Source of the DNA: an uncultured Pelagibacteraceae bacterium
Lineage (GTDB): Bacteria > Pseudomonadota > Alphaproteobacteria > Pelagibacterales > Pelagibacteraceae
DNA length: 64,000 nt
NCBI GenBank assembly: GCA_902585045.1
Contig: CACICB010000002.1
Coordinates: forward strand, 1-64,000
Direction: 5' to 3'
In this document: positions 1-64,000 of the stretch, piece by piece
Numbering within the stretch: the first letter of the stretch is position 1
Layout of the letters: the number at the start of each line of letters is the position of its first letter
Translations under genes and position numbers: made by a program
The notes under the pieces: generated by a model
What the model was told of the DNA's origin: nothing
The model's input: only the letters and a program-made list of their open reading frames with translations
The model's database searches: none

Positions 1-38
1 TCAGTTTTTGTTTCAATACTTTTAGACTTTGTAGACAT
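1..38 (-). CDS. N-terminus of a gene running off the left edge (probable sugar ABC transporter component)
   Basis: On the minus strand an ATG at 36-38 opens a frame reading M-S-T-K-S-K-S-I-E-T-K-T that runs off the window. It lies 61 bases downstream of the sugar-binding-protein gene, with a hairpin terminator between them. In such transporters the permease or ATPase gene usually follows the binding protein, so this is probably one of those, but twelve codons cannot show which. Confidence 0.5.
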   Translation of the reverse strand, partial: MSTKSKSIETKT

Positions 39-56
39 ATAAAAAAAACTTAAAAA

Positions 57-88
57 AAAAGGCCTAGTGGTTATTCACTAGGCCTTTT
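57..88 (-). terminator. Rho-independent terminator after the sugar-binding-protein gene
   Basis: A perfect 13-bp inverted repeat (57-69 with 76-88, arms AAAAGGCCTAGTG and CACTAGGCCTTTT) encloses a 6-base loop. On the minus strand it is followed by a run of T, the classic intrinsic terminator form. It sits 11 bases after the binding-protein stop codon and before the next same-strand gene. Partial read-through would give much more binding protein than membrane components. Confidence 0.9.
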
Positions 89-99
89 AAATATTTTTC

Positions 100-1023
100 T
101 TATCTATAACCTTGAGCAGCCCATTTTATTACGTCCTTCGCATTGTTAGGAGTAACAAAACCAGGTCCTGTCATAACAACACCGGCTGGCATTGTTCCAT
201 ATCTCATATATTGAGAAAAGATAGCTATAGGTAAATAACCTTGTAGATATTGTTGTTGGTCAATCAAGAACTCAACTTTTCCAGCAGCAGCAGCTTTTAG
301 CATACCTGGCGACATATCAAATGTACCAAGTTTAACGCTTCCAACTTTACCAGCAGACTCCAATGCTTTTAGAGCAGCTTCACCCGCAAGACCAGCTCCT
401 AAAGTAAGAATAGTGTCATATCCACCACCTAATTTAGCAGCCACAGCTTTTTGAATTTCAGTTGGGTCATTTGATGTACCTAATATGTCTACAGATCCAC
501 CAAAGCCTTTTTTGAAACCAGCACATCTTCTATCTAAAGCCACGTTACCTACTTCGTGGTTAACACATAGCGCTTTTTTACCACCAGCAGCTTTCATTTT
601 TTGTCCGCCACCTACGCCAGCTTCAAACTCTGTTTGACCTACGTGAGCACTAATACCTAGTTTCATGTAGTCGTCTGAACCTGAATTCATAGAGATTACT
701 GGGATACCCGCAGATATTGCAGCTTTAACAGATTTACCTAAAGCAGCAGCATCTGGAAGAGTTATTACAATACCTTTTGGCTTTTGAGAAACAGCATTAT
801 CAATAAGTTTTGCCATCTCTACCATGTCAAATGTTGCTGGAGCAGTGTATTTGCAAGATACTTTCATATCTTTACAAGCTTTATCAACTCCATTTTTTGC
901 AACAGACCAGAAAGGGTCATTTGCTTGTCCATGAGACACAACAATAATATCTACTGCTAAAGCAGCTACTGACATCATTGCCCAGCTCATTAGAGCAGCA
1001 ACTGTTAAGTATATTTTTTTCAT
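100..1023 (-). CDS. Periplasmic sugar-binding protein of an ABC transporter (ribose/inositol type)
   Basis: This 307-residue protein is a type I periplasmic binding protein of the Peripla_BP_4 (RbsB-like) family. A signal peptide covers about residues 1-24 (charged start, hydrophobic core, AALA before the mature VDIIVVSHGQ). The mature part shows the family features: NDPFW near the N-terminus, PKGIVITLPD, the hinge region IPVISMNSG, and an aromatic-rich C-terminus. The ATG at 1023 was chosen over an upstream in-frame start at 1059 because it begins the signal peptide and has GAGGGA 8 bases upstream. The adjacent iolG- and iolE-like genes suggest inositol or a related polyol as ligand; this is inference from context. 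Confidence 0.85.
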   Translation of the reverse strand: MKKIYLTVAALMSWAMMSVAALAVDIIVVSHGQANDPFWSVAKNGVDKACKDMKVSCKYTAPATFDMVEMAKLIDNAVSQKPKGIVITLPDAAALGKSVKAAISAGIPVISMNSGSDDYMKLGISAHVGQTEFEAGVGGGQKMKAAGGKKALCVNHEVGNVALDRRCAGFKKGFGGSVDILGTSNDPTEIQKAVAAKLGGGYDTILTLGAGLAGEAALKALESAGKVGSVKLGTFDMSPGMLKAAAAGKVEFLIDQQQYLQGYLPIAIFSQYMRYGTMPAGVVMTGPGFVTPNNAKDVIKWAAQGYR

Positions 1024-1051
1024 GATTATTTCCCTCATTTGTTTGTTAAAT

Positions 1052-1059
1052 TTGCGCAA
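1052..1059. promoter_or_regulatory. GC-rich palindrome upstream of the binding-protein gene (possible operator)
   Basis: TTGCGCAA, a perfect 8-bp palindrome inside a wider nearly symmetric AATT...AATT context, lies about 30 bases before the binding-protein start in otherwise extremely AT-rich DNA. LacI-family operators typically have such a CG-centred palindrome. No regulator gene is visible nearby, so an operator role is speculative. A TTGACA-like hexamer (minus strand, 1075-1080) lies upstream, but no well-spaced -10 box accompanies it. Confidence 0.25.
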
Positions 1060-1104
1060 TTAAAACAAAAAATTTGTCAAAACACAAAAGGAAAAAAATA
1101 TATA

Positions 1105-1120
1105 CAACTAGAGGTAGTTG
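1105..1120 (-). terminator. Weak hairpin terminator after the iolG-like gene
   Basis: CAACTA and TAGTTG form a 6-bp stem around GAGG. The hairpin starts 5 bases beyond the iolG stop codon. In the minus direction it is followed by TATATATTTTTTT. The stem is short and AT-rich, so termination is probably partial. Confidence 0.45.
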
Positions 1121-1124
1121 AAAA

Positions 1125-2120
1125 TTACTTTAATTTTACCACCTTTTTTTGCTTTATAGATTGATATGCAGCATTAGCAATTTTTAAAGCTAAATAACCA
1201 TCTTTGAAAGTTGATCTAGGTTTTTTTCTATTTTTATGCAGAGAAATCAATTCATTCAATTGCAAATTATAAGCTTCTTTATATCGCTCAATAAAAAAAT
1301 TTAAAAAGGGTTTTTGTGAATGGGATTGATTTGAATTAAATATCTCTGTAGCCGAGCTTTTTTGATTGCCTGATAAAAGCATTCCTTTTTTTCCAAATAA
1401 TTCAACTCTTTGATCGTATCCAAAAGAACAATGTCTAGAATTTGTGATTACACATATAACACCTTTTTTTGATTTCATAGTAACCGAAGCTAATTCATGA
1501 TCTTTAATTTTTTTATAAAAATTCTCAAATGAGCTTACAGTTGAACTTATTTCAGAAATTTCATCTTTATTTAAATAATACCTACATAAATCGAAATCAT
1601 GAATCATCATGTCTCTGAAAATACCTCCAGAAGATTTAAGATAAGCTTTTGATGGAGGCGCTGGATCTCTACTTGTGATTATTATTTTTTCCAATCTTCC
1701 TATTTTACCTTTTTCTAAATCTTTTTTTATTGAATAATGGCCAGGGTCAAATCTTCGATTAAACCCCATCTGTATCTTTGAATTATTTTTTTTTACTTTT
1801 TTGAAAGTTTTGACAATTTTATTTATATTTAAGTCTAAAGGTTTTTCACAAAAAATAGTTTTATTGTATTTAATACCCTCTTCGATAAATTTAATATGAG
1901 TATTTGTAGGGCTAGAAATAAAAATTATGTCTACTCTTTTGTCTGAAAAAATTTTTTTATAATTTTTTTCAATTTTACAATTATAAAGATTTTTAGCTTT
2001 TTTTCTAAGTTTATCAATCTTTTCGTACACATATAGAAGATTAAGTGTTTTATTGTGATATATGTTTTGAGCATGCATTTGCCCGATTCTACCAAAACCC
2101 AAAAGTGCTACATTGATCAT
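1125..2120 (-). CDS. iolG: Gfo/Idh/MocA-family dehydrogenase, probably inositol 2-dehydrogenase
   Basis: At 331 residues this has the usual family length. The N-terminal Rossmann fold carries GFGRIGQMHAQN at residues 8-19, and the family EKP motif follows at about residues 92-94 (FCEKPLDL). A later GGIFRDMMIHDFD segment corresponds to the conserved catalytic Asp/His region of inositol dehydrogenases. The reaction would be NAD-dependent oxidation of myo-inositol to 2-keto-myo-inositol. Divergence from an iolE-like gene 57 bases away supports the inositol role, although other substrates are possible in this broad family. Confidence 0.75.
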   Translation of the reverse strand: MINVALLGFGRIGQMHAQNIYHNKTLNLLYVYEKIDKLRKKAKNLYNCKIEKNYKKIFSDKRVDIIFISSPTNTHIKFIEEGIKYNKTIFCEKPLDLNINKIVKTFKKVKKNNSKIQMGFNRRFDPGHYSIKKDLEKGKIGRLEKIIITSRDPAPPSKAYLKSSGGIFRDMMIHDFDLCRYYLNKDEISEISSTVSSFENFYKKIKDHELASVTMKSKKGVICVITNSRHCSFGYDQRVELFGKKGMLLSGNQKSSATEIFNSNQSHSQKPFLNFFIERYKEAYNLQLNELISLHKNRKKPRSTFKDGYLALKIANAAYQSIKQKKVVKLK

Positions 2121-2177
2121 AAATTCTTTTGTAACTTAATTATTTATAATATAAAATATTATTACTTTCTGAAAACT
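2121..2177. promoter_or_regulatory. Divergent promoter region between iolG and iolE
   Basis: These 57 bases separate two divergent start codons and must hold both 5' regions unless promoters lie inside the genes. A consensus-like TATAAT at 2145-2150 could be the -10 box for iolE, placing its transcript start near 2157. No convincing -35 box is visible, and the minus-strand promoter cannot be assigned in this AT-only sequence. Confidence 0.35.
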
Positions 2178-3077
2178 ATGTCGATAAGATTAGGAATAGC
2201 ACCCATAGCATGGAGTAACGATGATATGCCTGAATTAGGTGGTAAAACTCCTTTAGAACAATGTTTAAAAGAAGCAAGTATGGCAGGTTTTACTGGAATT
2301 GAGTCTGGCGGAAAATTTCCAATGAATTCAAAAGAACTTATTCCAAAACTTGAAAAAGAGAACCTTAAATTATGTTCAGGTTGGTATGGGGCTCAACTAT
2401 TAAAAAGATCACCAAAAGAAGAATTTAAACTTATGCAAAAACAACTTAAATTATTCAAAGATTGTAAAGCACCTTGCATGGTTTTTGCTGAGGTAACAGA
2501 CTCCGTCCAAGGAGATCCTATAACACCGTTATCAAAAAGACCTAAATTAAATAAAGATGATTGGAATAGATTTATTAATTCAATAAATGAAATTAGTAAA
2601 ATGATGATAGATGAAAATATGCCATTAGCTTACCATCATCACATGGGAACTATAATAGAAACTGAGGAAGATACTTCTAGACTTATAGAAAATACAAAGG
2701 ATACAGTTAAATTATTAGTAGATACTGGTCATATGTTGTTTGCTCAAGGTGACTCTATTAGATTAGTTGAAAATTTTTACGAACGAATAATTCATGTTCA
2801 TTGTAAAGACATTAGAAAAGATGTTCTAGAGAAATCACTGAGAAATGATGCAACATTTAGACAAGCATTTTTAGATGGGGCATTTACTGTGCCAGGTGAC
2901 GGATGTATTGACTACATTCCTTTCTTAAATACTTTGAAGAAAAAAGATTATTCAGGATGGCTTGTGGTAGAAGCAGAACAAGACCCTGCTAAAGCAAATC
3001 CATTTGAATATGCAAAAATTGGTTTTAATTATTTAAGTAAAACTGCAAAACAATGTGGTTTTGAAATTATTAATTAA
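2178..3077 (+). CDS. iolE: Probable myo-inosose-2 dehydratase (IolE-type TIM barrel)
   Basis: This 299-residue protein belongs to the AP-endonuclease-2-like sugar isomerase/epimerase TIM-barrel superfamily. It begins MSIRLGIAPIAWSNDDMPEL, closely resembling IolE. The metal- and substrate-binding blocks are AYHHHMG, VDTGHM, HVHCKDI and the terminal VVEAEQDP. IolE dehydrates 2-keto-myo-inositol, the product of IolG, so the divergent pair encodes consecutive steps. The ATG at 2178 was chosen because the upstream 41 codons are low-complexity and overlap iolG. The last 4 bases overlap the convergent gene at 3074. Confidence 0.8.
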   Translation: MSIRLGIAPIAWSNDDMPELGGKTPLEQCLKEASMAGFTGIESGGKFPMNSKELIPKLEKENLKLCSGWYGAQLLKRSPKEEFKLMQKQLKLFKDCKAPCMVFAEVTDSVQGDPITPLSKRPKLNKDDWNRFINSINEISKMMIDENMPLAYHHHMGTIIETEEDTSRLIENTKDTVKLLVDTGHMLFAQGDSIRLVENFYERIIHVHCKDIRKDVLEKSLRNDATFRQAFLDGAFTVPGDGCIDYIPFLNTLKKKDYSGWLVVEAEQDPAKANPFEYAKIGFNYLSKTAKQCGFEIIN

Positions 3078-3583
3078 CGGTATACAGAGACTAATTCATT
3101 ATTACCCGCTGCTACACAAGGTGACTTTATGCAAGTACCAACTACCCATTCTGACCCTGGCTCTGACTCAAAGTTATTTGAAGAAACAAAAATTATACCT
3201 TTATCTGTAGATTGACCTGCCTTACCTTCAGCCTGAATTCTGGGATCTTGAGAGGTTTGTATTAACGGTTTATTAATTGAATATGGGTTTTTTAGATCAA
3301 TATTATTTAACACGTAATTTACGATTTTATCTGAACTCCAAGCAGAATTGCATTTCTCACCCCAAGACGTTGTGCTTTCTTCATTTGAGCTGCAACTATT
3401 TACCTCGTCATTAATAAAATCAACAACAGACTTATGATTTGATTTTATATCGTTTGCTTTTTGTAACACTTCAGATCTAGTTGAAGCTGTCCATAATAAC
3501 ATTGCAACCACATATGTTATAGAACTTAAAACTAAAACTTCTAATGGACCGAAATTTTTTAATTTCCTATTTATATCTATCAT
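3074..3583 (-). CDS. Unknown membrane-anchored extracytoplasmic protein, pilin-like in layout
   Basis: I do not recognise this 169-residue protein. It has a short charged N-terminus, one hydrophobic segment (about residues 12-32, starting GPLEVLVLSSI) and a polar exported-looking C-terminal domain with four cysteines (64, 78, 151, 156) that could form disulfides. The single N-terminal helix plus a C-terminal Cys pair resembles type IV pilin-like proteins, but the prepilin motif (G then FTLIE) is not met. The start codon overlaps the stop of the dehydrogenase gene by 4 bases, so the two are probably co-translated; its end overlaps iolE by 4 bases. Confidence 0.6.
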   Translation of the reverse strand: MIDINRKLKNFGPLEVLVLSSITYVVAMLLWTASTRSEVLQKANDIKSNHKSVVDFINDEVNSCSSNEESTTSWGEKCNSAWSSDKIVNYVLNNIDLKNPYSINKPLIQTSQDPRIQAEGKAGQSTDKGIIFVSSNNFESEPGSEWVVGTCIKSPCVAAGNNELVSVYR

Positions 3584-4536
3584 AAATTTACAATCATAGA
3601 TTTATCAATCTTATTTTCAAAGAAATCAATAATATTTTTGGTTGTTTCTAAAGACATTCTAGATTTACACTCATTCGTAAAGGTTGCTGAATGTGGACTT
3701 AATAAAACTTTTTTATTGGATATCAGAGGATTAGTTTTATCTATAGGTTCATTTTCAAAAACATCTAATCCTGCTCCAAAAATTATATTCTCTCTCAAAG
3801 CCTTATCTAAATCGTTTTCGTTGATAATTCCACCTCTTGCAGTATTGATTAAAATTGCTTCTCTTTTCATATTCTTAAGTTTGGAATAATCAATTAAATT
3901 TCTAGTTTTTTCATTTAACGGAACATGTAAAGAAATATAATCACAAATTCTTAATCCATCCTCAAGATTTTCGATTTTTTGTCCTCCAAATCTTTCAATA
4001 GTTTCTTTATTAACAAAAGGGTCAAATACTTTTACTTTCATCTCGAAACCTTTACATCTTTTGATTAAACTTTGACCTATCCTTCCAAATCCAACTATTA
4101 GAATCTCTTTTTTATAAAGTTCTAAAGTAGTAATTGTAGATGCATTTTTTTTAAAATTTCCAATTCTAACTTCTTGGTCGTATTGATTAATACTTTTTGA
4201 TATAGATAGCATCATATAAATTACATGCTCTGCTACAGCTACTGCATTTGCGGTAGCAGTTATTAATAAAGTTATTTTATTTTTTTTAATATAATTCAAA
4301 TCGACATTATCATATCCAACACCATGTCTAGATATAACCTTTAAATTTTTACATTTAGATAGAATTTTCTCATTTAATTTTGAAACTCTAAGTGTACAAG
4401 CATCAAAATTGGGTAGTACTTTTATTAAATTTTCTTCAGAAGTATCTTCGATTATTTCTAATTCAAACGCTGGATTATATTTTAATAAATTTATACCGTC
4501 TTGGTGAATTTTTTCTATAATTGCTACTTTATGCAT
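3580..4536 (-). CDS. D-isomer-specific 2-hydroxyacid dehydrogenase (phosphoglycerate dehydrogenase-like)
   Basis: The 318 residues cover the full catalytic and NAD-binding domains of the family. Visible motifs are the substrate-side RHGVGYDNVD, the nucleotide-binding VGFGRIGQSL, the catalytic Arg in NTARGG, the Glu in FENEP and the His in SPHSA. There is no C-terminal ACT domain, so it is shorter than typical SerA and could act on glycerate or another 2-hydroxyacid. The ATG at 4536 lies only 6 bases (AAAAAA) after the CCA end of tRNA-Glu; no Shine-Dalgarno fits, so translation would be near-leaderless after tRNA processing. A frame open upstream through the tRNA is rejected as coding. Confidence 0.85.
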   Translation of the reverse strand: MHKVAIIEKIHQDGINLLKYNPAFELEIIEDTSEENLIKVLPNFDACTLRVSKLNEKILSKCKNLKVISRHGVGYDNVDLNYIKKNKITLLITATANAVAVAEHVIYMMLSISKSINQYDQEVRIGNFKKNASTITTLELYKKEILIVGFGRIGQSLIKRCKGFEMKVKVFDPFVNKETIERFGGQKIENLEDGLRICDYISLHVPLNEKTRNLIDYSKLKNMKREAILINTARGGIINENDLDKALRENIIFGAGLDVFENEPIDKTNPLISNKKVLLSPHSATFTNECKSRMSLETTKNIIDFFENKIDKSMIVNL

Positions 4537-4542
4537 TTTTTT

Positions 4543-4617
4543 TGGCGGTCCCAAGGGGAATCGAACCCCTCTTTGTTGGATGAAAACCAACTGTCCTAAC
4601 CGATAGACGATGGGACC
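4543..4617 (-). tRNA. tRNA-Glu (anticodon TTC)
   Basis: The minus strand folds as a complete cloverleaf: a 7-bp acceptor stem GGTCCCA/TGGGACC, discriminator G with encoded CCA (4543-4545), an anticodon arm GTTGG-TTTTCAT-CCAAC with TTC at the anticodon, and a T arm AGGGG-TTCGATT-CCCCT. It reads GAA and GAG codons. The recJ reading frame runs 22 bases into its 5' half, and the next gene starts 6 bases after its 3' end. Confidence 0.97.
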
Positions 4618-6383
4618 GTATTTTTGATTGTCTTATTAACAGAAATATCATCGATAATAAACTCCACATTTGATTGCCCTTGCCACTCGTTTAGGGATAA
4701 TTTTCCTGCAATATTAAATAATTTTTTATCCTTTTTTAGTAAATATGCTCCGATTTCATTTTCGATACAGTTAAATGCTATCGATTTTACAGTTGATCCG
4801 TCCATCCCAACTAATACAGATTTTATATGTTTATCTTTTATGACTTTATTGTTGACTGATTTCATGTTCTCTAAAACAAATTTTGGCTCTGGATTGCCTG
4901 AACCAAAGGGTGCTAGCGTGTTAACCTTATTGTAAAATTCTATATTTAAAGCTGTTGGTGATATAACACAATCTAAATACAAAGGTTTAAACTTTGATGA
5001 TTTTATATTCTCTTTCTCATATCTTTTAAAAATAAATTTTTTAAATCTTTCAATATTTTCAATTGGTATTGTAAAACCTCCTGCCATTTTATGACCCCCG
5101 CCCTTAATAAGAATTTTTTCATGAGCAGCTGAAATAATTGCAGACCCAATATCAAAACCAACTACAGATCTTGCAGATGCTTTACCGATGCCGTCATCAC
5201 TAACTGTTATTATAATTACTGGTTTATTGAATTTATCTTTAATTCTTGATGCAACTATTCCAATTACTCCCTCATGCCAACCATTACCATCAATAACTAT
5301 TACAGGGTCATGAATTTTATTTCCTATCTTCAATAAAATTTTATCAAGTACCGCTTTTTCTAAAAGCTGTCTTTCTTTGTTAAAAATATCTAATTCTGAA
5401 GCTAATTTAAAAACATCTTTTGGGTTTTTGTTAATAAGCAAATTAGCTCCATGAGAAGACTTTCCGACTCTTCCACCGGCATTAATTCTTGGTCCTAATA
5501 AATATCCAATGTGATATACGTTAGGTTTGCTCTGTATACCACAAATATCAAGCAAAGTTTTTAGACCTAAATTTTTTTTAGATTTTAAAATTTTTAATCC
5601 TTGAGAAACAATTGCTCTATTCAATCCAATGAGAGGTACTACATCGCACACAGTTCCTAAGGCTACTAAATCTAAAAAATTAATTAAATTCGGTTCACTT
5701 ATTTCATTTTCAATAAACCAATTAATTGATCTTAATTCTTTATTTAAAGATACTAAAAACATAAATGTAACCCCAGCAGCACATAAATATTTTAAGTCAG
5801 ATTTATCATCTAGTCTGTTTGGGTTTACTACTGAATGTGCTCTTGGTAATTTTACTTCTGATTGATGGTGGTCAAGAATTATTACATCGATTTTATTTTT
5901 AAATGCAAAGTTTATTGCATCAAAAGAAAGTGTTCCACAGTCAACTGTAAATATAAGATTTACTCCATTATCAATTAGTTTTTTAATAGACTCTGGGGAC
6001 GGGCCGTACCCTTCAGTTTTTCTATCAGGTATATATATTTCATGAGATATGTTTATTTTATTAAAAAAATTTGCAAGTAAAGCGGTGGCAGAGGCTCCAT
6101 CAACATCGTAATCTCCGAAAATTCCAATTTTATGTTTATTGGTAATTGCTTGAATGGTTCTTTTTGCAGATTTTTCCATATCACTTATGATCTTAGGATT
6201 GGGTAAAAAGTTTTTTATTGAAGGGTTTAAGAAAGCCTGGACGTCTTCTTTTTTAATTTTTCTTATAGACAGTAATCTTGAAGTTATTTCATCAAGTGAA
6301 TAATTATCCTTAAAAAATAAAACCTCTTGATCATTATATTTTTTAAATATCCAACTTTTATTACTTACTGAGTTTGAAATCAT
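4596..6383 (-). CDS. recJ: Single-stranded-DNA exonuclease RecJ
   Basis: RecJ degrades single-stranded DNA 5' to 3' in recombination and mismatch or base-excision repair. The 595 residues match the family. DHH phosphoesterase motifs are present: DYDVDG (91-96), DCG (148-150), DHH (171-173). The DHHA1 domain has GPRINAGGRVG, SARS and GGGHKMAGGF, and an OB-like C-terminal domain follows. Its start overlaps the glpX stop by 4 bases (ATGA). Its last seven sense codons (TVPSSIG) and TAG stop lie inside tRNA-Glu, so the natural C-terminus is partly dictated by tRNA sequence. Confidence 0.95.
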   Translation of the reverse strand: MISNSVSNKSWIFKKYNDQEVLFFKDNYSLDEITSRLLSIRKIKKEDVQAFLNPSIKNFLPNPKIISDMEKSAKRTIQAITNKHKIGIFGDYDVDGASATALLANFFNKINISHEIYIPDRKTEGYGPSPESIKKLIDNGVNLIFTVDCGTLSFDAINFAFKNKIDVIILDHHQSEVKLPRAHSVVNPNRLDDKSDLKYLCAAGVTFMFLVSLNKELRSINWFIENEISEPNLINFLDLVALGTVCDVVPLIGLNRAIVSQGLKILKSKKNLGLKTLLDICGIQSKPNVYHIGYLLGPRINAGGRVGKSSHGANLLINKNPKDVFKLASELDIFNKERQLLEKAVLDKILLKIGNKIHDPVIVIDGNGWHEGVIGIVASRIKDKFNKPVIIITVSDDGIGKASARSVVGFDIGSAIISAAHEKILIKGGGHKMAGGFTIPIENIERFKKFIFKRYEKENIKSSKFKPLYLDCVISPTALNIEFYNKVNTLAPFGSGNPEPKFVLENMKSVNNKVIKDKHIKSVLVGMDGSTVKSIAFNCIENEIGAYLLKKDKKLFNIAGKLSLNEWQGQSNVEFIIDDISVNKTIKNTVPSSIG

Positions 6384-7321
6384 TTGTTGTAAATATTAGT
6401 TATAATTTTGTTAATTTTTTTACTTTTATGTAGAGCAAAAGTTGAGACTTTATATTCATTACCTAAATCTTTTACACCTATTGCTAAATCTCCATCTGTT
6501 ACACCTGTAGCACAAAAAATAACATCTCCTTTTATCATATCTTCAATATTATATTTTTTATTAAAATCTTTTATCCCTAACTTTTTTGCTCTGATTTTTT
6601 CTTCCTCAGTTAAAACAAGTTTGCCTTGTATTTGACCTCCCAAACAAGATAACGCGGAAGCCGCTAAAACACCCTCCGGACCACCTCCTGTACTATAATA
6701 AATATCATTTTTAGGTTTAGTGCCTATAACGCTCAATACTCCCGCTATATCACCATCTGAAATAAAATTTATGTTTACTTTCATCTTTCTAAGAGTTTGT
6801 ACAATATGATCGTGTCTTGGTCTTTTAAGCACACAAGCATTTAATTCTGAAATTTTTTTATTTTTTGCGTCTGCGAGTAATTCAATATTTTTTTCAACTC
6901 CGTTATCAATATCTAATAAGTTTTTTGGAAGATTTCCCCCAATTGCTATTTTTTCCATGTAAGTATCTGGTGCTGATAATAAATCACCCTTATTAGCTAC
7001 CGCAATTACTGAAAATGCATTAGGTTGATTATTAGCAGTAAATTTAGTTCCTTCCAAAGGATCAACAGCAATATCAAATTTGGGCCCATTTAAAGTTCCA
7101 AGTTTTTCTCCAATATATAGCATAGGCGCATCATCCATTTCCCCTTCGCCTATAACTATAGTCCCGTCCATATTTATTTTGTTCAACTCTCTTCTCATAG
7201 AATCTACAGCACCTTTGTCAGCTGCAATTTTATCTTTTTTTCCAATAAATTTAGATGCACCGATAGCTGCTTTTTCTGTTGCTTTAATAAATAGATTTAA
7301 AAATTTTCGATCAATTGACAT
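6380..7321 (-). CDS. glpX: Class II fructose-1,6-bisphosphatase GlpX
   Basis: GlpX hydrolyses fructose 1,6-bisphosphate to fructose 6-phosphate in gluconeogenesis. The 313 residues match the family, with the metal and phosphate motifs GEGEMDDAPM (58-67) and DIAVDPLEGT (83-92) and a glycine-rich GGGPEG segment. As the only bisphosphatase seen here it would permit sugar synthesis from small organic acids. It follows hom with no gap (hom stop immediately before the glpX start) and overlaps recJ by 4 bases, suggesting one operon hom-glpX-recJ-tRNA. Confidence 0.95.
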   Translation of the reverse strand: MSIDRKFLNLFIKATEKAAIGASKFIGKKDKIAADKGAVDSMRRELNKINMDGTIVIGEGEMDDAPMLYIGEKLGTLNGPKFDIAVDPLEGTKFTANNQPNAFSVIAVANKGDLLSAPDTYMEKIAIGGNLPKNLLDIDNGVEKNIELLADAKNKKISELNACVLKRPRHDHIVQTLRKMKVNINFISDGDIAGVLSVIGTKPKNDIYYSTGGGPEGVLAASALSCLGGQIQGKLVLTEEEKIRAKKLGIKDFNKKYNIEDMIKGDVIFCATGVTDGDLAIGVKDLGNEYKVSTFALHKSKKINKIITNIYNK

Positions 7322-8608
7322 TTATTCATCATCAATTCTTATTAATTTAGATTTTTTTTTAACATAAGATCTCCTATTAATTGTGCCTATTATCTTATTT
7401 AAATATTTATCTTTTGAGGGGTGTGTTATTATTATAATTGATGAAGAGCCTTTATTCTTATTTGGATCTTGTACTAATCTTTTTATAGAAACATTATTTT
7501 TTGAAAAAATATGAGTAATATTAGATAAAACTCCAGGCTTATCTATAACATTAAATCTAAAATACGCTGAAAAATCACGTTCTGATATTTGTTTAAAATT
7601 TAAATTTTTTCTTTCCTTATTTGAAATCGAAAAAGGAAATTTAACATTTCCTCTTAAAATAGATGAAATATCAGAGATTAATGCAGAAGTTGTAGCTGCT
7701 GGTCCAGCACCCTCCCCTTGAATTATGCTCTGGCCAACTGGAGCTCCGTCTATAATTACTGCATTTAGTACACCATCTATGCTTGCAACGTAAGAGCTCT
7801 CTTTAATTAAAGTTGGATGAACTCTTTGAAAAATATGCTTACCTATTAACTCTGCATAACCTAAAAGTTTAATTTTATAACCAAGTTTTTTTGCGTAACT
7901 TATATCGTCTTTATCTATATTCTTAATCCCCTCGACATGAATATTATTATTTAAAAATGAATTGAAACATAAAGAGGATAAAATTTTTAATTTAGCCGAA
8001 ACATCGTCCCCATTTAAGTCAGATGAAGGGTTTGACTCTGCATATCCTAATTTTTTCGCATTAAACAAAACATCATCAAAAGATTTATTTTCCTTATCCA
8101 TAGAGGAAAGTATATAATTTGATGTGCCATTAAAAATTCCATAAACTTTATTTATCTTATTAGCTATTAATCCTTCTTTTAAAGATCTAATAATGGGAAC
8201 TCCACCGCAAACAGATGCTTCAAATTCTAAATTTACTTTATTATTTTCTGCAATTTTAGCCAGTTGGTCGCCATATTTTGCAATTAAAGCTTTATTAGCA
8301 GTAACGACATGTTTTCCATTTTTTAAGGCTTTAAATACCAGCTTTTTGGCTGGCCCTTCTGCTCCACCGATTAGCTCAATTATTAGATCAACATTTTTAT
8401 TTTTTGTTGCATCTAAATAATTTTTTAACCAAATTTTGTTGCTAATTTTAAAACCCCTATTTCGATTTCTATTTTTTGCAGAAACGTAAATGACGTTAGG
8501 AATACAATTATTTTTCTTTGAAATTATTTTCTTATTTTTTTTTAAATATTTGAATAAATAACTTCCAATATTTCCTAGACCAATTATAGCTATATTCAAT
8601 TTTCTCAT
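7322..8608 (-). CDS. hom: Homoserine dehydrogenase
   Basis: This enzyme reduces aspartate semialdehyde to homoserine, the branch toward threonine and methionine. The N-terminal NAD(P) fold has GLGNIGS (10-16). The catalytic domain contains the family blocks GNIEGxFNGTSN-like YGIFNGTSNYIL and a conserved YAESNPSSDLNGDD. A C-terminal ACT domain (about 345-425, DKPGVLSNITHIF) indicates amino-acid feedback regulation. There is no fused aspartokinase, unlike enterobacterial ThrA. The 428 residues match the monofunctional alphaproteobacterial form. Confidence 0.95.
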   Translation of the reverse strand: MRKLNIAIIGLGNIGSYLFKYLKKNKKIISKKNNCIPNVIYVSAKNRNRNRGFKISNKIWLKNYLDATKNKNVDLIIELIGGAEGPAKKLVFKALKNGKHVVTANKALIAKYGDQLAKIAENNKVNLEFEASVCGGVPIIRSLKEGLIANKINKVYGIFNGTSNYILSSMDKENKSFDDVLFNAKKLGYAESNPSSDLNGDDVSAKLKILSSLCFNSFLNNNIHVEGIKNIDKDDISYAKKLGYKIKLLGYAELIGKHIFQRVHPTLIKESSYVASIDGVLNAVIIDGAPVGQSIIQGEGAGPAATTSALISDISSILRGNVKFPFSISNKERKNLNFKQISERDFSAYFRFNVIDKPGVLSNITHIFSKNNVSIKRLVQDPNKNKGSSSIIIITHPSKDKYLNKIIGTINRRSYVKKKSKLIRIDDE

Positions 8609-8612
8609 TACG

Positions 8613-9155
8613 TTATTGCCTTATTGTTATATCTGGAAAACTTCTTTTTTTTCCATCTTTAATGAGATATTTTGATATCTCATCAATAGTACATTCGTTC
8701 AAAATTTTACAAATATCTAATCTCTCTTTTTTTTTACTGTTTAATTTGTTTAAAATTTTTTTATTTTTATAATTCTTTTTAGAGTTTTTTTTATTTTCTT
8801 TAATTACCTTTTTTTGGGCAATTTTTTTATTATCTTTTTTTTTTTTAACAGTAGATATTATCTTTTTTCTTTCATTATCTGAAAGTTTTTTTATTTCTTT
8901 ATTAGTTTTTTCTTTCTTTCTAACAAGAATTTGTTTATTTTCTTGACTTGGTTCTCTTAGATTCAACTCAATCAAACTTGGTTCGTTTGTATCTCCTTTT
9001 TTTACAACCTTTACTTCAAGAGTTAGATTTTCCTCAAAGTATTGTCGAGCTTCGGTTTTGTTCACGCAAACGTGATCTCCGCAGATGAATACAGTTTTTG
9101 GTTTTGTACATGATACGGAAAGAAAAAAAACAAATAATAATATTATTTTTTTCAT
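8613..9155 (-). CDS. Unknown lysine-rich lipoprotein
   Basis: This 180-residue protein starts with a lipoprotein signal peptide ending LSVSC (Cys16 as the lipidation site). A compact block follows with Cys25 and Cys30 (FICGDHVCVNKTEARQYFEE). Then comes a long lysine/asparagine-rich, low-complexity stretch (about residues 80-145), and a short C-terminal segment with two more cysteines (CKILNEC). I do not know its function. The basic linker could bind peptidoglycan or nucleic acid, but that is a guess. Its start overlaps the argC stop by 4 bases. Confidence 0.75.
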   Translation of the reverse strand: MKKIILLFVFFLSVSCTKPKTVFICGDHVCVNKTEARQYFEENLTLEVKVVKKGDTNEPSLIELNLREPSQENKQILVRKKEKTNKEIKKLSDNERKKIISTVKKKKDNKKIAQKKVIKENKKNSKKNYKNKKILNKLNSKKKERLDICKILNECTIDEISKYLIKDGKKRSFPDITIRQ

Positions 9156-10189
9156 TTTAATCCATCTGTTTCTGAAAAATTATACAATAAGTTCATATTT
9201 TGTATCGCCTGACCAGAAGCTCCTTTAATTAAGTTATCAATAGCAGAAAATATGATTATCTTATTTTTAATTCTTGTTTGGCATACTGATATTTCACAAT
9301 TGTTAGTGTTTATTACATTTCCTGATCCTATTTCAGTATTTAACTTGTGAATTTTTATAAAAGGCGAGTCTTTATAATATTTTATCAATTCATCTCTAAT
9401 TTTTTTTAAAGATGTTTTTTTATTAATATCTAAATAAATAGTTGTTAAAATACCCCTAAATGTTGGAATTAAATGTGGATTAAAAGTGAATAATACTTTT
9501 TTCTTTGCCAATTTTAAAAATTCTTGATCAATTTCAACAATATGTCTATGATTTTTAGTACTATAAGCATAAGTTGAGTTATATAAATTCTTATGTTTAA
9601 ATTTTTTCTCTAAATTTTTACCTGCACCTGAATAACCGGATTTTGAGTCTATTGTAATATTATTAAATTTTATTAAGTTCTTTTTGATTAACGGTATTAG
9701 TGGAAGCTGAATCGATGTTGGATAACATCCCGGATTTGAAATAATTCTATAATTCTTAATATTATTTTTGTTGAATTCACTTATAGAATAAATCGAATAT
9801 TTTATTAAGTCTTTTGCTTTATGATTTATTTTATATGTTTCAATATACTTTTTATGATTAGTTATTCTGAAATCTGCAGATAAATCAATGAATTTTAAAT
9901 GGTCAAATTTATAAAAATATTTCTTTATTATCTTTTGTGCCCCTCCACTAGGTAATGATAAAAAAACAAGATCTATATTACTCCAATCAATCTTATTTAT
10001 CGATGATATCCTAGGTAATTTTTTTTTAATTCTCTTATCAAAAAAAGAAATTTTTTTACCTAAATTTTTTGTTGCACATAAATTTACTATTTGTATTTTA
10101 GAATGTTTTGATAATAAATATATCAAATCTAAACCGGTAAATCCTGTTGCCCCAATAACTGCAATATTTGTTTTATTTTTTCTAAACAT
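9152..10189 (-). CDS. argC: N-acetyl-gamma-glutamyl-phosphate reductase
   Basis: ArgC carries out the third step of arginine synthesis, reducing N-acetylglutamyl phosphate to the semialdehyde. It has the NADP motif GATGFTG (13-19), the active-site Cys155 in SNPGCYPTS, and the conserved PHLIPTFRG with its catalytic His region. At 345 residues it matches the long-form ArgC usual for alphaproteobacteria. It lies 43 bases after rpsI in the same direction, the usual alphaproteobacterial order rplM-rpsI-argC. Confidence 0.95.
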   Translation of the reverse strand: MFRKNKTNIAVIGATGFTGLDLIYLLSKHSKIQIVNLCATKNLGKKISFFDKRIKKKLPRISSINKIDWSNIDLVFLSLPSGGAQKIIKKYFYKFDHLKFIDLSADFRITNHKKYIETYKINHKAKDLIKYSIYSISEFNKNNIKNYRIISNPGCYPTSIQLPLIPLIKKNLIKFNNITIDSKSGYSGAGKNLEKKFKHKNLYNSTYAYSTKNHRHIVEIDQEFLKLAKKKVLFTFNPHLIPTFRGILTTIYLDINKKTSLKKIRDELIKYYKDSPFIKIHKLNTEIGSGNVINTNNCEISVCQTRIKNKIIIFSAIDNLIKGASGQAIQNMNLLYNFSETDGLK

Positions 10190-10232
10190 AATGACTTATA
10201 TCATTGTCTGAAAAATAATAAAATTTAAATGA

Positions 10233-10673
10233 TTATCTTTTAGAAAATTGGAAGCTTCTTCTTGCCTTTCTATGACCGTATTTTTTTCTTTCAACAACTC
10301 TCGAGTCTCTAGTGGTTAATTTGTCTTTTTTTAAGTTTTTCTTCAAAGTTTCATCATGAGCGATTAAGGCTTTGGAAATACCTAAGATTATTGCTCCTGC
10401 TTGTCCAGAAAGACCCCCGCCTTTCACGGAGCATTTAATATCATAATTCGCTGCGGCTTCAGTGATTTCCAATGGCCTCGTTACAATTATTTGATGAACT
10501 GGGCGCTTAAAATACTCGCTCATTTTTAAACCATTCACATGAATATTGCCTGAGCCCTTTTTTACCCATACTTTGGCTATAGATTGTTTTCTTCTACCTG
10601 TAGCGTATTTACTATCTTTAAAATCGAGTTTTATTTTTTTTGCTTTTTCACTGTTATTACTAATATTTTCCAT
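10233..10673 (-). CDS. rpsI: Small-subunit ribosomal protein uS9
   Basis: The protein carries the S9 core YATGRRKQSIAKVWV, NYDIKCSVKGGGLSGQAGA and the strongly basic C-terminal tail ending KARRSFQFSKR that reaches the P-site tRNA. It has 146 residues including an N-terminal extension. The ATG overlaps the rplM stop codon by one base (TAATG), indicating coupled translation. Confidence 0.97.
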   Translation of the reverse strand: MENISNNSEKAKKIKLDFKDSKYATGRRKQSIAKVWVKKGSGNIHVNGLKMSEYFKRPVHQIIVTRPLEITEAAANYDIKCSVKGGGLSGQAGAIILGISKALIAHDETLKKNLKKDKLTTRDSRVVERKKYGHRKARRSFQFSKR

Positions 10674-11131
10674 TATTTAATGATATTTCCTTTATTAAAA
10701 CTTTCAAAATTTATAGTCTTAGGATTTTGTATATCATGAGGATGTTTTTCACCGTTATAAATTTTTAGTTTAGTTAGTTGTTTTTTTGCTAATGGACCGC
10801 TCGGCATCATTCTTTTAACCGCTAGTTTTAATATCTCACTAGTTTTATTTTTTTCTTTTAATGTTTCAGGTGTAGAAGTTTTTATTCCTCCAGGGTGACC
10901 AGTGTGTCTATAATATTTCTTTTCTTTAAATTTTTTACCAGTAAAACGTATTTTCTCAATATTAGTAACAACAACGAAATCTCCGTTATCCATATGAGGA
11001 TTATAAGTTGATTTGTTTTTTCCTCTTAAAACTTTTGATATAAATGCAGCTAGTCTACCAACTACAGCATTTTCAGCATTAATTAGATACCAATTTTTTT
11101 TCAATTCTTTCTTTTTAATAAACGGCGTCAT
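10673..11131 (-). CDS. rplM: Large-subunit ribosomal protein uL13
   Basis: L13 is an early-assembly large-subunit protein. The 152-residue product shows WYLINAENAVVGRLA, YNPHMDNGDFVVV and HTGHPGGIK, all characteristic. The ATG at 11131 is preferred over an upstream in-frame TTG at 11152 because family members begin within a few residues of this position. It forms the rplM-rpsI pair. Confidence 0.96.
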   Translation of the reverse strand: MTPFIKKKELKKNWYLINAENAVVGRLAAFISKVLRGKNKSTYNPHMDNGDFVVVTNIEKIRFTGKKFKEKKYYRHTGHPGGIKTSTPETLKEKNKTSEILKLAVKRMMPSGPLAKKQLTKLKIYNGEKHPHDIQNPKTINFESFNKGNIIK

Positions 11132-11173
11132 AAATATGGGCGATAGATACAAAGAATAGTAAATAAAGTCAAT

Positions 11174-12199
11174 TTATTTTATATAAGAATAATAAAGATT
11201 TATAGCGGTAAAAACTAAAAGCACACTAGTTATTTGATGAGATGAAGCTAAATAAATATTTAATCCACTAGTTAAAGTAAGTATACCTAATATAATTTGA
11301 ATAATTAAAAAAATTAAAATTAGCAAAATCGATTTGTATAACTTTACAATACTAAATTTAAAAATAAAAAAAGAAAAAATCAAAATATATAATGTGATAA
11401 AATATGCTAAATTTCTATGATAAAATTGTATTAAAGAATGATTTTCAAAGTTTATCAAATTTTTAAAATTTGTGAAAATCAAATCATTTGGCAAGTAAGT
11501 ATAACCCATTAAAGGCCAGGTTTGATAAATTCTACCAGCATCAAGTCCAGAAACAAATGCTCCAATTATTATTTGTAAAAATACAAATAGAATTAAAAAA
11601 AGAAAAGGAATGGTAGATTTTGAAATAGAAAAAAATTTTAAATTTGTTTTATTTTTTAAATTCAATAATAACCAAAAAATGATTGATATAATAATAATTG
11701 CAATAGTTAAATGTAAGGACAGCCTATAATGACTTACTGTTACATCGTTTACTAAACCACTCTTGACCATATACCAACCTACCACGCCTTGAATTAGTAT
11801 TAATAATAAAATTGTGTAACATGGTATTAAAAAATTCTTTTCAATTTTCTTTCTAAAATGAAAATATATTAATGGTAAAAGATAAAAAACTCCAATTACT
11901 CTACCTAATATACGGTGAAAATATTCCCAAAAAAAAATAACTTTAAATTCTTGAAGAGTCATATCTGAATTTAAGATTTTATATTGAGGAATTTCTTTAT
12001 ATAAATTAAAATAATTATTCCAGGTATCGTTATTTAATGGCGGTAAAATGCCTTTAAATAGTTCCCACTCAGTAATTGATAAACCAGAGTCAGTAAGTCT
12101 TGTTAGGCCTCCTACAATTATAGTTGTAAAGACAAGAAATAATGTTCCTGTTAACCAATATTCAACTAAATTATTATTTTTTTTGTCGTGAGAGTACAT
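11174..12199 (-). CDS. ctaA: Heme A synthase (COX15/CtaA family)
   Basis: This integral membrane enzyme converts heme O to heme A for cytochrome c oxidase. The 341 residues contain about eight hydrophobic helices, the signature GGLTRLTDSGLSITEW near the N-terminus, an EYFHRILGR histidine motif, SHYRLSLHL, and late YHRNLAY and SSHQITS histidine segments expected for heme binding. It is typical type-2 (alphaproteobacterial/mitochondrial) COX15. Its start faces the small chorismate mutase gene. Confidence 0.95.
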   Translation of the reverse strand: MYSHDKKNNNLVEYWLTGTLFLVFTTIIVGGLTRLTDSGLSITEWELFKGILPPLNNDTWNNYFNLYKEIPQYKILNSDMTLQEFKVIFFWEYFHRILGRVIGVFYLLPLIYFHFRKKIEKNFLIPCYTILLLILIQGVVGWYMVKSGLVNDVTVSHYRLSLHLTIAIIIISIIFWLLLNLKNKTNLKFFSISKSTIPFLFLILFVFLQIIIGAFVSGLDAGRIYQTWPLMGYTYLPNDLIFTNFKNLINFENHSLIQFYHRNLAYFITLYILIFSFFIFKFSIVKLYKSILLILIFLIIQIILGILTLTSGLNIYLASSHQITSVLLVFTAINLYYSYIK

Positions 12200-12250
12200 A
12201 AAATTTAATATATATATATTTTTACAAATCTAAAATTGAATAATGTCGCT

Positions 12251-12532
12251 ATGATTAACAAAAATATTTTAAAAATTAGAAAAAAATTAGATAAACTTGA
12301 TAATCATTTTTTAAAATTAATTAAAAAAAGACAAAATTTAGTAGATCAGGTATTAAAGAATAAAAAATATAAAAAAGATATTATAGATAAAAAGCGAATT
12401 TTAGTAATAATTAAAAGTATAAGAAAAAAATCAGTCATAAAAAAAATAGATCCTAAAGTCACTAAAAGGATTTGGTCCTCTATGATAAAAGCTTTTATTG
12501 ACTATGAGCGAAGAAATTTTAGAAAAAAATAA
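12251..12532 (+). CDS. Small AroQ-type chorismate mutase
   Basis: This 93-residue, all-helical and very basic protein matches a monofunctional AroQ chorismate mutase, which converts chorismate to prephenate for phenylalanine and tyrosine. The pattern IRKKLDKLDNHFLKLIKKRQ corresponds to helix 1 with its catalytic Arg, and the second and third helices follow. The ATG at 12251 is preferred over a TTG at 12236. Its stop directly abuts the convergent rpmG stop with no intervening base. Confidence 0.7.
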   Translation: MINKNILKIRKKLDKLDNHFLKLIKKRQNLVDQVLKNKKYKKDIIDKKRILVIIKSIRKKSVIKKIDPKVTKRIWSSMIKAFIDYERRNFRKK

Positions 12533-12724
12533 TTACTTGCTGTGAGGTGGAAGTTTTTTCTCTACAAATATTTCGTGTTTTCTTGTATTTGGATTATATT
12601 TTTTTAATTTAAGCTTATCCTTAGCTTTTTCACCCTTTGTAGGTTTTTTTGCATAATAAATAAATTTACTATCAGGATTGCTTTCGGGAACTAATCTAAC
12701 TTTAATATGTGTTTTTTTTGCCAT
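12533..12724 (-). CDS. rpmG: Large-subunit ribosomal protein bL33
   Basis: The 63-residue product begins MAKKTHIKVRLVP and carries FIYYAKKPT and LKKYNPNTRKHEIFVEKK, matching the zinc-free (cysteine-less) L33 type usual in alphaproteobacteria. It overlaps the end of the MerR-type regulator gene by 23 bases in the same direction, so translation of the two is likely coupled. Confidence 0.93.
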   Translation of the reverse strand: MAKKTHIKVRLVPESNPDSKFIYYAKKPTKGEKAKDKLKLKKYNPNTRKHEIFVEKKLPPHSK

Positions 12725-13079
12725 ATATTTTTTTTATTTTTTTAACTTTATCAAAAATAATCTTACTTTTATCTTTTATATACTTTTTATGATATTCTTC
12801 ACTTAAACCATGTAATTCGTTGTAGTCAAGTTTTTTATTAGAACTTAAAACCTTTTTAGCACCTTCGATAGTCATGCCATAATCCTTAAGAAGTGTTTTA
12901 ATAAATTGTATTATCTTTACCTGTTCAGAGGAATAATATCTTCGGTTATTTATTAACTTTGGTCTAATCTGCTTAAACATTTTTTCCCAATATCTAATTG
13001 TATGATTTGATGTACCTTTTTTTGATTTTATTAAGCCCAATTTATTTGATAGTTCACTAATTGTAATTAATTTATCCAT
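12702..13079 (-). CDS. MerR-family transcriptional regulator (ihfA-linked type)
   Basis: A 125-residue MerR-type protein with an N-terminal winged helix-turn-helix: ISELSNKLGL, HTIRYWEK and a NNRRYYS wing. A short coiled-coil follows, with no recognisable ligand domain or cysteine cluster. A small MerR protein directly after ihfA is common in alphaproteobacteria; its ligand is unknown. The ATG at 13079 aligns with the HTH start and overlaps ihfA by 8 bases. Confidence 0.85.
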   Translation of the reverse strand: MDKLITISELSNKLGLIKSKKGTSNHTIRYWEKMFKQIRPKLINNRRYYSSEQVKIIQFIKTLLKDYGMTIEGAKKVLSSNKKLDYNELHGLSEEYHKKYIKDKSKIIFDKVKKIKKIYGKKNTY

Positions 13080-13368
13080 TAAATTCATTAAGAGCTTTTG
13101 ACAAATTTCTAGATACAACAAATCGAATAGATTTTCTTCTACTTATTATAAATTTTTCTTTAGTTTTAGGATTTCTTCCTAATCTCTCTTTTTTTTCAAT
13201 TAATTTAAATGTTCCAATATTTTTTAAAGTAAAGGAATTCTTCTTAATCATTTCAGTAAAAATTATAATCAAATCATTGACTATACTGCTTGATAACGAC
13301 ATTGGAAAACCCATTTTATCTTTTAAATCTTTTGCAAAATTAATTTTCGTAAGATTGTTATTTATCAT
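13072..13368 (-). CDS. ihfA: Integration host factor alpha subunit
   Basis: IHF bends DNA and shapes nucleoid, replication and promoter architecture. The 98-residue protein has the HU/IHF fold: FTLKNIGTFKL and the DNA-intercalating arm GRNPKT (64-69) with Pro at its tip. The product after plsX in alphaproteobacteria is usually IhfA, supporting alpha over beta or HU. It overlaps plsX by 11 bases, leaving no room for fabH, which normally separates them. Confidence 0.9.
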   Translation of the reverse strand: MINNNLTKINFAKDLKDKMGFPMSLSSSIVNDLIIIFTEMIKKNSFTLKNIGTFKLIEKKERLGRNPKTKEKFIISRRKSIRFVVSRNLSKALNEFNG

Positions 13369-14395
13369 GATTTAAATGATTAAGATTATTTTTTATTTGA
13401 TCTAATAAATTACCTTTAACTATTTTATAACATAAATCAATTGAATGATAAAAACCGATTGCATCTGTTCCTCCATGGCTTTTTACAACAGGTCCATTTA
13501 ATCCTAAAAAAATTGCACCATTATATTTTCTTGGGTCCAATCTATCTTTAAATTTTTTAAGTGCAAAGTATGAAAAGATTAATGAAATTTTAGTTAAAAT
13601 ATTTTCAGTAAGCGATTTCTTCAAATTATCAGTAATAAACTTAGCTGTACCTTCTGCTGTCTTTAAAGCTATATTTCCAGTAAAACCGTCAGTAACAATT
13701 ACATTAGAACTACCTTCCATGATTTTATTGCCCTCTAAATATCCCTTAAATATAAAATTATTATCATTACTTAAGGTGTTTAATTTTTTGTAGGCTTTTT
13801 TTAAAATTTCAGTTCCTTTTATTTCCTCTGAACCAACATTTAGAAGAGATACTAACGGTTTATCATTAGGATATAATGATTTATATAACGCGGAGCCCAG
13901 TTCCGCGAAGTCAACAAGATTATCTTCTGTACATTCAATATTGGCTCCAAGATCAAGCACAACATTCATTCCATTTTTATTTGGCCAAAGTCCAGCCAGT
14001 GCAGGTTTACTTAATTGACTCATCATTTTCAAAATCATTCTTGAAATTACCAACAAAACTCCTGTGTTACCTGCTGATAAACTAATATCAGCATCACCAT
14101 CAATTTGTGATTTGATACAGTTCCACATACTTGTATTTTTTGAATTTTTAACAGCTGTTAATGGTGTTTCGTCATCTGAAACTACTGAACTTGAATGGAT
14201 TATTTTTAAAAATTCTTTTGATAATGAAAATTTATCCAGTTCAAGATTAATTTTATCTTTATCACCATATAGATTTATAAAAAAATCATCGTTTTTAGTT
14301 TTTTCTTTTAAAAACAAAGATAGACCTTCTATAGTCTTATTCGGTGAATTGTCTCCGCCCATTGCATCAATTGCAATGGTAATTTTTTTTTTCAT
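13358..14395 (-). CDS. plsX: Phosphate acyltransferase PlsX
   Basis: PlsX makes acyl-phosphate from acyl-ACP, the donor that PlsY (encoded at 48.8 kb) uses to acylate glycerol-3-phosphate. The 345 residues show IAIDAMGGDNSP at the N-terminus, SAGNTGVLL, and VTDGFTGNIALKTAEG. It follows rpmF by 9 bases, the classic rpmF-plsX pairing. Confidence 0.96.
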   Translation of the reverse strand: MKKKITIAIDAMGGDNSPNKTIEGLSLFLKEKTKNDDFFINLYGDKDKINLELDKFSLSKEFLKIIHSSSVVSDDETPLTAVKNSKNTSMWNCIKSQIDGDADISLSAGNTGVLLVISRMILKMMSQLSKPALAGLWPNKNGMNVVLDLGANIECTEDNLVDFAELGSALYKSLYPNDKPLVSLLNVGSEEIKGTEILKKAYKKLNTLSNDNNFIFKGYLEGNKIMEGSSNVIVTDGFTGNIALKTAEGTAKFITDNLKKSLTENILTKISLIFSYFALKKFKDRLDPRKYNGAIFLGLNGPVVKSHGGTDAIGFYHSIDLCYKIVKGNLLDQIKNNLNHLNHDK

Positions 14396-14404
14396 AAATA
14401 CTTG

Positions 14405-14578
14405 CTAAATATCTAAGATTTTCTTTCCGTTATAATAGCCAGACTTAAGGTCTACATGATGAGAAAGTCTATATTCACCGCTTTTTTTATCTTCTACAAT
14501 ATTAATTGAAGAAAGCTTGTGATGAGATCTTCTCATTCTTTTTTTTGAAATTGAGGTCTTTCTTTTAGGTACAGCCAT
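14405..14578 (-). CDS. rpmF: Large-subunit ribosomal protein bL32
   Basis: A 57-codon frame begins [20 protein letters not shown], the hallmark of bacterial L32, and ends in a TAG stop at 14405. The ATG is at 14578. There are no zinc-ribbon cysteines, as in many alphaproteobacterial L32 proteins. It overlaps the end of the cytochrome bc1 chaperone gene by 14 bases and is followed by plsX. Confidence 0.95.
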
Positions 14579-15056
14579 AATCTTTAAAATTTATCGCTTC
14601 TCTTATCATATTTTCAAGAGATAATTCAAAACAAAATTTATAAAAATCATTTAAATATCTTTCAAAATCCATGTATTTTTCATAATCTTTATCTTTTAAT
14701 TGATTGAAATACTTAAAAATTAAGTTTTCATTCACTTTAAAGGAATCACTTACTTCATTATCAATTTTAAGCAATATATCATATAAAATTTTATTAAGAT
14801 CCTTCATTTTTTTGTTTACAGCAACATCTCCGTATCCAAGTTCTCTTAAATTATTTTCAATATTAAAAAATAAAGAGTCGTAAGATTTTTGATTAAATTT
14901 TTTTCCTTTCTTTTTAAAAATTATCATCATGATTGAAAAATGAATAAACATAAGATAAATCCTAGTTTCAAAAGTGTCATTCAAGCTTATTTTATTGTAA
15001 AAAAAAAGATTTCTAGATAATGTAAGCAGAGTATTATACAGTTCATTTTTATGCAT
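14565..15056 (-). CDS. Ubiquinol-cytochrome c chaperone family protein (CBP3/UQCC1-like)
   Basis: The helical 163-residue protein contains the family core [18 protein letters not shown], then [25 protein letters not shown], recognisable as the alphaproteobacterial relative of mitochondrial Cbp3, which assists assembly of cytochrome b in the bc1 complex. The location, divergent from bamE and upstream of rpmF-plsX, matches other alphaproteobacteria, where a DUF177 gene usually intervenes; none is present here. Its ATG shares the palindrome ATGCAT with the bamE ATG. Confidence 0.8.
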
Positions 15057-15515
15057 TTTAAAATAAAATTAAGTAAATTTGTTTATATTTTAGGTTTTTT
15101 CATTTTTTTTACTGGGTGTCAATTACAAGAACCGTATCAAAATCATGGAATTCTATTTCTAGAAAATCGATCTGCGAAACTTAAGATAGATATATCAAAT
15201 AAAAATGACGTTATTAAAAATATTGGGCATCCACATTCAAAATCAATTAGTGACGAAAATGAGTGGATTTTTATAGAGAGAACTCTCACTAAAGGTGAGT
15301 TTCATAAGTTGGGAAGAAATATTATTAAAGAAAGCAACATTTTGGTTCTCAAATTTAATAAGTATGGAATTTTAAAAGAAAAATTATTTTTAACAAAGGA
15401 CGATATTAATAAATTAGCTTTTTCAGATAAAGAAACATCAAATGAATTGTCCCAAAAAAGTTTTGTTCAAAAATTTTTAACGAGTTTGAGAGATAAAATG
15501 TATAAGAAAAAATAG
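15051..15515 (+). CDS. bamE: Outer-membrane assembly lipoprotein BamE (SmpA/OmlA)
   Basis: BamE is an accessory lipoprotein of the BAM complex that inserts outer-membrane proteins. The 154-residue product has a lipoprotein signal ending FFTGC (Cys23), then the small BamE domain with a G-H/P turn (IKNIGHPHSKS) and a WIFIERTLTKG strand. The C-terminus is charged. The gene ends 5 bases before the convergent hppA stop. Confidence 0.85.
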   Translation: MHFKIKLSKFVYILGFFIFFTGCQLQEPYQNHGILFLENRSAKLKIDISNKNDVIKNIGHPHSKSISDENEWIFIERTLTKGEFHKLGRNIIKESNILVLKFNKYGILKEKLFLTKDDINKLAFSDKETSNELSQKSFVQKFLTSLRDKMYKKK

Positions 15516-15520
15516 TTTAA

Positions 15521-17626
15521 TTAATGAGCTATTACCGCCAAAAGTAGTAAAGCAACAATGTTAGTAATTTTTATCATTGGGTTTACAGCTGGGCCAGCCG
15601 TATCTTTATATGGATCACCTACCGTATCCCCTGTAACTGCAGACTTATGTGCTTCTGAACCTTTACCTCCAAAATTACCATCCTCAATATATTTCTTAGC
15701 ATTGTCCCAAGCTCCACCACCAGCTGTCATCGAAACTGCTACAAACAAACCTGTTATAATTACACCCAACAACATCGCACCCAATGAAGATAAAGCTGCT
15801 TCCATGCCACCAATCTGTAAAATGATGAAATATAATACTATTGGTGATAATACGGGAAGCAACGAAGGAATAATCATTTCCTTGATAGCTGCCTTTGTCA
15901 ATAAATCGACTAGCTTACCATAGTCAGGTTTTCTTTTTCCTTTCATGATCCCTGGAATCTTTTTAAACTGACGTCTTACTTCAATAACTACTGCACCACC
16001 AGCTCTACCTACTGCTTGCATTCCCATAGATCCAAATAAGTATGGTAACATTCCTCCAATTAAAAGGCCAGCTACAACAAATGGATTAGATAAATCGAAA
16101 GTCACGTTTACACCAGCTAATGCTGAGTCTTTTACATTAGAAAAATATTTTATATCCTCAGTGTAAGCCGCAAACAGAACTAACGCTCCAAGTCCTGCTG
16201 ATCCTATAGCATATCCTTTTGTTACTGCCTTAGTAGTATTACCAACTGCATCAAGTGCGTCGGTAGTTTTTCTTACATTTTTTGGTAATTTTGACATTTC
16301 AGCAATACCTCCAGCGTTATCCGTAACTGGACCATATGCATCTAGAGCGACAACCATTCCAGTTAAAGCAAGCATTGCCGTAACTGCAATAGCGATACCA
16401 TATAGACCAGCCAAACTATTTGTGTATAAAATACCAGAGACTATTATTAAAGCTGGAATGGCAGTAGCCTCCATTGAAATAGCTAAACCTTGGATCACAT
16501 TAGTTCCGTGGCCTGTAGTAGACGACTTTGCCACAGTTTTTACAGGTCTATAGTTTGTTCCAGTGTAATACTCAGTAACCCAAATTAACAAACCAGTTAT
16601 AATAAACCCTACAACACCACAAATATATAAATCTAATCCAGAAAAATTTGCACCTGAATTGTTACTATACTCTTTTGACAAACCAATTAATGTATCTGTA
16701 ACTGGATACATTATTAATAAGGAAGTAACTGCTGTAACAATAAAACCCTTGTAAAGAGCGCCCATTATATTTTTGCTTTTTCCTAATTTTACAAACCAGG
16801 TACCTATTATTGATGTGATAATACAAGCGCCACCTATTGCTAATGGATAAATCATTAAATTGTAATCTTGTGGTGAAAATATAGATGCAAGAACCATTGT
16901 CGCAACTATTGTTACGGCATATGTTTCAAATAAATCCGCAGCCATTCCTGCACAATCTCCGACATTGTCTCCAACGTTGTCTGCTATTACAGCTGGATTT
17001 CTTGGGTCATCTTCAGGAATACCAGCCTCAACCTTACCAACTAAATCAGCTCCTACATCAGCACCCTTTGTAAAAATTCCACCTCCCAATCTTGCAAAGA
17101 TTGAAATTAAAGATGCTCCGAAGCCAAGAGCTACCAACGCATTTATGATTTCTCTGTTATCAACATTAAGATTTATTAAAATAATATAATATATTGTAAT
17201 AGCTAAAAGGGCAAGACCAGCAACTAGTAGTCCAGTAATTGCGCCAGACTTAAAAGCAATTGTTAAACCAGATTGCAAACTTTTTCTTGAAGCTTCCGCT
17301 GTTCTAACATTTGCTTGAACAGAGATAAGCATTCCAACATACCCTGCAACACCTGATAAAAATGCTCCTATAAAATATCCTAGACCAACCAAATAACTAA
17401 AAAAGTATGTCACAATAGCTAAAACTATGACACCTACAACTGCTATGGTTTTATATTGTCTATTTAAATATGCCTTGGCTCCAATTTGTATAGCTTCAGC
17501 AATTTCTTGCATTTTAGAGTTACCAGGGCTAGAAGACATTATTTGTCCTGATAAAAGATAACTATATGCTACGGCTAATATACCGGTAAACGATATCAAA
17601 TAAAGGAGTTCTAAAAAATTAGTCAT
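15521..17626 (-). CDS. hppA: Proton-translocating membrane pyrophosphatase, potassium-independent type
   Basis: This pump couples pyrophosphate hydrolysis to proton export and recovers energy from biosynthetic pyrophosphate. The 701 residues give about 16 membrane helices. The substrate loop [11 protein letters not shown] is at 190-200, followed by [19 protein letters not shown]. The subtype motif [10 protein letters not shown] carries Lys466 and Thr469, the pair that marks potassium-independent pumps (Ala and Gly in dependent ones). It has its own 63-base upstream gap before nusB. Confidence 0.96.
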
Positions 17627-17689
17627 TATTTTAATCGGATAAATGCCAAAAAAGTATTAAAAACGCAAGCTAAACTTAATATTATTTCC

Positions 17690-18097
17690 TTAAATTTTCT
17701 CATCTTTTCTAATTTCTTTAGCCAATTTATCTAAAACAGCATTTAAATAACCAATTTGAACTTTTTCTAGAAAATATTCAGAAGCTAATAAATACTCGCT
17801 TATAATGACCTTTTTAGGATTATTATGTTTAAATAAAAGCTCAAAAACAGCTGCAAATAAAATTATTTTTAACAATTTATCTGTTTTTTTTAACTCAATA
17901 TCATTTGCTAAAAATTTATTTACAGTTTCTTCAATGAATTCTGATCTTTCTAAGGTCCCTGTAACAACATCTTTTATAAATTTTTTATACTGATTTTTTG
18001 GAAATTCAATTTCTGCGCTTGGATTCATTAAGGAATTATAAATTTTTTGAATTATTTTAATTCTTGGGGATGGGTTTTTAAATTTTTTTTGGTCCAT
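17690..18097 (-). CDS. nusB: Transcription antitermination factor NusB
   Basis: NusB with NusE binds boxA RNA and promotes rRNA antitermination. The 135-residue all-helical protein shows the family pattern of ILFAAVFELLF and the conserved VIISEYLLASEYF near the C-terminus. The start overlaps ribH by 20 bases. In many relatives thiL follows nusB; here the next gene is hppA. Confidence 0.9.
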   Translation of the reverse strand: MDQKKFKNPSPRIKIIQKIYNSLMNPSAEIEFPKNQYKKFIKDVVTGTLERSEFIEETVNKFLANDIELKKTDKLLKIILFAAVFELLFKHNNPKKVIISEYLLASEYFLEKVQIGYLNAVLDKLAKEIRKDEKI

Positions 18098-18503
18098 TTT
18101 TTAAAATGGACAAAACTGCATTTGCAGCCTCTAATCCTTTATTTGGCTTGTTAGATTTTATAATCCCGCATCTTTGGTAAGCTTGTTTTATATTAAATGC
18201 GGTAATTATACCATTTCCTATTGGCTTATTGTAAGACACAGTTAAGGACATTATAGCGTTAAAAGTCGATTTGCATATTAATTCAAAATGTGGAGTTTGA
18301 CCTTTAATTACACACCCAAGAGAAACAAAACCATCAAATTTATTTATATTATTACGGATAACTATTGGTATTTCAAAAATACCTGGAACTTCTATCTCAC
18401 TAATTTTAAATTTATTTTTTTTTAGAAATTTAATCGATGTTATTGAAAGTTTTTGAGAAATTTTATTGTAATAGTTTGCTTTTACAATTAATATTTTTTT
18501 CAT
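18078..18503 (-). CDS. ribH: 6,7-dimethyl-8-ribityllumazine synthase
   Basis: RibH condenses the four-carbon product of RibB with the ribitylaminouracil from RibD, giving lumazine. The 141 residues show VPGIFEIP, GFVSLGCVIKGQTPHFELIC (including the catalytic His) and NGIITAF. It overlaps ribBA by 4 bases and nusB by 20 bases. Confidence 0.94.
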   Translation of the reverse strand: MKKILIVKANYYNKISQKLSITSIKFLKKNKFKISEIEVPGIFEIPIVIRNNINKFDGFVSLGCVIKGQTPHFELICKSTFNAIMSLTVSYNKPIGNGIITAFNIKQAYQRCGIIKSNKPNKGLEAANAVLSILKNGPKKI

Positions 18504-19561
18504 TTTATAATTACCTGTTTTTTAATTTTTAATCCAAATCCTTCAAGGCCAATAATCTTTTTTCTAGTTCGTGAAATTAAAATCATATTTTTGATACTTA
18601 AATCTTTAATTATTTGAGCACCCAAACCATAATATCTTAAAGTTAAATTAGTTTCACTTTTTTTTTCAGTTTTAGTCGTTTCATTATTTATTATAACTAA
18701 AATAAAAGACTTATATTTTGAGAGAATTTTAATATTTTTATTAATTTCTTTATTTTTTAATAAATTTGATCTATTTACCTTTTTTGATAACACTCTAACA
18801 TGTATAGATTTATTTTTAGAGGGGTTTCCTTTTAAAAATACAAAGCTTTCCAATTTATTTAGTTTGTTTTTATAAACATGAAACTGAATTTTTTGATTTT
18901 GATTCAGAATAAGATTTTTTGAGTTATATTTAAAAACTAGTTTTTCATTCTTTAGTCTGTATGCAATTATATCTGCGATTGATGCAATTTTTATTTTATG
19001 TTTGTTTGAAAACTTTATTAAATCATCAAGTCTTGCCATTCTTCCATCTTCATTCATTACCTCACAAATAACTGAACTTGGGTTTAGTTTAGATAATTTT
19101 GATATATCAATTGAAGCCTCTGTATGACCTGCCCTTTCCAAAACTCCACCAGTTCTTGAAACTAAAGGAAAAACATGTCCTGGAGAAACAATATCTTTTT
19201 TTTTTGATTTAGGGTTTATTGCAACTTTAATAGTCTTTGCTCTGTCAAAAGCAGAGATTCCTGTAGAAATTCCTTTTTTTGCTTCGATTGAAACAGTGAA
19301 TGCTGTTTGCATTCTTGATTTATTAATTTGAGACATCAAAGGTAATTTTAATTTATCAATTTGTTTTTTTGATAATGCTAAGCAGATTAAACCTCTGCCA
19401 TGTTTTGCCATAAAGTTTATTATTTTTGAATTACATTTAGATCCAGCAACGACTAAATCACCTTCGTTTTCACGATTTTTATCATCAACTAAAATAAACA
19501 TTTTACCTTTTTTTGCGTCCTTTATTATAGAGCTGATTGGTGAGAATTTATTTTTGGACAT
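18500..19561 (-). CDS. ribB: 3,4-dihydroxy-2-butanone-4-phosphate synthase with a degenerate GTP cyclohydrolase II-like domain
   Basis: Residues about 7-202 form an intact DHBP synthase: the acidic metal motif DDKNRENEGD (26-35), HGRGLIC, SPGHVFPL and HTEAS (146-150). This makes the four-carbon unit for RibH. Residues about 210-353 align in position with GTP cyclohydrolase II and keep a late LRYYGLGAQI block, but the zinc-cysteine motif (C...RCDCG) and the substrate GxxT/E region are absent, so this half should be catalytically dead. Such RibB-X proteins are known in some proteobacteria. A separate RibA would be needed elsewhere. Confidence 0.9.
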   Translation of the reverse strand: MSKNKFSPISSIIKDAKKGKMFILVDDKNRENEGDLVVAGSKCNSKIINFMAKHGRGLICLALSKKQIDKLKLPLMSQINKSRMQTAFTVSIEAKKGISTGISAFDRAKTIKVAINPKSKKKDIVSPGHVFPLVSRTGGVLERAGHTEASIDISKLSKLNPSSVICEVMNEDGRMARLDDLIKFSNKHKIKIASIADIIAYRLKNEKLVFKYNSKNLILNQNQKIQFHVYKNKLNKLESFVFLKGNPSKNKSIHVRVLSKKVNRSNLLKNKEINKNIKILSKYKSFILVIINNETTKTEKKSETNLTLRYYGLGAQIIKDLSIKNMILISRTRKKIIGLEGFGLKIKKQVIIK

Positions 19562-20149
19562 TTAATGATTATATTTATATATATATTTTCCAAAAATATC
19601 TAATTCTACATTAACAAATTCATTAATTTTCAAATTTTTTAAATTGGTTAACTGAAGAGTATGAGGAATTATATTTAAATCAAAATAATCACTTGATACA
19701 TTTGAAATTGTCAGTGAGACTCCATTTATAGAAATAGATGCTTTTTCCACTAAGAATTTATTTAATCTTTTTTTTTGTAGTTTAAGCCTTATAAACCAAG
19801 ACTGATCTATAAAACTAATTTTTTTGATTTGCGCGGTTGTATCAACATGTCCTTGTGAAAAATGACCTGATATTTTCTGCCCAAAAATTAAAGATTTTTC
19901 CAAATTAAGAATTTTTCCTTTTCTGAGTTTTTTAAAATTTGATCTTTTTAAAGTCTCACTTGAAATATAGAAAAAAATTAAACCAGATTTTATTTTACTT
20001 AACGTAAGACACACACCATCACAACATATTGACGAACCAATGTCTTTTTTAGAAACTTTTAATTTTGACTTAACGCCTATAAGTAGACTTTTTTTTTCTT
20101 TTTTTATAAATTTTATTTCTCCAGTATAAAAAATTATTCCATTAAACAT
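19562..20149 (-). CDS. ribE: Riboflavin synthase, alpha subunit
   Basis: The enzyme dismutates two lumazine molecules to riboflavin. The 195 residues are two tandem lumazine-binding repeats, the first starting [12 protein letters not shown] with SSICCDGVCLTL, the second containing SGHFSQGHVDTTA and ASISINGVSLTI. It abuts ribBA and overlaps the ribD stop by one base. Confidence 0.93.
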   Translation of the reverse strand: MFNGIIFYTGEIKFIKKEKKSLLIGVKSKLKVSKKDIGSSICCDGVCLTLSKIKSGLIFFYISSETLKRSNFKKLRKGKILNLEKSLIFGQKISGHFSQGHVDTTAQIKKISFIDQSWFIRLKLQKKRLNKFLVEKASISINGVSLTISNVSSDYFDLNIIPHTLQLTNLKNLKINEFVNVELDIFGKYIYKYNH

Positions 20150-21213
20150 TATTTTATCTTTATTTTAAAAAGTTTATCATTATTTAAATTTACATTTAAC
20201 ACATTTTTATTTGATACTTTTTTGTATTGGCTAAATTCAGTATTATTAAAACCGTCCTTTTTCAATTTATTATTTGATTTAAAAATATAAAGATTATTAA
20301 GTAATTTTAAATTTATAATTTTATTCAAAAAAATTAAACCTGTTTCTATTAAAATTCTTCTTTTTCCAATTTGAAACAGTATTTTAAAAAGATGATCAAA
20401 ATCTTTTTTATTTTGTAAACTAGAAAGGTGGATTATTTTTAAATTTTTTTCTTTTAAAAATTCAATTTTTTTTTTATTTTTTGATGTAGTGACTAAGTAA
20501 GTTTTTCTTTTTTTTGAAATTAGAAAAAGTTTAAGTTTTTTTTTAAGTTTTAAATTTCTATCAATAATAATTAGATCAGGTTTATTATTATCTAATCCAT
20601 TTACTCTACAATTAAGTAAAGAATTATCTTTATTTATGGATTTTGAAGTAGAGATAATGCAATCATATTTTGATCTTATTAAATGTGCAATTTTTTGAGA
20701 TCTTAAATTAGTAATCCATTTTGATTTTCTATTGATAGAAAAATTATCCTTTGAAAATGCAATTTTGGCGTCGACTAATGGTATATTTTTATATTTATTT
20801 AAATAATATCCTTCATAAAAATTTAAATATTTATGTGAAATATTTATTTTCTTAATTTTTTCCTTAAGAATTTTCTTTGCTTTTTTATAAGTTCTTAAAT
20901 CTGGATCATCGTAACAATAATATACAATTTTGATTTTTTTTCTTTTAATTAAATCAGTACACGGTGGTGTTTTTCCATAATGTGTGCATGGTTCCAAAGT
21001 CAAATACATTTTCGAATTTTTAAAATTAATATTTTTTTTTAAAGCATTAAATTCAGCGTGTGGTCTACCATTAATAGATGTAACACCTGTGCTTATAACA
21101 GAGTTATTCTTTACTATTACGCATCCTACAGATGGATTAAGATTCGTTTTTCCTATATGACTTTCAGCTAAGTTAAATGCTAGATTTGAAAAAAAATTAT
21201 GACTTGTTCTCAT
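20149..21213 (-). CDS. ribD: Bifunctional riboflavin biosynthesis deaminase/reductase RibD
   Basis: RibD carries out deamination then reduction of the pyrimidine intermediate. The N-terminal deaminase domain keeps its zinc site: HAEFNALK and [12 protein letters not shown]. The C-terminal reductase domain is recognisable ([23 protein letters not shown]) but very lysine/asparagine-rich and divergent, with the usual final LNGTLI block eroded. At 354 residues it is close to normal length. It overlaps nrdR by 17 bases. Confidence 0.9.
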
Positions 21214-21658
21214 TAATATTACCTACAAAATCTTCAAAATCTTTTGCTTCTTTAAAATTTTTATAAACAGAGGCAAAACGTACATAGGCAACTTTATCTA
21301 GTGAAGAAAGACCTTCCATAATAAACTTACCAATGGTTGGTGTAGGTATTTCGCTTTCTCCTAATCCTTCAAGATTTCTTACTATTTTTGAAATAAATTT
21401 TTCAATAGTTTCTGAGTCTATCGGTCTTTTACGAGTTGCTATTCTAATAGACTTTGAGATTTTGTCTCTATCAAAAGGCTCTCTTTTTCCATTACCTTTA
21501 ATTACTGTTAATTCTTGAAATTGAACTCGTTCAAAAGTCGTAAATCTTTCTTTTCTCTCACATCCACATAACCTTCTTCTTCTTATTGCTGTACCGTCTT
21601 CCGTTGGTCTGGAGTCCACTACAGAAGTATCTTTTTCTCTACAAAAAGGGCAAAGCAT
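21197..21658 (-). CDS. nrdR: Ribonucleotide-reductase repressor NrdR
   Basis: NrdR is an ATP-cone repressor of ribonucleotide reductase genes. The 153-residue protein has an N-terminal zinc ribbon (CPFC at 3-6, then [15 protein letters not shown]) and an ATP-cone ([16 protein letters not shown]) from residue 53. Unusually, the second zinc pair is C31-G-C33 followed by a longer ERKERF run instead of CxxC. The ATG at 21658 directly precedes the ribbon, so an upstream start at 21694 is rejected. It follows glyA by 7 bases. Confidence 0.93.
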
Positions 21659-21665
21659 AAATATT

Positions 21666-22967
21666 TTAACTTCTATATATAGGGAAAGAAGCACAAAGTT
21701 TAATTATTTCTTTTTGAACTTCCTTTTCAATTTTTGTATTATCTTCTTTATTCTTACTTAGTCCGTCTATTACCTTAAAAATCAAATCACCGACTAACTT
21801 AAATTCTTCAGTTCCAAATCCTCGTGTAGTGCATGCTGGTGTTCCTAACCTAATTCCAGACGTAATCATTGGACTTTCACTATCAAAAGGTATCCCGTTT
21901 TTATTGCATGTTATGTTAGCTCTACCTAATGAAGCTTGTGCATCTTTTCCAGTCACACCGAAAGATCTTAAATCAATTAACATTAAATGAGTATCTGTAC
22001 CTCCTGAAAAGATTTTGAAGCCTTTTTCTGATAATCTTTCAGATAATACTTTTGCATTTTTTATTACATTATCTGTATATTCTTTAAAATCCTTAGACAG
22101 TGCCTCTTTGAAACATACAGCTTTTGCTGCTATAACATGCATCAAAGGTCCTCCTTGTAATCCAGGGAATATTGCGCTGTTAAATTTTTTAATTAAATCT
22201 TCTCTGTTAGTTAAAATGATGCCTCCACGAGGTCCTCTTAAAACTTTATGGGTAGTAGAGGTAACTACATCAGCATATTTAGTAGGATTTGGATATGCAC
22301 CCCCAGCTACTAGTCCTGAAAAATGCGCCATATCAACTAAAAGATATGCACCAACTTTATCACAAATAGCTCTAAATTTTTTAAAATCTATAATTCTGGA
22401 ATATGCACTACCACCAGCAATTATAAGTTTTGGTTTTTTTTCTAATGCAATTTTTTCAACACTTTCATAATCAATTAATCCTGTTTCTTTTTCAACTTCA
22501 TAGTGAAGAGCGTTAAACCATTTACCGGATTGTGCTGGTTTAGCTCCATGTGTTAAGTGTCCGCCAGAATTCAAACTCATAGCAAGTGTCGTGTCTCCTG
22601 GTTTTAACAAAGCTAAATATACTGCCCCATTTGCTTGCGCTCCGGAATGTGGTTGGACATTTGCAAATTTGCAATCAAATAATTTTTTTGCTCTTTCTAT
22701 TGCTAAATTTTCAGAAACATCAACATGTTCACAACCTCCATAATATCGTTTTCCTGGATAACCCTCTGCATACTTATTTGTTAAAACTGACCCTTGAGCT
22801 TCAAGAACTGCTTTAGAAACAATATTTTCCGAAGCTATTAATTCAATGTGATTTTGCTGTCTTGAAAACTCATCCTCAATTGATTTATAAAGTTCTTTAT
22901 CAGCTTCTCTTAAATTTAATTTAAAAAAACTGTTTAAATATTTATTTAGTTTTACAGCTATGGACAT
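21666..22967 (-). CDS. glyA: Serine hydroxymethyltransferase
   Basis: GlyA interconverts serine and glycine with tetrahydrofolate, supplying one-carbon units. The 433 residues show [26 protein letters not shown], and the PLP Lys241 in [16 protein letters not shown]. There are 2 bases between the rpiB stop and its start, so no riboswitch can fit directly upstream. The order rpiB-glyA-nrdR-rib is typical of alphaproteobacteria. Confidence 0.97.
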
Positions 22968-22969
22968 AT

Positions 22970-23422
22970 CTATATCTTTTTAACCCTTCTTAAGTGTCTG
23001 CCACCTTCAAATTTAGTCATTAAAAATAATTTAACTAATTTTAAAGATAATTTTTTTTTTGTTAATCTTGCACCTAAGGCAATTATATTAGCATTATTAT
23101 GCTGTCTAGACAATCTAGTAGAGCTTAAATTATAGCATACTGCTGCTCTAATTGATTTGATTTTGTTAGCACTTATAGCCATTCCAGCGCCTGATCCGCA
23201 TACAAGAATACCAACATCGCTTTTTCCTAACTTTATTCTATTGCCTAATTTTTTTGCATAATCAGGGTAATCTACAGACTTAGCTGTATATGGACCTATA
23301 TCAAATATAGAAATTTTTTTATTTATTAGAAAATTCTTAATATCTTCCTTCAAATAAAATCCTGCGTGATCTGAGGCAATGCATACAGTTTTAAATATTG
23401 AATTTAATTTTTTATCAGTCAT
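22970..23422 (-). CDS. rpiB: Ribose-5-phosphate isomerase B
   Basis: RpiB interconverts ribose 5-phosphate and ribulose 5-phosphate. The 150-residue protein has [35 protein letters not shown] with the catalytic Cys, and [15 protein letters not shown]. The ATG at 23422 is preferred over an in-frame start at 23530 because the extra 36 codons would overlap hemB and are not conserved-looking. Confidence 0.94.
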
Positions 23423-23499
23423 AATACCTATTAAATTACGCTTAGGATTATTATAATAATATATTTGTCGCATTAAACTAAAAATAATCAGGAATTTAG

Positions 23500-24498
23500 A
23501 TGAAAATAATAGGTTCTTTCCCCAAAACAAGACTTAGAAGATTGAGAAAGCATAAATGGATGAGAAATCTTGTTTCTGAAAATAATATTTCTCACAATGA
23601 TCTGATTTTGCCTATCTTTGTTTGTGACGGAAAAAATAAAATACAATCTATTAAATCAATGCCTGATGTTAAACGGTATTCAGTTGATAAGTTGCCAGTA
23701 ATTTTAAAAAAAGTAAAAAACTTAAAAATACCCATGGTGGCTTTATTTCCTTATACGCCTGATAATAAAAAAGATGATCAAGGCTCGGAGGCTTTAAACC
23801 CGAATAATTTAGTTTGTAAAAGTTTAAGATTAATTAAAAAAAAATTTCCAGATATTGGAGTAATGTGTGATGTAGCTTTAGATCCTTATACATCTCACGG
23901 ACATGACGGAATAATTAATAATAATAAAATTGATAATGATGAAACAATTAAGATATTAATTAAACAATCAATTCTACAAGCAAGTTTCGGTTGCGATGTT
24001 TTAGCACCATCAGATATGATGGATGGAAGAGTTGGTTTAATTAGAAAAGCTTTAGATAAAAAAAAATTTACAGATGTAAGCATTTTATCATACGCTGTAA
24101 AATATGCCTCAAGTTTTTATGGTCCGTTTAGAGACGCAGTTGGTAGTAAATCAAAATTGAAAACAGATAAAAAAACTTACCAGATGGATTTTAGAAACTC
24201 CTTTGACATATTTAGAGAAGTAGGACTAGATGTCAAAGAGGGTGCAGATATGGTTATGATAAAACCAGGAATGATATACCTCGATATTATAAATAAGATA
24301 AAAGAAAACTTTAAAATACCTGTTTTGGCTTATCAAGTATCAGGTGAATATAGTGCAATCAAATTTGCAATCAAAAACAAGATTTTAAATGAAGAATCAA
24401 TTATTGAAAGTGTTATGGCTTTTAAAAGAGCTGGCGCTTGCGCAATTGTCACTTATTTTGCTATTGATATCGCTAAAAATATTAAAAAATCTAATTAA
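23500..24498 (+). CDS. hemB: Porphobilinogen synthase (delta-aminolevulinate dehydratase)
   Basis: HemB condenses two aminolevulinates to porphobilinogen for heme. The 332-residue product has the Schiff-base lysines Lys201 (SYAVKYAS) and Lys255 (MVMIKPGM). The metal loop CDVALDPYTSHGHDG has Asp/Ala in place of the zinc cysteines, indicating the magnesium-dependent, zinc-free type of alphaproteobacteria. AGGA-like CAGGAAT lies before the ATG. Its 3' end overlaps the convergent recO by 8 bases. Confidence 0.96.
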   Translation: MKIIGSFPKTRLRRLRKHKWMRNLVSENNISHNDLILPIFVCDGKNKIQSIKSMPDVKRYSVDKLPVILKKVKNLKIPMVALFPYTPDNKKDDQGSEALNPNNLVCKSLRLIKKKFPDIGVMCDVALDPYTSHGHDGIINNNKIDNDETIKILIKQSILQASFGCDVLAPSDMMDGRVGLIRKALDKKKFTDVSILSYAVKYASSFYGPFRDAVGSKSKLKTDKKTYQMDFRNSFDIFREVGLDVKEGADMVMIKPGMIYLDIINKIKENFKIPVLAYQVSGEYSAIKFAIKNKILNEESIIESVMAFKRAGACAIVTYFAIDIAKNIKKSN

Positions 24499-25168
24499 AA
24501 TAATTTTCTAGTAAAATTCTTGATCTCGGAAATGTTAAACTGTTTGGGATAAAAAACTTATTTAAAATAATATTTCTTGTAAAATATAAAGATTTTTTGA
24601 TCAAATCATTAGAAATATTTTGTGGAACTGTACGAGAAATAAGAAATTCGGGAATTTCATATATAAAATTATCTATTTTTATTTTTTTTATTTGATCTCC
24701 TTTAATTTCATTTTTAAATTTATCTAAGTTCGGATCAAAACCTAAATCTTTTATAAGATTCAATTCAAAATAAACATACAAGAATATCCAATTTTCTAAG
24801 TTAATTGAATTTATAAAATTCTCGAAGGATTTATAAATATTTTTATTTGGTTGAGACTCTGGTAGCAAAACATTTAATATTGAACATAGTGATAAAAGTG
24901 CGGAGGTTCTCTCTTTATCATTAAAATATAATGGGGAAATAGGTTTTAATAATTCTGTTTTAAAATAACCTAATTTATTTTCACTTTTGGAATGATGTAT
25001 AATAAACAATTTGTTTGAAAGCTGTAAATAGTTTCTGATTTTTCTTGAATTGCCACCATAAACAACACCAGTTACTTTACCTTTAGATTGGGAAAAAACA
25101 TTTATAATATTTGCATTTTCTCTAAATTTTCTTTTTGACAGTAAATAACATTCGTCTTCCCAATTCAT
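24491..25168 (-). CDS. recO: DNA repair protein RecO
   Basis: RecO helps load RecA on SSB-coated DNA in the RecFOR pathway. The 225 residues have the N-terminal OB fold (MNWEDECYLLSKRKFRENANIINVF, then GKVTGVVYGG) and a helical C-terminal region with LLSLCSILNVLLPE and FYVYFELNLIKDLGF-type sequence. The zinc-binding cysteines of some RecO proteins are not present. It overlaps rnc by 4 bases; the era gene that commonly lies between the two is missing. Confidence 0.85.
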   Translation of the reverse strand: MNWEDECYLLSKRKFRENANIINVFSQSKGKVTGVVYGGNSRKIRNYLQLSNKLFIIHHSKSENKLGYFKTELLKPISPLYFNDKERTSALLSLCSILNVLLPESQPNKNIYKSFENFINSINLENWIFLYVYFELNLIKDLGFDPNLDKFKNEIKGDQIKKIKIDNFIYEIPEFLISRTVPQNISNDLIKKSLYFTRNIILNKFFIPNSLTFPRSRILLENYFN

Positions 25169-25827
25169 ATTTTTAATATTTTAATAAGTTTTTCAGCAGC
25201 GTTTTGTTGTGCTTTTTTTTTTGATGAACCTTTGCCGATAATTTTTTTTGAATCTGGAATTTGAACTTCAGTTTTAAAGGAGGGATTGTGCTGAGGTCCT
25301 GACTTTTTAAAGAAAGTATATTTGGGCAAGATTTTATACTTTTTTAAACTAAATTCTTGTAATTTTGTTTTTGGATCAATTAGAGTTATAACAGATTTGT
25401 CAATAAAGCTATTCCAAAAATTTAAAATAAATTTTTCTGATGATTTAATGCCTCCGTCTATATAAATCGCACCTACAATAGCCTCAAGACAATCAGATAA
25501 TATTTTATCTCCAGATCTTTCTAAATTTTTATATGAACTTCCTAGATAAATAAACTTCCTTAAATTCAATGTTTTAGCAATATTTGCACAGGTTTTTTTA
25601 TTTACAAGATTTGCAAATTTCTTATCAATTATTCCCTCTCTTTCACCAGGATATTTATCTAAGAGTTTTTTTGAAATTACTAAACCTAGAACCCTATCAC
25701 CAAGAAATTCTAATTTTTCATTGTTGTTTTCACTATAGCTTTTATGGATAAGAGCTTTATTAAGTAAATCTTTATTTTTGAATTTGTATTGTAAAATATT
25801 TTCAAGTTCTTTAACTGATTTTATCAT
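25165..25827 (-). CDS. rnc: Ribonuclease III
   Basis: RNase III cleaves double-stranded RNA in rRNA maturation and RNA decay. The 220 residues have the catalytic signature EKLEFLGDRVLG (37-48), a second acidic site in DCLEAIVGAIYIDGG, and a C-terminal dsRNA-binding domain (KTKLQEFSLKK, then KIIGKGSSKKKAQQNAAEKL). It overlaps lepB and recO by 4 bases each. Confidence 0.95.
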   Translation of the reverse strand: MIKSVKELENILQYKFKNKDLLNKALIHKSYSENNNEKLEFLGDRVLGLVISKKLLDKYPGEREGIIDKKFANLVNKKTCANIAKTLNLRKFIYLGSSYKNLERSGDKILSDCLEAIVGAIYIDGGIKSSEKFILNFWNSFIDKSVITLIDPKTKLQEFSLKKYKILPKYTFFKKSGPQHNPSFKTEVQIPDSKKIIGKGSSKKKAQQNAAEKLIKILKI

Positions 25828-26567
25828 TTTAATATTTTAAAAGTTCTTTCAAATCTAAAAGAGTTTTGTAAATTCCAAAATTTTAATAGACTTCCTTTTT
25901 TTGTATCATTTGAAAAAAAAATTATTTTTGCTTTACCTACTAGGTTTAAATCATTCACATATCCAACATCATCTAAAAATCTACTATCTTTTGAACAGTC
26001 ACGATTATCACCCATAAGAAAAAGGTGATTTTTTGGAACAATATATTTTTTTGTATTTTTTAATGTACCCTGTTTATTATAAACTGCTAAATATTTTACT
26101 CCGTTTGGTAAAGTTTCGACAAAAGTATTTGTTTCTAATAAAAAATTACCACATCTGATTGGTTCTGAAATTTTAGTTTCTTCTCTTACAACTTTTGAGC
26201 CATTAATAAATAAATCCCCATTAATGAATTGAATTTCATCACCTGGCTTTCCTATCAATCTTTTAATGTAATCAGTTCTATTATCTGCAGGTGTTTTAAA
26301 AACTATTAAATCTCCTTGCTCAGGTCTTTTAAATAAAAAACGATTGTTTGAAATGTTTGGACTGAATGGAAACGAATGTTTGCTGTATCCATACGAGTAC
26401 TTAGAGACGAATATTCTATCACCAACTAGCAATGTTGGTTCCATTGAGGAGGAAGGAATATAAAAAGGTTGAATAAGTAAAGATCTTATCAAAATTGCAA
26501 TTAATAAAGCGCCTATTAAAGTTTTTATATTCTCCAAAATAATATTCTTAATTTTTTTTCTTGTCAT
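25824..26567 (-). CDS. lepB: Signal peptidase I
   Basis: LepB cleaves Sec/Tat signal peptides. It has one N-terminal membrane helix (about 13-32), the catalytic Ser in PSSSMEPTLLVGD, the catalytic Lys in DYIKRLIGKPGDE, and the GDNRDCSKDSR box. The 247 residues match the short alphaproteobacterial form. It is embedded in the acpS-lepB-rnc overlap series. Confidence 0.96.
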   Translation of the reverse strand: MTRKKIKNIILENIKTLIGALLIAILIRSLLIQPFYIPSSSMEPTLLVGDRIFVSKYSYGYSKHSFPFSPNISNNRFLFKRPEQGDLIVFKTPADNRTDYIKRLIGKPGDEIQFINGDLFINGSKVVREETKISEPIRCGNFLLETNTFVETLPNGVKYLAVYNKQGTLKNTKKYIVPKNHLFLMGDNRDCSKDSRFLDDVGYVNDLNLVGKAKIIFFSNDTKKGSLLKFWNLQNSFRFERTFKILK

Positions 26568-26947
26568 ATAAATATTGTCACGAAAGCAAGAGCATACTTA
26601 TCCTCATCTGATAGTGATAAAGATATTTTATAATTTTTTATTTTTAGCTTCTTATCAACAACTTTTTTAGTTTCATCTATTAATTTTATGTATGGTTTAC
26701 CATTTTTTTCATTCAAAATTATTATTTCTTTAAAATTAATTCCTTTTGCAACACCAGTACCAAGAGCTTTTGAGAAAGCTTCTTTTGCTGCAAACCGTTT
26801 TGCAAAACAATTAGCTGAGTTTTTAGTTTTATTACACTTTAAAATTTCATCTTTATTAAATAATCTTTTTAAAAATGATTTTTTTTTGATTGATTTTGAG
26901 ATCCTGTTAATTTTAATGATGTCTGTACCTATGCCATGTAATTTCAT
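26564..26947 (-). CDS. acpS: Holo-[acyl-carrier-protein] synthase
   Basis: AcpS transfers 4'-phosphopantetheine from CoA onto acyl carrier protein. The 127-residue protein shows the family motifs GTDIIKINRI near the start and FAAKEAFSKALGTGV in the middle, both metal/CoA binding. It overlaps both neighbours by 4 bases (ATGA-type junctions). Confidence 0.94.
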   Translation of the reverse strand: MKLHGIGTDIIKINRISKSIKKKSFLKRLFNKDEILKCNKTKNSANCFAKRFAAKEAFSKALGTGVAKGINFKEIIILNEKNGKPYIKLIDETKKVVDKKLKIKNYKISLSLSDEDKYALAFVTIFI

Positions 26948-27666
26948 TTAATTATTTTTTTGAATTGCCTTATAGTTTTTTTTAAACCAATGTAAATTGA
27001 CTCACCAATTAAAAAGTGACCAATATTAAATTCTTTGATACCAGAAACTTTTGATAAAATTTTAGCAGACTTAAAAGTTAAGCCATGGCCAGCGTGAACT
27101 TCTAAACCTAGTTTATTTCCTAAGTCTACAGCTTTTTTAATTCTATTAATTTCAGCATTATATTGCTTATTTTCATTAATCAAATTACAAAACTTGCCCG
27201 TATGTATTTCTACACAATCAGCATCTAAATTTTTTGCTTCCTTAATATCTTTCAAGCTTGGTTCTATAAACAGACTTACCCTAGATTTGTTTTTTTTTAA
27301 TTTATGTATCATTTTTTTTAAAAAACTTTTTTTGTGTTTTAGGTTTAGACCCCCCTCTGTTGTTATTTCTTTTCTTTTTTCAGGTACAATACAAATAAAT
27401 TGGGGTTTTCTCTTTATAGCGATTGACAACATTTCTTTTGTAGATGCTATTTCTAAATTTAATGGTATTTTTAATTTAGATTTTATTATTTTTAAATCGT
27501 TATCATTAATATGACGTCTATCTTCTCTCAAATGAATTGTAATGGAGTCTGCACCACTTTTTTGAGCAAATAAAGCAGCTCGTAGTGGGCTTGGATATTT
27601 TTCCCCACGTGCATTTCTTACTGTAGCTACATGATCAATATTTACTCCAAGTCTAGTTTTATTCAT
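26944..27666 (-). CDS. pdxJ: Pyridoxine 5'-phosphate synthase
   Basis: PdxJ closes the pyridoxine ring from amino-acetone phosphate and deoxyxylulose phosphate; PdxA at 53.3 kb makes its precursor. The 240 residues show LGVNIDHVATVRNARG, ITIHLREDRRHI, and LEVHAGHGL followed by FNIGHFLIGES. It shares one base with the pyrE stop. Confidence 0.96.
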   Translation of the reverse strand: MNKTRLGVNIDHVATVRNARGEKYPSPLRAALFAQKSGADSITIHLREDRRHINDNDLKIIKSKLKIPLNLEIASTKEMLSIAIKRKPQFICIVPEKRKEITTEGGLNLKHKKSFLKKMIHKLKKNKSRVSLFIEPSLKDIKEAKNLDADCVEIHTGKFCNLINENKQYNAEINRIKKAVDLGNKLGLEVHAGHGLTFKSAKILSKVSGIKEFNIGHFLIGESIYIGLKKTIRQFKKIIK

Positions 27667-28247
27667 TAAAGATTTCTACTTCCAGGTTTTACAGCTTTAA
27701 TTGCTGATAAATCGTCTGGTATATTTTTTTCTGAATATGTTGGTATGTCCAGTTTGATTTGAGAAACGATTTTATTTTTAATCAAAGATTTACCGTTTGA
27801 TCTATCTATTATACATGCATAACCAACTATAATGCCTTTATTATCTACAACTAATTTTTCACATTCTAAACTTGATTTACCTGTAGTTATAACGTCTTCA
27901 ATAATAAGAACTCTTTGTTTATTTTTAATAGAAAAATCTCTTCTAAGTTTAAATTCCCCATTAACTCTCTCTGCAAAAATTGTCTCTTTTTTTAACAATC
28001 TCCCTATTTCAAAACCCACTAAAATACCACCCATTGCTGGAGAAAGTATTAAATCAAATTCAGCAAATTCGTCTTGAATTTTTTCTGATAATGATGAGCA
28101 AATTTTGCTAGCCAATTCAGGTTTACTCATTAATTGAGCACATTGTATATATTTAGGGCTATGTAATCCTGAGGATAAGATAAAATGACCTTCTAAAAGA
28201 GCATTAGTTTCTCTTAAAATTTTCAAAGATTCTTCTAATGAAAGCAT
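27666..28247 (-). CDS. pyrE: Orotate phosphoribosyltransferase
   Basis: PyrE joins orotate with PRPP in pyrimidine synthesis. The 193 residues carry the PRPP loop VLIIEDVITTGKS (113-125), LLEGHFILSSGLHSPKY and SPAMGGILVG. The start overlaps the 3' end of the Rsh gene by 44 bases. I retain it because the first 19 residues (ending RETNALLEGHF) match the family N-terminus. Confidence 0.94.
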   Translation of the reverse strand: MLSLEESLKILRETNALLEGHFILSSGLHSPKYIQCAQLMSKPELASKICSSLSEKIQDEFAEFDLILSPAMGGILVGFEIGRLLKKETIFAERVNGEFKLRRDFSIKNKQRVLIIEDVITTGKSSLECEKLVVDNKGIIVGYACIIDRSNGKSLIKNKIVSQIKLDIPTYSEKNIPDDLSAIKAVKPGSRNL

Positions 28248-29952
28248 TTTTTCTCTGTTTGTGTCGAATTATTTTAAATTTTAAATCACTTTGTTTTATT
28301 TGACTTATCAAGTTTGTAAAATTTTTCAAATCTTTAATCTGTAAATCAAATGAAAAAGTTAAATAATCGCTCTTTCTTTTCAACATCTCAATATTTATAA
28401 TATTACCTTTATTAAGTCCAATTAATGAACTGATATGACCTAGTGCACCTGGTTTATGTGGTAAATCAACTTCTATAGTGCTAGAATAATTTTTTTCTGT
28501 TTCATTTGAATTTTCAGTAGACTTGTCTTGCCAATATTTTCTTATAGCAGATCGAGCTTTTCCTGTTTTTGAAGATGTAAGCCAATGTAAAGAAGGAGAT
28601 GCATTTTTTGATGTTACAATTTCCACCATATCTCCATTTTTTAAAAGTGATTGCAACGTAGCTGGGGTACCATTAATATTACACCCGACTGCACTATTTC
28701 CTATTTTGGTATGAACTGCATATGCAAAATCAACTGGTGATGCTTGCCGAGGTAATTTTATAACTGCTCCTTTTGGTGTAAAACAAAAAACATTTTCTTG
28801 GAACATTTGAAGTTTTGTAAATTCATAGTAATGCTCTGGGCTAGTTCCAGCTTCAATAATTTCAACTAAATCTCTTAACCAATCATATTCTTTCCAGGAT
28901 AATTCTGAAAATTTTTCAGAAGATTTATATTTCCAGTGTGAAGCGATGCCTCTTTGAGCAAATTCATTCATTTCATTAGTTCTTATTTGTATTTCAATTC
29001 GATTTTTTCTTGGACCTATTACAGCAGTATGAATTGATTTATAATTATTAATTTTTGGTGTTGAAATATAATCTTTAAACTTTCCGGGTATAGTAGAAAA
29101 TTTACTATGGAAAATTCCTAGAGTCTTATAACAATCTTCAATATTCTTTACTATCACTCTAAATCCAATTATATCAGAGAGTTGTTCTAAAGAGACTTTT
29201 TTATTTTGCATTTTTCGCCAGATAGAAAAAGGAGTTTTTTCTCTGCCGACTATACTTGCGGTTATTCCATTATCTTTCAAAAGACTAATTAATTCCTGAG
29301 AAATTGATTTGAAAGAATCTTCTTTATTGTTTTTAATAAAATTCAATCTTTCTAAAATTAAATCTCTTGCTGGTTTATTTAATACAGAGAATGATAAATC
29401 TTCCAATTCGTCTCTTATCCTATTCATTCCCATTCTGTCGGCTAGTGGTGCATATATTTCCATCGTTTCTTTAGCTTTTCTTATGATTTTTTCTTCATCT
29501 TTAACGAATTGAATTGTCCTCATATTATGTAATCTGTCTGCAAGTTTAACCAATAAAACTCTAATATCTTTAGATGTGGCTAGGATTAACTTCCTAAAAT
29601 TTTCTGCCTTTGAGACACTTGAGGCTTTATCTTCTAGTGCGGATATTTTTGTTACACCCTCTACTAAATTTGCAACTTCTTCGCCAAATTCTTTTTTTAC
29701 AGTTTCATATGTTACGTTTGTGTCCTCAATCGTGTCATGCAATAATCCAGTTGTAATGGTAGCGCTATCTAATTTCAATTCAGTTAATATTTTAGCAACA
29801 GCTACAGGATGAATTATATAGGGAACCCCTTCTTCTCTTTTTTGATTGTGATGAGCTTCTAAGGCAAAATTATATGCTTTATTTAAAGACTTGGAATTTA
29901 AAAATCTATTATAGGATTTTATTTGATCAATTAATTCATTGTTATTAATCAT
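28204..29952 (-). CDS. spoT: Short bifunctional (p)ppGpp synthetase/hydrolase (Rsh/SpoT)
   Basis: The protein makes and degrades the stringent alarmone. The HD hydrolase domain is intact (HPVAVAKIL from 48, HDTIED 72-77). The synthetase domain (about 235-340) has FSIWRKMQNK and DIIGFRVIV. TGS (385-447) and ACT (about 491-560) domains follow. With 582 residues it is about 150 shorter than usual: the helical and zinc-finger/RIS region that normally lies between TGS and ACT is almost absent. It overlaps folK by 4 bases; rpoZ, often just upstream, is missing. Confidence 0.94.
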   Translation of the reverse strand: MINNNELIDQIKSYNRFLNSKSLNKAYNFALEAHHNQKREEGVPYIIHPVAVAKILTELKLDSATITTGLLHDTIEDTNVTYETVKKEFGEEVANLVEGVTKISALEDKASSVSKAENFRKLILATSKDIRVLLVKLADRLHNMRTIQFVKDEEKIIRKAKETMEIYAPLADRMGMNRIRDELEDLSFSVLNKPARDLILERLNFIKNNKEDSFKSISQELISLLKDNGITASIVGREKTPFSIWRKMQNKKVSLEQLSDIIGFRVIVKNIEDCYKTLGIFHSKFSTIPGKFKDYISTPKINNYKSIHTAVIGPRKNRIEIQIRTNEMNEFAQRGIASHWKYKSSEKFSELSWKEYDWLRDLVEIIEAGTSPEHYYEFTKLQMFQENVFCFTPKGAVIKLPRQASPVDFAYAVHTKIGNSAVGCNINGTPATLQSLLKNGDMVEIVTSKNASPSLHWLTSSKTGKARSAIRKYWQDKSTENSNETEKNYSSTIEVDLPHKPGALGHISSLIGLNKGNIINIEMLKRKSDYLTFSFDLQIKDLKNFTNLISQIKQSDLKFKIIRHKQRKNAFIRRIFENFKRN

Positions 29953-30470
29953 AATTTAATATTAACATTTTTCTGCAACCTTGTAATCTCAATCCTAGAT
30001 TTTTGACTGAGATTATTTATTAGAAATTGGGCATTTTTCTTAAGAATTGGATGTGACCAATTAGGATCAATTTGTAGAATGGGGTATAAAACAAAATTTC
30101 TTAAATGGGATCTTGGGTGAGGTAAAATTAGATTCTTTGAGTTTTTATTTCTTATTTTTCCATTAAAATCAATTATATCTATATCAATAACTCTTGGTTC
30201 ATTTTTTTTAGTTTTTTTTCTTCCAATTTTTTTTTCAATTAAATTAATTTTTTTTAAAAGATCGAAATGATTTTCGCTATAATTTGCTAATATCCCGATG
30301 TTTAAAAATTTAGGTAATTTTCTATTTGGATAAGAAGGCGTTTCATAAAAGTTAGAAATTTTAGAAATCTTTAATTTTGACTCAACCAAAAGGTTTATTG
30401 CTATGGCAATATTGTCATATCTTGATCCAAAAAATGAACTTAGGTTAGAACCAATATTAAGGTGTATCAT
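29949..30470 (-). CDS. folK: 2-amino-4-hydroxy-6-hydroxymethyldihydropteridine pyrophosphokinase
   Basis: FolK pyrophosphorylates the pterin for folate synthesis. The 173 residues show LNIGSNL at the start, [22 protein letters not shown] (metal-binding aspartates) and [21 protein letters not shown], the family signature. It overlaps smpB by 4 bases and the Rsh gene by 4 bases. Confidence 0.93.
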
Positions 30471-30940
30471 TTATTATTTTTGCTTAATAATCTTGCTTTC
30501 TCACGATTCCAATCTCTTGTTTTTTTAACCTGTCTTTTATCATAGAGCTTTTTTCCTTTTGCTACTGCTATCTCTATTTTTACTTTCCCTTTTAAGAAAT
30601 ACATTTTAGTGGGAATAATAGTTAAACCTTCCTGATTTATTCTTCCAATCAATTTATTAATTTCTCGCCTTTTTAAAAGAAGTTTTCTTTCACCTTTAGG
30701 ATTATGGTTGTTATAGGACGATTGTCTGTAAAGCGGGATATGAGAATTGATTAAAAATAATTCACCGTTATTATCTATAGCGTATGAGTCTGCAATGCTT
30801 CCCTTGCCCTCTCTTAGCGATTTGACTTCTGATCCTTTTAAAGCAATACCTGCCTCTAAAGTCTCTAAAAAAAAATAATTAAAACTAGCTTTTCTATTCA
30901 AACAAATTATTTTTTTTCCAGACGCTATATTTTGTTTCAT
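30467..30940 (-). CDS. smpB: SsrA-binding protein SmpB
   Basis: SmpB delivers tmRNA to ribosomes stalled on truncated mRNAs. The 157 residues show [46 protein letters not shown] and a basic C-terminal tail. The tmRNA gene itself is not in the window. SmpB would be needed to rescue any nonstop recJ mRNA arising from tRNA processing (see recJ). Confidence 0.96.
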
Positions 30941-31809
30941 TAAAGTAATTTAGCTACTTTAAGTGCTTCTGAAACTTTCTTTTTTGTTTCTTGTCTAATT
31001 TCAACTAATGGTAATCTTACTGATGGATTGCACATACCTAATAATGATGCTGCATATTTCACAGGTGAAGGATTACTCTCAATAAATAACGCTGAATGTA
31101 AAGGCTGTAAGACCTTATCTAACGACTCTGCTGCTTCATTTTTTTGCTCACAAGCTTTTTGAAAATCAGAAGAAATTTTTGCAGCTATATTTGCTGTGAC
31201 TCCGATAGCCCCCACTCCGCCTCTTTTGTTAAACTCAAGAGCATTATCATCATTTCCAGTAAGCTGAATAAAATCTTTTCCCATTGCTTTTAATTGCTGA
31301 TCTACTCTATTTAAGTCACCAGTTGCATCTTTTACACCAGCTATATTTTTTAGTTCATATAGTTTGCTCATGGTTTCAACTGACATATCTATTACTGATC
31401 TTGATGGTATGTTATAAATTATAATTGGTATTCCAACACTATCGTTTATCTTTTTATAATGTTGGTACAATCCCTCTTGTGTTGGTTTGTTGTAATATGG
31501 TGTAACAACTAATAATGCATCTGAACCAGCTTTCTCTGCGTATTGGGATAGTTCAACAGCCTCATCCGTCGAATTTGATCCTGTGCCTGCTATAACTGGT
31601 ATTTTTCCGTTACACTCTTTGACCGCTATCTCAATAATTTTTTTGTGTTCACTATGAGATAAAGTGGGAGATTCTCCAGTAGTGCCTCCAGGGACTATTC
31701 CATTAGTGTCATTTTTTAAGTGATAATCGATTAATCTTCTATATGTATTTTCATCAAGATTATCATCTTTAAATGGAGTTATTAATGCAACAATTGATCC
31801 TTTAAGCAT
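30940..31809 (-). CDS. dapA: 4-hydroxy-tetrahydrodipicolinate synthase
   Basis: DapA catalyses the first step toward diaminopimelate and lysine. The 289 residues show [17 protein letters not shown] (40-55), YYNKPTQEG, Tyr132 in IIYNIPSR and the Schiff-base Lys160 in GVKDATGD. It starts 31 bases from the divergent transglycosylase gene, and probably leads the operon running to recO. Confidence 0.97.
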
Positions 31810-31840
31810 AAAATAATATAAGGTAGATATCCTTAAACTT

Positions 31841-34096
31841 ATGCTTAATAGATTAATTAGTCTAGTATTTTTATTATCATTTTTGAAAATTAGTATCGTT
31901 TATTCTGAGACAGATTTCCTATTACCGCAAAAAAAACCATCAATTTTTAAAAAATCCGAAAAACAGATTCAAGAAAGTATAAATAAAAATCTACCTGCGC
32001 CAAAGCCATTATTAGAAAAAAAAGATGAGCCTAAAAGAGCCGTAGTTGAACAAAAAAAAGAGCCTTCTAAAAAAAAAGAAATAAAAACAGAGCTTAAAGA
32101 AGAAGTAAAAACACAATTATCATCTACATTTGTTTACCCTAGAAAAAAACCAATTACATATAAAGTTTCATCAAAAGAAATAAAAAGTTCAAAAGTTCTT
32201 AATAAAAAAGATTTTGAAAGAGCAAAAGAAACAATAGATTTTATTAAACAAAAAAAATGGAATAGTGCTTTAAAAAGTGCCCAAAAGGTTAAAGATAGTG
32301 AGTTCAGAAAATTAATTACTTGGATGCATCTTAAAACTACTAGAAATGGAGCATCATTTAGTGAATATAAAAAATTTATAGAACAAAATGATTATTATCC
32401 GAGAATTAACAGAATAAGGTATTTAGCAGAAGAGAAAATATATTTAAGAAATAATTCACCTACATCGATAATTAATTGGTTTGAAAAATATCCTCCCTTA
32501 GGTGGTTTAGGTAAAATTAAATTAGCTGAGGCCTATCTAGAACAAGGGAAGTTTGAAAAAGTTAAAGAACTAGTTAAAGAAGGATGGACCACTGCAGAGA
32601 TAAGAAAAAATGATTTGGGTTATTACAGAGCCAAATTTAAAAAATTTATCTCGTCAGATGATCATGTAAAAAGAGCTGATTATTTAGCATGGGAAAAGAA
32701 ATACTGGGATCTAAAAAGAATGCTTAAGTATTTGCCTACAGATCAAAGGGCTCTTTATAATGCAAGACAAATTTTAATGAGCAACTCTTACGGTGTAGAC
32801 AATGCAATAGCAAAGGTGCCTCAATATTTAAAAAAAGATCCTGGTCTAGAGTTTGATAGATTAAGATGGAGAAACCGAAGAGGACGATTAGAAGGTTCCT
32901 TGGAAATTTTATATCAAAACGCTAATAAAACTGAGTCCCAAATGGTAAGGCCAGATAAATGGTGGGAACAGAGAGAAAGTGTGACTAGAAGTTTAATTTA
33001 CAAAAAAAGATATAAGACAGCATATAAGGTTGCAAGCGAACATTCGTTGTCATCTGGTCCATCTTTTGCTGAAGCTGAATGGTTATCTGGGTGGATAGCT
33101 CTAACATTTTTAAAATCACCTGAGTATGCAATTAGTCATTTTCAAAACTTTTATAACAATGTTGGATATCCGATAAGCTTAGCTAGAGGAGCATATTGGT
33201 TAGGAGAATCATATGAAAAATTAAATGAAAAGGAAACTGCTAAAAAATTTTTTTCAGAAGCAGCAAAATTTCCAATGACTTATTATGGACAACTCGCTTT
33301 CAATAAGGTTAATCCTGGTGGGAATTTTGAATTAAGAGACGAAAGTAATTTTGATAAGGATTATGAAAAAGAGTTTAAAAAAAATAAACTTATTAAACAT
33401 GTAATTCTGTTACATGAACTTGATGCAAGCCAATATGCTAAAGATATACTTAAACATTTGGCTGAACTTAATATTGAAAAAGGTAGTGAAGTTTTAGCGG
33501 CAGAGTTATCTACATCTGTTGAAAGATATGATTTTGCAATTCAAATATCAAAGAAAGCATCCTATGAAAAAAGATTTTTGAATAAATATAATTATCCAGT
33601 GATTGCTACTCCAAAAATTGTAAATAATAAACAGATGCCTAAACAAGAAATTATTCTTGCAATAATTAGACAAGAAAGTGAATTTGATAGAAAAGCGAAT
33701 AGTTGGGCTGGAGCTAGAGGAATGATGCAATTAATGAAGTATACTGCTAAGATTGTAGCCAAACAAGCAAAACTACCCTACAGTATAAGTAGATTAACTG
33801 CAGATCCAGAATACAACATTAAACTTGGTTCTTATTATTTTAATGGATTGCTTAATGATTATAATGGTGTTTTCCCATTTGCTATTGCTGCGTACAATGC
33901 GGGGCCAAATAGAGTTAAAACTTGGAGAAGAGTGAACGGAGACCCATCTAAAGGTCAAATTTCTTATATTAACTGGATTGAACAAATTAGATTTGAAGAA
34001 ACTAGAAATTATGTTCAACGAGTTCTAGAAAACATTAATGTTTACAAATTTATTTTAAGAAAAGAGCCGGTTCAAATAGACAGCTATTTTAACTAA
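31841..34096 (+). CDS. slt: Soluble lytic murein transglycosylase
   Basis: The enzyme cleaves peptidoglycan glycan strands. The 751-residue product has a signal peptide (about 1-22), a lysine/proline-rich linker (about 30-110), a long helical superhelix, and a C-terminal SLT domain with catalytic Glu612 in RQESEF, GARGMMQLM, and AYNAGPNRV. It is longer than E. coli Slt70, the excess being mainly the N-terminal linker. Its stop lies 1 base from the convergent tRNA-Ser 3' end. Confidence 0.92.
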   Translation: MLNRLISLVFLLSFLKISIVYSETDFLLPQKKPSIFKKSEKQIQESINKNLPAPKPLLEKKDEPKRAVVEQKKEPSKKKEIKTELKEEVKTQLSSTFVYPRKKPITYKVSSKEIKSSKVLNKKDFERAKETIDFIKQKKWNSALKSAQKVKDSEFRKLITWMHLKTTRNGASFSEYKKFIEQNDYYPRINRIRYLAEEKIYLRNNSPTSIINWFEKYPPLGGLGKIKLAEAYLEQGKFEKVKELVKEGWTTAEIRKNDLGYYRAKFKKFISSDDHVKRADYLAWEKKYWDLKRMLKYLPTDQRALYNARQILMSNSYGVDNAIAKVPQYLKKDPGLEFDRLRWRNRRGRLEGSLEILYQNANKTESQMVRPDKWWEQRESVTRSLIYKKRYKTAYKVASEHSLSSGPSFAEAEWLSGWIALTFLKSPEYAISHFQNFYNNVGYPISLARGAYWLGESYEKLNEKETAKKFFSEAAKFPMTYYGQLAFNKVNPGGNFELRDESNFDKDYEKEFKKNKLIKHVILLHELDASQYAKDILKHLAELNIEKGSEVLAAELSTSVERYDFAIQISKKASYEKRFLNKYNYPVIATPKIVNNKQMPKQEIILAIIRQESEFDRKANSWAGARGMMQLMKYTAKIVAKQAKLPYSISRLTADPEYNIKLGSYYFNGLLNDYNGVFPFAIAAYNAGPNRVKTWRRVNGDPSKGQISYINWIEQIRFEETRNYVQRVLENINVYKFILRKEPVQIDSYFN

Positions 34097-34097
34097 A

Positions 34098-34192
34098 TGG
34101 CGGTGAGAGAGGGATTCGAACCCTCGGTAGCATAGTTAAATACTACGGAAGTTTAGCAAACTCCTGGTTTAAACCAACTCACCCATCTCACC
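34098..34192 (-). tRNA. tRNA-Ser (anticodon GCT)
   Basis: The minus strand folds as a long-variable-arm tRNA: acceptor GGTGAGA/TCTCACC, discriminator G with encoded CCA (34098-34100), and an anticodon arm GGAGT-TTGCTAA-ACTTC giving GCT. The variable arm has about 20 bases, and the T arm is AGGG-TTCGAAT-CCCT-like. It reads AGC/AGT serine codons. It is convergent with, and 1 base from, the transglycosylase gene. Confidence 0.96.
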
Positions 34193-34247
34193 ACAAGCTT
34201 TACGTATCTTTATAAAGAAAATTAACTTATATTGCACCAAATTTGTA

Positions 34248-35120
34248 ATGCAACAAAAACAATTATCAGGAATTTTTTATGCAGCTTTTGCATCTCTTTG
34301 GTGGGGTGTTGTAGGGACGATTTTTTTCAAATTTGTATCTTTTGCATCATTTATTGAACTAACTGTTCACAGAACTATTTGGACAGCAGTTCTATTAATT
34401 CTAACAACGAGTTTTTATAAAAAATGGCCAGAATTTAATAAAATTTTCAAAAAGAGAAAAAATCAATTATTGCTTTTTTTGTCGGGTTTGTTGGTAAGTA
34501 TAAATTGGGGTACCTGGCTTTATGCCGTCAGTGTTAATAGATTATTAGACTCAAGTTTAGGATATTATATCTATCCAATAATAAGTGTCTTTTTAGGAAG
34601 AGTTTTTTTGAAAGAAAAACTTAATAGAAATCAATTTATTGCTGTGATGCTAGTTGTAATTTCCTTATTTTACTTTTTACTAAAGTTAGGTGAATTACCT
34701 TGGATTGGTTTAACAGTTGCAATAACTTTTAGTATTTATGGATTAATAAGAAAAAAAATTAAAGTATCATCAGATATAGGACTGTTAATTGAAACTTTGT
34801 TAATTTCTCCAATTGCAATTGGATTATTTATTTATCTAATAAATTTAAACCTAAATGTTTTTTCATATAAAGAACCTCTTTTATCTTTTTATTTGTTTTG
34901 GTCTGGCTTTATGACTTTAGTCCCTCTTTTTTTGTATACCTTAGGATTTAAAATAATCGGTATCGGTCCAGCAAGCATGATTTTATTTTTAACTCCAACA
35001 TCTCAATTTCTTTTGGGAATAACTTATTTTGATGAGATTCTAACTTTGGAAAAGTTTTTCGGTTTCGTAATAATTTGGATAGCTGTATCTATTTATCTTA
35101 ATGAATTACGTAAAGAGTAA
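34248..35120 (+). CDS. rarD: RarD/EamA-family membrane transporter
   Basis: A 290-residue protein with about ten membrane helices in two EamA repeats. The start LSGIFYAAFASLWWGVVGTIFFK and the central NWGTWLYAVSVNRLLDSSLGYYI are characteristic of the RarD subgroup. Substrates of this family are mostly uncharacterised; amino-acid or metabolite export or uptake is possible. The last 28 bases overlap the convergent thiV gene. Confidence 0.85.
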   Translation: MQQKQLSGIFYAAFASLWWGVVGTIFFKFVSFASFIELTVHRTIWTAVLLILTTSFYKKWPEFNKIFKKRKNQLLLFLSGLLVSINWGTWLYAVSVNRLLDSSLGYYIYPIISVFLGRVFLKEKLNRNQFIAVMLVVISLFYFLLKLGELPWIGLTVAITFSIYGLIRKKIKVSSDIGLLIETLLISPIAIGLFIYLINLNLNVFSYKEPLLSFYLFWSGFMTLVPLFLYTLGFKIIGIGPASMILFLTPTSQFLLGITYFDEILTLEKFFGFVIIWIAVSIYLNELRKE

Positions 35121-36544
35121 GTCGTAATTATTACAAATGGTACAATTAAAGCTAAAATAAATGAGATAAATAGTAGGTTTGATAAGATAATCGGACTAAA
35201 ATTTTCTACAGACATAATATTTCCCACTAGTAAACTTGATTGGAAATTCTGACTTGGAAAAAATAATAGTCCTGAGCTTAATCCTAAAATTATTGATATT
35301 AAAGATAATCTTGTATTAATTTTTTTCTTAAAAAAACCATAGAATACGGTAACGACAGCCGCACAACAAAGGAAATCAGCGAACAAAAATAAATATAAGA
35401 TACTATAACCTTTAGAAGCAAAAACAAAAACAATCATACAGAGTAATAAAATTAATTTATTGCTTTTATTTTTTATTTCTCTGCCACTTAAAAATTTATT
35501 AATTACTTTTCCATCAATAATTATAAGACTTGAAATAGCATTAATTAATGTATCGATCGTGCTTAATGTTAAAGCTAAGGCTAAAACTAAAATAGAAACA
35601 ATTATAAAAATATTATCATTTAATAGCATCAATTTAAAAAAAGCTAAATCAGCTATTATTTTAGGGTCGATAGAAAAAGATATAAGACCTGTGTAGCCCA
35701 TCCATAAAACAACCAAAAAAGAAATAATTGATGAATAAATTAAACTTTTTTTTAAAATAAGGTTGTTTCTTGCGGCGAATACACGTTGCCAATTACCCTG
35801 ATGAAATAAATTTGTTGCAGCTACAGCAATAAAAAATGTCAATCCAGCAGTGTAATTTGGGATATAATTTTTACTTACAAGTTTTGTAGAATTTTTTTTG
35901 ATTAATTCATAACTATTTATTTCTAAGTTTCCTAAAATTAAAAATATTGAAAATAATATTATACCCAGGACTATTAGAAATTGATATTTATCTGTAATAA
36001 TTGAAAGCTTAAATCCACCTCTTAGTATATATAAAAGACATATGATTAAAGTTAGTCCAGATGTTATCCATAAAGGTGTTTTTGAGATTAAATTCAATAA
36101 AAAAGCAATTGCTGTCACTTCGGCTATCAAGAAAATTGTCAAATAAAATAAAATTAAAATTAGTATTATCTTTAAAATTCCAGTCCCAAATTTTCTTTTC
36201 ACAAACTCAGTTAAAGACATTCCATTAGGAAATTCTCTCCTTATTTTTGGACCAAAATTTAATAAAAATAACATAGGTGCAGCCGTACCTAACGCATATC
36301 CAATTACTGCGCCTATTCCTCCCCAGGTCGCTGCTGAAGCTGGTCCAAATAATATCCAAGCTCCCAAAGCAGATGCTGATAAACTCGTTGTTAATGAAAA
36401 AATACTTTCATTTCTGTCACCGATTATGTAGCTCTTGTTATCTGACGCTTTTTTTAAATTTACATAACCTAAAGCGATAAAAAAAGCTCCTACCCCTAAG
36501 GTAATTATTAGCGTTGTTTGTGTCGATAGGTATATATCTTTCAT
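35093..36544 (-). CDS. thiV: Sodium:solute symporter under TPP riboswitch control (ThiV, predicted thiamin-precursor uptake)
   Basis: The 483 residues give about 13 membrane helices of the SSS (sodium:solute symporter) family, with LSASALGAWILFGPASAATWGGIGA and RGGFKLSIITDKYQF. A TPP riboswitch directly upstream marks it as a thiamin-related importer. In SAR11, ThiV is the proposed transporter for the pyrimidine precursor HMP, which those bacteria cannot make; the substrate here is inferred from that. The start codon lies within the riboswitch P1 helix. Confidence 0.88.
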   Translation of the reverse strand: MKDIYLSTQTTLIITLGVGAFFIALGYVNLKKASDNKSYIIGDRNESIFSLTTSLSASALGAWILFGPASAATWGGIGAVIGYALGTAAPMLFLLNFGPKIRREFPNGMSLTEFVKRKFGTGILKIILILILFYLTIFLIAEVTAIAFLLNLISKTPLWITSGLTLIICLLYILRGGFKLSIITDKYQFLIVLGIILFSIFLILGNLEINSYELIKKNSTKLVSKNYIPNYTAGLTFFIAVAATNLFHQGNWQRVFAARNNLILKKSLIYSSIISFLVVLWMGYTGLISFSIDPKIIADLAFFKLMLLNDNIFIIVSILVLALALTLSTIDTLINAISSLIIIDGKVINKFLSGREIKNKSNKLILLLCMIVFVFASKGYSILYLFLFADFLCCAAVVTVFYGFFKKKINTRLSLISIILGLSSGLLFFPSQNFQSSLLVGNIMSVENFSPIILSNLLFISFILALIVPFVIITTYSLRNSLR

Positions 36545-36616
36545 TTGTCCCTCACTGAATTACCGGTCAGGTTCTTTGGGTATGATCTCAGTCTTTATGA
36601 CACCCCTTATACAAAT
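36543..36616 (-). promoter_or_regulatory. TPP riboswitch (THI element) of thiV
   Basis: The minus strand reads GGGGTGTC-ATAAA-GACTGAGATCATACCC, then GAACCTGACCGG...GAGGGA, the THI-box core with TGAGA and ACCTGA. P2 is GGGGT/ATACCC and P3 is GTC/GAC with a 5-base loop. P1 pairs ATTTGT (36611-36616) with ACAAAT (36543-36548), which includes the first two bases of the thiV ATG. The 3' GAGGGA is the ribosome-binding site, so ligand binding would hide both. The element fills the whole gap between umuC and thiV. Confidence 0.9.
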
Positions 36617-36644
36617 TATATATTTATTTTAGGTAAGAAGTCAA
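36615..36644 (-). promoter_or_regulatory. Predicted thiV promoter inside the umuC 3' end
   Basis: The minus strand shows TTGACT (36639-36644) and TATAAT (36615-36620) separated by 18 bases. The -10 box contains the umuC stop codon. The predicted start near 36607-36610 falls just before GGGG of riboswitch helix P2, so the 5' arm of P1 would largely be left out of this transcript. Confidence 0.55.
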
Positions 36645-37893
36645 ATGAAGCTGTATCTATTCTAGATGAATGCTCTCTTCTCATTTTCCAATCATTGCTT
36701 ATACCAGCTTGGGCTATACTGATTGCGTTTCGTCCGTATTTTGCATTCGTAAAATCGATTGCCCTCATTAATGGTTGAGATTTATTCTCTAAAATTGGTG
36801 CTAATAAATTTAGCTCTTTTTCAGAAGCGTCTCTAAGCTTCGATAAAATGACTCCAGCTTTTTGGTAGAAATAACCATATTTATAAATTTTTCCCAGTCC
36901 AGTAATCGCAGTTTTTACAAGTTCGATGCTGTTATTAGTTGCTACCGGCAATTCAATAGTAATAGAATTTGAATAGTATTTTCTATTTTTATCAAATGGG
37001 CTTGTTCTGATAAATATTGTAACAGCTCTTGCAGTTTGTTTATCTGTTCTTATTTTTTCTGACGCATTCAAACAATGAGTAGTTATAGACTCTTTTAATT
37101 TATCTAAACTCTCAACTTTTTTTCCGAACGATCTTGATACACAACAACTTTTTCTTCTTGTTTCCTCGGTTTCTAAATCTATACAAGAAATTCCTCTTAA
37201 CTCCATTACTGTTTTCGCACCTAAAACATTTGTGCTTTTCTTAACCCATGTATTTGAAATATTTTTTAGTTTATAAGCGTTGTCTATACCATTTTTAATA
37301 TACAGTTTTGATAACTGTTTTCCTACTCCCCATACATCTGCAATATCAAAATCTTTTAATATATTATCAATATTTTCTTTTAAAAATATTACTCCTGCTT
37401 TATTTTTTTTAGCTATATGATTGGCAACTTTACTTAAAGTTTTTGTATTTGAAATTCCTACACTCGTTGGTATTCCTGTCCATTTTAAAACTCTTTCTCT
37501 TATTTGTTTTCCGTATTCTTCAACTTGTTCATCTTTGATATGTGATAAATCTAAAAATGCTTCGTCTATAGAATAGATTTCAATTTTATCAGTGAAACCT
37601 TTTAATACTTTCATCACTCGTCTAGAAAGGTCTCCATATAATGCATAGTTTGAAGAAAATATCTGAACGTTGTTTTTTTTAACCAAATCTTTAACTTTAA
37701 AATATGGTTCTCCCATTCTTATTCCAAGTTTTTTTGCTTCAGTAGATCTTGATATTACACATCCATCATTATTAGATAACACTACGACTGGTACATTTTG
37801 TATTTTAGGATTAAATAATCTTTCACAAGAAACATAAAATGAATTACAGTCAATTAATGCAACTTTTTTTCTACTGCTGTTTGTGTATGACAT
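36616..37893 (-). CDS. umuC: DNA polymerase V catalytic subunit UmuC
   Basis: This Y-family translesion polymerase has 425 residues, as expected. Catalytic Asp15 lies in [12 protein letters not shown], and Asp110/Glu111 in [11 protein letters not shown]. The thumb/finger region and a C-terminal clamp-binding region follow. It overlaps umuD by 23 bases, and the pair forms an SOS operon. Its stop codon overlaps the thiV riboswitch. Confidence 0.95.
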
Positions 37894-38266
37894 ATGTTAC
37901 TACTCCCCAAATTATTATTTCTGGATTTTCTGTTAAATTAATTCGATCTGATGTATTTCTTGAACCTGATGTTAAGTAGTTGTTACCCTTACTTTTAACC
38001 AGAGTTTTAACTACAAGTTCTTCATTGATATTTGCTATAACAGTGGAAAAATTTTTTGGGTTTAAACTTTTATCTACTATTAATAGATCTCCATCATGTA
38101 TGCCCACATTAGTCATAGATTTACCCTGTACTCTAATGATGAAAGTGGCTGGTGCATTTGTTATGAGATGAGAGTTTAGATCTATATCGTCCTCGATATA
38201 ATCTGTTGCCGGAGAAGGAAAACCGGCTCCCACTTTATGTAAATAATAAGGTATCATTAGCTTCAT
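37871..38266 (-). CDS. umuD: UmuD, self-cleaving subunit of DNA polymerase V
   Basis: A LexA-like S24 peptidase of 131 residues. The predicted self-cleavage bond is Ala14-Gly15 in [13 protein letters not shown]; the catalytic pair is Ser50 (GKSM) and Lys87 (VVKTL). RecA-stimulated cleavage produces active UmuD'. The N-terminal arm is about 10 residues shorter than the E. coli one. The ATG at 38266 lies 4 bases after the SOS box; GTTC repeats overlap the predicted transcription start. Confidence 0.93.
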
Positions 38267-38270
38267 AAAT

Positions 38271-38285
38271 GTTCTTGTTTTGTTC
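38271..38285 (-). promoter_or_regulatory. LexA-binding site (SOS box) of umuDC
   Basis: On the gene strand this is GAAC-AAAACAA-GAAC, exactly the GAACN7GAAC (GTTCN7GTTC) direct repeat bound by alphaproteobacterial LexA. It begins right after the -10 hexamer and covers the predicted transcription start, an ideal repressor position. Confidence 0.85.
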
Positions 38286-38315
38286 TTTATAGCTGATAAA
38301 CTACCTTTCAGTCAA
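38286..38315 (-). promoter_or_regulatory. Promoter of umuDC
   Basis: TTGACT (38310-38315) and TATAAA (38286-38291) on the minus strand are separated by 18 bases. The LexA site follows immediately, so the transcript leader would be only about 15 bases with little room for a ribosome-binding site. Confidence 0.75.
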
Positions 38316-38333
38316 CCCCTTTTCAAAAGGTTG
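38313..38333. repeat. Inverted repeat between umuD and the ABC-transporter genes
   Basis: CCTTTT-C-AAAAGG (38318-38330) is a perfect palindrome, and outer arms CAACC/GGTTG extend it with a two-base bulge. It overlaps the umuDC -35 box. It has no following T run, so it is not an ordinary terminator; an operator role is possible. The remaining bases to 38390 hold the leader of the binding-protein gene with a purine-rich GAGAGAGA stretch. Confidence 0.4.
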
Positions 38334-38390
38334 TTAAAGTGGGTCAAATTGCAAATCGAAAAAAAGAGAGAGATTAGCTAATAACGTAGT

Positions 38391-39161
38391 GTGATTAAAA
38401 AAATTTTTTCAATATTATTAGTATTACTTGTGACAACAAGTGCTCAAGCAGCATCTAAACTAGACTCTATCAAAAAAAGTGGAGAGTTAAGAGTTGGTAC
38501 GACAGGAGACTGGGATCCAATGTCAATGAAAGATCCAAAAACAAACAAGTACAAAGGATTTGATATTGATGTGATGAATGAGCTAGCTAAAGATTTAGGC
38601 GTGAAAGTGAAATTTGTGCCTGCAGAGTGGAAAACTATTGTTGCAGGAATAACAGCCGATAGGTACGATATATCAACAAGTGTAACCAAAACACCAAAAC
38701 GAGCAGAAGTAGCTGGGTTTACCGATACATATTATAAATATGCAACAGTCCCACTTGTTTTAAAAAAGAATTTAAAAAAGTTTTCAACTTGGGAGTCTTT
38801 AAATAATAGTAGTGTTACAATAGCTACAACATTAGGAACATCACAGGAAGAAAAAGCAAAAGAATTTTTTCCAAAATCAAAACTTCAATCCGTTGAAGCT
38901 CCTGCAAGAGACTTTCAAGAAGTTTTAGCAGGAAGAGCTGATGGAAATATAACAAGTTCAACAGAAGCAAACAAACTGGTTATAAAATATCCTCAATTAG
39001 CTATAGTTCCTGATGGAGGAAAAAATCCAGCATTTTTAGCTATGATGGTTCCAAAAGGTGACAAAGTGTGGAATGATTACGTCAGCAATTGGATTAAGAA
39101 AAAGAAATCATCTGGATTTTTTAAAACTTTACTGGCAAAGTACGATCTAAAAAGCTTATAA
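38391..39161 (+). CDS. Polar amino-acid ABC transporter substrate-binding protein
   Basis: A family-3 (HisJ/GlnH-like) periplasmic protein of 256 residues. The signal peptide covers about 1-20 (ending SAQA). The mature domain has [43 protein letters not shown] and the hinge [11 protein letters not shown]. The start codon is GTG. Substrate could be an amino acid or a related acid such as arogenate or cyclohexadienyl compounds; I cannot decide. A matching permease follows 41 bases later, but no ATPase is nearby. Confidence 0.88.
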
Positions 39162-39202
39162 TTTAAGTTTCAATACCTCCCATTTACAAATATAGTCAGT
39201 AA

Positions 39203-39937
39203 GTGAAATTTTTAAAAATAATTTCTATTCTATTTTTGCTTCAAGGATGTAGTTCTAACTATGAATGGGGTTGGTATATTCTAAGTCCAGATAATATAGA
39301 TGGTTTAACTAATCTTAAATTTTTAATTAGTGGTATTACAACTACGATTTATATTTCAGTAGTTTCAATAATTCTAGCTATGATTATCGGTTTGATAGTT
39401 GCTCTACCTTCATTGTCAAATAATAAATTCTTAACTTATTTTAATATAACATACGTAGAAATTGTTAGAGCGATCCCTTTATTAGTTTTAATTCTTTGGA
39501 TTTATTATGGCCTTCCAATCATGATTGGAGTGAGTTTCTCGCCATTCGTATCTGGAATAATAGCTTTGACCATTAGTGAGAGTGCGTTTCAAGCAGAAAT
39601 TTTTAGAGCAGGAATTAATTCAATTTCAAAAGGTCAACATGAAGTATCAGAATCTTTAGGAATGGATTTCTGGAGAAAGATGAGATTAGTAATTCTTCCG
39701 CAAGCGATTAAAGTTGTATTACCAGCCATGGGAAATCAATTTGTTTATGTTTTAAAAATGTCCTCTCTAGTATCAATTATAGGTATAGGAGATTTAACAA
39801 GAAAGGCTAATGAGCTGGTCACCACCACTTACAGGCCCTTGGAAATTTATACTTTTTTAATTCTAGAATACTTGGTGCTAATCCTAGTAGTATCCTTTTT
39901 AGTAAGAAAATTAGAGAATAAACTAGAATACAAGTAA
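39203..39937 (+). CDS. Amino-acid ABC transporter permease with lipoprotein-like N-terminus
   Basis: A HisM/GlnP-type inner-membrane permease of 244 residues. The LTNLKFLISGITTTIYIS start of the transport domain, RAIPLLVLILWIYYGLP and the ATPase-coupling EAA region (ISKGQHEVSESLGM) are all visible. Translation starts at GTG. Residues 1-16 (MKFLKIISILFLLQGC) form a perfect lipobox signal followed by SSNYEWGWY, unusual for a permease. No ATP-binding subunit is adjacent; it must be supplied from elsewhere. The last 15 bases overlap the MATE gene. Confidence 0.87.
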   Translation: MKFLKIISILFLLQGCSSNYEWGWYILSPDNIDGLTNLKFLISGITTTIYISVVSIILAMIIGLIVALPSLSNNKFLTYFNITYVEIVRAIPLLVLILWIYYGLPIMIGVSFSPFVSGIIALTISESAFQAEIFRAGINSISKGQHEVSESLGMDFWRKMRLVILPQAIKVVLPAMGNQFVYVLKMSSLVSIIGIGDLTRKANELVTTTYRPLEIYTFLILEYLVLILVVSFLVRKLENKLEYK

Positions 39938-41284
39938 TTTTTTTAAAGAAATCCTAAATACTCTCTTTAAAAAAAATGGTACGAAAGTTAATACAACTAA
40001 TCCCATCATCCAATTTGTTACTAAAATCGTATAAAAAATATCTTGATACTCGCCATTTCTAATATTTATTACATACCATAACGACATAAATGGTATTAAC
40101 GTTAGTCTTAGGATTGTCATGTACAAACTAAAAATTGGTCTTTTCAATGCCTGGAATAAAGCAGAGGTAATAAAAAAAACTGGATACACTGGCCCAATTA
40201 AAGCTGCTACCTGTAAGTAAAGTGCACCTCTTCGGATTACTTCTAAATCATTAGTAAAAAAAGATATTATAATTTCTGAAGTTAGATAAACAAATATACC
40301 TGCTAATACCATAAATCCTGAACCGAACAACAGAGCTTTTCCATATACTTCTTTTACTCTGAAATACATTTTTGCCCCAAAATTTTGACCTGCTATTGAT
40401 AATACAGCAGTATTTAATCCTATGACCGGTAACAATAAAACTTGTTCAATTCTTACAGCTGTACCATAACCCGCTGTAGCTAATTCTCCAAACTGACCAA
40501 CAAAATAGAAAATATTGAATACCCCAAACATTATCATCAACATAGTAAACATTATTGGCACTGATTGTTTAAAAAGCGAGCTTAAGTAATCAATTTTTGG
40601 TTTAAAGCATTCTAGATAAAGGAATTTTTTCAATTTACAGCAATAAACTTTATTAGCTAAATATATTAAGCCAATACACTGAGAAACTATTGTAGCAATA
40701 GCTAAGCCAGCAATTCCAAATGCTGGTATAAATCCATAACCAAATATAAATAATGGATTTAAAAAAATATTTAAGAAAAAGGTAAAAATTAAAACATTTC
40801 TATAACTTTTTGTATCACCTTGAGCATTTAAAGTTCCATTCAAAGATAATTGAACTAATATAATGATGGCTCCAAAAAAAATAATATCTAAATATTCACG
40901 TGTTAAAATTATACTTTCTTCAGAAGAACCCATAATTCTCAAAAGTTCATCAGAAAAATTTAAGCCAAATAAAGTTACAAAAATTGAAACTACTATTGCT
41001 AAAATTATTGACTGAGCAACGTACATTGATGCTTTCCTGTCTTCTTTAGCTCCTATTGAATTACTGATTAGAGCTGTAGTTCCGGCTCCAATACCGACCG
41101 CAACAGCTATAGCTATAAAGTATATTGGCCAAGATTTTGCAATTGCAGCTAACGCTTCTGGTGAAATTCTACCTGCAAAATAAGTATCGACTAAATTATA
41201 AAAAGTTTGAAATAATGATCCTGTGCTTGCAGGTATGGTCACTTTTCTTAAGAGTTGCCAAATTGAACCTTTAGTCAAATCCAT
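39923..41284 (-). CDS. MATE-family efflux transporter
   Basis: A 453-residue protein with about twelve membrane helices in two bundles. MATE features are seen at the start (LLRKVTIPASTGSLFQTFYNLVDTYF) and in SIAGQNFGAKMYFRVKEVY of the second half. It should export cationic drugs or metabolites using an ion gradient; the substrate is unknown. It lies 2 bases after trhO in the same direction. Confidence 0.9.
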   Translation of the reverse strand: MDLTKGSIWQLLRKVTIPASTGSLFQTFYNLVDTYFAGRISPEALAAIAKSWPIYFIAIAVAVGIGAGTTALISNSIGAKEDRKASMYVAQSIILAIVVSIFVTLFGLNFSDELLRIMGSSEESIILTREYLDIIFFGAIIILVQLSLNGTLNAQGDTKSYRNVLIFTFFLNIFLNPLFIFGYGFIPAFGIAGLAIATIVSQCIGLIYLANKVYCCKLKKFLYLECFKPKIDYLSSLFKQSVPIMFTMLMIMFGVFNIFYFVGQFGELATAGYGTAVRIEQVLLLPVIGLNTAVLSIAGQNFGAKMYFRVKEVYGKALLFGSGFMVLAGIFVYLTSEIIISFFTNDLEVIRRGALYLQVAALIGPVYPVFFITSALFQALKRPIFSLYMTILRLTLIPFMSLWYVINIRNGEYQDIFYTILVTNWMMGLVVLTFVPFFLKRVFRISLKKLLVF

Positions 41285-41286
41285 AA

Positions 41287-42192
41287 TTAAAATTCCTTTT
41301 GAAATTTATGCTTTCTTCCAGCTTTTTTAGCAAGATTAATTTGATTTTGCCTCATGCGAAATCTTGCTTTTTGTGAATTTGAGAGTGTGTCATAACACCT
41401 TGGGCACGAAACACCCTCTTCATATTTGTAAGATTTTTTATCTTTCATTGAAAAAGTCATTCGACATCCACTGCATACAGAGTAGGTCCCCTGTTTTAAT
41501 TTGTGTTTAAGAGATACTCTATTATCAAAAACAAAACATTCTCCTTTCCATAAACTGTCTTTCCTTTCAGTTTTTTTCAAATAATTAAGTATCCCACCTT
41601 TTAATTGAAAAACATTTTTAAAGCCTTTTCTTTTTAAAAATACGGAGGCCTTTTCACACCTAATTCCTCCAGTACAGAACATTGCTACAGGTTTAGCTTT
41701 ATCGACTTTTTTTAAATATTTTGGAAAATCTTTAAAATTTTGAATATTTGGATTTATAGAATTTTTAAAGGTGCCAACATCATATTCAAATGGTTTTCTA
41801 GCATCTATAACTAGAGTTTCTTTATTAGAAATAAGTTTATTCCATGTCTTTCCAGAAACATATCTATTTAGTTTTTTATTCTTTGGGTTTATTTTCAAAC
41901 CCAATGGAACAACTTCATTTTTGATTTTAATTTTACCTTTGTGGAACGGTTGAAAAAGACTCTTAGAAATATTTTTACTATCAAAATTCTTCAAACGAAA
42001 TTGTCTTTTTATAATCTTTATTATTTTGTTTATATCATGTTTTTTTCCTGCAATTGTTCCATTAATACCCTCTGCTGATAAAATTATTGTGCCCCTCACA
42101 TTATTTTTAAGTATTTCTTTTTGAAATAAAGATTTATATTTTTTCAAAAATTTAATCTTTTTAAATTTATAAAAACCAAAAATTTTATACAT
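41287..42192 (-). CDS. trhO: Rhodanese-type tRNA uridine(34) hydroxylase TrhO
   Basis: TrhO (YceA) hydroxylates U34 of certain tRNAs using molecular oxygen, the first step to 5-oxyacetyl uridine. The 301-residue product has an N-terminal ferredoxin-like domain (STEGINGTIAG-like SAEGINGTIAG), a rhodanese domain with active Cys in MFCTGGIRCEKAS, and a C-terminal zinc-like pair CSGC/CPRC. It shares one base with the methyltransferase gene upstream. Confidence 0.9.
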   Translation of the reverse strand: MYKIFGFYKFKKIKFLKKYKSLFQKEILKNNVRGTIILSAEGINGTIAGKKHDINKIIKIIKRQFRLKNFDSKNISKSLFQPFHKGKIKIKNEVVPLGLKINPKNKKLNRYVSGKTWNKLISNKETLVIDARKPFEYDVGTFKNSINPNIQNFKDFPKYLKKVDKAKPVAMFCTGGIRCEKASVFLKRKGFKNVFQLKGGILNYLKKTERKDSLWKGECFVFDNRVSLKHKLKQGTYSVCSGCRMTFSMKDKKSYKYEEGVSCPRCYDTLSNSQKARFRMRQNQINLAKKAGRKHKFQKEF

Positions 42193-42845
42193 TATTTTTT
42201 AATACAAATTGTAAGTCCATCTCCAATTGGAATAATATTTTTTACAATTCTGCTATCTTTCTTAATGTGTAAATTGAATTCCCTTATAATATTTGTAAAT
42301 TTATCATTTTTCGTGTCGTCTATTACTTCTCCGTGCCATAAAACATTATCAATGACAATAAGGCCTTTTTTATTAATAAGTTCTAAACATGTTTCATAAT
42401 AATTAAGATAATTTTCTTTATCAGCATCTATAAAAATTAAATCAAATCTTTGACTTGAGTCTTTCAATTCATTTAGACTTTCAATAGCAGGTTTTATAAT
42501 TTGCTTTATTCTTTTTTCATTTGCTTTTTGATAAAATGATTGTGCTTTCATACTGAATTCAGAACTTTTATCTAAGCTGATTAGAAGACCATCAGAAGGA
42601 AGGGCTATGGCCATAGATAAAGCGCTAAAACCTGTAAAACTTCCTATTTCTAAAATCTTTTTAATATTAGAGATTTTAATTAATGTTTGTAGAAATTGTG
42701 CTTGAGAAACTGAAATCTGCAATCTCTGTTGATCACCAAGACTTGTATTGTATTGAATTATTTCTTTCTGAACATCAGTCAAAGGCTCTGAATGATCAAT
42801 AATGTATTTTTCAAGATTTTCAGTTAAATCTAATTTTTTAGGCAT
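42192..42845 (-). CDS. SAM-dependent O-methyltransferase (caffeoyl-CoA/catechol type)
   Basis: A class I Rossmann methyltransferase of 217 residues. It has ILEIGSFTGFSALSMA (SAM motif I), FDLIFIDADKENYLNYYE (metal-binding acidic motif) and GLIVIDNVLWHGEV, all typical of the cation-dependent OMT-3 family. The acceptor is unknown. It lies 2 bases after gatB. Confidence 0.88.
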   Translation of the reverse strand: MPKKLDLTENLEKYIIDHSEPLTDVQKEIIQYNTSLGDQQRLQISVSQAQFLQTLIKISNIKKILEIGSFTGFSALSMAIALPSDGLLISLDKSSEFSMKAQSFYQKANEKRIKQIIKPAIESLNELKDSSQRFDLIFIDADKENYLNYYETCLELINKKGLIVIDNVLWHGEVIDDTKNDKFTNIIREFNLHIKKDSRIVKNIIPIGDGLTICIKK

Positions 42846-42847
42846 AA

Positions 42848-44317
42848 TTAGCCTTTTAAAAGCTTTTTTAGAATTTCATTTGTCAATTGAGGGTTTGCTT
42901 TCCCGCCAGATAATTTCATAACTTGTCCAACAAAAAAACCAAATAATTTTTCTTTTCCAGCTTTATATTGATCAACTTTATCTTTATTTTTTGATAGTAT
43001 TTCATTAATCATTTTTTCTAATTCTTTAGGATCGCTTTGTTGTTTCATCCCTTTTGACTCTATAATTTTGTTTGGATTGTCACCGCTTTCAACCATAATT
43101 TCGAAAACTTCTTTTGCTATTCTTCCAGAAATTTCTCCAGATTTAATTGACCGAACTAACTCAGCAAAATTTTTAGCAGATATTGGTGACTTAGAAATAT
43201 TTAGTCCTTTATCGTTAAGCATTGCAAATAAATCACCCATCATCCATGTAGCAGCAAGTTTTTTATCAGATAATTTTGCAACTTCTTCGTAAAAATCAGA
43301 GATTTCTTTTTCAGAAACTAATACATTAGCTTCATACGAGCTCAGTCCATATTCTTTGATAAATCTATCCTTTTTATTATCTGGCAGCTCAGGTAAAGAT
43401 TTTTTTATATTATCAATTAATGTTTGTTCAAGTTGTAATGGCAAGAGATCAGGATCAGGAAAATATCTATAATCGTGAGCATCTTCTTTTGACCTCATTG
43501 ACCTTGTTTCATTTTTTTTAGTATCAAATAATCTTGTTTCTTGATCTATCTCTTTTCCTTCCTCTAAAAATTCAACTTGTCTATTTGCTTCATATTCAAT
43601 CGCCATTTGCATAAACTTAATCGAATTAACATTTTTAATTTCACATCTTGTACCAAATTTTTTATCACCTACTTTTCTTACAGATACATTAACATCTGCT
43701 CTTAATGAGCCTTCTTGCATATTTCCATCGCAAGTACCTAAATATCTCATAATAGTTCTAAGTTTTTTTATATAAGCATTTACTTCATCGGGTGAACGAA
43801 GGTCTGGTTTGCTAACAATTTCCATTAGAGCAATGCCTGAACGATTCAAATCAACATATGTACTTGAAGGATCCATATCATGGATACTTTTGCCTGCATC
43901 CTGTTCTAAATGAAGCCTTTCAATGCCAATTTCTTTTGAGCCATAAGGCATATCCAATAAAACTTTTCCTTCACCTACAATAGGATTCTTATATTGGGAG
44001 ATCTGGTAGCCCTGCGGAAGATCTGCATAAAAATAATTTTTTCTATCAAAAACTGAATAATTATTTATTTTTGCATTTAAACCTAAGCCTGTTTTCACAG
44101 CTTGTTTCACACACTCCTCATTGATAACTGGTAGCATTCCGGGAAAAGCAGAGTCAATTAAACTTACTTGTTTATTAGGATCAGCTCCAAATTTTGTTGA
44201 GGATCCTGAAAAAAGTTTTGAATTAGAAAGGACTTGAGCATGAACTTCTAAGCCTATAACTACTTCGTACTTCCCTTTCTCACCATTAATAAAATAATCA
44301 AATTTTTCTTTGCTCAT
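42848..44317 (-). CDS. gatB: Aspartyl/glutamyl-tRNA amidotransferase subunit B
   Basis: GatB activates Glu-tRNA-Gln (and Asp-tRNA-Asn) as part of GatCAB. The 489 residues show [29 protein letters not shown]-like [24 protein letters not shown] and SRPDL-type motifs, plus the YqeY tail. The ATG at 44317 is chosen because it overlaps the gatA stop as ATGA; a GTG at 44326 would add three residues. Confidence 0.96.
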
Positions 44318-45771
44318 GACCACCACTTTTTAATTTCATTTTTATAACCACAATTTTTTTCGAAAGCATAACCAATATTAAGAATTTTTTGTTCATCTAA
44401 AGCTTTACCAATCAGTTGTAACCCAAGTGGATAACCTTTCTTATCTAATCCAGCAGGTAGAGATAATGCTGGTAATCCAGCTAAATTTACAGGCACCGTA
44501 AAAATATCATTTAAATACATTGATACAGGATCATTAGTTTTTTCTCCTATCTTAAATGCTGAGCTTGGTGTGGAAGGTGTTAAAATAGCATCAACTTTTG
44601 TAAAACTATCATCAAAATCTTTTTTTATTAATTGTCTTACTTTTTGTGCTTTTAAATAATAGGCATCATAATAACCAGAAGATAAAACATAAGTGCCTAT
44701 TAATATTCTTCTCTTTACTTCATCACCAAATCCTTCTGATCTAGTGTTTTCATACATTTCAATTAAATCTTTCCCTTTTTCTGATCTATAGCCATATCTT
44801 ACACCGTCATACCTTGCTAAGTTTGATGAAGCTTCTGCAGGAGCAACAATATAGTAAGTAGGCAAAGCATACTTGGTGTGAGGTAATGAAATATCAATTA
44901 ACTGAGCACCTAAATCTTTTAATATTTTTTTTCCTTTTTCCCAAAGTTCATCAATTTCCTTCGGCATATTATCTACTCGATACTCTTTAGGGATACCAAT
45001 TTTCAATCCTTTGATATTATCTTTTAAATTTTTTGAGTATATTTCTTTTTTTTTATTAATTGAGGTTGAGTCTTTTTCATCAAAACCAGACATTGCTTCA
45101 AGCATAATTGAACAATCATTTACTGTTTTAGTCATTGGTCCTGCTTGATCTAACGAAGAAGCAAAAGCAACGATACCCCACCTCGAACAAAGACCGTAAG
45201 TTGGCTTAAGACCTACAGTGCCAGTAAATGATGCAGGTTGTCTTATAGACCCACCTGTGTCTGTTCCAATTGTTGCAGGAGTAAGATCAGCCGCCAAAGC
45301 AGAAGAGGATCCCCCTGAAGAACCACCTGGAACTAACTGATCTCCGATAGGATTAATAACGTTTCCAAAAAAACTTGTCTCATTCGAAGAACCCATTGCA
45401 AATTCATCACAATTTAATTTTCCAAGTAAAAAAGCTCCATTATTCCATAAATTTTTTGTTACAGTAGATTCATATGAGGGAATAAAATTATTTAAAATAT
45501 TACTTCCAGCTGTAGTTTTTACATTTTCAGTACAAAATAAATCTTTTACTGCTAATGGTATCCCACTAAGAAGTTGTTCGTTATTTGGTTTATTGTCAAA
45601 TTTTTTTGCATTTTCTAAAGCTTGATCAAATGTTGTTGTTACAAAAGAGTTGAGTTTTTTTGCATTTTCGATATTCTTTATATAAGCTTGGGTAAGTTCT
45701 AACGAAGATATCTTCTTAAGCTTTATACTTTCTAAAATTTCACTCAAACTTTGATTTGTTATATTGCTCAT
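44314..45771 (-). CDS. gatA: Aspartyl/glutamyl-tRNA amidotransferase subunit A
   Basis: The amidase subunit, 485 residues, releases ammonia from glutamine. The catalytic triad is Lys76 (AVKD), Ser151 (GGSSGGSS) and Ser175 ([10 protein letters not shown]), at the spacing known for GatA. Its start shares one base with the gatC stop. Presence of GatCAB implies no dedicated GlnRS or AsnRS for at least one of these amino acids. Confidence 0.97.
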
Positions 45772-46058
45772 TACTCAACCACTTTCGGAACTACAAAAAA
45801 CTCCTCGTTTTTCTTTGGAGAGTTTTTAAGAATTTTTTCTCTTATCTTCCCATCACTGATTTCATCTTTCCTTGATCTCAGAGACTGGTTTAAAATCGAT
45901 GTTAATGGTTCAACTTTATCAGTATTTAGTTCATTTAATTGTTCAATAAACTTAAAGATTGAGTTTAAATCTTTGGTTAAGCTATCAACTTTAGCTTCAT
46001 CAACTGAAATTCTAGCTAATTTAGCTACATGTTTAATTTTCTCTTTATCTAAGGACAT
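45771..46058 (-). CDS. gatC: Aspartyl/glutamyl-tRNA amidotransferase subunit C
   Basis: The small stabilising subunit, 95 residues. It begins [19 protein letters not shown], then a helix [17 protein letters not shown] and the PLTSI strap that wraps between GatA and GatB. It is divergent from ruvX across a 51-base gap that must carry both promoters; I can assign no boxes there. Confidence 0.94.
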
Positions 46059-46109
46059 TTGTGCAATAAGTTAATTTAAATGTGTTTTATCACAAATTAG
46101 GTAAATTTC

Positions 46110-46574
46110 ATGCTCGATATTGACGTATTTATTAAAAAAACTAGGAAAAAATCAAGATTAATAGGTATTGATCCTGGCGGGAAGAGAATTGGAATAGCTC
46201 TATCAGATGAAAATAAAATTGTAGCTACGCCATACACCACAATTATTAAAGAAAATTATAGAGACTTAGTTGATCAAATTAAGAAAATCGCTAAGGAGCA
46301 TGACATTGGCGGAATAGTCATAGGTAATCCAATTAACATGGATGGAACAGAAGGGTCTTCTTCACAGTCAGCTAAAGACCTGGCTAAAAATCTTTCAAAA
46401 GATATTACTGAAAATATCACTTTATGGGATGAGAGGCTATCTAGCCAGGGAGCCTTTAATCTATCTAATGATTTACCAATTAATTCGTCAAAAAAAGTGA
46501 GGAAATTAGACGAGAATTCTGCTCAATTTATACTTCAAGGGGTGCTTGATTATTTTCATAATAAAAATACTTGA
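46110..46574 (+). CDS. ruvX: Holliday-junction resolvase-like nuclease RuvX (YqgF)
   Basis: The 154-residue RNase-H-fold protein has IGIDPGGKRIGIALSD, GGIVIGNPINMDGTEG and the WDERLSS motif with its catalytic Asp/Glu. The family is essential in E. coli and acts in 16S rRNA 5' end processing. It leads a plus-strand series with pyrB and pyrC, the usual alphaproteobacterial order. Confidence 0.94.
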   Translation: MLDIDVFIKKTRKKSRLIGIDPGGKRIGIALSDENKIVATPYTTIIKENYRDLVDQIKKIAKEHDIGGIVIGNPINMDGTEGSSSQSAKDLAKNLSKDITENITLWDERLSSQGAFNLSNDLPINSSKKVRKLDENSAQFILQGVLDYFHNKNT

Positions 46575-46609
46575 TATAATACAGTAAAAGGCCTATAGAG
46601 TTGATTTTA

Positions 46610-47554
46610 ATGGCAACTGTAAAAAAAGTTTCAGCTATTAAAAACGCTCCACAACATCTATTAGGTATCCAAAATTTATCAGTACTTGAGGCTAAAAATA
46701 TTCTGAATGAAGCTAAATCTTTTATTAAATTAAATAGAAGCAGCTCGAAAAAACTCGATGTTTTAAGAGGAAAGACTCAGATTAATTTATTTTTTGAGCC
46801 CTCAACTAGAACGCAGAGTTCTTTTGATTTAGCTGGAAAAAGATTAGGTGCTGATGTCATGACAATGAATGTTGGTAACTCTGCTCTTAAAAAGGGTGAA
46901 ACATTAATAGACACTGCGATGACATTAAATGCAATGCATCCAGATATCATTATAATAAGGCATCAAGATTCTGGTGCACCAAATCTTCTTTCTCAAAAAG
47001 TAAATTGTTCTGTAATTAATGCAGGAGATGGAAGAAGAGAACATCCAACCCAAGCTCTTCTTGATGCTTTGACAATTATCAATAGAAAAGGAAATATTGA
47101 AGGATTAAAAATAGCTATTTGTGGGGACATACTTCATTCCAGAGTTGCTAGGTCAAATATCTATTTAATGAATATGTTAGGAGCAGAAGTAAATGTGATT
47201 GCTCCGAAAACATTAATGCCTACAGAAATTGAAAAGTTAGGAGTTAAAGCGTTCACTGATATGAAAAAAGGTCTAGACGGATGCGATATTGTTATGATGT
47301 TGAGATTGCAAAACGAGAGAATGCAAGGATCATTTCTACCCTCAAAAAGAGAGTACTATGAATTTTTTGGGCTCACTCCAGAAAAATTAAAATTTGCAAA
47401 AAAAAATGCCTTGCTAATGCATCCCGGTCCGATGAATAGAGGTGTTGAAATTGATACAAAATTAGCAGATGACATTAATGTTAGTCTTGTAAAAGAACAA
47501 GTTGAATTAGGTGTAGCAGTAAGAATGGCATGTTTAAAATTGTATTGTAAATAA
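46610..47554 (+). CDS. pyrB: Aspartate carbamoyltransferase, catalytic chain
   Basis: PyrB makes carbamoyl-aspartate in pyrimidine synthesis. The 314 residues show the carbamoyl-phosphate motif [22 protein letters not shown] and the [10 protein letters not shown] loop. The ATG at 46610 is preferred over a TTG at 46601. It abuts the pyrC-like gene with no gap; in many bacteria the two proteins form a joint complex. Confidence 0.96.
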
Positions 47555-48844
47555 ATGAAAGAAAAAATTTTAACAAATGTAAGAATTATCGATCCATCAC
47601 AACAAATGGATGAAGATGGAAATATTATTATTGATAAAAATGGAAAAATAAAAAAAATTGGAAAAGGTGCAAAAATTTCTGATGTAAGTAAAGATTCTGA
47701 AAAAATTGATTTAAAAGGATTCATAGCTATTCCTGGGATAGTTGATATGAAAGCTTTTGTTGGAGAACCAGGATTTGAATATAAAGAAAATTTCAGAACA
47801 TTAAGTCAAGCCGCACTAGCTGGTGGGGTTACATCAATTGTTACAATGCCTAATACAAAACCTATAATCGATAATGTTTCTATGGTTGACTTTATAATCA
47901 GAAGAGGAAGAGATAAAGCTAAAGTAAATTTATTTCCTTGTGCATCAATAACAAGAAAAATAGAGGGAAATCAAATGACAGAGTTTGGCTTGTTAAAAGC
48001 TAGGGGCATAATAGGTTTTAGTGATGTTACAAAAACAATTCAGAATGCAGAGTTAATGTCGAGAGTGATGAATTATGCGTCTGATTTAGATGTACTTATT
48101 ATGCAGCATGCAGAAGATTATGAGTTATCAAAAAATGCCTCAATTAATGAAGGAGAAATAGCTACAAGATTAGGCTTGCAAGGAGTTTCAGATATAGCTG
48201 AGAAAATTATAATTGAGAGAGATCTTTCTTTATTAAGTAAATTTCCTTGTAGGTATCATATAAACCAAATTTCGTCGGAAAACTCATTGAATGTTATTAA
48301 AAAAAATAAATCTAATGGTATTAAATTTACTACAGGAGTTTCTATAAACAATTTATCACTTAATCAAAATGATATAGGAGAGTTCAGAACATTTTTAAAA
48401 ATGTCTCCCCCACTTAGAGAAGAAAAAGATAGGATTTCGCTTATAGAGGGTATTAAAAATGATCTTATTGATGTAATCGTCTCTGATCATATACCTGAAG
48501 ATGAGGAAAGCAAGAGACTTCCTTTTGCTCAAGCTGCAACTGGATCAATAGGTATAGAAACATTATTATCTTTGGCAATAGAACTTTATCATAATAAATC
48601 ATTGCCTTTAGAAAAAATTATTAAGTGTTTAACTATAAATCCGGCAAAAATTTTAAAGATAAACAAAGGAACTTTAAAACAAGGCGCTGATGCAGATATT
48701 TGTATTTTTGATTTAGAGAAGCCCTGGGTTGTCAAAGCAGAAAATTTAAAATCAAAATCTAAAAATACTGCAATTGAAAATAGAAAGCTTCAAGGAAAAG
48801 TGGTGATGACATTTTTAAATGGTGAACCTCTTTACTCTAGCTAA
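47555..48844 (+). CDS. pyrC: Dihydroorotase-like protein lacking the metal HxH motif (PyrC', probably non-catalytic)
   Basis: The 429-residue amidohydrolase-fold protein sits in tandem with pyrB. Where active dihydroorotases have DxHxH (as in DLHVHLREPG), this one reads D64-M-K66-A-F68-VGEPG, so two zinc ligands are missing; a later SDHIPED site is kept. Comparable non-catalytic partners of PyrB are known in pseudomonads, and this DM-x-x-F form is seen in alphaproteobacteria. It may scaffold PyrB, with true dihydroorotase encoded elsewhere. The final base overlaps the plsY ATG. Confidence 0.88.
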   Translation: MKEKILTNVRIIDPSQQMDEDGNIIIDKNGKIKKIGKGAKISDVSKDSEKIDLKGFIAIPGIVDMKAFVGEPGFEYKENFRTLSQAALAGGVTSIVTMPNTKPIIDNVSMVDFIIRRGRDKAKVNLFPCASITRKIEGNQMTEFGLLKARGIIGFSDVTKTIQNAELMSRVMNYASDLDVLIMQHAEDYELSKNASINEGEIATRLGLQGVSDIAEKIIIERDLSLLSKFPCRYHINQISSENSLNVIKKNKSNGIKFTTGVSINNLSLNQNDIGEFRTFLKMSPPLREEKDRISLIEGIKNDLIDVIVSDHIPEDEESKRLPFAQAATGSIGIETLLSLAIELYHNKSLPLEKIIKCLTINPAKILKINKGTLKQGADADICIFDLEKPWVVKAENLKSKSKNTAIENRKLQGKVVMTFLNGEPLYSS

Positions 48845-49422
48845 TGGACATAAATTTAATAATTGTAACTCTATATTCGTATTTTTTAGGTTCAATTCCA
48901 TTTGGATTTATTTTAACTAAAATATTTCTGAAGCAAGATATTAGAGAAACAGGTTCAGGAAATATAGGTGCAACAAATGTTTTAAGGACTGGTAACAAGT
49001 TTCTTGCAATTTTAACTTTAGTTTTAGATTTTTTAAAAGGCTATATGACAATTATTGTTACTCTAAAATATTTTAATGATTTAATTTTGTTATCAGCTTT
49101 AATTTGTTTGTTGGGTCATATATTTTCAATTTGGTTAAAATTTAAAGGAGGAAAAGGAGTGGCTACATATTTAGGAATATTACTGGCATTATCAGTCAAC
49201 TATTTTTTAATTTTTATTATAGTTTGGGTTTCAATATTATTAATTTTTAGATACTCATCTTTATCTTCAATTCTCGCAACTTTGGGTATTTTTATTTATG
49301 AATATTTTTTTTTAGAAAATAATATTTTGTCATTCTTATTTATTTCTTTTATAATTATCTTATATGCTCATAGATCTAATATCCTTAAATTAATAAATAA
49401 AAACGAAACAAAAGTTTTTTAG
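48844..49422 (+). CDS. plsY: Acyl-phosphate:glycerol-3-phosphate acyltransferase PlsY
   Basis: PlsY acylates glycerol-3-phosphate using the acyl-phosphate made by PlsX. The 192-residue, five-helix membrane protein has GSIPFGFILTK, the phosphate-binding GSGNIGATNVLR, and KFKGGKGVATYLG. Its TAG stop is followed immediately by a small ATG frame. Confidence 0.95.
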   Translation: MDINLIIVTLYSYFLGSIPFGFILTKIFLKQDIRETGSGNIGATNVLRTGNKFLAILTLVLDFLKGYMTIIVTLKYFNDLILLSALICLLGHIFSIWLKFKGGKGVATYLGILLALSVNYFLIFIIVWVSILLIFRYSSLSSILATLGIFIYEYFFLENNILSFLFISFIIILYAHRSNILKLINKNETKVF

Positions 49423-49482
49423 ATGGCTCAAAAAATAATTAATAAGATTTATTGGATTTATTTTACGCTCAAACATAAATGA
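49423..49482 (+). CDS. Possible 19-residue peptide coupling plsY to the glycosyltransferase
   Basis: An ATG directly after the plsY stop opens MAQKIINKIYWIYFTLKHK and ends in TGA overlapping the glycosyltransferase ATG (ATGA, 49479-49482). The perfect stop-start junctions at both ends suggest translational coupling, but the peptide is too short to be supported by composition. It could be the eroded remnant of a lost gene. Confidence 0.3.
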   Translation: MAQKIINKIYWIYFTLKHK

Positions 49483-50753
49483 ATATTGTTTATATTGTTC
49501 ACGAAAATCATTATAATGAGTTATCAGGGGCACCTCTAATAACAAAACACTATGCTGAAAAGGCTATAAATAAAAAAAACAATGTTGCAATCATAACTCC
49601 TTCTGAAAACGAGATAAATCCTTACTTAAACCAAAAAATAATTGACGGTATTAATTTTTTTAATTGGCCTAAGTCAAAAGATTGGAATCTTACTAAACCT
49701 GAAATGATTGAACATAAAAGTTTTTTGAAGAAAATTAAAATTGATTTTAAACCCGACATCATCCATATAATTGATTTGGTTAATTTTAGACCTGATATTC
49801 TTGATTTTTGTAAGAGTCTAAAAGTTCCAATTGTTAAACACGTAATAAACTTTGAAGATTTATCTTTTTTTGATGGAGAATTAAAGTATGAGCACAAAAA
49901 TAATAAATTAGACAAAAAAGGAAGTTTAAATACCTGCCTTACATGCCTTAACAATCATTATCATAATGAAAAAAAAGTAACTGGTCATATCGCAAAATTT
50001 TTATGGTTTAAATTCAATTTAGATATTAAAAATTATTCTGATAAGTTGGAAAAAAGAAGACTAGAAGTAATTGATATTACTGAAAAATATTTTGATCATT
50101 TGATATTTCCTACAAAGAATTTTGCAGATTTTTACTTTTCTCATTTAAATCTAAATAAAAATTTTGATATAATAGGTTTTGGTGTAAAAAAAAATTTAGA
50201 TAAAAGTAATAAAATATCCAATCCTAATAAAAAAATAAATTTTATTTTTGTCGGAGGTGGGAGTGAACGAAAAGGATGGAAATTAGTAGAAGATTCTTTC
50301 GACAAAATTTTAAAAAAATATAAAAATAAAATAAATCTAAGAATTTATGGTTTTAAAAAGAAAACATCTAAATCAAAATTAGCAAAGTATAAAGCCGTTG
50401 AATTTTATGACAGCTTTGATTCTCCGGATCTATATAATACTTTAGCATGGGCTGATTTCGGACTTACAACATCGTATTTTGAAACTTATTGTAAAATTTT
50501 GTATGAATATTTAGAATCAGGAGTTATACCAATTTCAACAAATTTCTTTGGCTCAGAAATAATCACAAATGAGATCAATGGAATAGTCATTAATAGATCT
50601 TTTAAGGAAAATTTAATTAAAACAGTTGAAAATATATTAGAAAATCCAAAAGTAATTGAAAGATACTCAAAAAATGTTAAAAAAACAAAGATCTTGTACG
50701 AAGAAGAAGAATTTGAAAATATTTTTAATATTTATCAAAAATTAAAAAGATAA
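49479..50753 (+). CDS. GT4-type glycosyltransferase
   Basis: A GT-B fold glycosyltransferase of 424 residues. The N-terminal half has IVYIVHENHYNELSGAPLITKHYAE and a CLTCLNN cysteine pair; the C-terminal donor domain has FIFVGGGSERKGWK and the terminal ETYCKILYEYLESGVIPIST with the sugar-nucleotide Glu. Substrates are unknown; surface polysaccharide is likely. It occupies the place where dprA usually lies between plsY and topA, and its richer asparagine/lysine content hints at later acquisition. Confidence 0.8.
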   Translation: MNIVYIVHENHYNELSGAPLITKHYAEKAINKKNNVAIITPSENEINPYLNQKIIDGINFFNWPKSKDWNLTKPEMIEHKSFLKKIKIDFKPDIIHIIDLVNFRPDILDFCKSLKVPIVKHVINFEDLSFFDGELKYEHKNNKLDKKGSLNTCLTCLNNHYHNEKKVTGHIAKFLWFKFNLDIKNYSDKLEKRRLEVIDITEKYFDHLIFPTKNFADFYFSHLNLNKNFDIIGFGVKKNLDKSNKISNPNKKINFIFVGGGSERKGWKLVEDSFDKILKKYKNKINLRIYGFKKKTSKSKLAKYKAVEFYDSFDSPDLYNTLAWADFGLTTSYFETYCKILYEYLESGVIPISTNFFGSEIITNEINGIVINRSFKENLIKTVENILENPKVIERYSKNVKKTKILYEEEEFENIFNIYQKLKR

Positions 50754-50782
50754 AAATTAATAATTACGTTAACATCTTATTT

Positions 50783-53347
50783 ATGAATTTAGTAATTGTT
50801 GAAAGTCCAGCTAAAGCGAAAACAATCAATAAATATTTAGGAAAAGATTATTTGGTTTTAGCTAGTTACGGACACATTAGAGATTTACCATCTAAAAATG
50901 GTTCAGTAGATCCTGAAAATAAATTTCAAATGGAGTGGGAAATCGACTCTTTTTCAAAAAAATACTTAAAAGAAATTACAAATGCAGCCGAAGATTCTGA
51001 CAAAATTATTTTAGCAACTGATCCTGATCGTGAAGGTGAAGCTATAGCATGGCATGTTAAAGAAGTTTTAGAAAAGAAGAAGTTGCTTAAAGATAAAAAT
51101 TTGGAAAGAGTTGTATTTAATGAAATTACAAAAAAAGCAATCCTTGATGCAATAAAAAATCCAAGACAAATACATTTACCATTGGTAGAAGCTTATCTAG
51201 CAAGAAGAGCACTTGATTACCTAGTCGGTTTTAATATTTCCCCAATTTTATGGACTAAACTTCCTGGGTCTAAATCTGCAGGCAGAGTACAGTCAGTAGC
51301 ACTTAAACTAATCACAGAAAGAGAAAAAGAAATAGAACTTTTTAAACCTAAGGAATATTGGACACTTACTTCCGATTTCTCAAATAAGGATAATAAAAAA
51401 ATTTTTTCCAAATTAAGTTTATTTAATGGAGAAAAAATTGAGAGATTTTCTTTCAAGAATAAAGAGGAAATTCAAAAAGCAGTTGATGTTATTAATAAAA
51501 CAAAATTTAAGATTGCTGACGTAAATACTAAATTATTTCGAAGAAATCCTCTTGCGCCTTTTACAACTTCTACACTGCAACAAACTGCCTCTGGGCGATT
51601 TGGTTTTGGTGCCTCAAGAACTATGCAAATTGCTCAACGGCTTTATCAAGGAATAGACATAGAAGGAGAAACGACAGGTTTAATTACTTATATGAGAACT
51701 GATGGTACGAACATTTCAAAAGAAGCTATAGAAGATTTTAGAAAACATATTACTGATGACTTTGGCGATAAATATTTACCCAGTGCGCCTAATAACTATA
51801 CTGGAAAAAAAGCTAAAAATGCTCAAGAAGCTCATGAAGCCATAAGGCCAACTAATATTAAAAGAAAACCTGAAGATATTAAAAAATATGTAAATGCAGA
51901 TCAGTTTAAGCTCTATGAATTAATATGGAGTAGAGCCCTATCCTCTCAAATGACGCCAGCTGAGTTTGATAGAAACACAATTATAATCTCATCAGAAAAT
52001 AAGAATATTAATTTTCGAGCAAGTGGTTCTGTTATAAAGTTTGATGGATTCTTAAAAGTTTATCAAGTACAAGAAACTGATGAAGACGCAAAAAACATAC
52101 TCCCTGAAGTAAAAGTAGGTGAAGAAATAAGTATTTTAAAGCTTAATGACGAACAGCATTTCACAGATCCTCCACCAAGGTATTCTGAGGCTAGTCTAGT
52201 TAAAAAGATGGAAGAATTGGGTATTGGAAGACCTTCTACTTACGCAAGCATCATATCTGTATTATCAACTAGAAATTATGTTGAATTGATGAATAAAAGG
52301 TTTCATCCTACAGATAGAGGTAAGCTAATTTCAGCCTTTTTAGAAAAGCTATTCTCTAAATATGTTGATTATAATTTTACAGCAGATCTTGAAAATCAGC
52401 TTGATGAAATAACAAGCGGTAAAATTGAATGGGTAAAAGTTTTAGATAATTTTTGGAAAGATTTTTACGAAAACGTAGGAAAAGTAAAAGAAAAAAGAAC
52501 AAGAGAAGTGCTTGATTTATTAAATGAAAGTTTAGGTGCATTAATTTTTGAAAGGGATGAAAAAGATGCCATAGATAGAAAGTGTAAGCTTTGCGCTAAC
52601 GGAGAACTAAGTCTTAAAAATAGTTTTAGAGGTGGAGCCTTTATTGGTTGTTCAAATTATCCAGAATGTAAATTTACTAGACCCCTATCCAAAGCTAAAG
52701 CTGCTGCACAATATAATTTAGCTGAACCTAAACTATTAGGTCAAAATAATAATGGTAAAGATATATATTTGAAAAATGGAAGATTTGGACCATATCTTCA
52801 ATATGAAAAAGAAAAAGATGAACTTGAATTAAAAAAGAAAAAAGGAAGAAAAAAGAAAAACGAAAACGACCATTTGAAAAATGTTTCAATTCCAAAGGGT
52901 ATTGACATTGATAGTGTGGATTTAGATAAAGCAAAATATTTATGTTCATTACCAAAAGTTTTGGGTCAACATCCGGAAAACGGCCATGACATTACATTAA
53001 ATTCAGGAAGATTTGGCCCGTACTTAAAATGTGAAAATAAATCTGCAAGACTCGAAAATGTAGAGGATCTTTTTTCTATTGGTTTAAATAGAGCTATTAC
53101 AATGATTGCTGAAGCCAAGCCTGGAAGGATATCCTCATCACTAATAAAAGATTTAGGGGAACATCCAGAAGATAAAAAACCAGTTAGGATTATGAAGGGA
53201 CAGTATGGACCTTATATTAAGTATAAGTCTCTAAATGCTACAATTCCTGAGGAAAAAGATCCTAATGAATTAAATATGGAAGAAGCTTTGATTTTAATTG
53301 AAAAAAGAAAGGAATACGATAAGTCTAAGAAAAAGAAAAAAAGATGA
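50783..53347 (+). CDS. topA: DNA topoisomerase I
   Basis: TopA relaxes negative supercoils. The 854-residue protein has the toprim motif LATDPDREGEAIAWH, active-site Tyr303 in LITYMRTDGTNIS, and ARRALDYLVGFNISP. One four-cysteine zinc ribbon (CKLCANG...CSNYPEC) follows, then two to three Gly-Arg-Phe-Gly-Pro-type repeats in the lysine-rich tail. Its last 4 bases overlap pdxA. Confidence 0.97.
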   Translation: MNLVIVESPAKAKTINKYLGKDYLVLASYGHIRDLPSKNGSVDPENKFQMEWEIDSFSKKYLKEITNAAEDSDKIILATDPDREGEAIAWHVKEVLEKKKLLKDKNLERVVFNEITKKAILDAIKNPRQIHLPLVEAYLARRALDYLVGFNISPILWTKLPGSKSAGRVQSVALKLITEREKEIELFKPKEYWTLTSDFSNKDNKKIFSKLSLFNGEKIERFSFKNKEEIQKAVDVINKTKFKIADVNTKLFRRNPLAPFTTSTLQQTASGRFGFGASRTMQIAQRLYQGIDIEGETTGLITYMRTDGTNISKEAIEDFRKHITDDFGDKYLPSAPNNYTGKKAKNAQEAHEAIRPTNIKRKPEDIKKYVNADQFKLYELIWSRALSSQMTPAEFDRNTIIISSENKNINFRASGSVIKFDGFLKVYQVQETDEDAKNILPEVKVGEEISILKLNDEQHFTDPPPRYSEASLVKKMEELGIGRPSTYASIISVLSTRNYVELMNKRFHPTDRGKLISAFLEKLFSKYVDYNFTADLENQLDEITSGKIEWVKVLDNFWKDFYENVGKVKEKRTREVLDLLNESLGALIFERDEKDAIDRKCKLCANGELSLKNSFRGGAFIGCSNYPECKFTRPLSKAKAAAQYNLAEPKLLGQNNNGKDIYLKNGRFGPYLQYEKEKDELELKKKKGRKKKNENDHLKNVSIPKGIDIDSVDLDKAKYLCSLPKVLGQHPENGHDITLNSGRFGPYLKCENKSARLENVEDLFSIGLNRAITMIAEAKPGRISSSLIKDLGEHPEDKKPVRIMKGQYGPYIKYKSLNATIPEEKDPNELNMEEALILIEKRKEYDKSKKKKKR

Positions 53348-54351
53348 ATCTTAACAAAACAAATATAGGATTATTACTAGGTGATCCTTCAGGTATTGGA
53401 CCAGAGTTAACAGTAAAATTACTAGATAGTAATGTGAGCGAAAAAGCTAACATTCTAATAATTGGTGAAAAAAAAGTCTTAGAAGACGGTCAGGAAGTTG
53501 TTGGAAAAAAAATAAATCTAAAATTTGTGGACAAATTTGATGATGTTAATTTTGATGGGAAAACAAAATTTTTTTTAGACATTTCTAAAGGAACAAACAG
53601 ATCATACGTGAAGAAACAGGTTTGTGCCGAGTCAGGTAAAAGTGTTTTAGAGGCTACTGAAATAGCCCTTAGTTTAGCAAAAAAAAATAAAATTCATGCA
53701 ATTAATTTTGCTCCTATGAATAAAGCCAGCCTGATTCAAGGAGGTTGTGAATTTAATGATGAACATGAACTATTTCAAAATAGGCTTAATGTTAAAGATT
53801 TTTGTTGTGAATTCAATGTTGTAGATAATTTTTGGACTGCAAGAGTGACTTCACATATACCAATAAAAGAAGTTGCTCAAAACATAACAAAAGAAAATAT
53901 TTTAAAACCAATAAAACTTTTAAATAAGACACTTAAAATGAGCGGTATTGCAAATCCGAGAATAGCAGTGCAAGCTTTAAACCCTCATGCTGAATTCGGT
54001 ACGGAGGAAAAAGATGAAATAATCCCAGCTATTGAAGAAGCAAAAAAGATGGGTATAAAAGCTGACGGCCCTCTACCATGCGATACTTCATTTATCACAG
54101 CTTTTAAAAATAAAAATCATGATTGTATTGTGGGAATGTATCATGATGCACTTCAGTGTGGTTTAAAAGCATTTGGTTTTGATAGAGGCGTGACCGTTTC
54201 AGGTGGTTTAGATATTCCAATTACAACACCAGCGCACGGTACTGCATTTGATATTACAGGAAAGAATATTGCTAATTTAGAACCAACTATCCAATCATTC
54301 AAATTAGCAATAAAAATGGCTGAGAGTAAATTTAATGGGAAAAGTAATTGA
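53344..54351 (+). CDS. pdxA: 4-hydroxythreonine-4-phosphate dehydrogenase
   Basis: PdxA feeds PdxJ (26.9 kb) in pyridoxal phosphate synthesis. The 335 residues have GDPSGIGPEL, the metal histidines in TSHIPIKEV and NPHAEFGTEE, and GMYHDALQ. It overlaps topA by 4 bases and the RidA gene by 17 bases. In many alphaproteobacteria pdxA follows surA; here it follows topA. Confidence 0.94.
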   Translation: MNLNKTNIGLLLGDPSGIGPELTVKLLDSNVSEKANILIIGEKKVLEDGQEVVGKKINLKFVDKFDDVNFDGKTKFFLDISKGTNRSYVKKQVCAESGKSVLEATEIALSLAKKNKIHAINFAPMNKASLIQGGCEFNDEHELFQNRLNVKDFCCEFNVVDNFWTARVTSHIPIKEVAQNITKENILKPIKLLNKTLKMSGIANPRIAVQALNPHAEFGTEEKDEIIPAIEEAKKMGIKADGPLPCDTSFITAFKNKNHDCIVGMYHDALQCGLKAFGFDRGVTVSGGLDIPITTPAHGTAFDITGKNIANLEPTIQSFKLAIKMAESKFNGKSN

Positions 54352-54799
54352 CAGAATAAATACGTTAAAAATTAAATTACCAGAACCTAAACCTCCAGTA
54401 GGTGCCTATGTTGCTACAAAAATAATTGGAAATTTATTGTATGTATCTGGTCAAGTTTCAATCGATGAAAATGCAAAACTTATTACAGGAAAAATTGGAA
54501 AAGATTTAGATTTGGAAAAAGGTTATAAAGCCGCCGAAAGGTGTGGATTGAGTATAGTTGCACATGTTAAAAACGCCTGCGAAGGAGATTTAGATAAAGT
54601 TAAATCTTGTGTCAAATTAACAGGTTATGTTAATTCAACTAATGATTTTAAAGATCAGCCTAAAATTATTAATGGTGCATCAGATATAATAGCTAAAATC
54701 TTTGAAAAAAAAGGTGAACATACACGTGCAGCTGTGAGTGTGAACAGTTTACCTTTAGGTGTTGCAGTTGAAGTCGATGCTATCTTTGAACTCAATTAA
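54335..54799 (+). CDS. RidA-family (YjgF/YER057c) protein
   Basis: A 154-residue RidA-like protein; many members destroy reactive enamine intermediates of PLP enzymes. It has PPVGAYVATKIIGNLLYVSGQVS, the long helix and VCRGTGYV-like LTGYVNSTNDFKDQP, and AAVSVNSLPLGVAVEVDAI. The conserved Arg for 2-iminobutyrate is at THTRAAV-like EHTRAAVS. It overlaps pdxA by 17 bases, consistent with a PLP-linked role. Confidence 0.85.
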   Translation: MGKVIDRINTLKIKLPEPKPPVGAYVATKIIGNLLYVSGQVSIDENAKLITGKIGKDLDLEKGYKAAERCGLSIVAHVKNACEGDLDKVKSCVKLTGYVNSTNDFKDQPKIINGASDIIAKIFEKKGEHTRAAVSVNSLPLGVAVEVDAIFELN

Positions 54800-54808
54800 T
54801 TTTCAATA

Positions 54809-56080
54809 TTAATTCATACACTTTGGCTCAAATCCAAAGTTTCTATCTACAAAATAAACTGATTTTTTTGATTTCCACATCCTATCATTTGCAACTATAG
54901 TATGATCTCTATCTGTGTACTTTTCAATTAACCAGTCTAGAGATATAGCCATCTGGTGTGTGTGATAATTTGCGTGCGCTTGATCTTTTGTAAAGTTCTG
55001 CAACCCAGATGGATCTTTACGTTCTCTGTATTTTTTAAGATCAGTAAGTCCCAAGTTCAGCACATCGACAGTTTTATCTATTTTTTGTTTTAATTTTTTT
55101 GGAAAATTCTTGTAACCCCAGAGTTCAGCTATTGCATAAAGTCCTAATAAATTATTTACACCCTGTGAATGATACCAGACATCTCTAACACCTCTGAAAC
55201 TGTTATTATGAATATATCCATCTTGATATACGACTTTATCGGCTTTACTAATTCCCTTTTTAATCCATTCTGCTGCGGCACCTGGTTCATCTTTCCAGGC
55301 CAAATACGATAGCACAGAGATAGTTCCATCAGCCATTTGTATAAAACCTCTTGCATGTTTCTTTGTTGTTAATTCTTTTTCAGCCCACGGCTTGATATAT
55401 TTTTTGTACAAAATATCAATATACTCATCAATAATTTTAAATTGTTCTTTAGTAAATTGATCTCTCATTAAGTATGCTTGTTGAATATAGGTAGCTCCAT
55501 ATATTTGAGCTTCGTGCGGCCTGTGAGAAATACAAGGTTTGTCACCTTTGGCTTTCGCACCGCCATAACATAATTTATCAACTTTACCTTCGTCTTTCAG
55601 TTTACTAATTTCCTTAGAAGTTAAAGTACTTAACATCACACCTGCTTGTGCCCAAGCTACCATAACTTCTGCAATTAGTGGTCCATGCTCGTCCATTTTG
55701 CTATCTACAATTGCCGAAATAATGGTTCCATGCAATAATGCTAACCTATTAGAGTGTTTTTCATGATTAACATATATGCTGTTTGATCTTTGTTCGTGAT
55801 CTTTGTTCCAATCATACTTAGTAAGTTTCATTAAATGATCATAGTTGTTTCCTTGTAATTCAGGATTTTTTGACTTGCTTACGTGTGTTATTGCAAGATC
55901 CAAGTCCCAGCCTGCTTTACCCCAACTGCCATAACCATGCACACCTTTAAGAGAACATGTTTTTTTAGAAAGTTCGTTTGCAAAGAAATATTTTGGAATG
56001 ACAATTTCATTTTTATTTGCATAAGCATTGGTAGACAAAATTATTACAAAAAGAAAAAATATTTTTTTCAAATTATTCAC
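54809..56080 (-). CDS. Secreted alginate-lyase-like protein (PL5-type fold)
   Basis: A 423-residue exported protein: signal peptide 1-21 with AYA before the mature start, then an all-helical toroid. Residues 288-304 (DGYIHNNSFRGVRDVWYH) match the PF05426 alginate-lyase pattern with catalytic-like Arg296 and Tyr303 at 7-residue spacing. The other active-site block, NNHSYW in AlgL, appears as KKHARG, keeping His242 but losing the Asn. Activity is therefore uncertain. Its neighbours ugd and galU make UDP-glucuronate, suggesting a polysaccharide-related periplasmic role. Confidence 0.55.
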   Translation of the reverse strand: MNNLKKIFFLFVIILSTNAYANKNEIVIPKYFFANELSKKTCSLKGVHGYGSWGKAGWDLDLAITHVSKSKNPELQGNNYDHLMKLTKYDWNKDHEQRSNSIYVNHEKHSNRLALLHGTIISAIVDSKMDEHGPLIAEVMVAWAQAGVMLSTLTSKEISKLKDEGKVDKLCYGGAKAKGDKPCISHRPHEAQIYGATYIQQAYLMRDQFTKEQFKIIDEYIDILYKKYIKPWAEKELTTKKHARGFIQMADGTISVLSYLAWKDEPGAAAEWIKKGISKADKVVYQDGYIHNNSFRGVRDVWYHSQGVNNLLGLYAIAELWGYKNFPKKLKQKIDKTVDVLNLGLTDLKKYRERKDPSGLQNFTKDQAHANYHTHQMAISLDWLIEKYTDRDHTIVANDRMWKSKKSVYFVDRNFGFEPKCMN

Positions 56081-57385
56081 TTAAATAGAGTTAGGCCTTC
56101 CAATAGAGAAGTAGCTAATTTTATTTTTTTTCATTTCTTCTGAGGAATAAAGATTTCTTAAATCATACACTTTAAAATTCCTTTTTTTAACGATTTTTTT
56201 AAAATCAATCGATTTGAATTCATCCCATTCAGTTAGTAGAATTAATAAATCTGCACCATTGCAATTAGATTTGATATTATTTTTGTAATTGCAGTTTTTA
56301 ATTTTCATAAATTCTTTTTTTTCACCCGAAGGATCATAGTAATTAACTTTTGCTCCTTTTTTGCATAGATAAGGTATCATGCTAAGGCTAGTAGAATCTC
56401 GCATATCATCAGTGTTTGGTTTAAATGTAACTCCTAAGAAAGAAATTCTTTTATTTTTTATATTTGCACCCAAGATTTTATGAATTCTTTGAGTAAGTAA
56501 ATTAACTCTTTCTTTATTAGATTTAATAACTGATTTCACAACTGATAGATTTATCTTATATTTCTCTGCAGCAGATACGAGACCTTTTGTATCTTTTGGA
56601 AAGCATGAGCCTCCATATGCTGGGCCAGCACGTAAAAACCTACCGCCTATTCTACTATCAGAGCCCATCCCTAATGAAATATCTTCTATATTAACTCCAG
56701 ATTTTTCACATAAGTTTGCAAGTTCATTAATGAAAGTAATCTTAGTTGCGAGAAAAGCATTTGATGCGTATTTTATTAATTCAGCTCCTCTTCTTGAGGT
56801 AGTAAAAAATTTTGACCCTTTATTAATTAATGGTGCATAAAGTTTTCTCATAATATTGAAGGTTCTTTTTTCGTTAGATCCTATTACAATTCTATCCGGA
56901 TATCTAAAATCTCGAATTGCTTCACCCTCTCTTAAGAATTCAGGATTAGAGATTACTGTAAAAAGTTTTTTCTTTTTTTTTAAAATTTTTTCAATCTCAT
57001 CACCTGTTCCTACAGGCACAGTAGACTTGGTAATGATAATTTTTTTTCTTTTTGAATATTTTAATATCTCTTTCGTGCATTTATAAACGAAAGATAAATC
57101 AACTTTAATTGATCCTTTTTTTGTAGGAGTCCCCACGCATATAAAAATTATATCTGATGAGTTTATGGCTCTATCAATATTTGAAGTAAATGAAAGACGT
57201 TTAGCTGTAAAATTTTTTTGAATTAATTCATCTAATCCTGGTTCATAAATTGGAGAAATTCCAGAGTTGAGTTTTTCTATTTTATTTTTATCTTTATCAA
57301 CACAAACAACCTGGTTACCTATGTCAGCAAAGCAGACTCCGCTAACTAATCCAACGTAACCAGTTCCAATCATACATAGTTTCAT
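56081..57385 (-). CDS. ugd: UDP-glucose 6-dehydrogenase
   Basis: Ugd oxidises UDP-glucose to UDP-glucuronate. The 434 residues have GTGYVGLVSGVCFADIG at the N-terminus, TKSTVPVGTGDE, and the active-site Cys261 in AGPAYGGSCFPKDTKG. It abuts the lyase-like gene and galU with no gap, forming a tight minus-strand set with galU first. Confidence 0.95.
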   Translation of the reverse strand: MKLCMIGTGYVGLVSGVCFADIGNQVVCVDKDKNKIEKLNSGISPIYEPGLDELIQKNFTAKRLSFTSNIDRAINSSDIIFICVGTPTKKGSIKVDLSFVYKCTKEILKYSKRKKIIITKSTVPVGTGDEIEKILKKKKKLFTVISNPEFLREGEAIRDFRYPDRIVIGSNEKRTFNIMRKLYAPLINKGSKFFTTSRRGAELIKYASNAFLATKITFINELANLCEKSGVNIEDISLGMGSDSRIGGRFLRAGPAYGGSCFPKDTKGLVSAAEKYKINLSVVKSVIKSNKERVNLLTQRIHKILGANIKNKRISFLGVTFKPNTDDMRDSTSLSMIPYLCKKGAKVNYYDPSGEKKEFMKIKNCNYKNNIKSNCNGADLLILLTEWDEFKSIDFKKIVKKRNFKVYDLRNLYSSEEMKKNKISYFSIGRPNSI

Positions 57386-58201
57386 TTAATTTCCCTTAGA
57401 TATTTGAATTCCTGAATTTATATATCCACTTAAAGTTCCACAATCTAAATATTTCCCCTTAAAAATATTTCCGTAAAATTTATACTCTTTTTTAATTAAA
57501 CTTCTAATTGCGTCAGTAATATGTATTTCTCCTCCCTGACCAGGTTTTAATTTTTTGATTTCACTAAAAACTTTTTTTGGCAATATATATCTTCCAATAA
57601 TTGCAAAATTTGATGGCGCTTTTTTGATGCTAGGTTTCTCTACAACGTCTTTAATTCGAAAATAGCTTTTTTTTTTATTTTGGATCGATAAAATTCCCCA
57701 TCTTGATACTGTTTTTCTCTCTACTCTTTTTGTAGCAATTATAGAACCTTTAGTTTTTTTATGTAGTCGTATCATTTCTTTTGAACAATTATTTTTTATT
57801 ATTAAGTCATCGGGTAAGAGCATTAAAAAATATTTACTTTTTATAAATTTTTGGCATTTTAGAACTGCATCACCTGTACCTTTTGGCTTGTTTTGATAAA
57901 CAAATTTTATCATTTTCTGATATCTTTTTATTTTTTTATATTCTTCAAGTAGTCTTTTATTTTTCTTTTTTTTTATTATCTTTTTATAAAAACTGTCATT
58001 AAAAAAATATTTTTTAATCGATAGTTTTTTTTTTGAAATTATAAATATAAATTCCTTTACACCTGCTTCAATGCATTCATCTAATATATATTGTAAATTC
58101 GGTTTACCATTGATGGGCATCAACTCTTTTGGCATTACACTTGTCAAAGGAAGCAATCTAGTCCCTAAACCTGCTAATGGAATAATGGCTTGTTTTATCA
58201 T
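57386..58201 (-). CDS. galU: UTP-glucose-1-phosphate uridylyltransferase
   Basis: GalU makes UDP-glucose, the substrate of Ugd. The 271 residues have AGLGTRLLPLTSVMPKELMPI, the NLQYILDEC segment and FLMLLPDDLIIKN with its metal-binding Asp. Low-complexity lysine stretches (about 50-90) are typical of this genome. It is divergent from panC across 38 bases. Confidence 0.93.
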   Translation of the reverse strand: MIKQAIIPLAGLGTRLLPLTSVMPKELMPINGKPNLQYILDECIEAGVKEFIFIISKKKLSIKKYFFNDSFYKKIIKKKKNKRLLEEYKKIKRYQKMIKFVYQNKPKGTGDAVLKCQKFIKSKYFLMLLPDDLIIKNNCSKEMIRLHKKTKGSIIATKRVERKTVSRWGILSIQNKKKSYFRIKDVVEKPSIKKAPSNFAIIGRYILPKKVFSEIKKLKPGQGGEIHITDAIRSLIKKEYKFYGNIFKGKYLDCGTLSGYINSGIQISKGN

Positions 58202-58239
58202 ATGATTCTTATAATAGTTATTATCATTGCTTTATAGAA

Positions 58240-59055
58240 ATGAAAATATTTAAAGATAAACATACCCTTCAAAGAGAGATTTTAAAAACTAAAGGGATTT
58301 CATTTGTGCCAACAATGGGTGCATTGCATAAAGGGCACATTTCATTAATCAAAAAATCAAAAAAATCTAGGCTAAAAACTTTAGTATCTATTTTTGTGAA
58401 TCCGAAACAATTTCACAAAAAAAGAGATTTTAGAACCTATCCAAGAAAAAAAGCACAAGATATTAAATTGTTAAAAAAATTGAGAATCGATTACTTATAT
58501 ATTCCAACATCAAAAGACATATACGGATTTAAACCTAAAAACAAAATTTTCTTAGATAAATCATCAAAAAAATTATGTGGTAAATTTAGAAAAGGTCATT
58601 TTGAAGGTGTATTAAATGTAGTAAACAGGTTTATAGAAATAATTAAACCTAAATATATATATTTAGGAAAAAAGGACTATCAGCAACTTTTTCTAATTAA
58701 AAAGCACATTGAAAAAAGAAAGATTAAATCTCGAATAATCGAATGTGAAACTATTAGAGAAAATAATGGAGTAGCCTGTTCATCAAGAAATTCTAAACTA
58801 AATAAAAATCAAATTAAAATTGCATCTAATATTCATAATTATTTAAGAAACTTAAAGAAAAAAATAAGAAAAAATTATAATTTATTTAACATAAATAAAA
58901 TAAGAAAAGATTTAATAAATTTAGGTGCAAACAAAATAGATTATGTAGAAAATTATAATATTAAAAGTTTTAAAAGAATTTTAAAATCGAATAAAAATTT
59001 CAATTTATTTTTTGCATATTATATCAAAAATATAAGATTAATCGATAATATCTAA
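58240..59055 (+). CDS. panC: Pantothenate synthetase
   Basis: PanC ligates pantoate and beta-alanine. The 271 residues have VPTMGALHKGHISLIKKS (HxGH nucleotide site), VSIFVNPKQF, YLGKKDYQQLFLIK and a late SSRNSKLNK. The C-terminal domain is very lysine/asparagine-rich. The 3' end overlaps the convergent mgtE by 4 bases. No panB is in the window. Confidence 0.93.
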   Translation: MKIFKDKHTLQREILKTKGISFVPTMGALHKGHISLIKKSKKSRLKTLVSIFVNPKQFHKKRDFRTYPRKKAQDIKLLKKLRIDYLYIPTSKDIYGFKPKNKIFLDKSSKKLCGKFRKGHFEGVLNVVNRFIEIIKPKYIYLGKKDYQQLFLIKKHIEKRKIKSRIIECETIRENNGVACSSRNSKLNKNQIKIASNIHNYLRNLKKKIRKNYNLFNINKIRKDLINLGANKIDYVENYNIKSFKRILKSNKNFNLFFAYYIKNIRLIDNI

Positions 59056-60431
59056 TTAAGAAAATAAAAAGATCCTAAACCTAGAAAAGAAAGAAAGCCA
59101 ATTACATCTGTAATAGTTGTTACAAAAACACTTGAAGCTAAAGCGGGATCAATATTTAATTTTTTTAACGAAACTGGAACTAAAATTCCAAATAAACCTG
59201 CAACGATCATATTTAATATCATTGAAATTCCTATTAATAGAGAAAGATTTAATTCTTTAAACCATAATTGAACTATTATTGCAGTGATTATTGCAAAAAT
59301 AATACCGTTTAAAATACCTATAAGAAATTCTTTTCCAACAACTCGGTTAAAATTACTTTTTGATAATTCTTTTGTAGCTATAGCACGTATTGTAACTGCT
59401 AACGTTTGCATGCCGGCATTCCCTCCCATTGATGCTACTATTGGCATTAAAAAAGCTAAAGCAACCATCTGCTCTATTGATGCTCCAAAGAAACTTATTA
59501 CCCAAGTGGCAAGTAAAGCAGTAAACAAATTTAGTAATAACCAATTAAATCTTCTTTTAGTTTTAAGCATTACACTATCAGTAATTTCCTCGTCGCCTAC
59601 CCCGGCTAAACGCAATGCATCTTCCTCGGCTTCTTCTTGAACAACAGTAACAACATCATCTGCTGTAATCATTCCAACTAGTTTATTTTCTTTATTCACT
59701 ACTCCTGCAGAAACTAAGTTGTAGTTTTCAAAAGTAAGACCAACTTCTTCTTTGTCCATATTTACTGAAATTAAAACTGGCATTTCCCTCATTATAGAAC
59801 TCATTTTCAAATCCCTAGATGTTCTTAAAACTCTTGAAGAAGGAACGGTTCCGATGGGTTTAAAGTCATTATCTACTATAAATATTTCTAAAAATTCTTC
59901 TGGTAGATCTTTGTCTTCTCTTAAATAATCTATAGTCTGACCTACAGTCCAATTACTAGGGACTGCTGTAAATTCTCTTTGCATTATTCTAGCTGCGGAG
60001 TCTTCTGGATAACTAAGTCCTTCTTGCAAAAGAAACTTATCTTTGGGAGGAAGTTTTTCTAAAACTTTTTCTTTTGTCTCCTTAGATAAATTTTCGAGAA
60101 TTTTTATTGCATTATCAGACTCTAAACGCTTTATTATCTTAATTAGAGACTCGATAGAAAGTAATTGCAAAACCTCACTTTGAATAGACTCGTTTAATTC
60201 AATGAATATCTCTGGGTCAATATTAAATGACTCAATCTCAATGAGTTTTGTTCTTGTATCCGAAGTTAAGTTTTCAATTAAATTAGCTACATCGGCTTCA
60301 TGAAGATTTTTAAGTGTTTGATTAATAAACTCAACGTTTCCTCTCTCAATATTTTGAGTGAAAGTGTTAATAAACTCCTTATTAAAATCCAAGTTGACTT
60401 TTTTAGTTTCAGTTGATTTTGGTAAAGCCAT
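59052..60431 (-). CDS. mgtE: Magnesium transporter MgtE
   Basis: The 459-residue protein has a cytoplasmic MgtE-N domain (about 25-130), tandem CBS domains (about 140-265, magnesium sensing), a plug helix and five C-terminal membrane helices. The pore motif MPIVASMGGNAGMQTLAVTIRA is clear. Activity is normally gated by cytoplasmic magnesium through the N and CBS domains. Confidence 0.94.
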   Translation of the reverse strand: MALPKSTETKKVNLDFNKEFINTFTQNIERGNVEFINQTLKNLHEADVANLIENLTSDTRTKLIEIESFNIDPEIFIELNESIQSEVLQLLSIESLIKIIKRLESDNAIKILENLSKETKEKVLEKLPPKDKFLLQEGLSYPEDSAARIMQREFTAVPSNWTVGQTIDYLREDKDLPEEFLEIFIVDNDFKPIGTVPSSRVLRTSRDLKMSSIMREMPVLISVNMDKEEVGLTFENYNLVSAGVVNKENKLVGMITADDVVTVVQEEAEEDALRLAGVGDEEITDSVMLKTKRRFNWLLLNLFTALLATWVISFFGASIEQMVALAFLMPIVASMGGNAGMQTLAVTIRAIATKELSKSNFNRVVGKEFLIGILNGIIFAIITAIIVQLWFKELNLSLLIGISMILNMIVAGLFGILVPVSLKKLNIDPALASSVFVTTITDVIGFLSFLGLGSFYFLN

Positions 60432-60454
60432 AAATACCTCTTAAAGTTTTTTTG

Positions 60455-60467
60455 AGACTATTAGTCT
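60455..60467. promoter_or_regulatory. Palindrome and possible -10 box in the mgtE-lipB divergent region
   Basis: AGACTA-T-TAGTCT is a perfect 13-base inverted repeat in the 60-base divergent gap. It is followed by TATAAA (60467-60472), which could be the lipB -10 box. A regulator binding the palindrome would affect both genes, but no regulator is identified. Confidence 0.3.
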
Positions 60468-60491
60468 ATAAAATGGTAAAATTCAATTTAA

Positions 60492-61103
60492 ATGAGTGTA
60501 GAAATTAAAATCAGTAAAAAACGTATATCCTATAAAATGGCGATGCTTTTTCTCAATAAAAGAGTAGAGCAAGTAAAAAATGGTAAAAAAAGAGAATTAA
60601 TATGGATTTTAGAACATCCAATAACTTATACAGCTGGAGTAAGATTTAATAAAAAAGAAATATTAGACAAAAAAATTAAAATAGTTCAAACAAATAGAGG
60701 AGGTAAAATAACTCTTCACAACCCCGGTCAAAAAATTGTTTACTTTGTAATCAATCTTAATAATAGAAAAAAAGATATAAGAAAATTTATAAGTGTGATT
60801 GAAAACAGCATAATTCAATTTTTAAGAATTTATAAAATTAATGCTAAAAAAGATAAAAAAAATATTGGTATTTGGGTAAATTCAAAAAAAATTGCTGCAA
60901 TTGGTATAAGAATATCAAGATGGATTGCATATCATGGATGCTCAATAAATATTTCAAATAATCTAAATCAATATTTGAAAATTATTCCTTGTGGCTTAAG
61001 TAACAAAAACGTCACTTCGGTATTTCAAGAAAGAAAAATTAAAATAAATAATTATGAAAATAAGTTGGCTGAAATTTTTTCAAAAAATATCGAAAACATT
61101 TAG
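60492..61103 (+). CDS. lipB: Octanoyltransferase LipB
   Basis: LipB transfers octanoate from ACP to lipoyl domains, the first step of lipoate synthesis. The 203 residues have RGGKITLHNPGQK, catalytic Lys in KKIAAIGIRIS and catalytic Cys in IIPCGLSNKNVTS. It ends 4 bases over the convergent pseudouridine synthase gene. Confidence 0.93.
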   Translation: MSVEIKISKKRISYKMAMLFLNKRVEQVKNGKKRELIWILEHPITYTAGVRFNKKEILDKKIKIVQTNRGGKITLHNPGQKIVYFVINLNNRKKDIRKFISVIENSIIQFLRIYKINAKKDKKNIGIWVNSKKIAAIGIRISRWIAYHGCSINISNNLNQYLKIIPCGLSNKNVTSVFQERKIKINNYENKLAEIFSKNIENI

Positions 61104-61999
61104 AAATTTTTTTTAAAAAAATCTTCAAAAATACTATCGTAATTTGCTTTAAAATTATATTGAACATTATTTATCATGAACTTAATCTTATGAGCATGCA
61201 GCATTAGATTTCGAATTTTAATTCGTTTTATATTATTAAGAAAATATTTGTCATCTCCGACTATGGGATTTCCTATATTTAATAATTGCTTACGTAGTTG
61301 ATGTTTTCTACCTGTAATTGGATTTAGCTCTAAAAATGTATAATCTTCACCCGTTTTAATTATTTTTAAATTTGAAATAGCTTTTTGAGTAATTTTCTTA
61401 TTTTTCTCAATATAAATAAGATTATCTCTCATAATCCTAATTGATTTATTAACTTTTCCATACACAATAGCTAAATAGGTTTTATGAATTTTTCTTAATC
61501 TAAACAATGATGTAAAAAGTTGGGCAAATTTTCTATTTTTAGCAATTATAAGAATTCCTGAAGTTTCTTTATCAAGTCTATGAACAATAAACGGCTTTGA
61601 GTTTTCGAAATATTTTGTATTTTTAAGAATATCAATTATATTTTTTAGTGATTTAGTACCTGATTGAACTGGCAGTCCTGTTGGTTTGTTTATTACTATA
61701 AAATTTTCATTATCCTCTAAAACATGTTTATCATAAGAACCTATCTCTTTTTTTTTGGGTAAATACTTAATCTTTTTATTATTATCTATAGGTTTAAATT
61801 TATTTATATCAAAAACCTCGACTATGTCTCCGGTTCTTAGTCTATGAGAAGATTTAATTTTTTTTTTATTAACTTTAATTTTATTTTGTCTAATATTTTT
61901 TTCTATTAAAGAGTGTGGTAAATTTATTACTTTTTGTTTAAACCACCTGTCTAGACGAGACCCATTAAAGTCTTCGTCAACAATAAAAGATTTGCGCAT
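61100..61999 (-). CDS. rluC: 23S rRNA pseudouridine synthase, RluC/RluD family
   Basis: The 299 residues have an N-terminal S4 domain (about 13-85) and the catalytic domain with active-site Asp in HRLDKETSGILII, plus the GRKHQLRKQLLNIGNPIVGD segment. The exact target (RluC or RluD position) cannot be read from sequence alone. It lies 10 bases after rplQ. Confidence 0.85.
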   Translation of the reverse strand: MRKSFIVDEDFNGSRLDRWFKQKVINLPHSLIEKNIRQNKIKVNKKKIKSSHRLRTGDIVEVFDINKFKPIDNNKKIKYLPKKKEIGSYDKHVLEDNENFIVINKPTGLPVQSGTKSLKNIIDILKNTKYFENSKPFIVHRLDKETSGILIIAKNRKFAQLFTSLFRLRKIHKTYLAIVYGKVNKSIRIMRDNLIYIEKNKKITQKAISNLKIIKTGEDYTFLELNPITGRKHQLRKQLLNIGNPIVGDDKYFLNNIKRIKIRNLMLHAHKIKFMINNVQYNFKANYDSIFEDFFKKNF

Positions 62000-62009
62000 G
62001 AAAGCTAAA

Positions 62010-62459
62010 TTATTTGCTTGCTACTTTTTGTTTATCTTGAGGTTCTTTAGATTTTTCTTTTGTTTCAATTTTTTTAGGTTTATCAATTTTTTTCGCCTCT
62101 GGATTTCTATCAACTAGTTCAATAACAGCCATAGGTGCGTCATCTCCAGTTCTAAAACCAGCTTTTAATACTCTCGAATAGCCACCTTTTCTTGAACTGT
62201 ATCTTTTAGATAGTTCATTGAAAACTTTTGTGACAGATTTTTTATCTTGAAGTTTTGAAAAAAGCCTTTTTTTGTTACTTAAATCATTTTTTTTACCAAT
62301 TGTTATTACTTTATCTATTTGAGGTTTTAGCTCTTTGGCTTTTGGAAGAGTGGTAACTATTTGCTCATATTTAATTAATGAATTAAGCATATTTTTAAAT
62401 AATGCTTTTCTATGCTCACTTGTTTTGTTTAATTTTCTATAACCAATACCGTGTCTCAT
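62010..62459 (-). CDS. rplQ: Large-subunit ribosomal protein bL17
   Basis: The product starts [20 protein letters not shown], the unmistakable L17 N-terminus, and ends with a lysine-rich tail of about 30 residues, for 149 residues. The ATG at 62459 is chosen; the 19 additional codons upstream lie inside rpoA in another frame. The start overlaps the rpoA stop by one base (TAATG). Confidence 0.97.
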
Positions 62460-63493
62460 TAATAATTGTTTTCCTCTAATTTCTTGGATAGTTCTGCAAT
62501 ATTGTCTGGTGGCCAATTTGGTATTTCCATGCCTAAATATAAAGACATTGTATTTAAAACTTCTTTAATTTCGTTTAAAGATTTTCTACCAAAGTTTGGT
62601 GTTCTCAGCATTTCTGGCTCGGTTTTTTGAACTAAATCACCAATGTAAATTATATTATCGTTCTTTAAACAATTCATTGATCTTACCGATAATTCCAACT
62701 CTTCTACTCTCTTCAAAAGATTTCTATTAAATTCAGGTTCAGAAGATTTTACCTCTTTGACAACTTCTTGTGGATCTTCAAAATTTACAAACATTGACAA
62801 TTGATCTTGGAAAATTCTTGCAGAATAGGCAATAGCATCTTCTGCATCTACAGTACCATTTGTTTCAACAGTCATTATTAATTTATCATAATCTAATGCG
62901 CTACCTGCTCTGGTATTTTCAACTGAAAAAGATACTTTTTTTACTGGGCTAAAAAGAGAATCTATTGAAATCAGGCCTAAAGGACTATCGTCAGTTTTAT
63001 TTTTGGGGGCTTGTACGTATCCTTTGCCTGTACTTACCATCAATTCCATATGAAAATTAGTTTTCTCATCTAGATTGCAAATAGTTTGATCAGGATTAAG
63101 AATTTCTATCTCAGGAACTAACGTGATATCTTTAGCTTTAACTTCTTTTGGGCCTTTAATGTCTAATATTATTTTTTTTGAACTTGATGATGAAGATTTA
63201 ATGGCTAAGTTTTTAACATTTAAGACAATGTCAGTAACATCTTCTCTAACACCTTTGATTGATGAAAACTCGTGCAAAACTCCATCAATTTGAATAGCTG
63301 TAACAGCTGCGCCTTGTATAGAAGATAATAATATCCTTCTTAGAGAATTACCAATTGTTTGTCCAAATCCTTTCTCTAAGGGTTCGGCAACTACTTTTGC
63401 AATTGTCTTATCATCATTGCTTGTAATGTCTAATTTATTTGGTTTAATTAATGCTTTCCAGTTCTTGTCTATAACGTTACTCGTTGTTTGCAT
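62459..63493 (-). CDS. rpoA: RNA polymerase alpha subunit
   Basis: The 344 residues have the alpha-NTD ([34 protein letters not shown]) and the alpha-CTD ([35 protein letters not shown]), which contacts upstream DNA and activators. It lies directly after rpsK with no gap. Confidence 0.98.
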
Positions 63494-63937
63494 TTATACT
63501 CTCCTTCTTTTTGGTGGTCTTGCTCCGTTATGAGGCATAGGTGTTGTGTCTTTTATTGATAAAATTTTAAATCCTTTTGACTGTAAAGATCTTAAGGCGG
63601 TCTCTCTACCCGATCCAGGGCCTTTAACCTGGACGGTCAGAGTTCTGAGACCTTGTTCATAAGCCTTTGCACCTGCATCATCTGCTGCTATTTGTGCTGC
63701 ATAAGGAGTTGATTTTCTTGAACCTTTAAAACCTTTAGCTCCAGCTGATGACCAGGATATAACATTTCCGCTTTCATCGGCGATTGAAATAATGGTATTA
63801 TTAAAGGTTGAATAAACATAAGCTATTCCAGTTGTAATATTTTTTTTAATTTTTTTCTTTTTTTTAAATGATGATACTTTTTTAACTTCGACTTTTTTTT
63901 CAATTTTTTTTTCTTTTTTTTCGTCTTTTTTATTCAT
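63494..63937 (-). CDS. rpsK: Small-subunit ribosomal protein uS11
   Basis: The S11 core begins around residue 34 ([19 protein letters not shown]) and ends [18 protein letters not shown]. Before it lies an unusually long lysine/glutamate-rich extension of about 32 residues, for 147 in total. It follows rpsM by 11 bases. Confidence 0.97.
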
Positions 63938-63948
63938 TTTAGTTTTTT

Positions 63949-64000
63949 CTATTTCTTGAGAGGTGTTAATTTTTTTCCAGCAATAGCAATTGCTTTACCC
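63949..64000 (-). CDS. rpsM: C-terminus of small-subunit ribosomal protein uS13
   Basis: The minus strand from the right edge encodes [16 protein letters not shown] and a TAG stop at 63949-63951. This is the usual basic C-terminal tail of S13, and the position directly before rpsK confirms it. The rest lies outside the window. Confidence 0.9.

What the first reader, a model, noticed from the sequence alone, without database searches (positions are those of the whole stretch)
54809..58201. Alginate-lyase-like protein in a set with UDP-glucuronate synthesis genes
galU, ugd and a secreted PL5-like protein are consecutive with no gaps. The lyase-like protein keeps His, Arg and Tyr of the AlgL active site but has Lys where AlgL has Asn. 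In pseudomonads AlgL is encoded within the alginate biosynthesis cluster, but no polymerase is seen here. This may be a minimal uronic-acid glycan system or a repurposed binding protein.
Basis: partly seen in the sequence, partly recalled or inferred. Interest (0 to 1): 0.55.

Follow-up and report, generated by a model that had tools for sequence, protein, structure and literature searches.

The report
Swappable lyase-like gene beside sugar genes
A SAR11 ocean bacterium carries an exported protein that resembles enzymes which cut uronic-acid polysaccharides; it most likely sits beside two sugar-nucleotide genes because it was inserted there, and it belongs to a pool of exchangeable exported-protein genes rather than to a glycan-making pathway.

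Summary
The three genes are real, on the minus strand and gapless (galU 57386-58201, ugd 56081-57385, lyase-like 54809-56080), in a SAR11 genome. The lyase-like protein looks exported and has no Pfam match, but its predicted fold is the alpha/alpha toroid of PL5 (Z 18.4 to A1-III, 18.1 to AlgL), and relatives link it to PF05426. Arg and Tyr of the PL5 site are invariant in 18 of 18 A-type rows. 'A set with UDP-glucuronate genes' is not supported: panC-galU-ugd-RidA is conserved in 21 of 21 loci of the genus, and the lyase gene lies in it in only 2. Elsewhere it sits among PF14099 polysaccharide lyases and other exported proteins; it is exchanged between lineages, and its neighbours are reordered with junctions at stop/start overlaps. 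A divergent relative lies on three phage contigs. Best reading: an accessory, horizontally exchanged, exported PL5-like uronan lyase; activity, substrate and role are inferred.

The parts
54809..56080 (-). PL5-like, probably exported protein, 423 aa, GTG start (A-type)
   Evidence: ORF; fold; relatives; no Pfam match
56018..56080 (-). Signal-peptide-coding stretch (21 aa to ...NAYA, cleavage by eye)
   Evidence: sequence; its first 26 bases are shared with an unrelated PF14099 lyase gene at the same place in L027
55193..55195 (-). Arg codon (residue 296 of the full protein, 295 in A1 numbering), aligned to Smlt1473 Arg215 and the AlgL Arg
   Evidence: invariant in 18 of 18 and 17 of 17 rows; PDB profile alignment; Smlt1473 residues from PMC8511899
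55172..55174 (-). Tyr codon (residue 303; 302 in A1 numbering), aligned to Smlt1473 Tyr222
   Evidence: invariant in the same rows
55355..55357 (-).
   Evidence: His in 11 of 18 rows
56081..57385 (-). ugd, UDP-glucose/nucleotide-sugar dehydrogenase; conserved neighbour, not shown to be part of the system
   Evidence: synteny
57386..58201 (-). galU, UTP-glucose-1-phosphate uridylyltransferase; conserved neighbour
   Evidence: synteny
54335..54799 (+). RidA-like gene (name recalled from its sequence), the convergent neighbour; in sites without the lyase gene its end overlaps or touches the end of ugd

Best explanation
The gene encodes an exported (periplasmic or secreted) PL5-like lyase that cleaves an acidic, uronate-containing polysaccharide or oligosaccharide by beta-elimination, with Tyr as acid and base and Arg neutralising the carboxylate, and with other conserved residues (Gln247, Asn291/292 or His185 are candidates) standing in for the lost Asn-His pair. 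It is an accessory gene of SAR11 that moves between lineages and positions. In this genome it has been inserted between the conserved gene ugd and its convergent neighbour. The most likely role is scavenging of dissolved mannuronate- or glucuronate-rich glycans. SHOWN here: gene, position, insertion pattern, patchy presence, fold prediction, conserved Arg/Tyr. INFERRED: export, lyase activity, substrate, stand-in residues, role.
For: Fold: AF2 model from 21 sequences, pLDDT 64.2, pTM 0.75; Foldseek ranks 1-14 are all PL5 (Smlt1473, PanPL; prob 1.00, best E 3e-3); VIA-align Z 18.4 over 317 residues to A1-III, 18.1 to AlgL. A profile of A, B and C types has AlgL (E 0.0021) and Smlt1473 (0.0045) as its best PDB hits with R-x6-Y aligned. 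Divergent relatives give PF05426 as best Pfam hit, two C-type proteins just above cut-off (E 8.4e-5, 9.2e-5), five of seven B-type below it. Context elsewhere: PF14099 polysaccharide lyases, a sulfatase, a PF05426 lyase. Insertion: panC-galU-ugd-RidA in 21 of 21 loci, the lyase gene at that junction in 2 of 21; in the other 19 ugd and RidA overlap by 8 bases (17), by 4 (1) or lie 1 base apart (1). Exchange: in L009 and L010 synonymous codon differences to the window are 15-17% for the lyase gene and 34-47% for eight flanking genes. Chemistry: for Smlt1473 the authors propose Tyr222 as base and acid for ManA with Arg215 and Asn167 neutralising; polyGlcA is cut best at pH 7 (PMC8511899, passages).
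Against: No PF05426 match for the protein itself at any reported E-value. The PL5 Asn-His pair is absent by position, and His168-to-Ala is called inactivating in Smlt1473 (passages); His mutants of A1-III and PanPL were likewise crystallised with substrate (titles). Foldseek gives no match at E 0.001 or below, and other alpha/alpha-toroid proteins score Z 14-17, human dermatan sulfate epimerase (15.3) among them, so the fold alone does not single out PL5 or lyase activity. Model confidence is moderate; 131 of 422 residues are below pLDDT 50, among them 293-298 around the Arg. No uronate catabolism gene was looked for. 10 of 23 fetched A-type loci do lie at the ugd junction (not independent lineages), so a functional link with UDP-glucuronate is not excluded.
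Confidence: 0.52

Rival explanations
1. Non-catalytic descendant: a PL5-fold protein that binds uronate glycans (a capture or signalling protein) without cutting them.
For: The Asn-His pair of PL5 is missing by position, and the His is needed in Smlt1473 (H168A 'inactivating'); the protein has no Pfam match.
Against: Arg, Tyr, the His after Tyr and a D-G-x-I...R-G block are invariant in A, B and C types; neighbours elsewhere include polysaccharide lyases and a sulfatase.
Confidence: 0.28
2. A factor that trims the cell's own glucuronate-bearing surface glycan (made with galU-ugd), used by SAR11 and by phages to change adsorption or superinfection.
For: A B-type relative with a signal-peptide-like start lies on three IMG/VR contigs (two alike over the stretch seen); one has a phage-type clamp loader (phrog_168, 3.9e-75), and the neighbours of the gene match phrog_11383 and phrog_1314. 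A-type lies at the ugd junction in 10 of 23 loci.
Against: A-type itself was found on no viral contig by peptide patterns and in no phage record, B-type in no phage record; 13 of 23 A-type loci are elsewhere; no surface glycan is known here.
Confidence: 0.12
3. Minimal uronic-acid glycan biosynthesis system: galU and ugd supply UDP-GlcA, the lyase edits the polymer, as AlgL does in the alginate cluster.
For: Gapless same-strand order.
Against: galU-ugd without the lyase gene in 19 of 21 loci; lyase gene without ugd within the fetched flanks in 13 of 23 loci; no match to PF13641 or PF02563 in the genome, with the controls positive in 14 of 14 and 4 of 14 genomes.
Confidence: 0.06

Closest known systems
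PL5 alginate/uronan lyases (A1-III, AlgL, Smlt1473, PanPL; Pfam PF05426)
   Same: Predicted alpha/alpha toroid, Arg and Tyr of the active site, profile links through relatives
   Different: No PF05426 match; catalytic Asn-His pair absent by position; 8-14% identity in the structural alignments; not in an alginate gene cluster
PL38 (BoPL38)
   Same: Same fold class, Z 15.5-16.3 for rows titled PL38, tied with Smlt1473 (16.4-16.6) and below A1-III (18.4)
   Different: No sequence link sought; Gln at the His position here only recalls the Gln173 that was mutated in BoPL38 (entry titles)
AlgL in the Pseudomonas alginate cluster (context recalled, not from a call)
   Same: Exported lyase fold next to a nucleotide-sugar dehydrogenase gene
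   Different: The neighbour is ugd, not algD; no PF13641 synthase found; the position is an insertion, not a conserved cluster
PF14099 polysaccharide lyases of SAR11 arrays
   Same: Neighbours in the same exported-gene arrays
   Different: Another Pfam family; the all-against-all BLAST put them in separate groups

Membership tests
PF05426 / CAZy PL5 | HMM score over the curated cut-off | tested here: not met
   window protein: no match to E 10, none in own genome; five of seven B-type relatives sub-threshold (13-21.6 bits vs 22.2) and two without a hit; two C-type just over (22.5, 22.6)
PF05426 / CAZy PL5 | alpha/alpha toroid fold of PL5 | tested here: met
   moderate-confidence model; the fold is shared with other lyase families
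PF05426 / CAZy PL5 | Active-site Arg and Tyr, seven residues apart | tested here: met
   invariant in 18 of 18 (A1) and 17 of 17 (A5) rows; aligned
PF05426 / CAZy PL5 | Active-site Asn-His (NNH) pair | tested here: not met
   Equivalent position by spacing is Gln/Met; the KKH proposed is His in 11 of 18. No residue-level superposition was available
PF05426 / CAZy PL5 | beta-elimination activity on uronans | not testable with these tools
   needs an enzyme assay
PL38 | PL38 fold and catalytic residues | tested here: inconclusive
   Z 15.5-16.3; residues not superposed
Uronan biosynthesis cluster (alginate type) | Processive synthase and outer-membrane export in the genome | tested here: not met
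   no match to PF13641 or PF02563 in the 86.5% complete genome; a gene in the missing part, or of another family, is possible

The most novel reading that the evidence does not exclude
SAR11 keeps a shared, swappable wardrobe of exported proteins (PL5-like and PF14099 lyases, hydrolases and others) whose genes are exchanged as cassettes with junctions in the stop/start and signal-peptide DNA. A 36-40-base element coding for the signal-peptide start, dispersed through SAR11 genomes and often present as an orphan copy, serves as the recombination site, and phages carry relatives of members of the set. The window's gene is one such cassette parked at the ugd junction.
Probability: 0.3. Interest if true: 0.75.

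Novelty: new variant of a known kind. Interest (0 to 1): 0.5.

Why it matters
SAR11 is among the most abundant bacteria of the surface ocean and is usually described as living on small molecules (both recalled). Exported polysaccharide-lyase-like genes that profile libraries miss, that are swapped between lineages and that have relatives on phages would mean that part of SAR11 may act on acidic polymers, and that this trait is carried by a fast-moving gene pool. A divergent B-type relative also lies in a single-contig genome of 1,308,759 bases, which I recall as the size of the cultured strain HTCC1062 (identity not confirmed by any search), so the question may be testable in culture.

Tried and rejected
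galU-ugd-lyase as an operon of a biosynthetic system: rejected on synteny and on the missing synthase/exporter.

KKH as the catalytic Asn-His: rejected.

Structure prediction from the single sequence: pLDDT 41, discarded. PDB search with the single sequence: one chance-level hit, E 0.23. PHROGs with the window protein: E 0.12.

A-type gene on viruses: none in viral contigs by peptide patterns, none in 50,697 phage records; B-type none in phage records. Phage tests on the three viral contigs: PF03420 rang nowhere, controls included, so it says nothing; phrog_1297 rang in 14 of 14 cellular controls, so it is not viral evidence; PF03237 terminase not found. The phage reading rests on IMG/VR's own classification and on the families.

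Literature: judged by titles and starts of abstracts, no listed paper was about SAR11 PL5-like lyases or signal-peptide cassettes. The lists were cut (15 of 52, 15 of 16, 10 of 13, 12 of 20, 12 of 93, 10 of 84). Only PMC8511899 was opened, passages only. Preprints and most subscription journals are not in the library, so absence from print is not claimed.

Tree of A-type proteins (22 of the 23 fetched A-type loci, L026 left out because it is split in two frames, plus 2 B-type rows): the site label (ugd junction or elsewhere) needs 3 changes, at least 2 forced by starred branches, shuffled mean 7.3. So the ugd position is clustered but not shown to be of one origin. Several rows are near-copies.

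Full report
WHAT IS THERE. The window lies in a 918,826-base, 29-contig genome, 86.5% complete. Three records with 99-100% identical copies of the lyase-like gene are titled uncultured Pelagibacteraceae bacterium, so the source is SAR11. galU (57386-58201), ugd (56081-57385) and the lyase-like gene (54809-56080) follow each other on the minus strand without an intergenic base; the ugd stop TAA is followed by the GTG start. Residue numbers below follow alignment A1, which starts after the GTG codon; add 1 for the full protein.

IS IT PL5? The protein itself matches nothing in Pfam (to E 10), nothing in NCBIfam (to E 1), PHROGs only at 0.12 and the PDB by sequence only at 0.23, and PF05426 finds nothing in the whole genome. 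In the genus, PF05426 finds 5 of 169 genomes, 4 over the cut-off, the window's not among them. Relatives come in three grades. A-type (78-100% identical): 23 loci in the species-genome collection. B-type, 29-35% identical, and C-type, 19%. A and B profiles match at E 1.4e-50. A against a mixed alignment holding three C-type and three clear PF05426 proteins gives E 3.8e-6, probability 87%. Two C-type proteins pass the PF05426 cut-off narrowly (22.6 and 22.5 bits against 22.2). Of seven B-type proteins scanned, five have PF05426 below cut-off (E 1.6e-4 to 0.07) and two have no Pfam hit. A profile of 17 A, B and C rows has AlgL (E 0.0021) and Smlt1473 (E 0.0045) as its best PDB hits, with R-x6-Y aligned. 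An AlphaFold model from 21 sequences (pLDDT 64.2, pTM 0.75) has PL5 enzymes at Foldseek ranks 1-14 (best E 3e-3, none at 0.001 or below) and VIA-align Z 18.4 to A1-III and 18.1 to AlgL. Other toroid families follow closely (PL33 and an Agrobacterium alginate lyase 16.8, PL38 16.3, human dermatan sulfate epimerase 15.3), so the fold alone does not name the family; with the profile links and Arg/Tyr it points to PL5. The protein does not meet the Pfam definition.

ACTIVE SITE. In Smlt1473 the residues are Asn167, His168, Arg215 and Tyr222. The authors propose that Tyr222 is both base and acid for mannuronate, with His168 as base for guluronate or iduronate or if the proton moves below the plane; polyglucuronate is cut best at pH 7 (PMC8511899, passages). 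Against an easy reading, they call H168A an inactivating mutant in work with a hyaluronan substrate. Here Arg295 and Tyr302, with the same spacing, are invariant in 18 of 18 A-type rows and 17 of 17 mixed rows. Counting back from Tyr as in Smlt1473 lands on Gln247/Met248; Gln247 is invariant in A-type (18 of 18) but Ala in the 7 B-type rows and Met in the 2 C-type rows of A5. So 'keeps His, Lys replaces Asn' is wrong, and activity is possible but unproven.

IS IT A SET WITH galU-ugd? Not by synteny. Of 41 genomes searched with Ugd, 34 match; of the 25 genomes of the window's genus among them, 21 have a close Ugd, and I looked at those 21 loci (L059-L079). All 21 have panC-galU-ugd-RidA in that order. 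The lyase gene stands between ugd and RidA in 2 (own and G018); in the other 19 ugd and RidA overlap by 8 bases (17), by 4 (1) or lie 1 base apart (1). G019 has an empty ugd site and an A-type gene elsewhere. Of the 23 fetched A-type loci, 8 have the gene directly after ugd, 1 (L027) has a PF14099 lyase gene in between, 1 (L024) has RidA beside it but the contig ends before ugd, and 13 have no ugd in the fetched flanks. Presence is patchy: 4 A-type (own included) and 1 C-type match in 61 genomes, none in the 16 that are at least 90% complete; in 397 genomes of the order, 12 A-type, 26 B-type-grade matches (E 1e-37 to 1e-56) and 1 weak match. Several of these genomes are the same cells as loci (matching contig lengths), so the counts are not independent. 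In the class, 2 of 385 genomes besides the window's have a divergent match, one with a stop inside. Two A-type loci are in contigs titled SAR116; GC along them is mixed (0.22-0.48) and I did not test whether the contigs are pure.

MOBILITY. Against the window, L009 and L010 differ at 34-47% of synonymous codons in eight flanking genes but at 15-17% in the lyase gene. L012 shows the effect weakly (17% against 20-41%). L006, L007 and L011 are near-identical in the lyase gene (0-1%) and also close in the genes beside it. L008, L016 and L027 do not show it. At one chromosomal place with flanks 94-100% identical between L014 and L025 (cinA was compared only with L013: 76 and 77%), L014 reads 104-aa gene, lyase, beta-lactamase-like gene, while L025 has an alpha/beta-hydrolase gene between the lyase and the beta-lactamase-like gene; in L013 and L015 the hydrolase precedes the lyase. 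The junction after the lyase gene is TAATGAAAAAA in 9 of the 23 loci (L013, L014, L015, L017-L020, L025, L028), and after the hydrolase gene in 3 of 3 (L013, L015, L025); other junctions in the arrays have gaps. The next gene after the lyase is, in different loci, weakly beta-lactamase-like (E 0.0023), alpha/beta-hydrolase, FG-GAP, amidohydrolase or PF14099 lyase. At the ugd site a 41-base run, 15 bases of the ugd end and 26 from the GTG on, is identical between the window's lyase gene and the unrelated PF14099 gene of L027, after which they diverge. This fits exchange with a junction in the signal-peptide stretch; it does not prove the mechanism, and the stretch is short and A/T-rich.

A DISPERSED SIGNAL-PEPTIDE ELEMENT. 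A 36-base pattern made from these starts (up to 3 mismatches) occurs in 125 of 297 family genomes, up to 15 copies; the reversed pattern in none of the genomes listed; the window's genome has none. In 39 stretches read (30 returned by the tool, 9 chosen by me from genomes with copies, several with many), with up to 5 mismatches, 65 distinct copies remained after dropping near-duplicates (fewer than 20 differences in 200 bases) and copies too near an end; 27 of 65 meet a stop within 60 codons, and their consensus looks like that of the others. Conservation inside the pattern is partly by selection; the loss just before the ATG is not. The orphan share is not a population estimate.

PHAGE LINK. 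B-type genes with signal-peptide-like starts lie on three IMG/VR contigs, two of them alike over the stretch seen. Neighbours match phrog_11383 and phrog_1314, and elsewhere on one contig there are a phage clamp loader, a Nol-like carbamoyltransferase and a ribose-phosphate pyrophosphokinase. PF03237 terminase was not found.

CONTEXT ELSEWHERE. A-type loci outside the ugd site hold PF14099 polysaccharide lyases, a sulfatase (L017), a PF05426 lyase (L028), DUF1800/DUF1501 proteins and others. L048 has a PF05426 protein (E 7.1e-33) next to a B-type gene. No match to a PF13641 synthase or a PF02563 exporter is in the window's genome, which fits breakdown better than synthesis.

VERDICT. An accessory, horizontally exchanged, probably exported PL5-like protein; about as likely as not, or somewhat more, a uronan lyase (0.52 for the whole reading); not a component of a galU-ugd glycan pathway.

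Noticed in passing
L098-L136; not in the window's genome: A 36-40-base DNA element coding for MKKLLGIxVLGL starts many unrelated exported genes in SAR11; 125 of 297 family genomes, up to 15 copies, and 27 of 65 distinct copies read are orphans with an early stop.
   Followed up: partly
L089:5001-6137, L090:1744-2892, L091:5001-6137: Viral contigs carry a B-type PL5-like gene with a signal-peptide-like start.
   Followed up: partly
L017, L018, L028, L048, L054: SAR11 arrays of exported PF14099 lyases, a sulfatase, DUF1800/DUF1501 proteins, a weak GH10-like protein and PF05426 lyases; L054 holds a B-type gene before a valS-like gene (by eye) in a 1,308,759-base single-contig genome.
   Followed up: partly
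window 53344-54351: pdxA-like gene between RidA and topA is present in some relatives (L006, L007, L008, L011, L024) and not seen in others (L009, L010, L012, L016, L027).
   Followed up: no
window 49479-50753: GT4 glycosyltransferase gene beside topA; not seen in any of the 9 relatives' loci that reach past topA to the next gene.
   Followed up: no
L026:6001-7256: One A-type copy is split over two reading frames.
   Followed up: no
L142:6444-8961: The phage contig also holds genes that look like a TctA/TctC-type tricarboxylate transporter (by eye; no PHROG match for the first).
   Followed up: no
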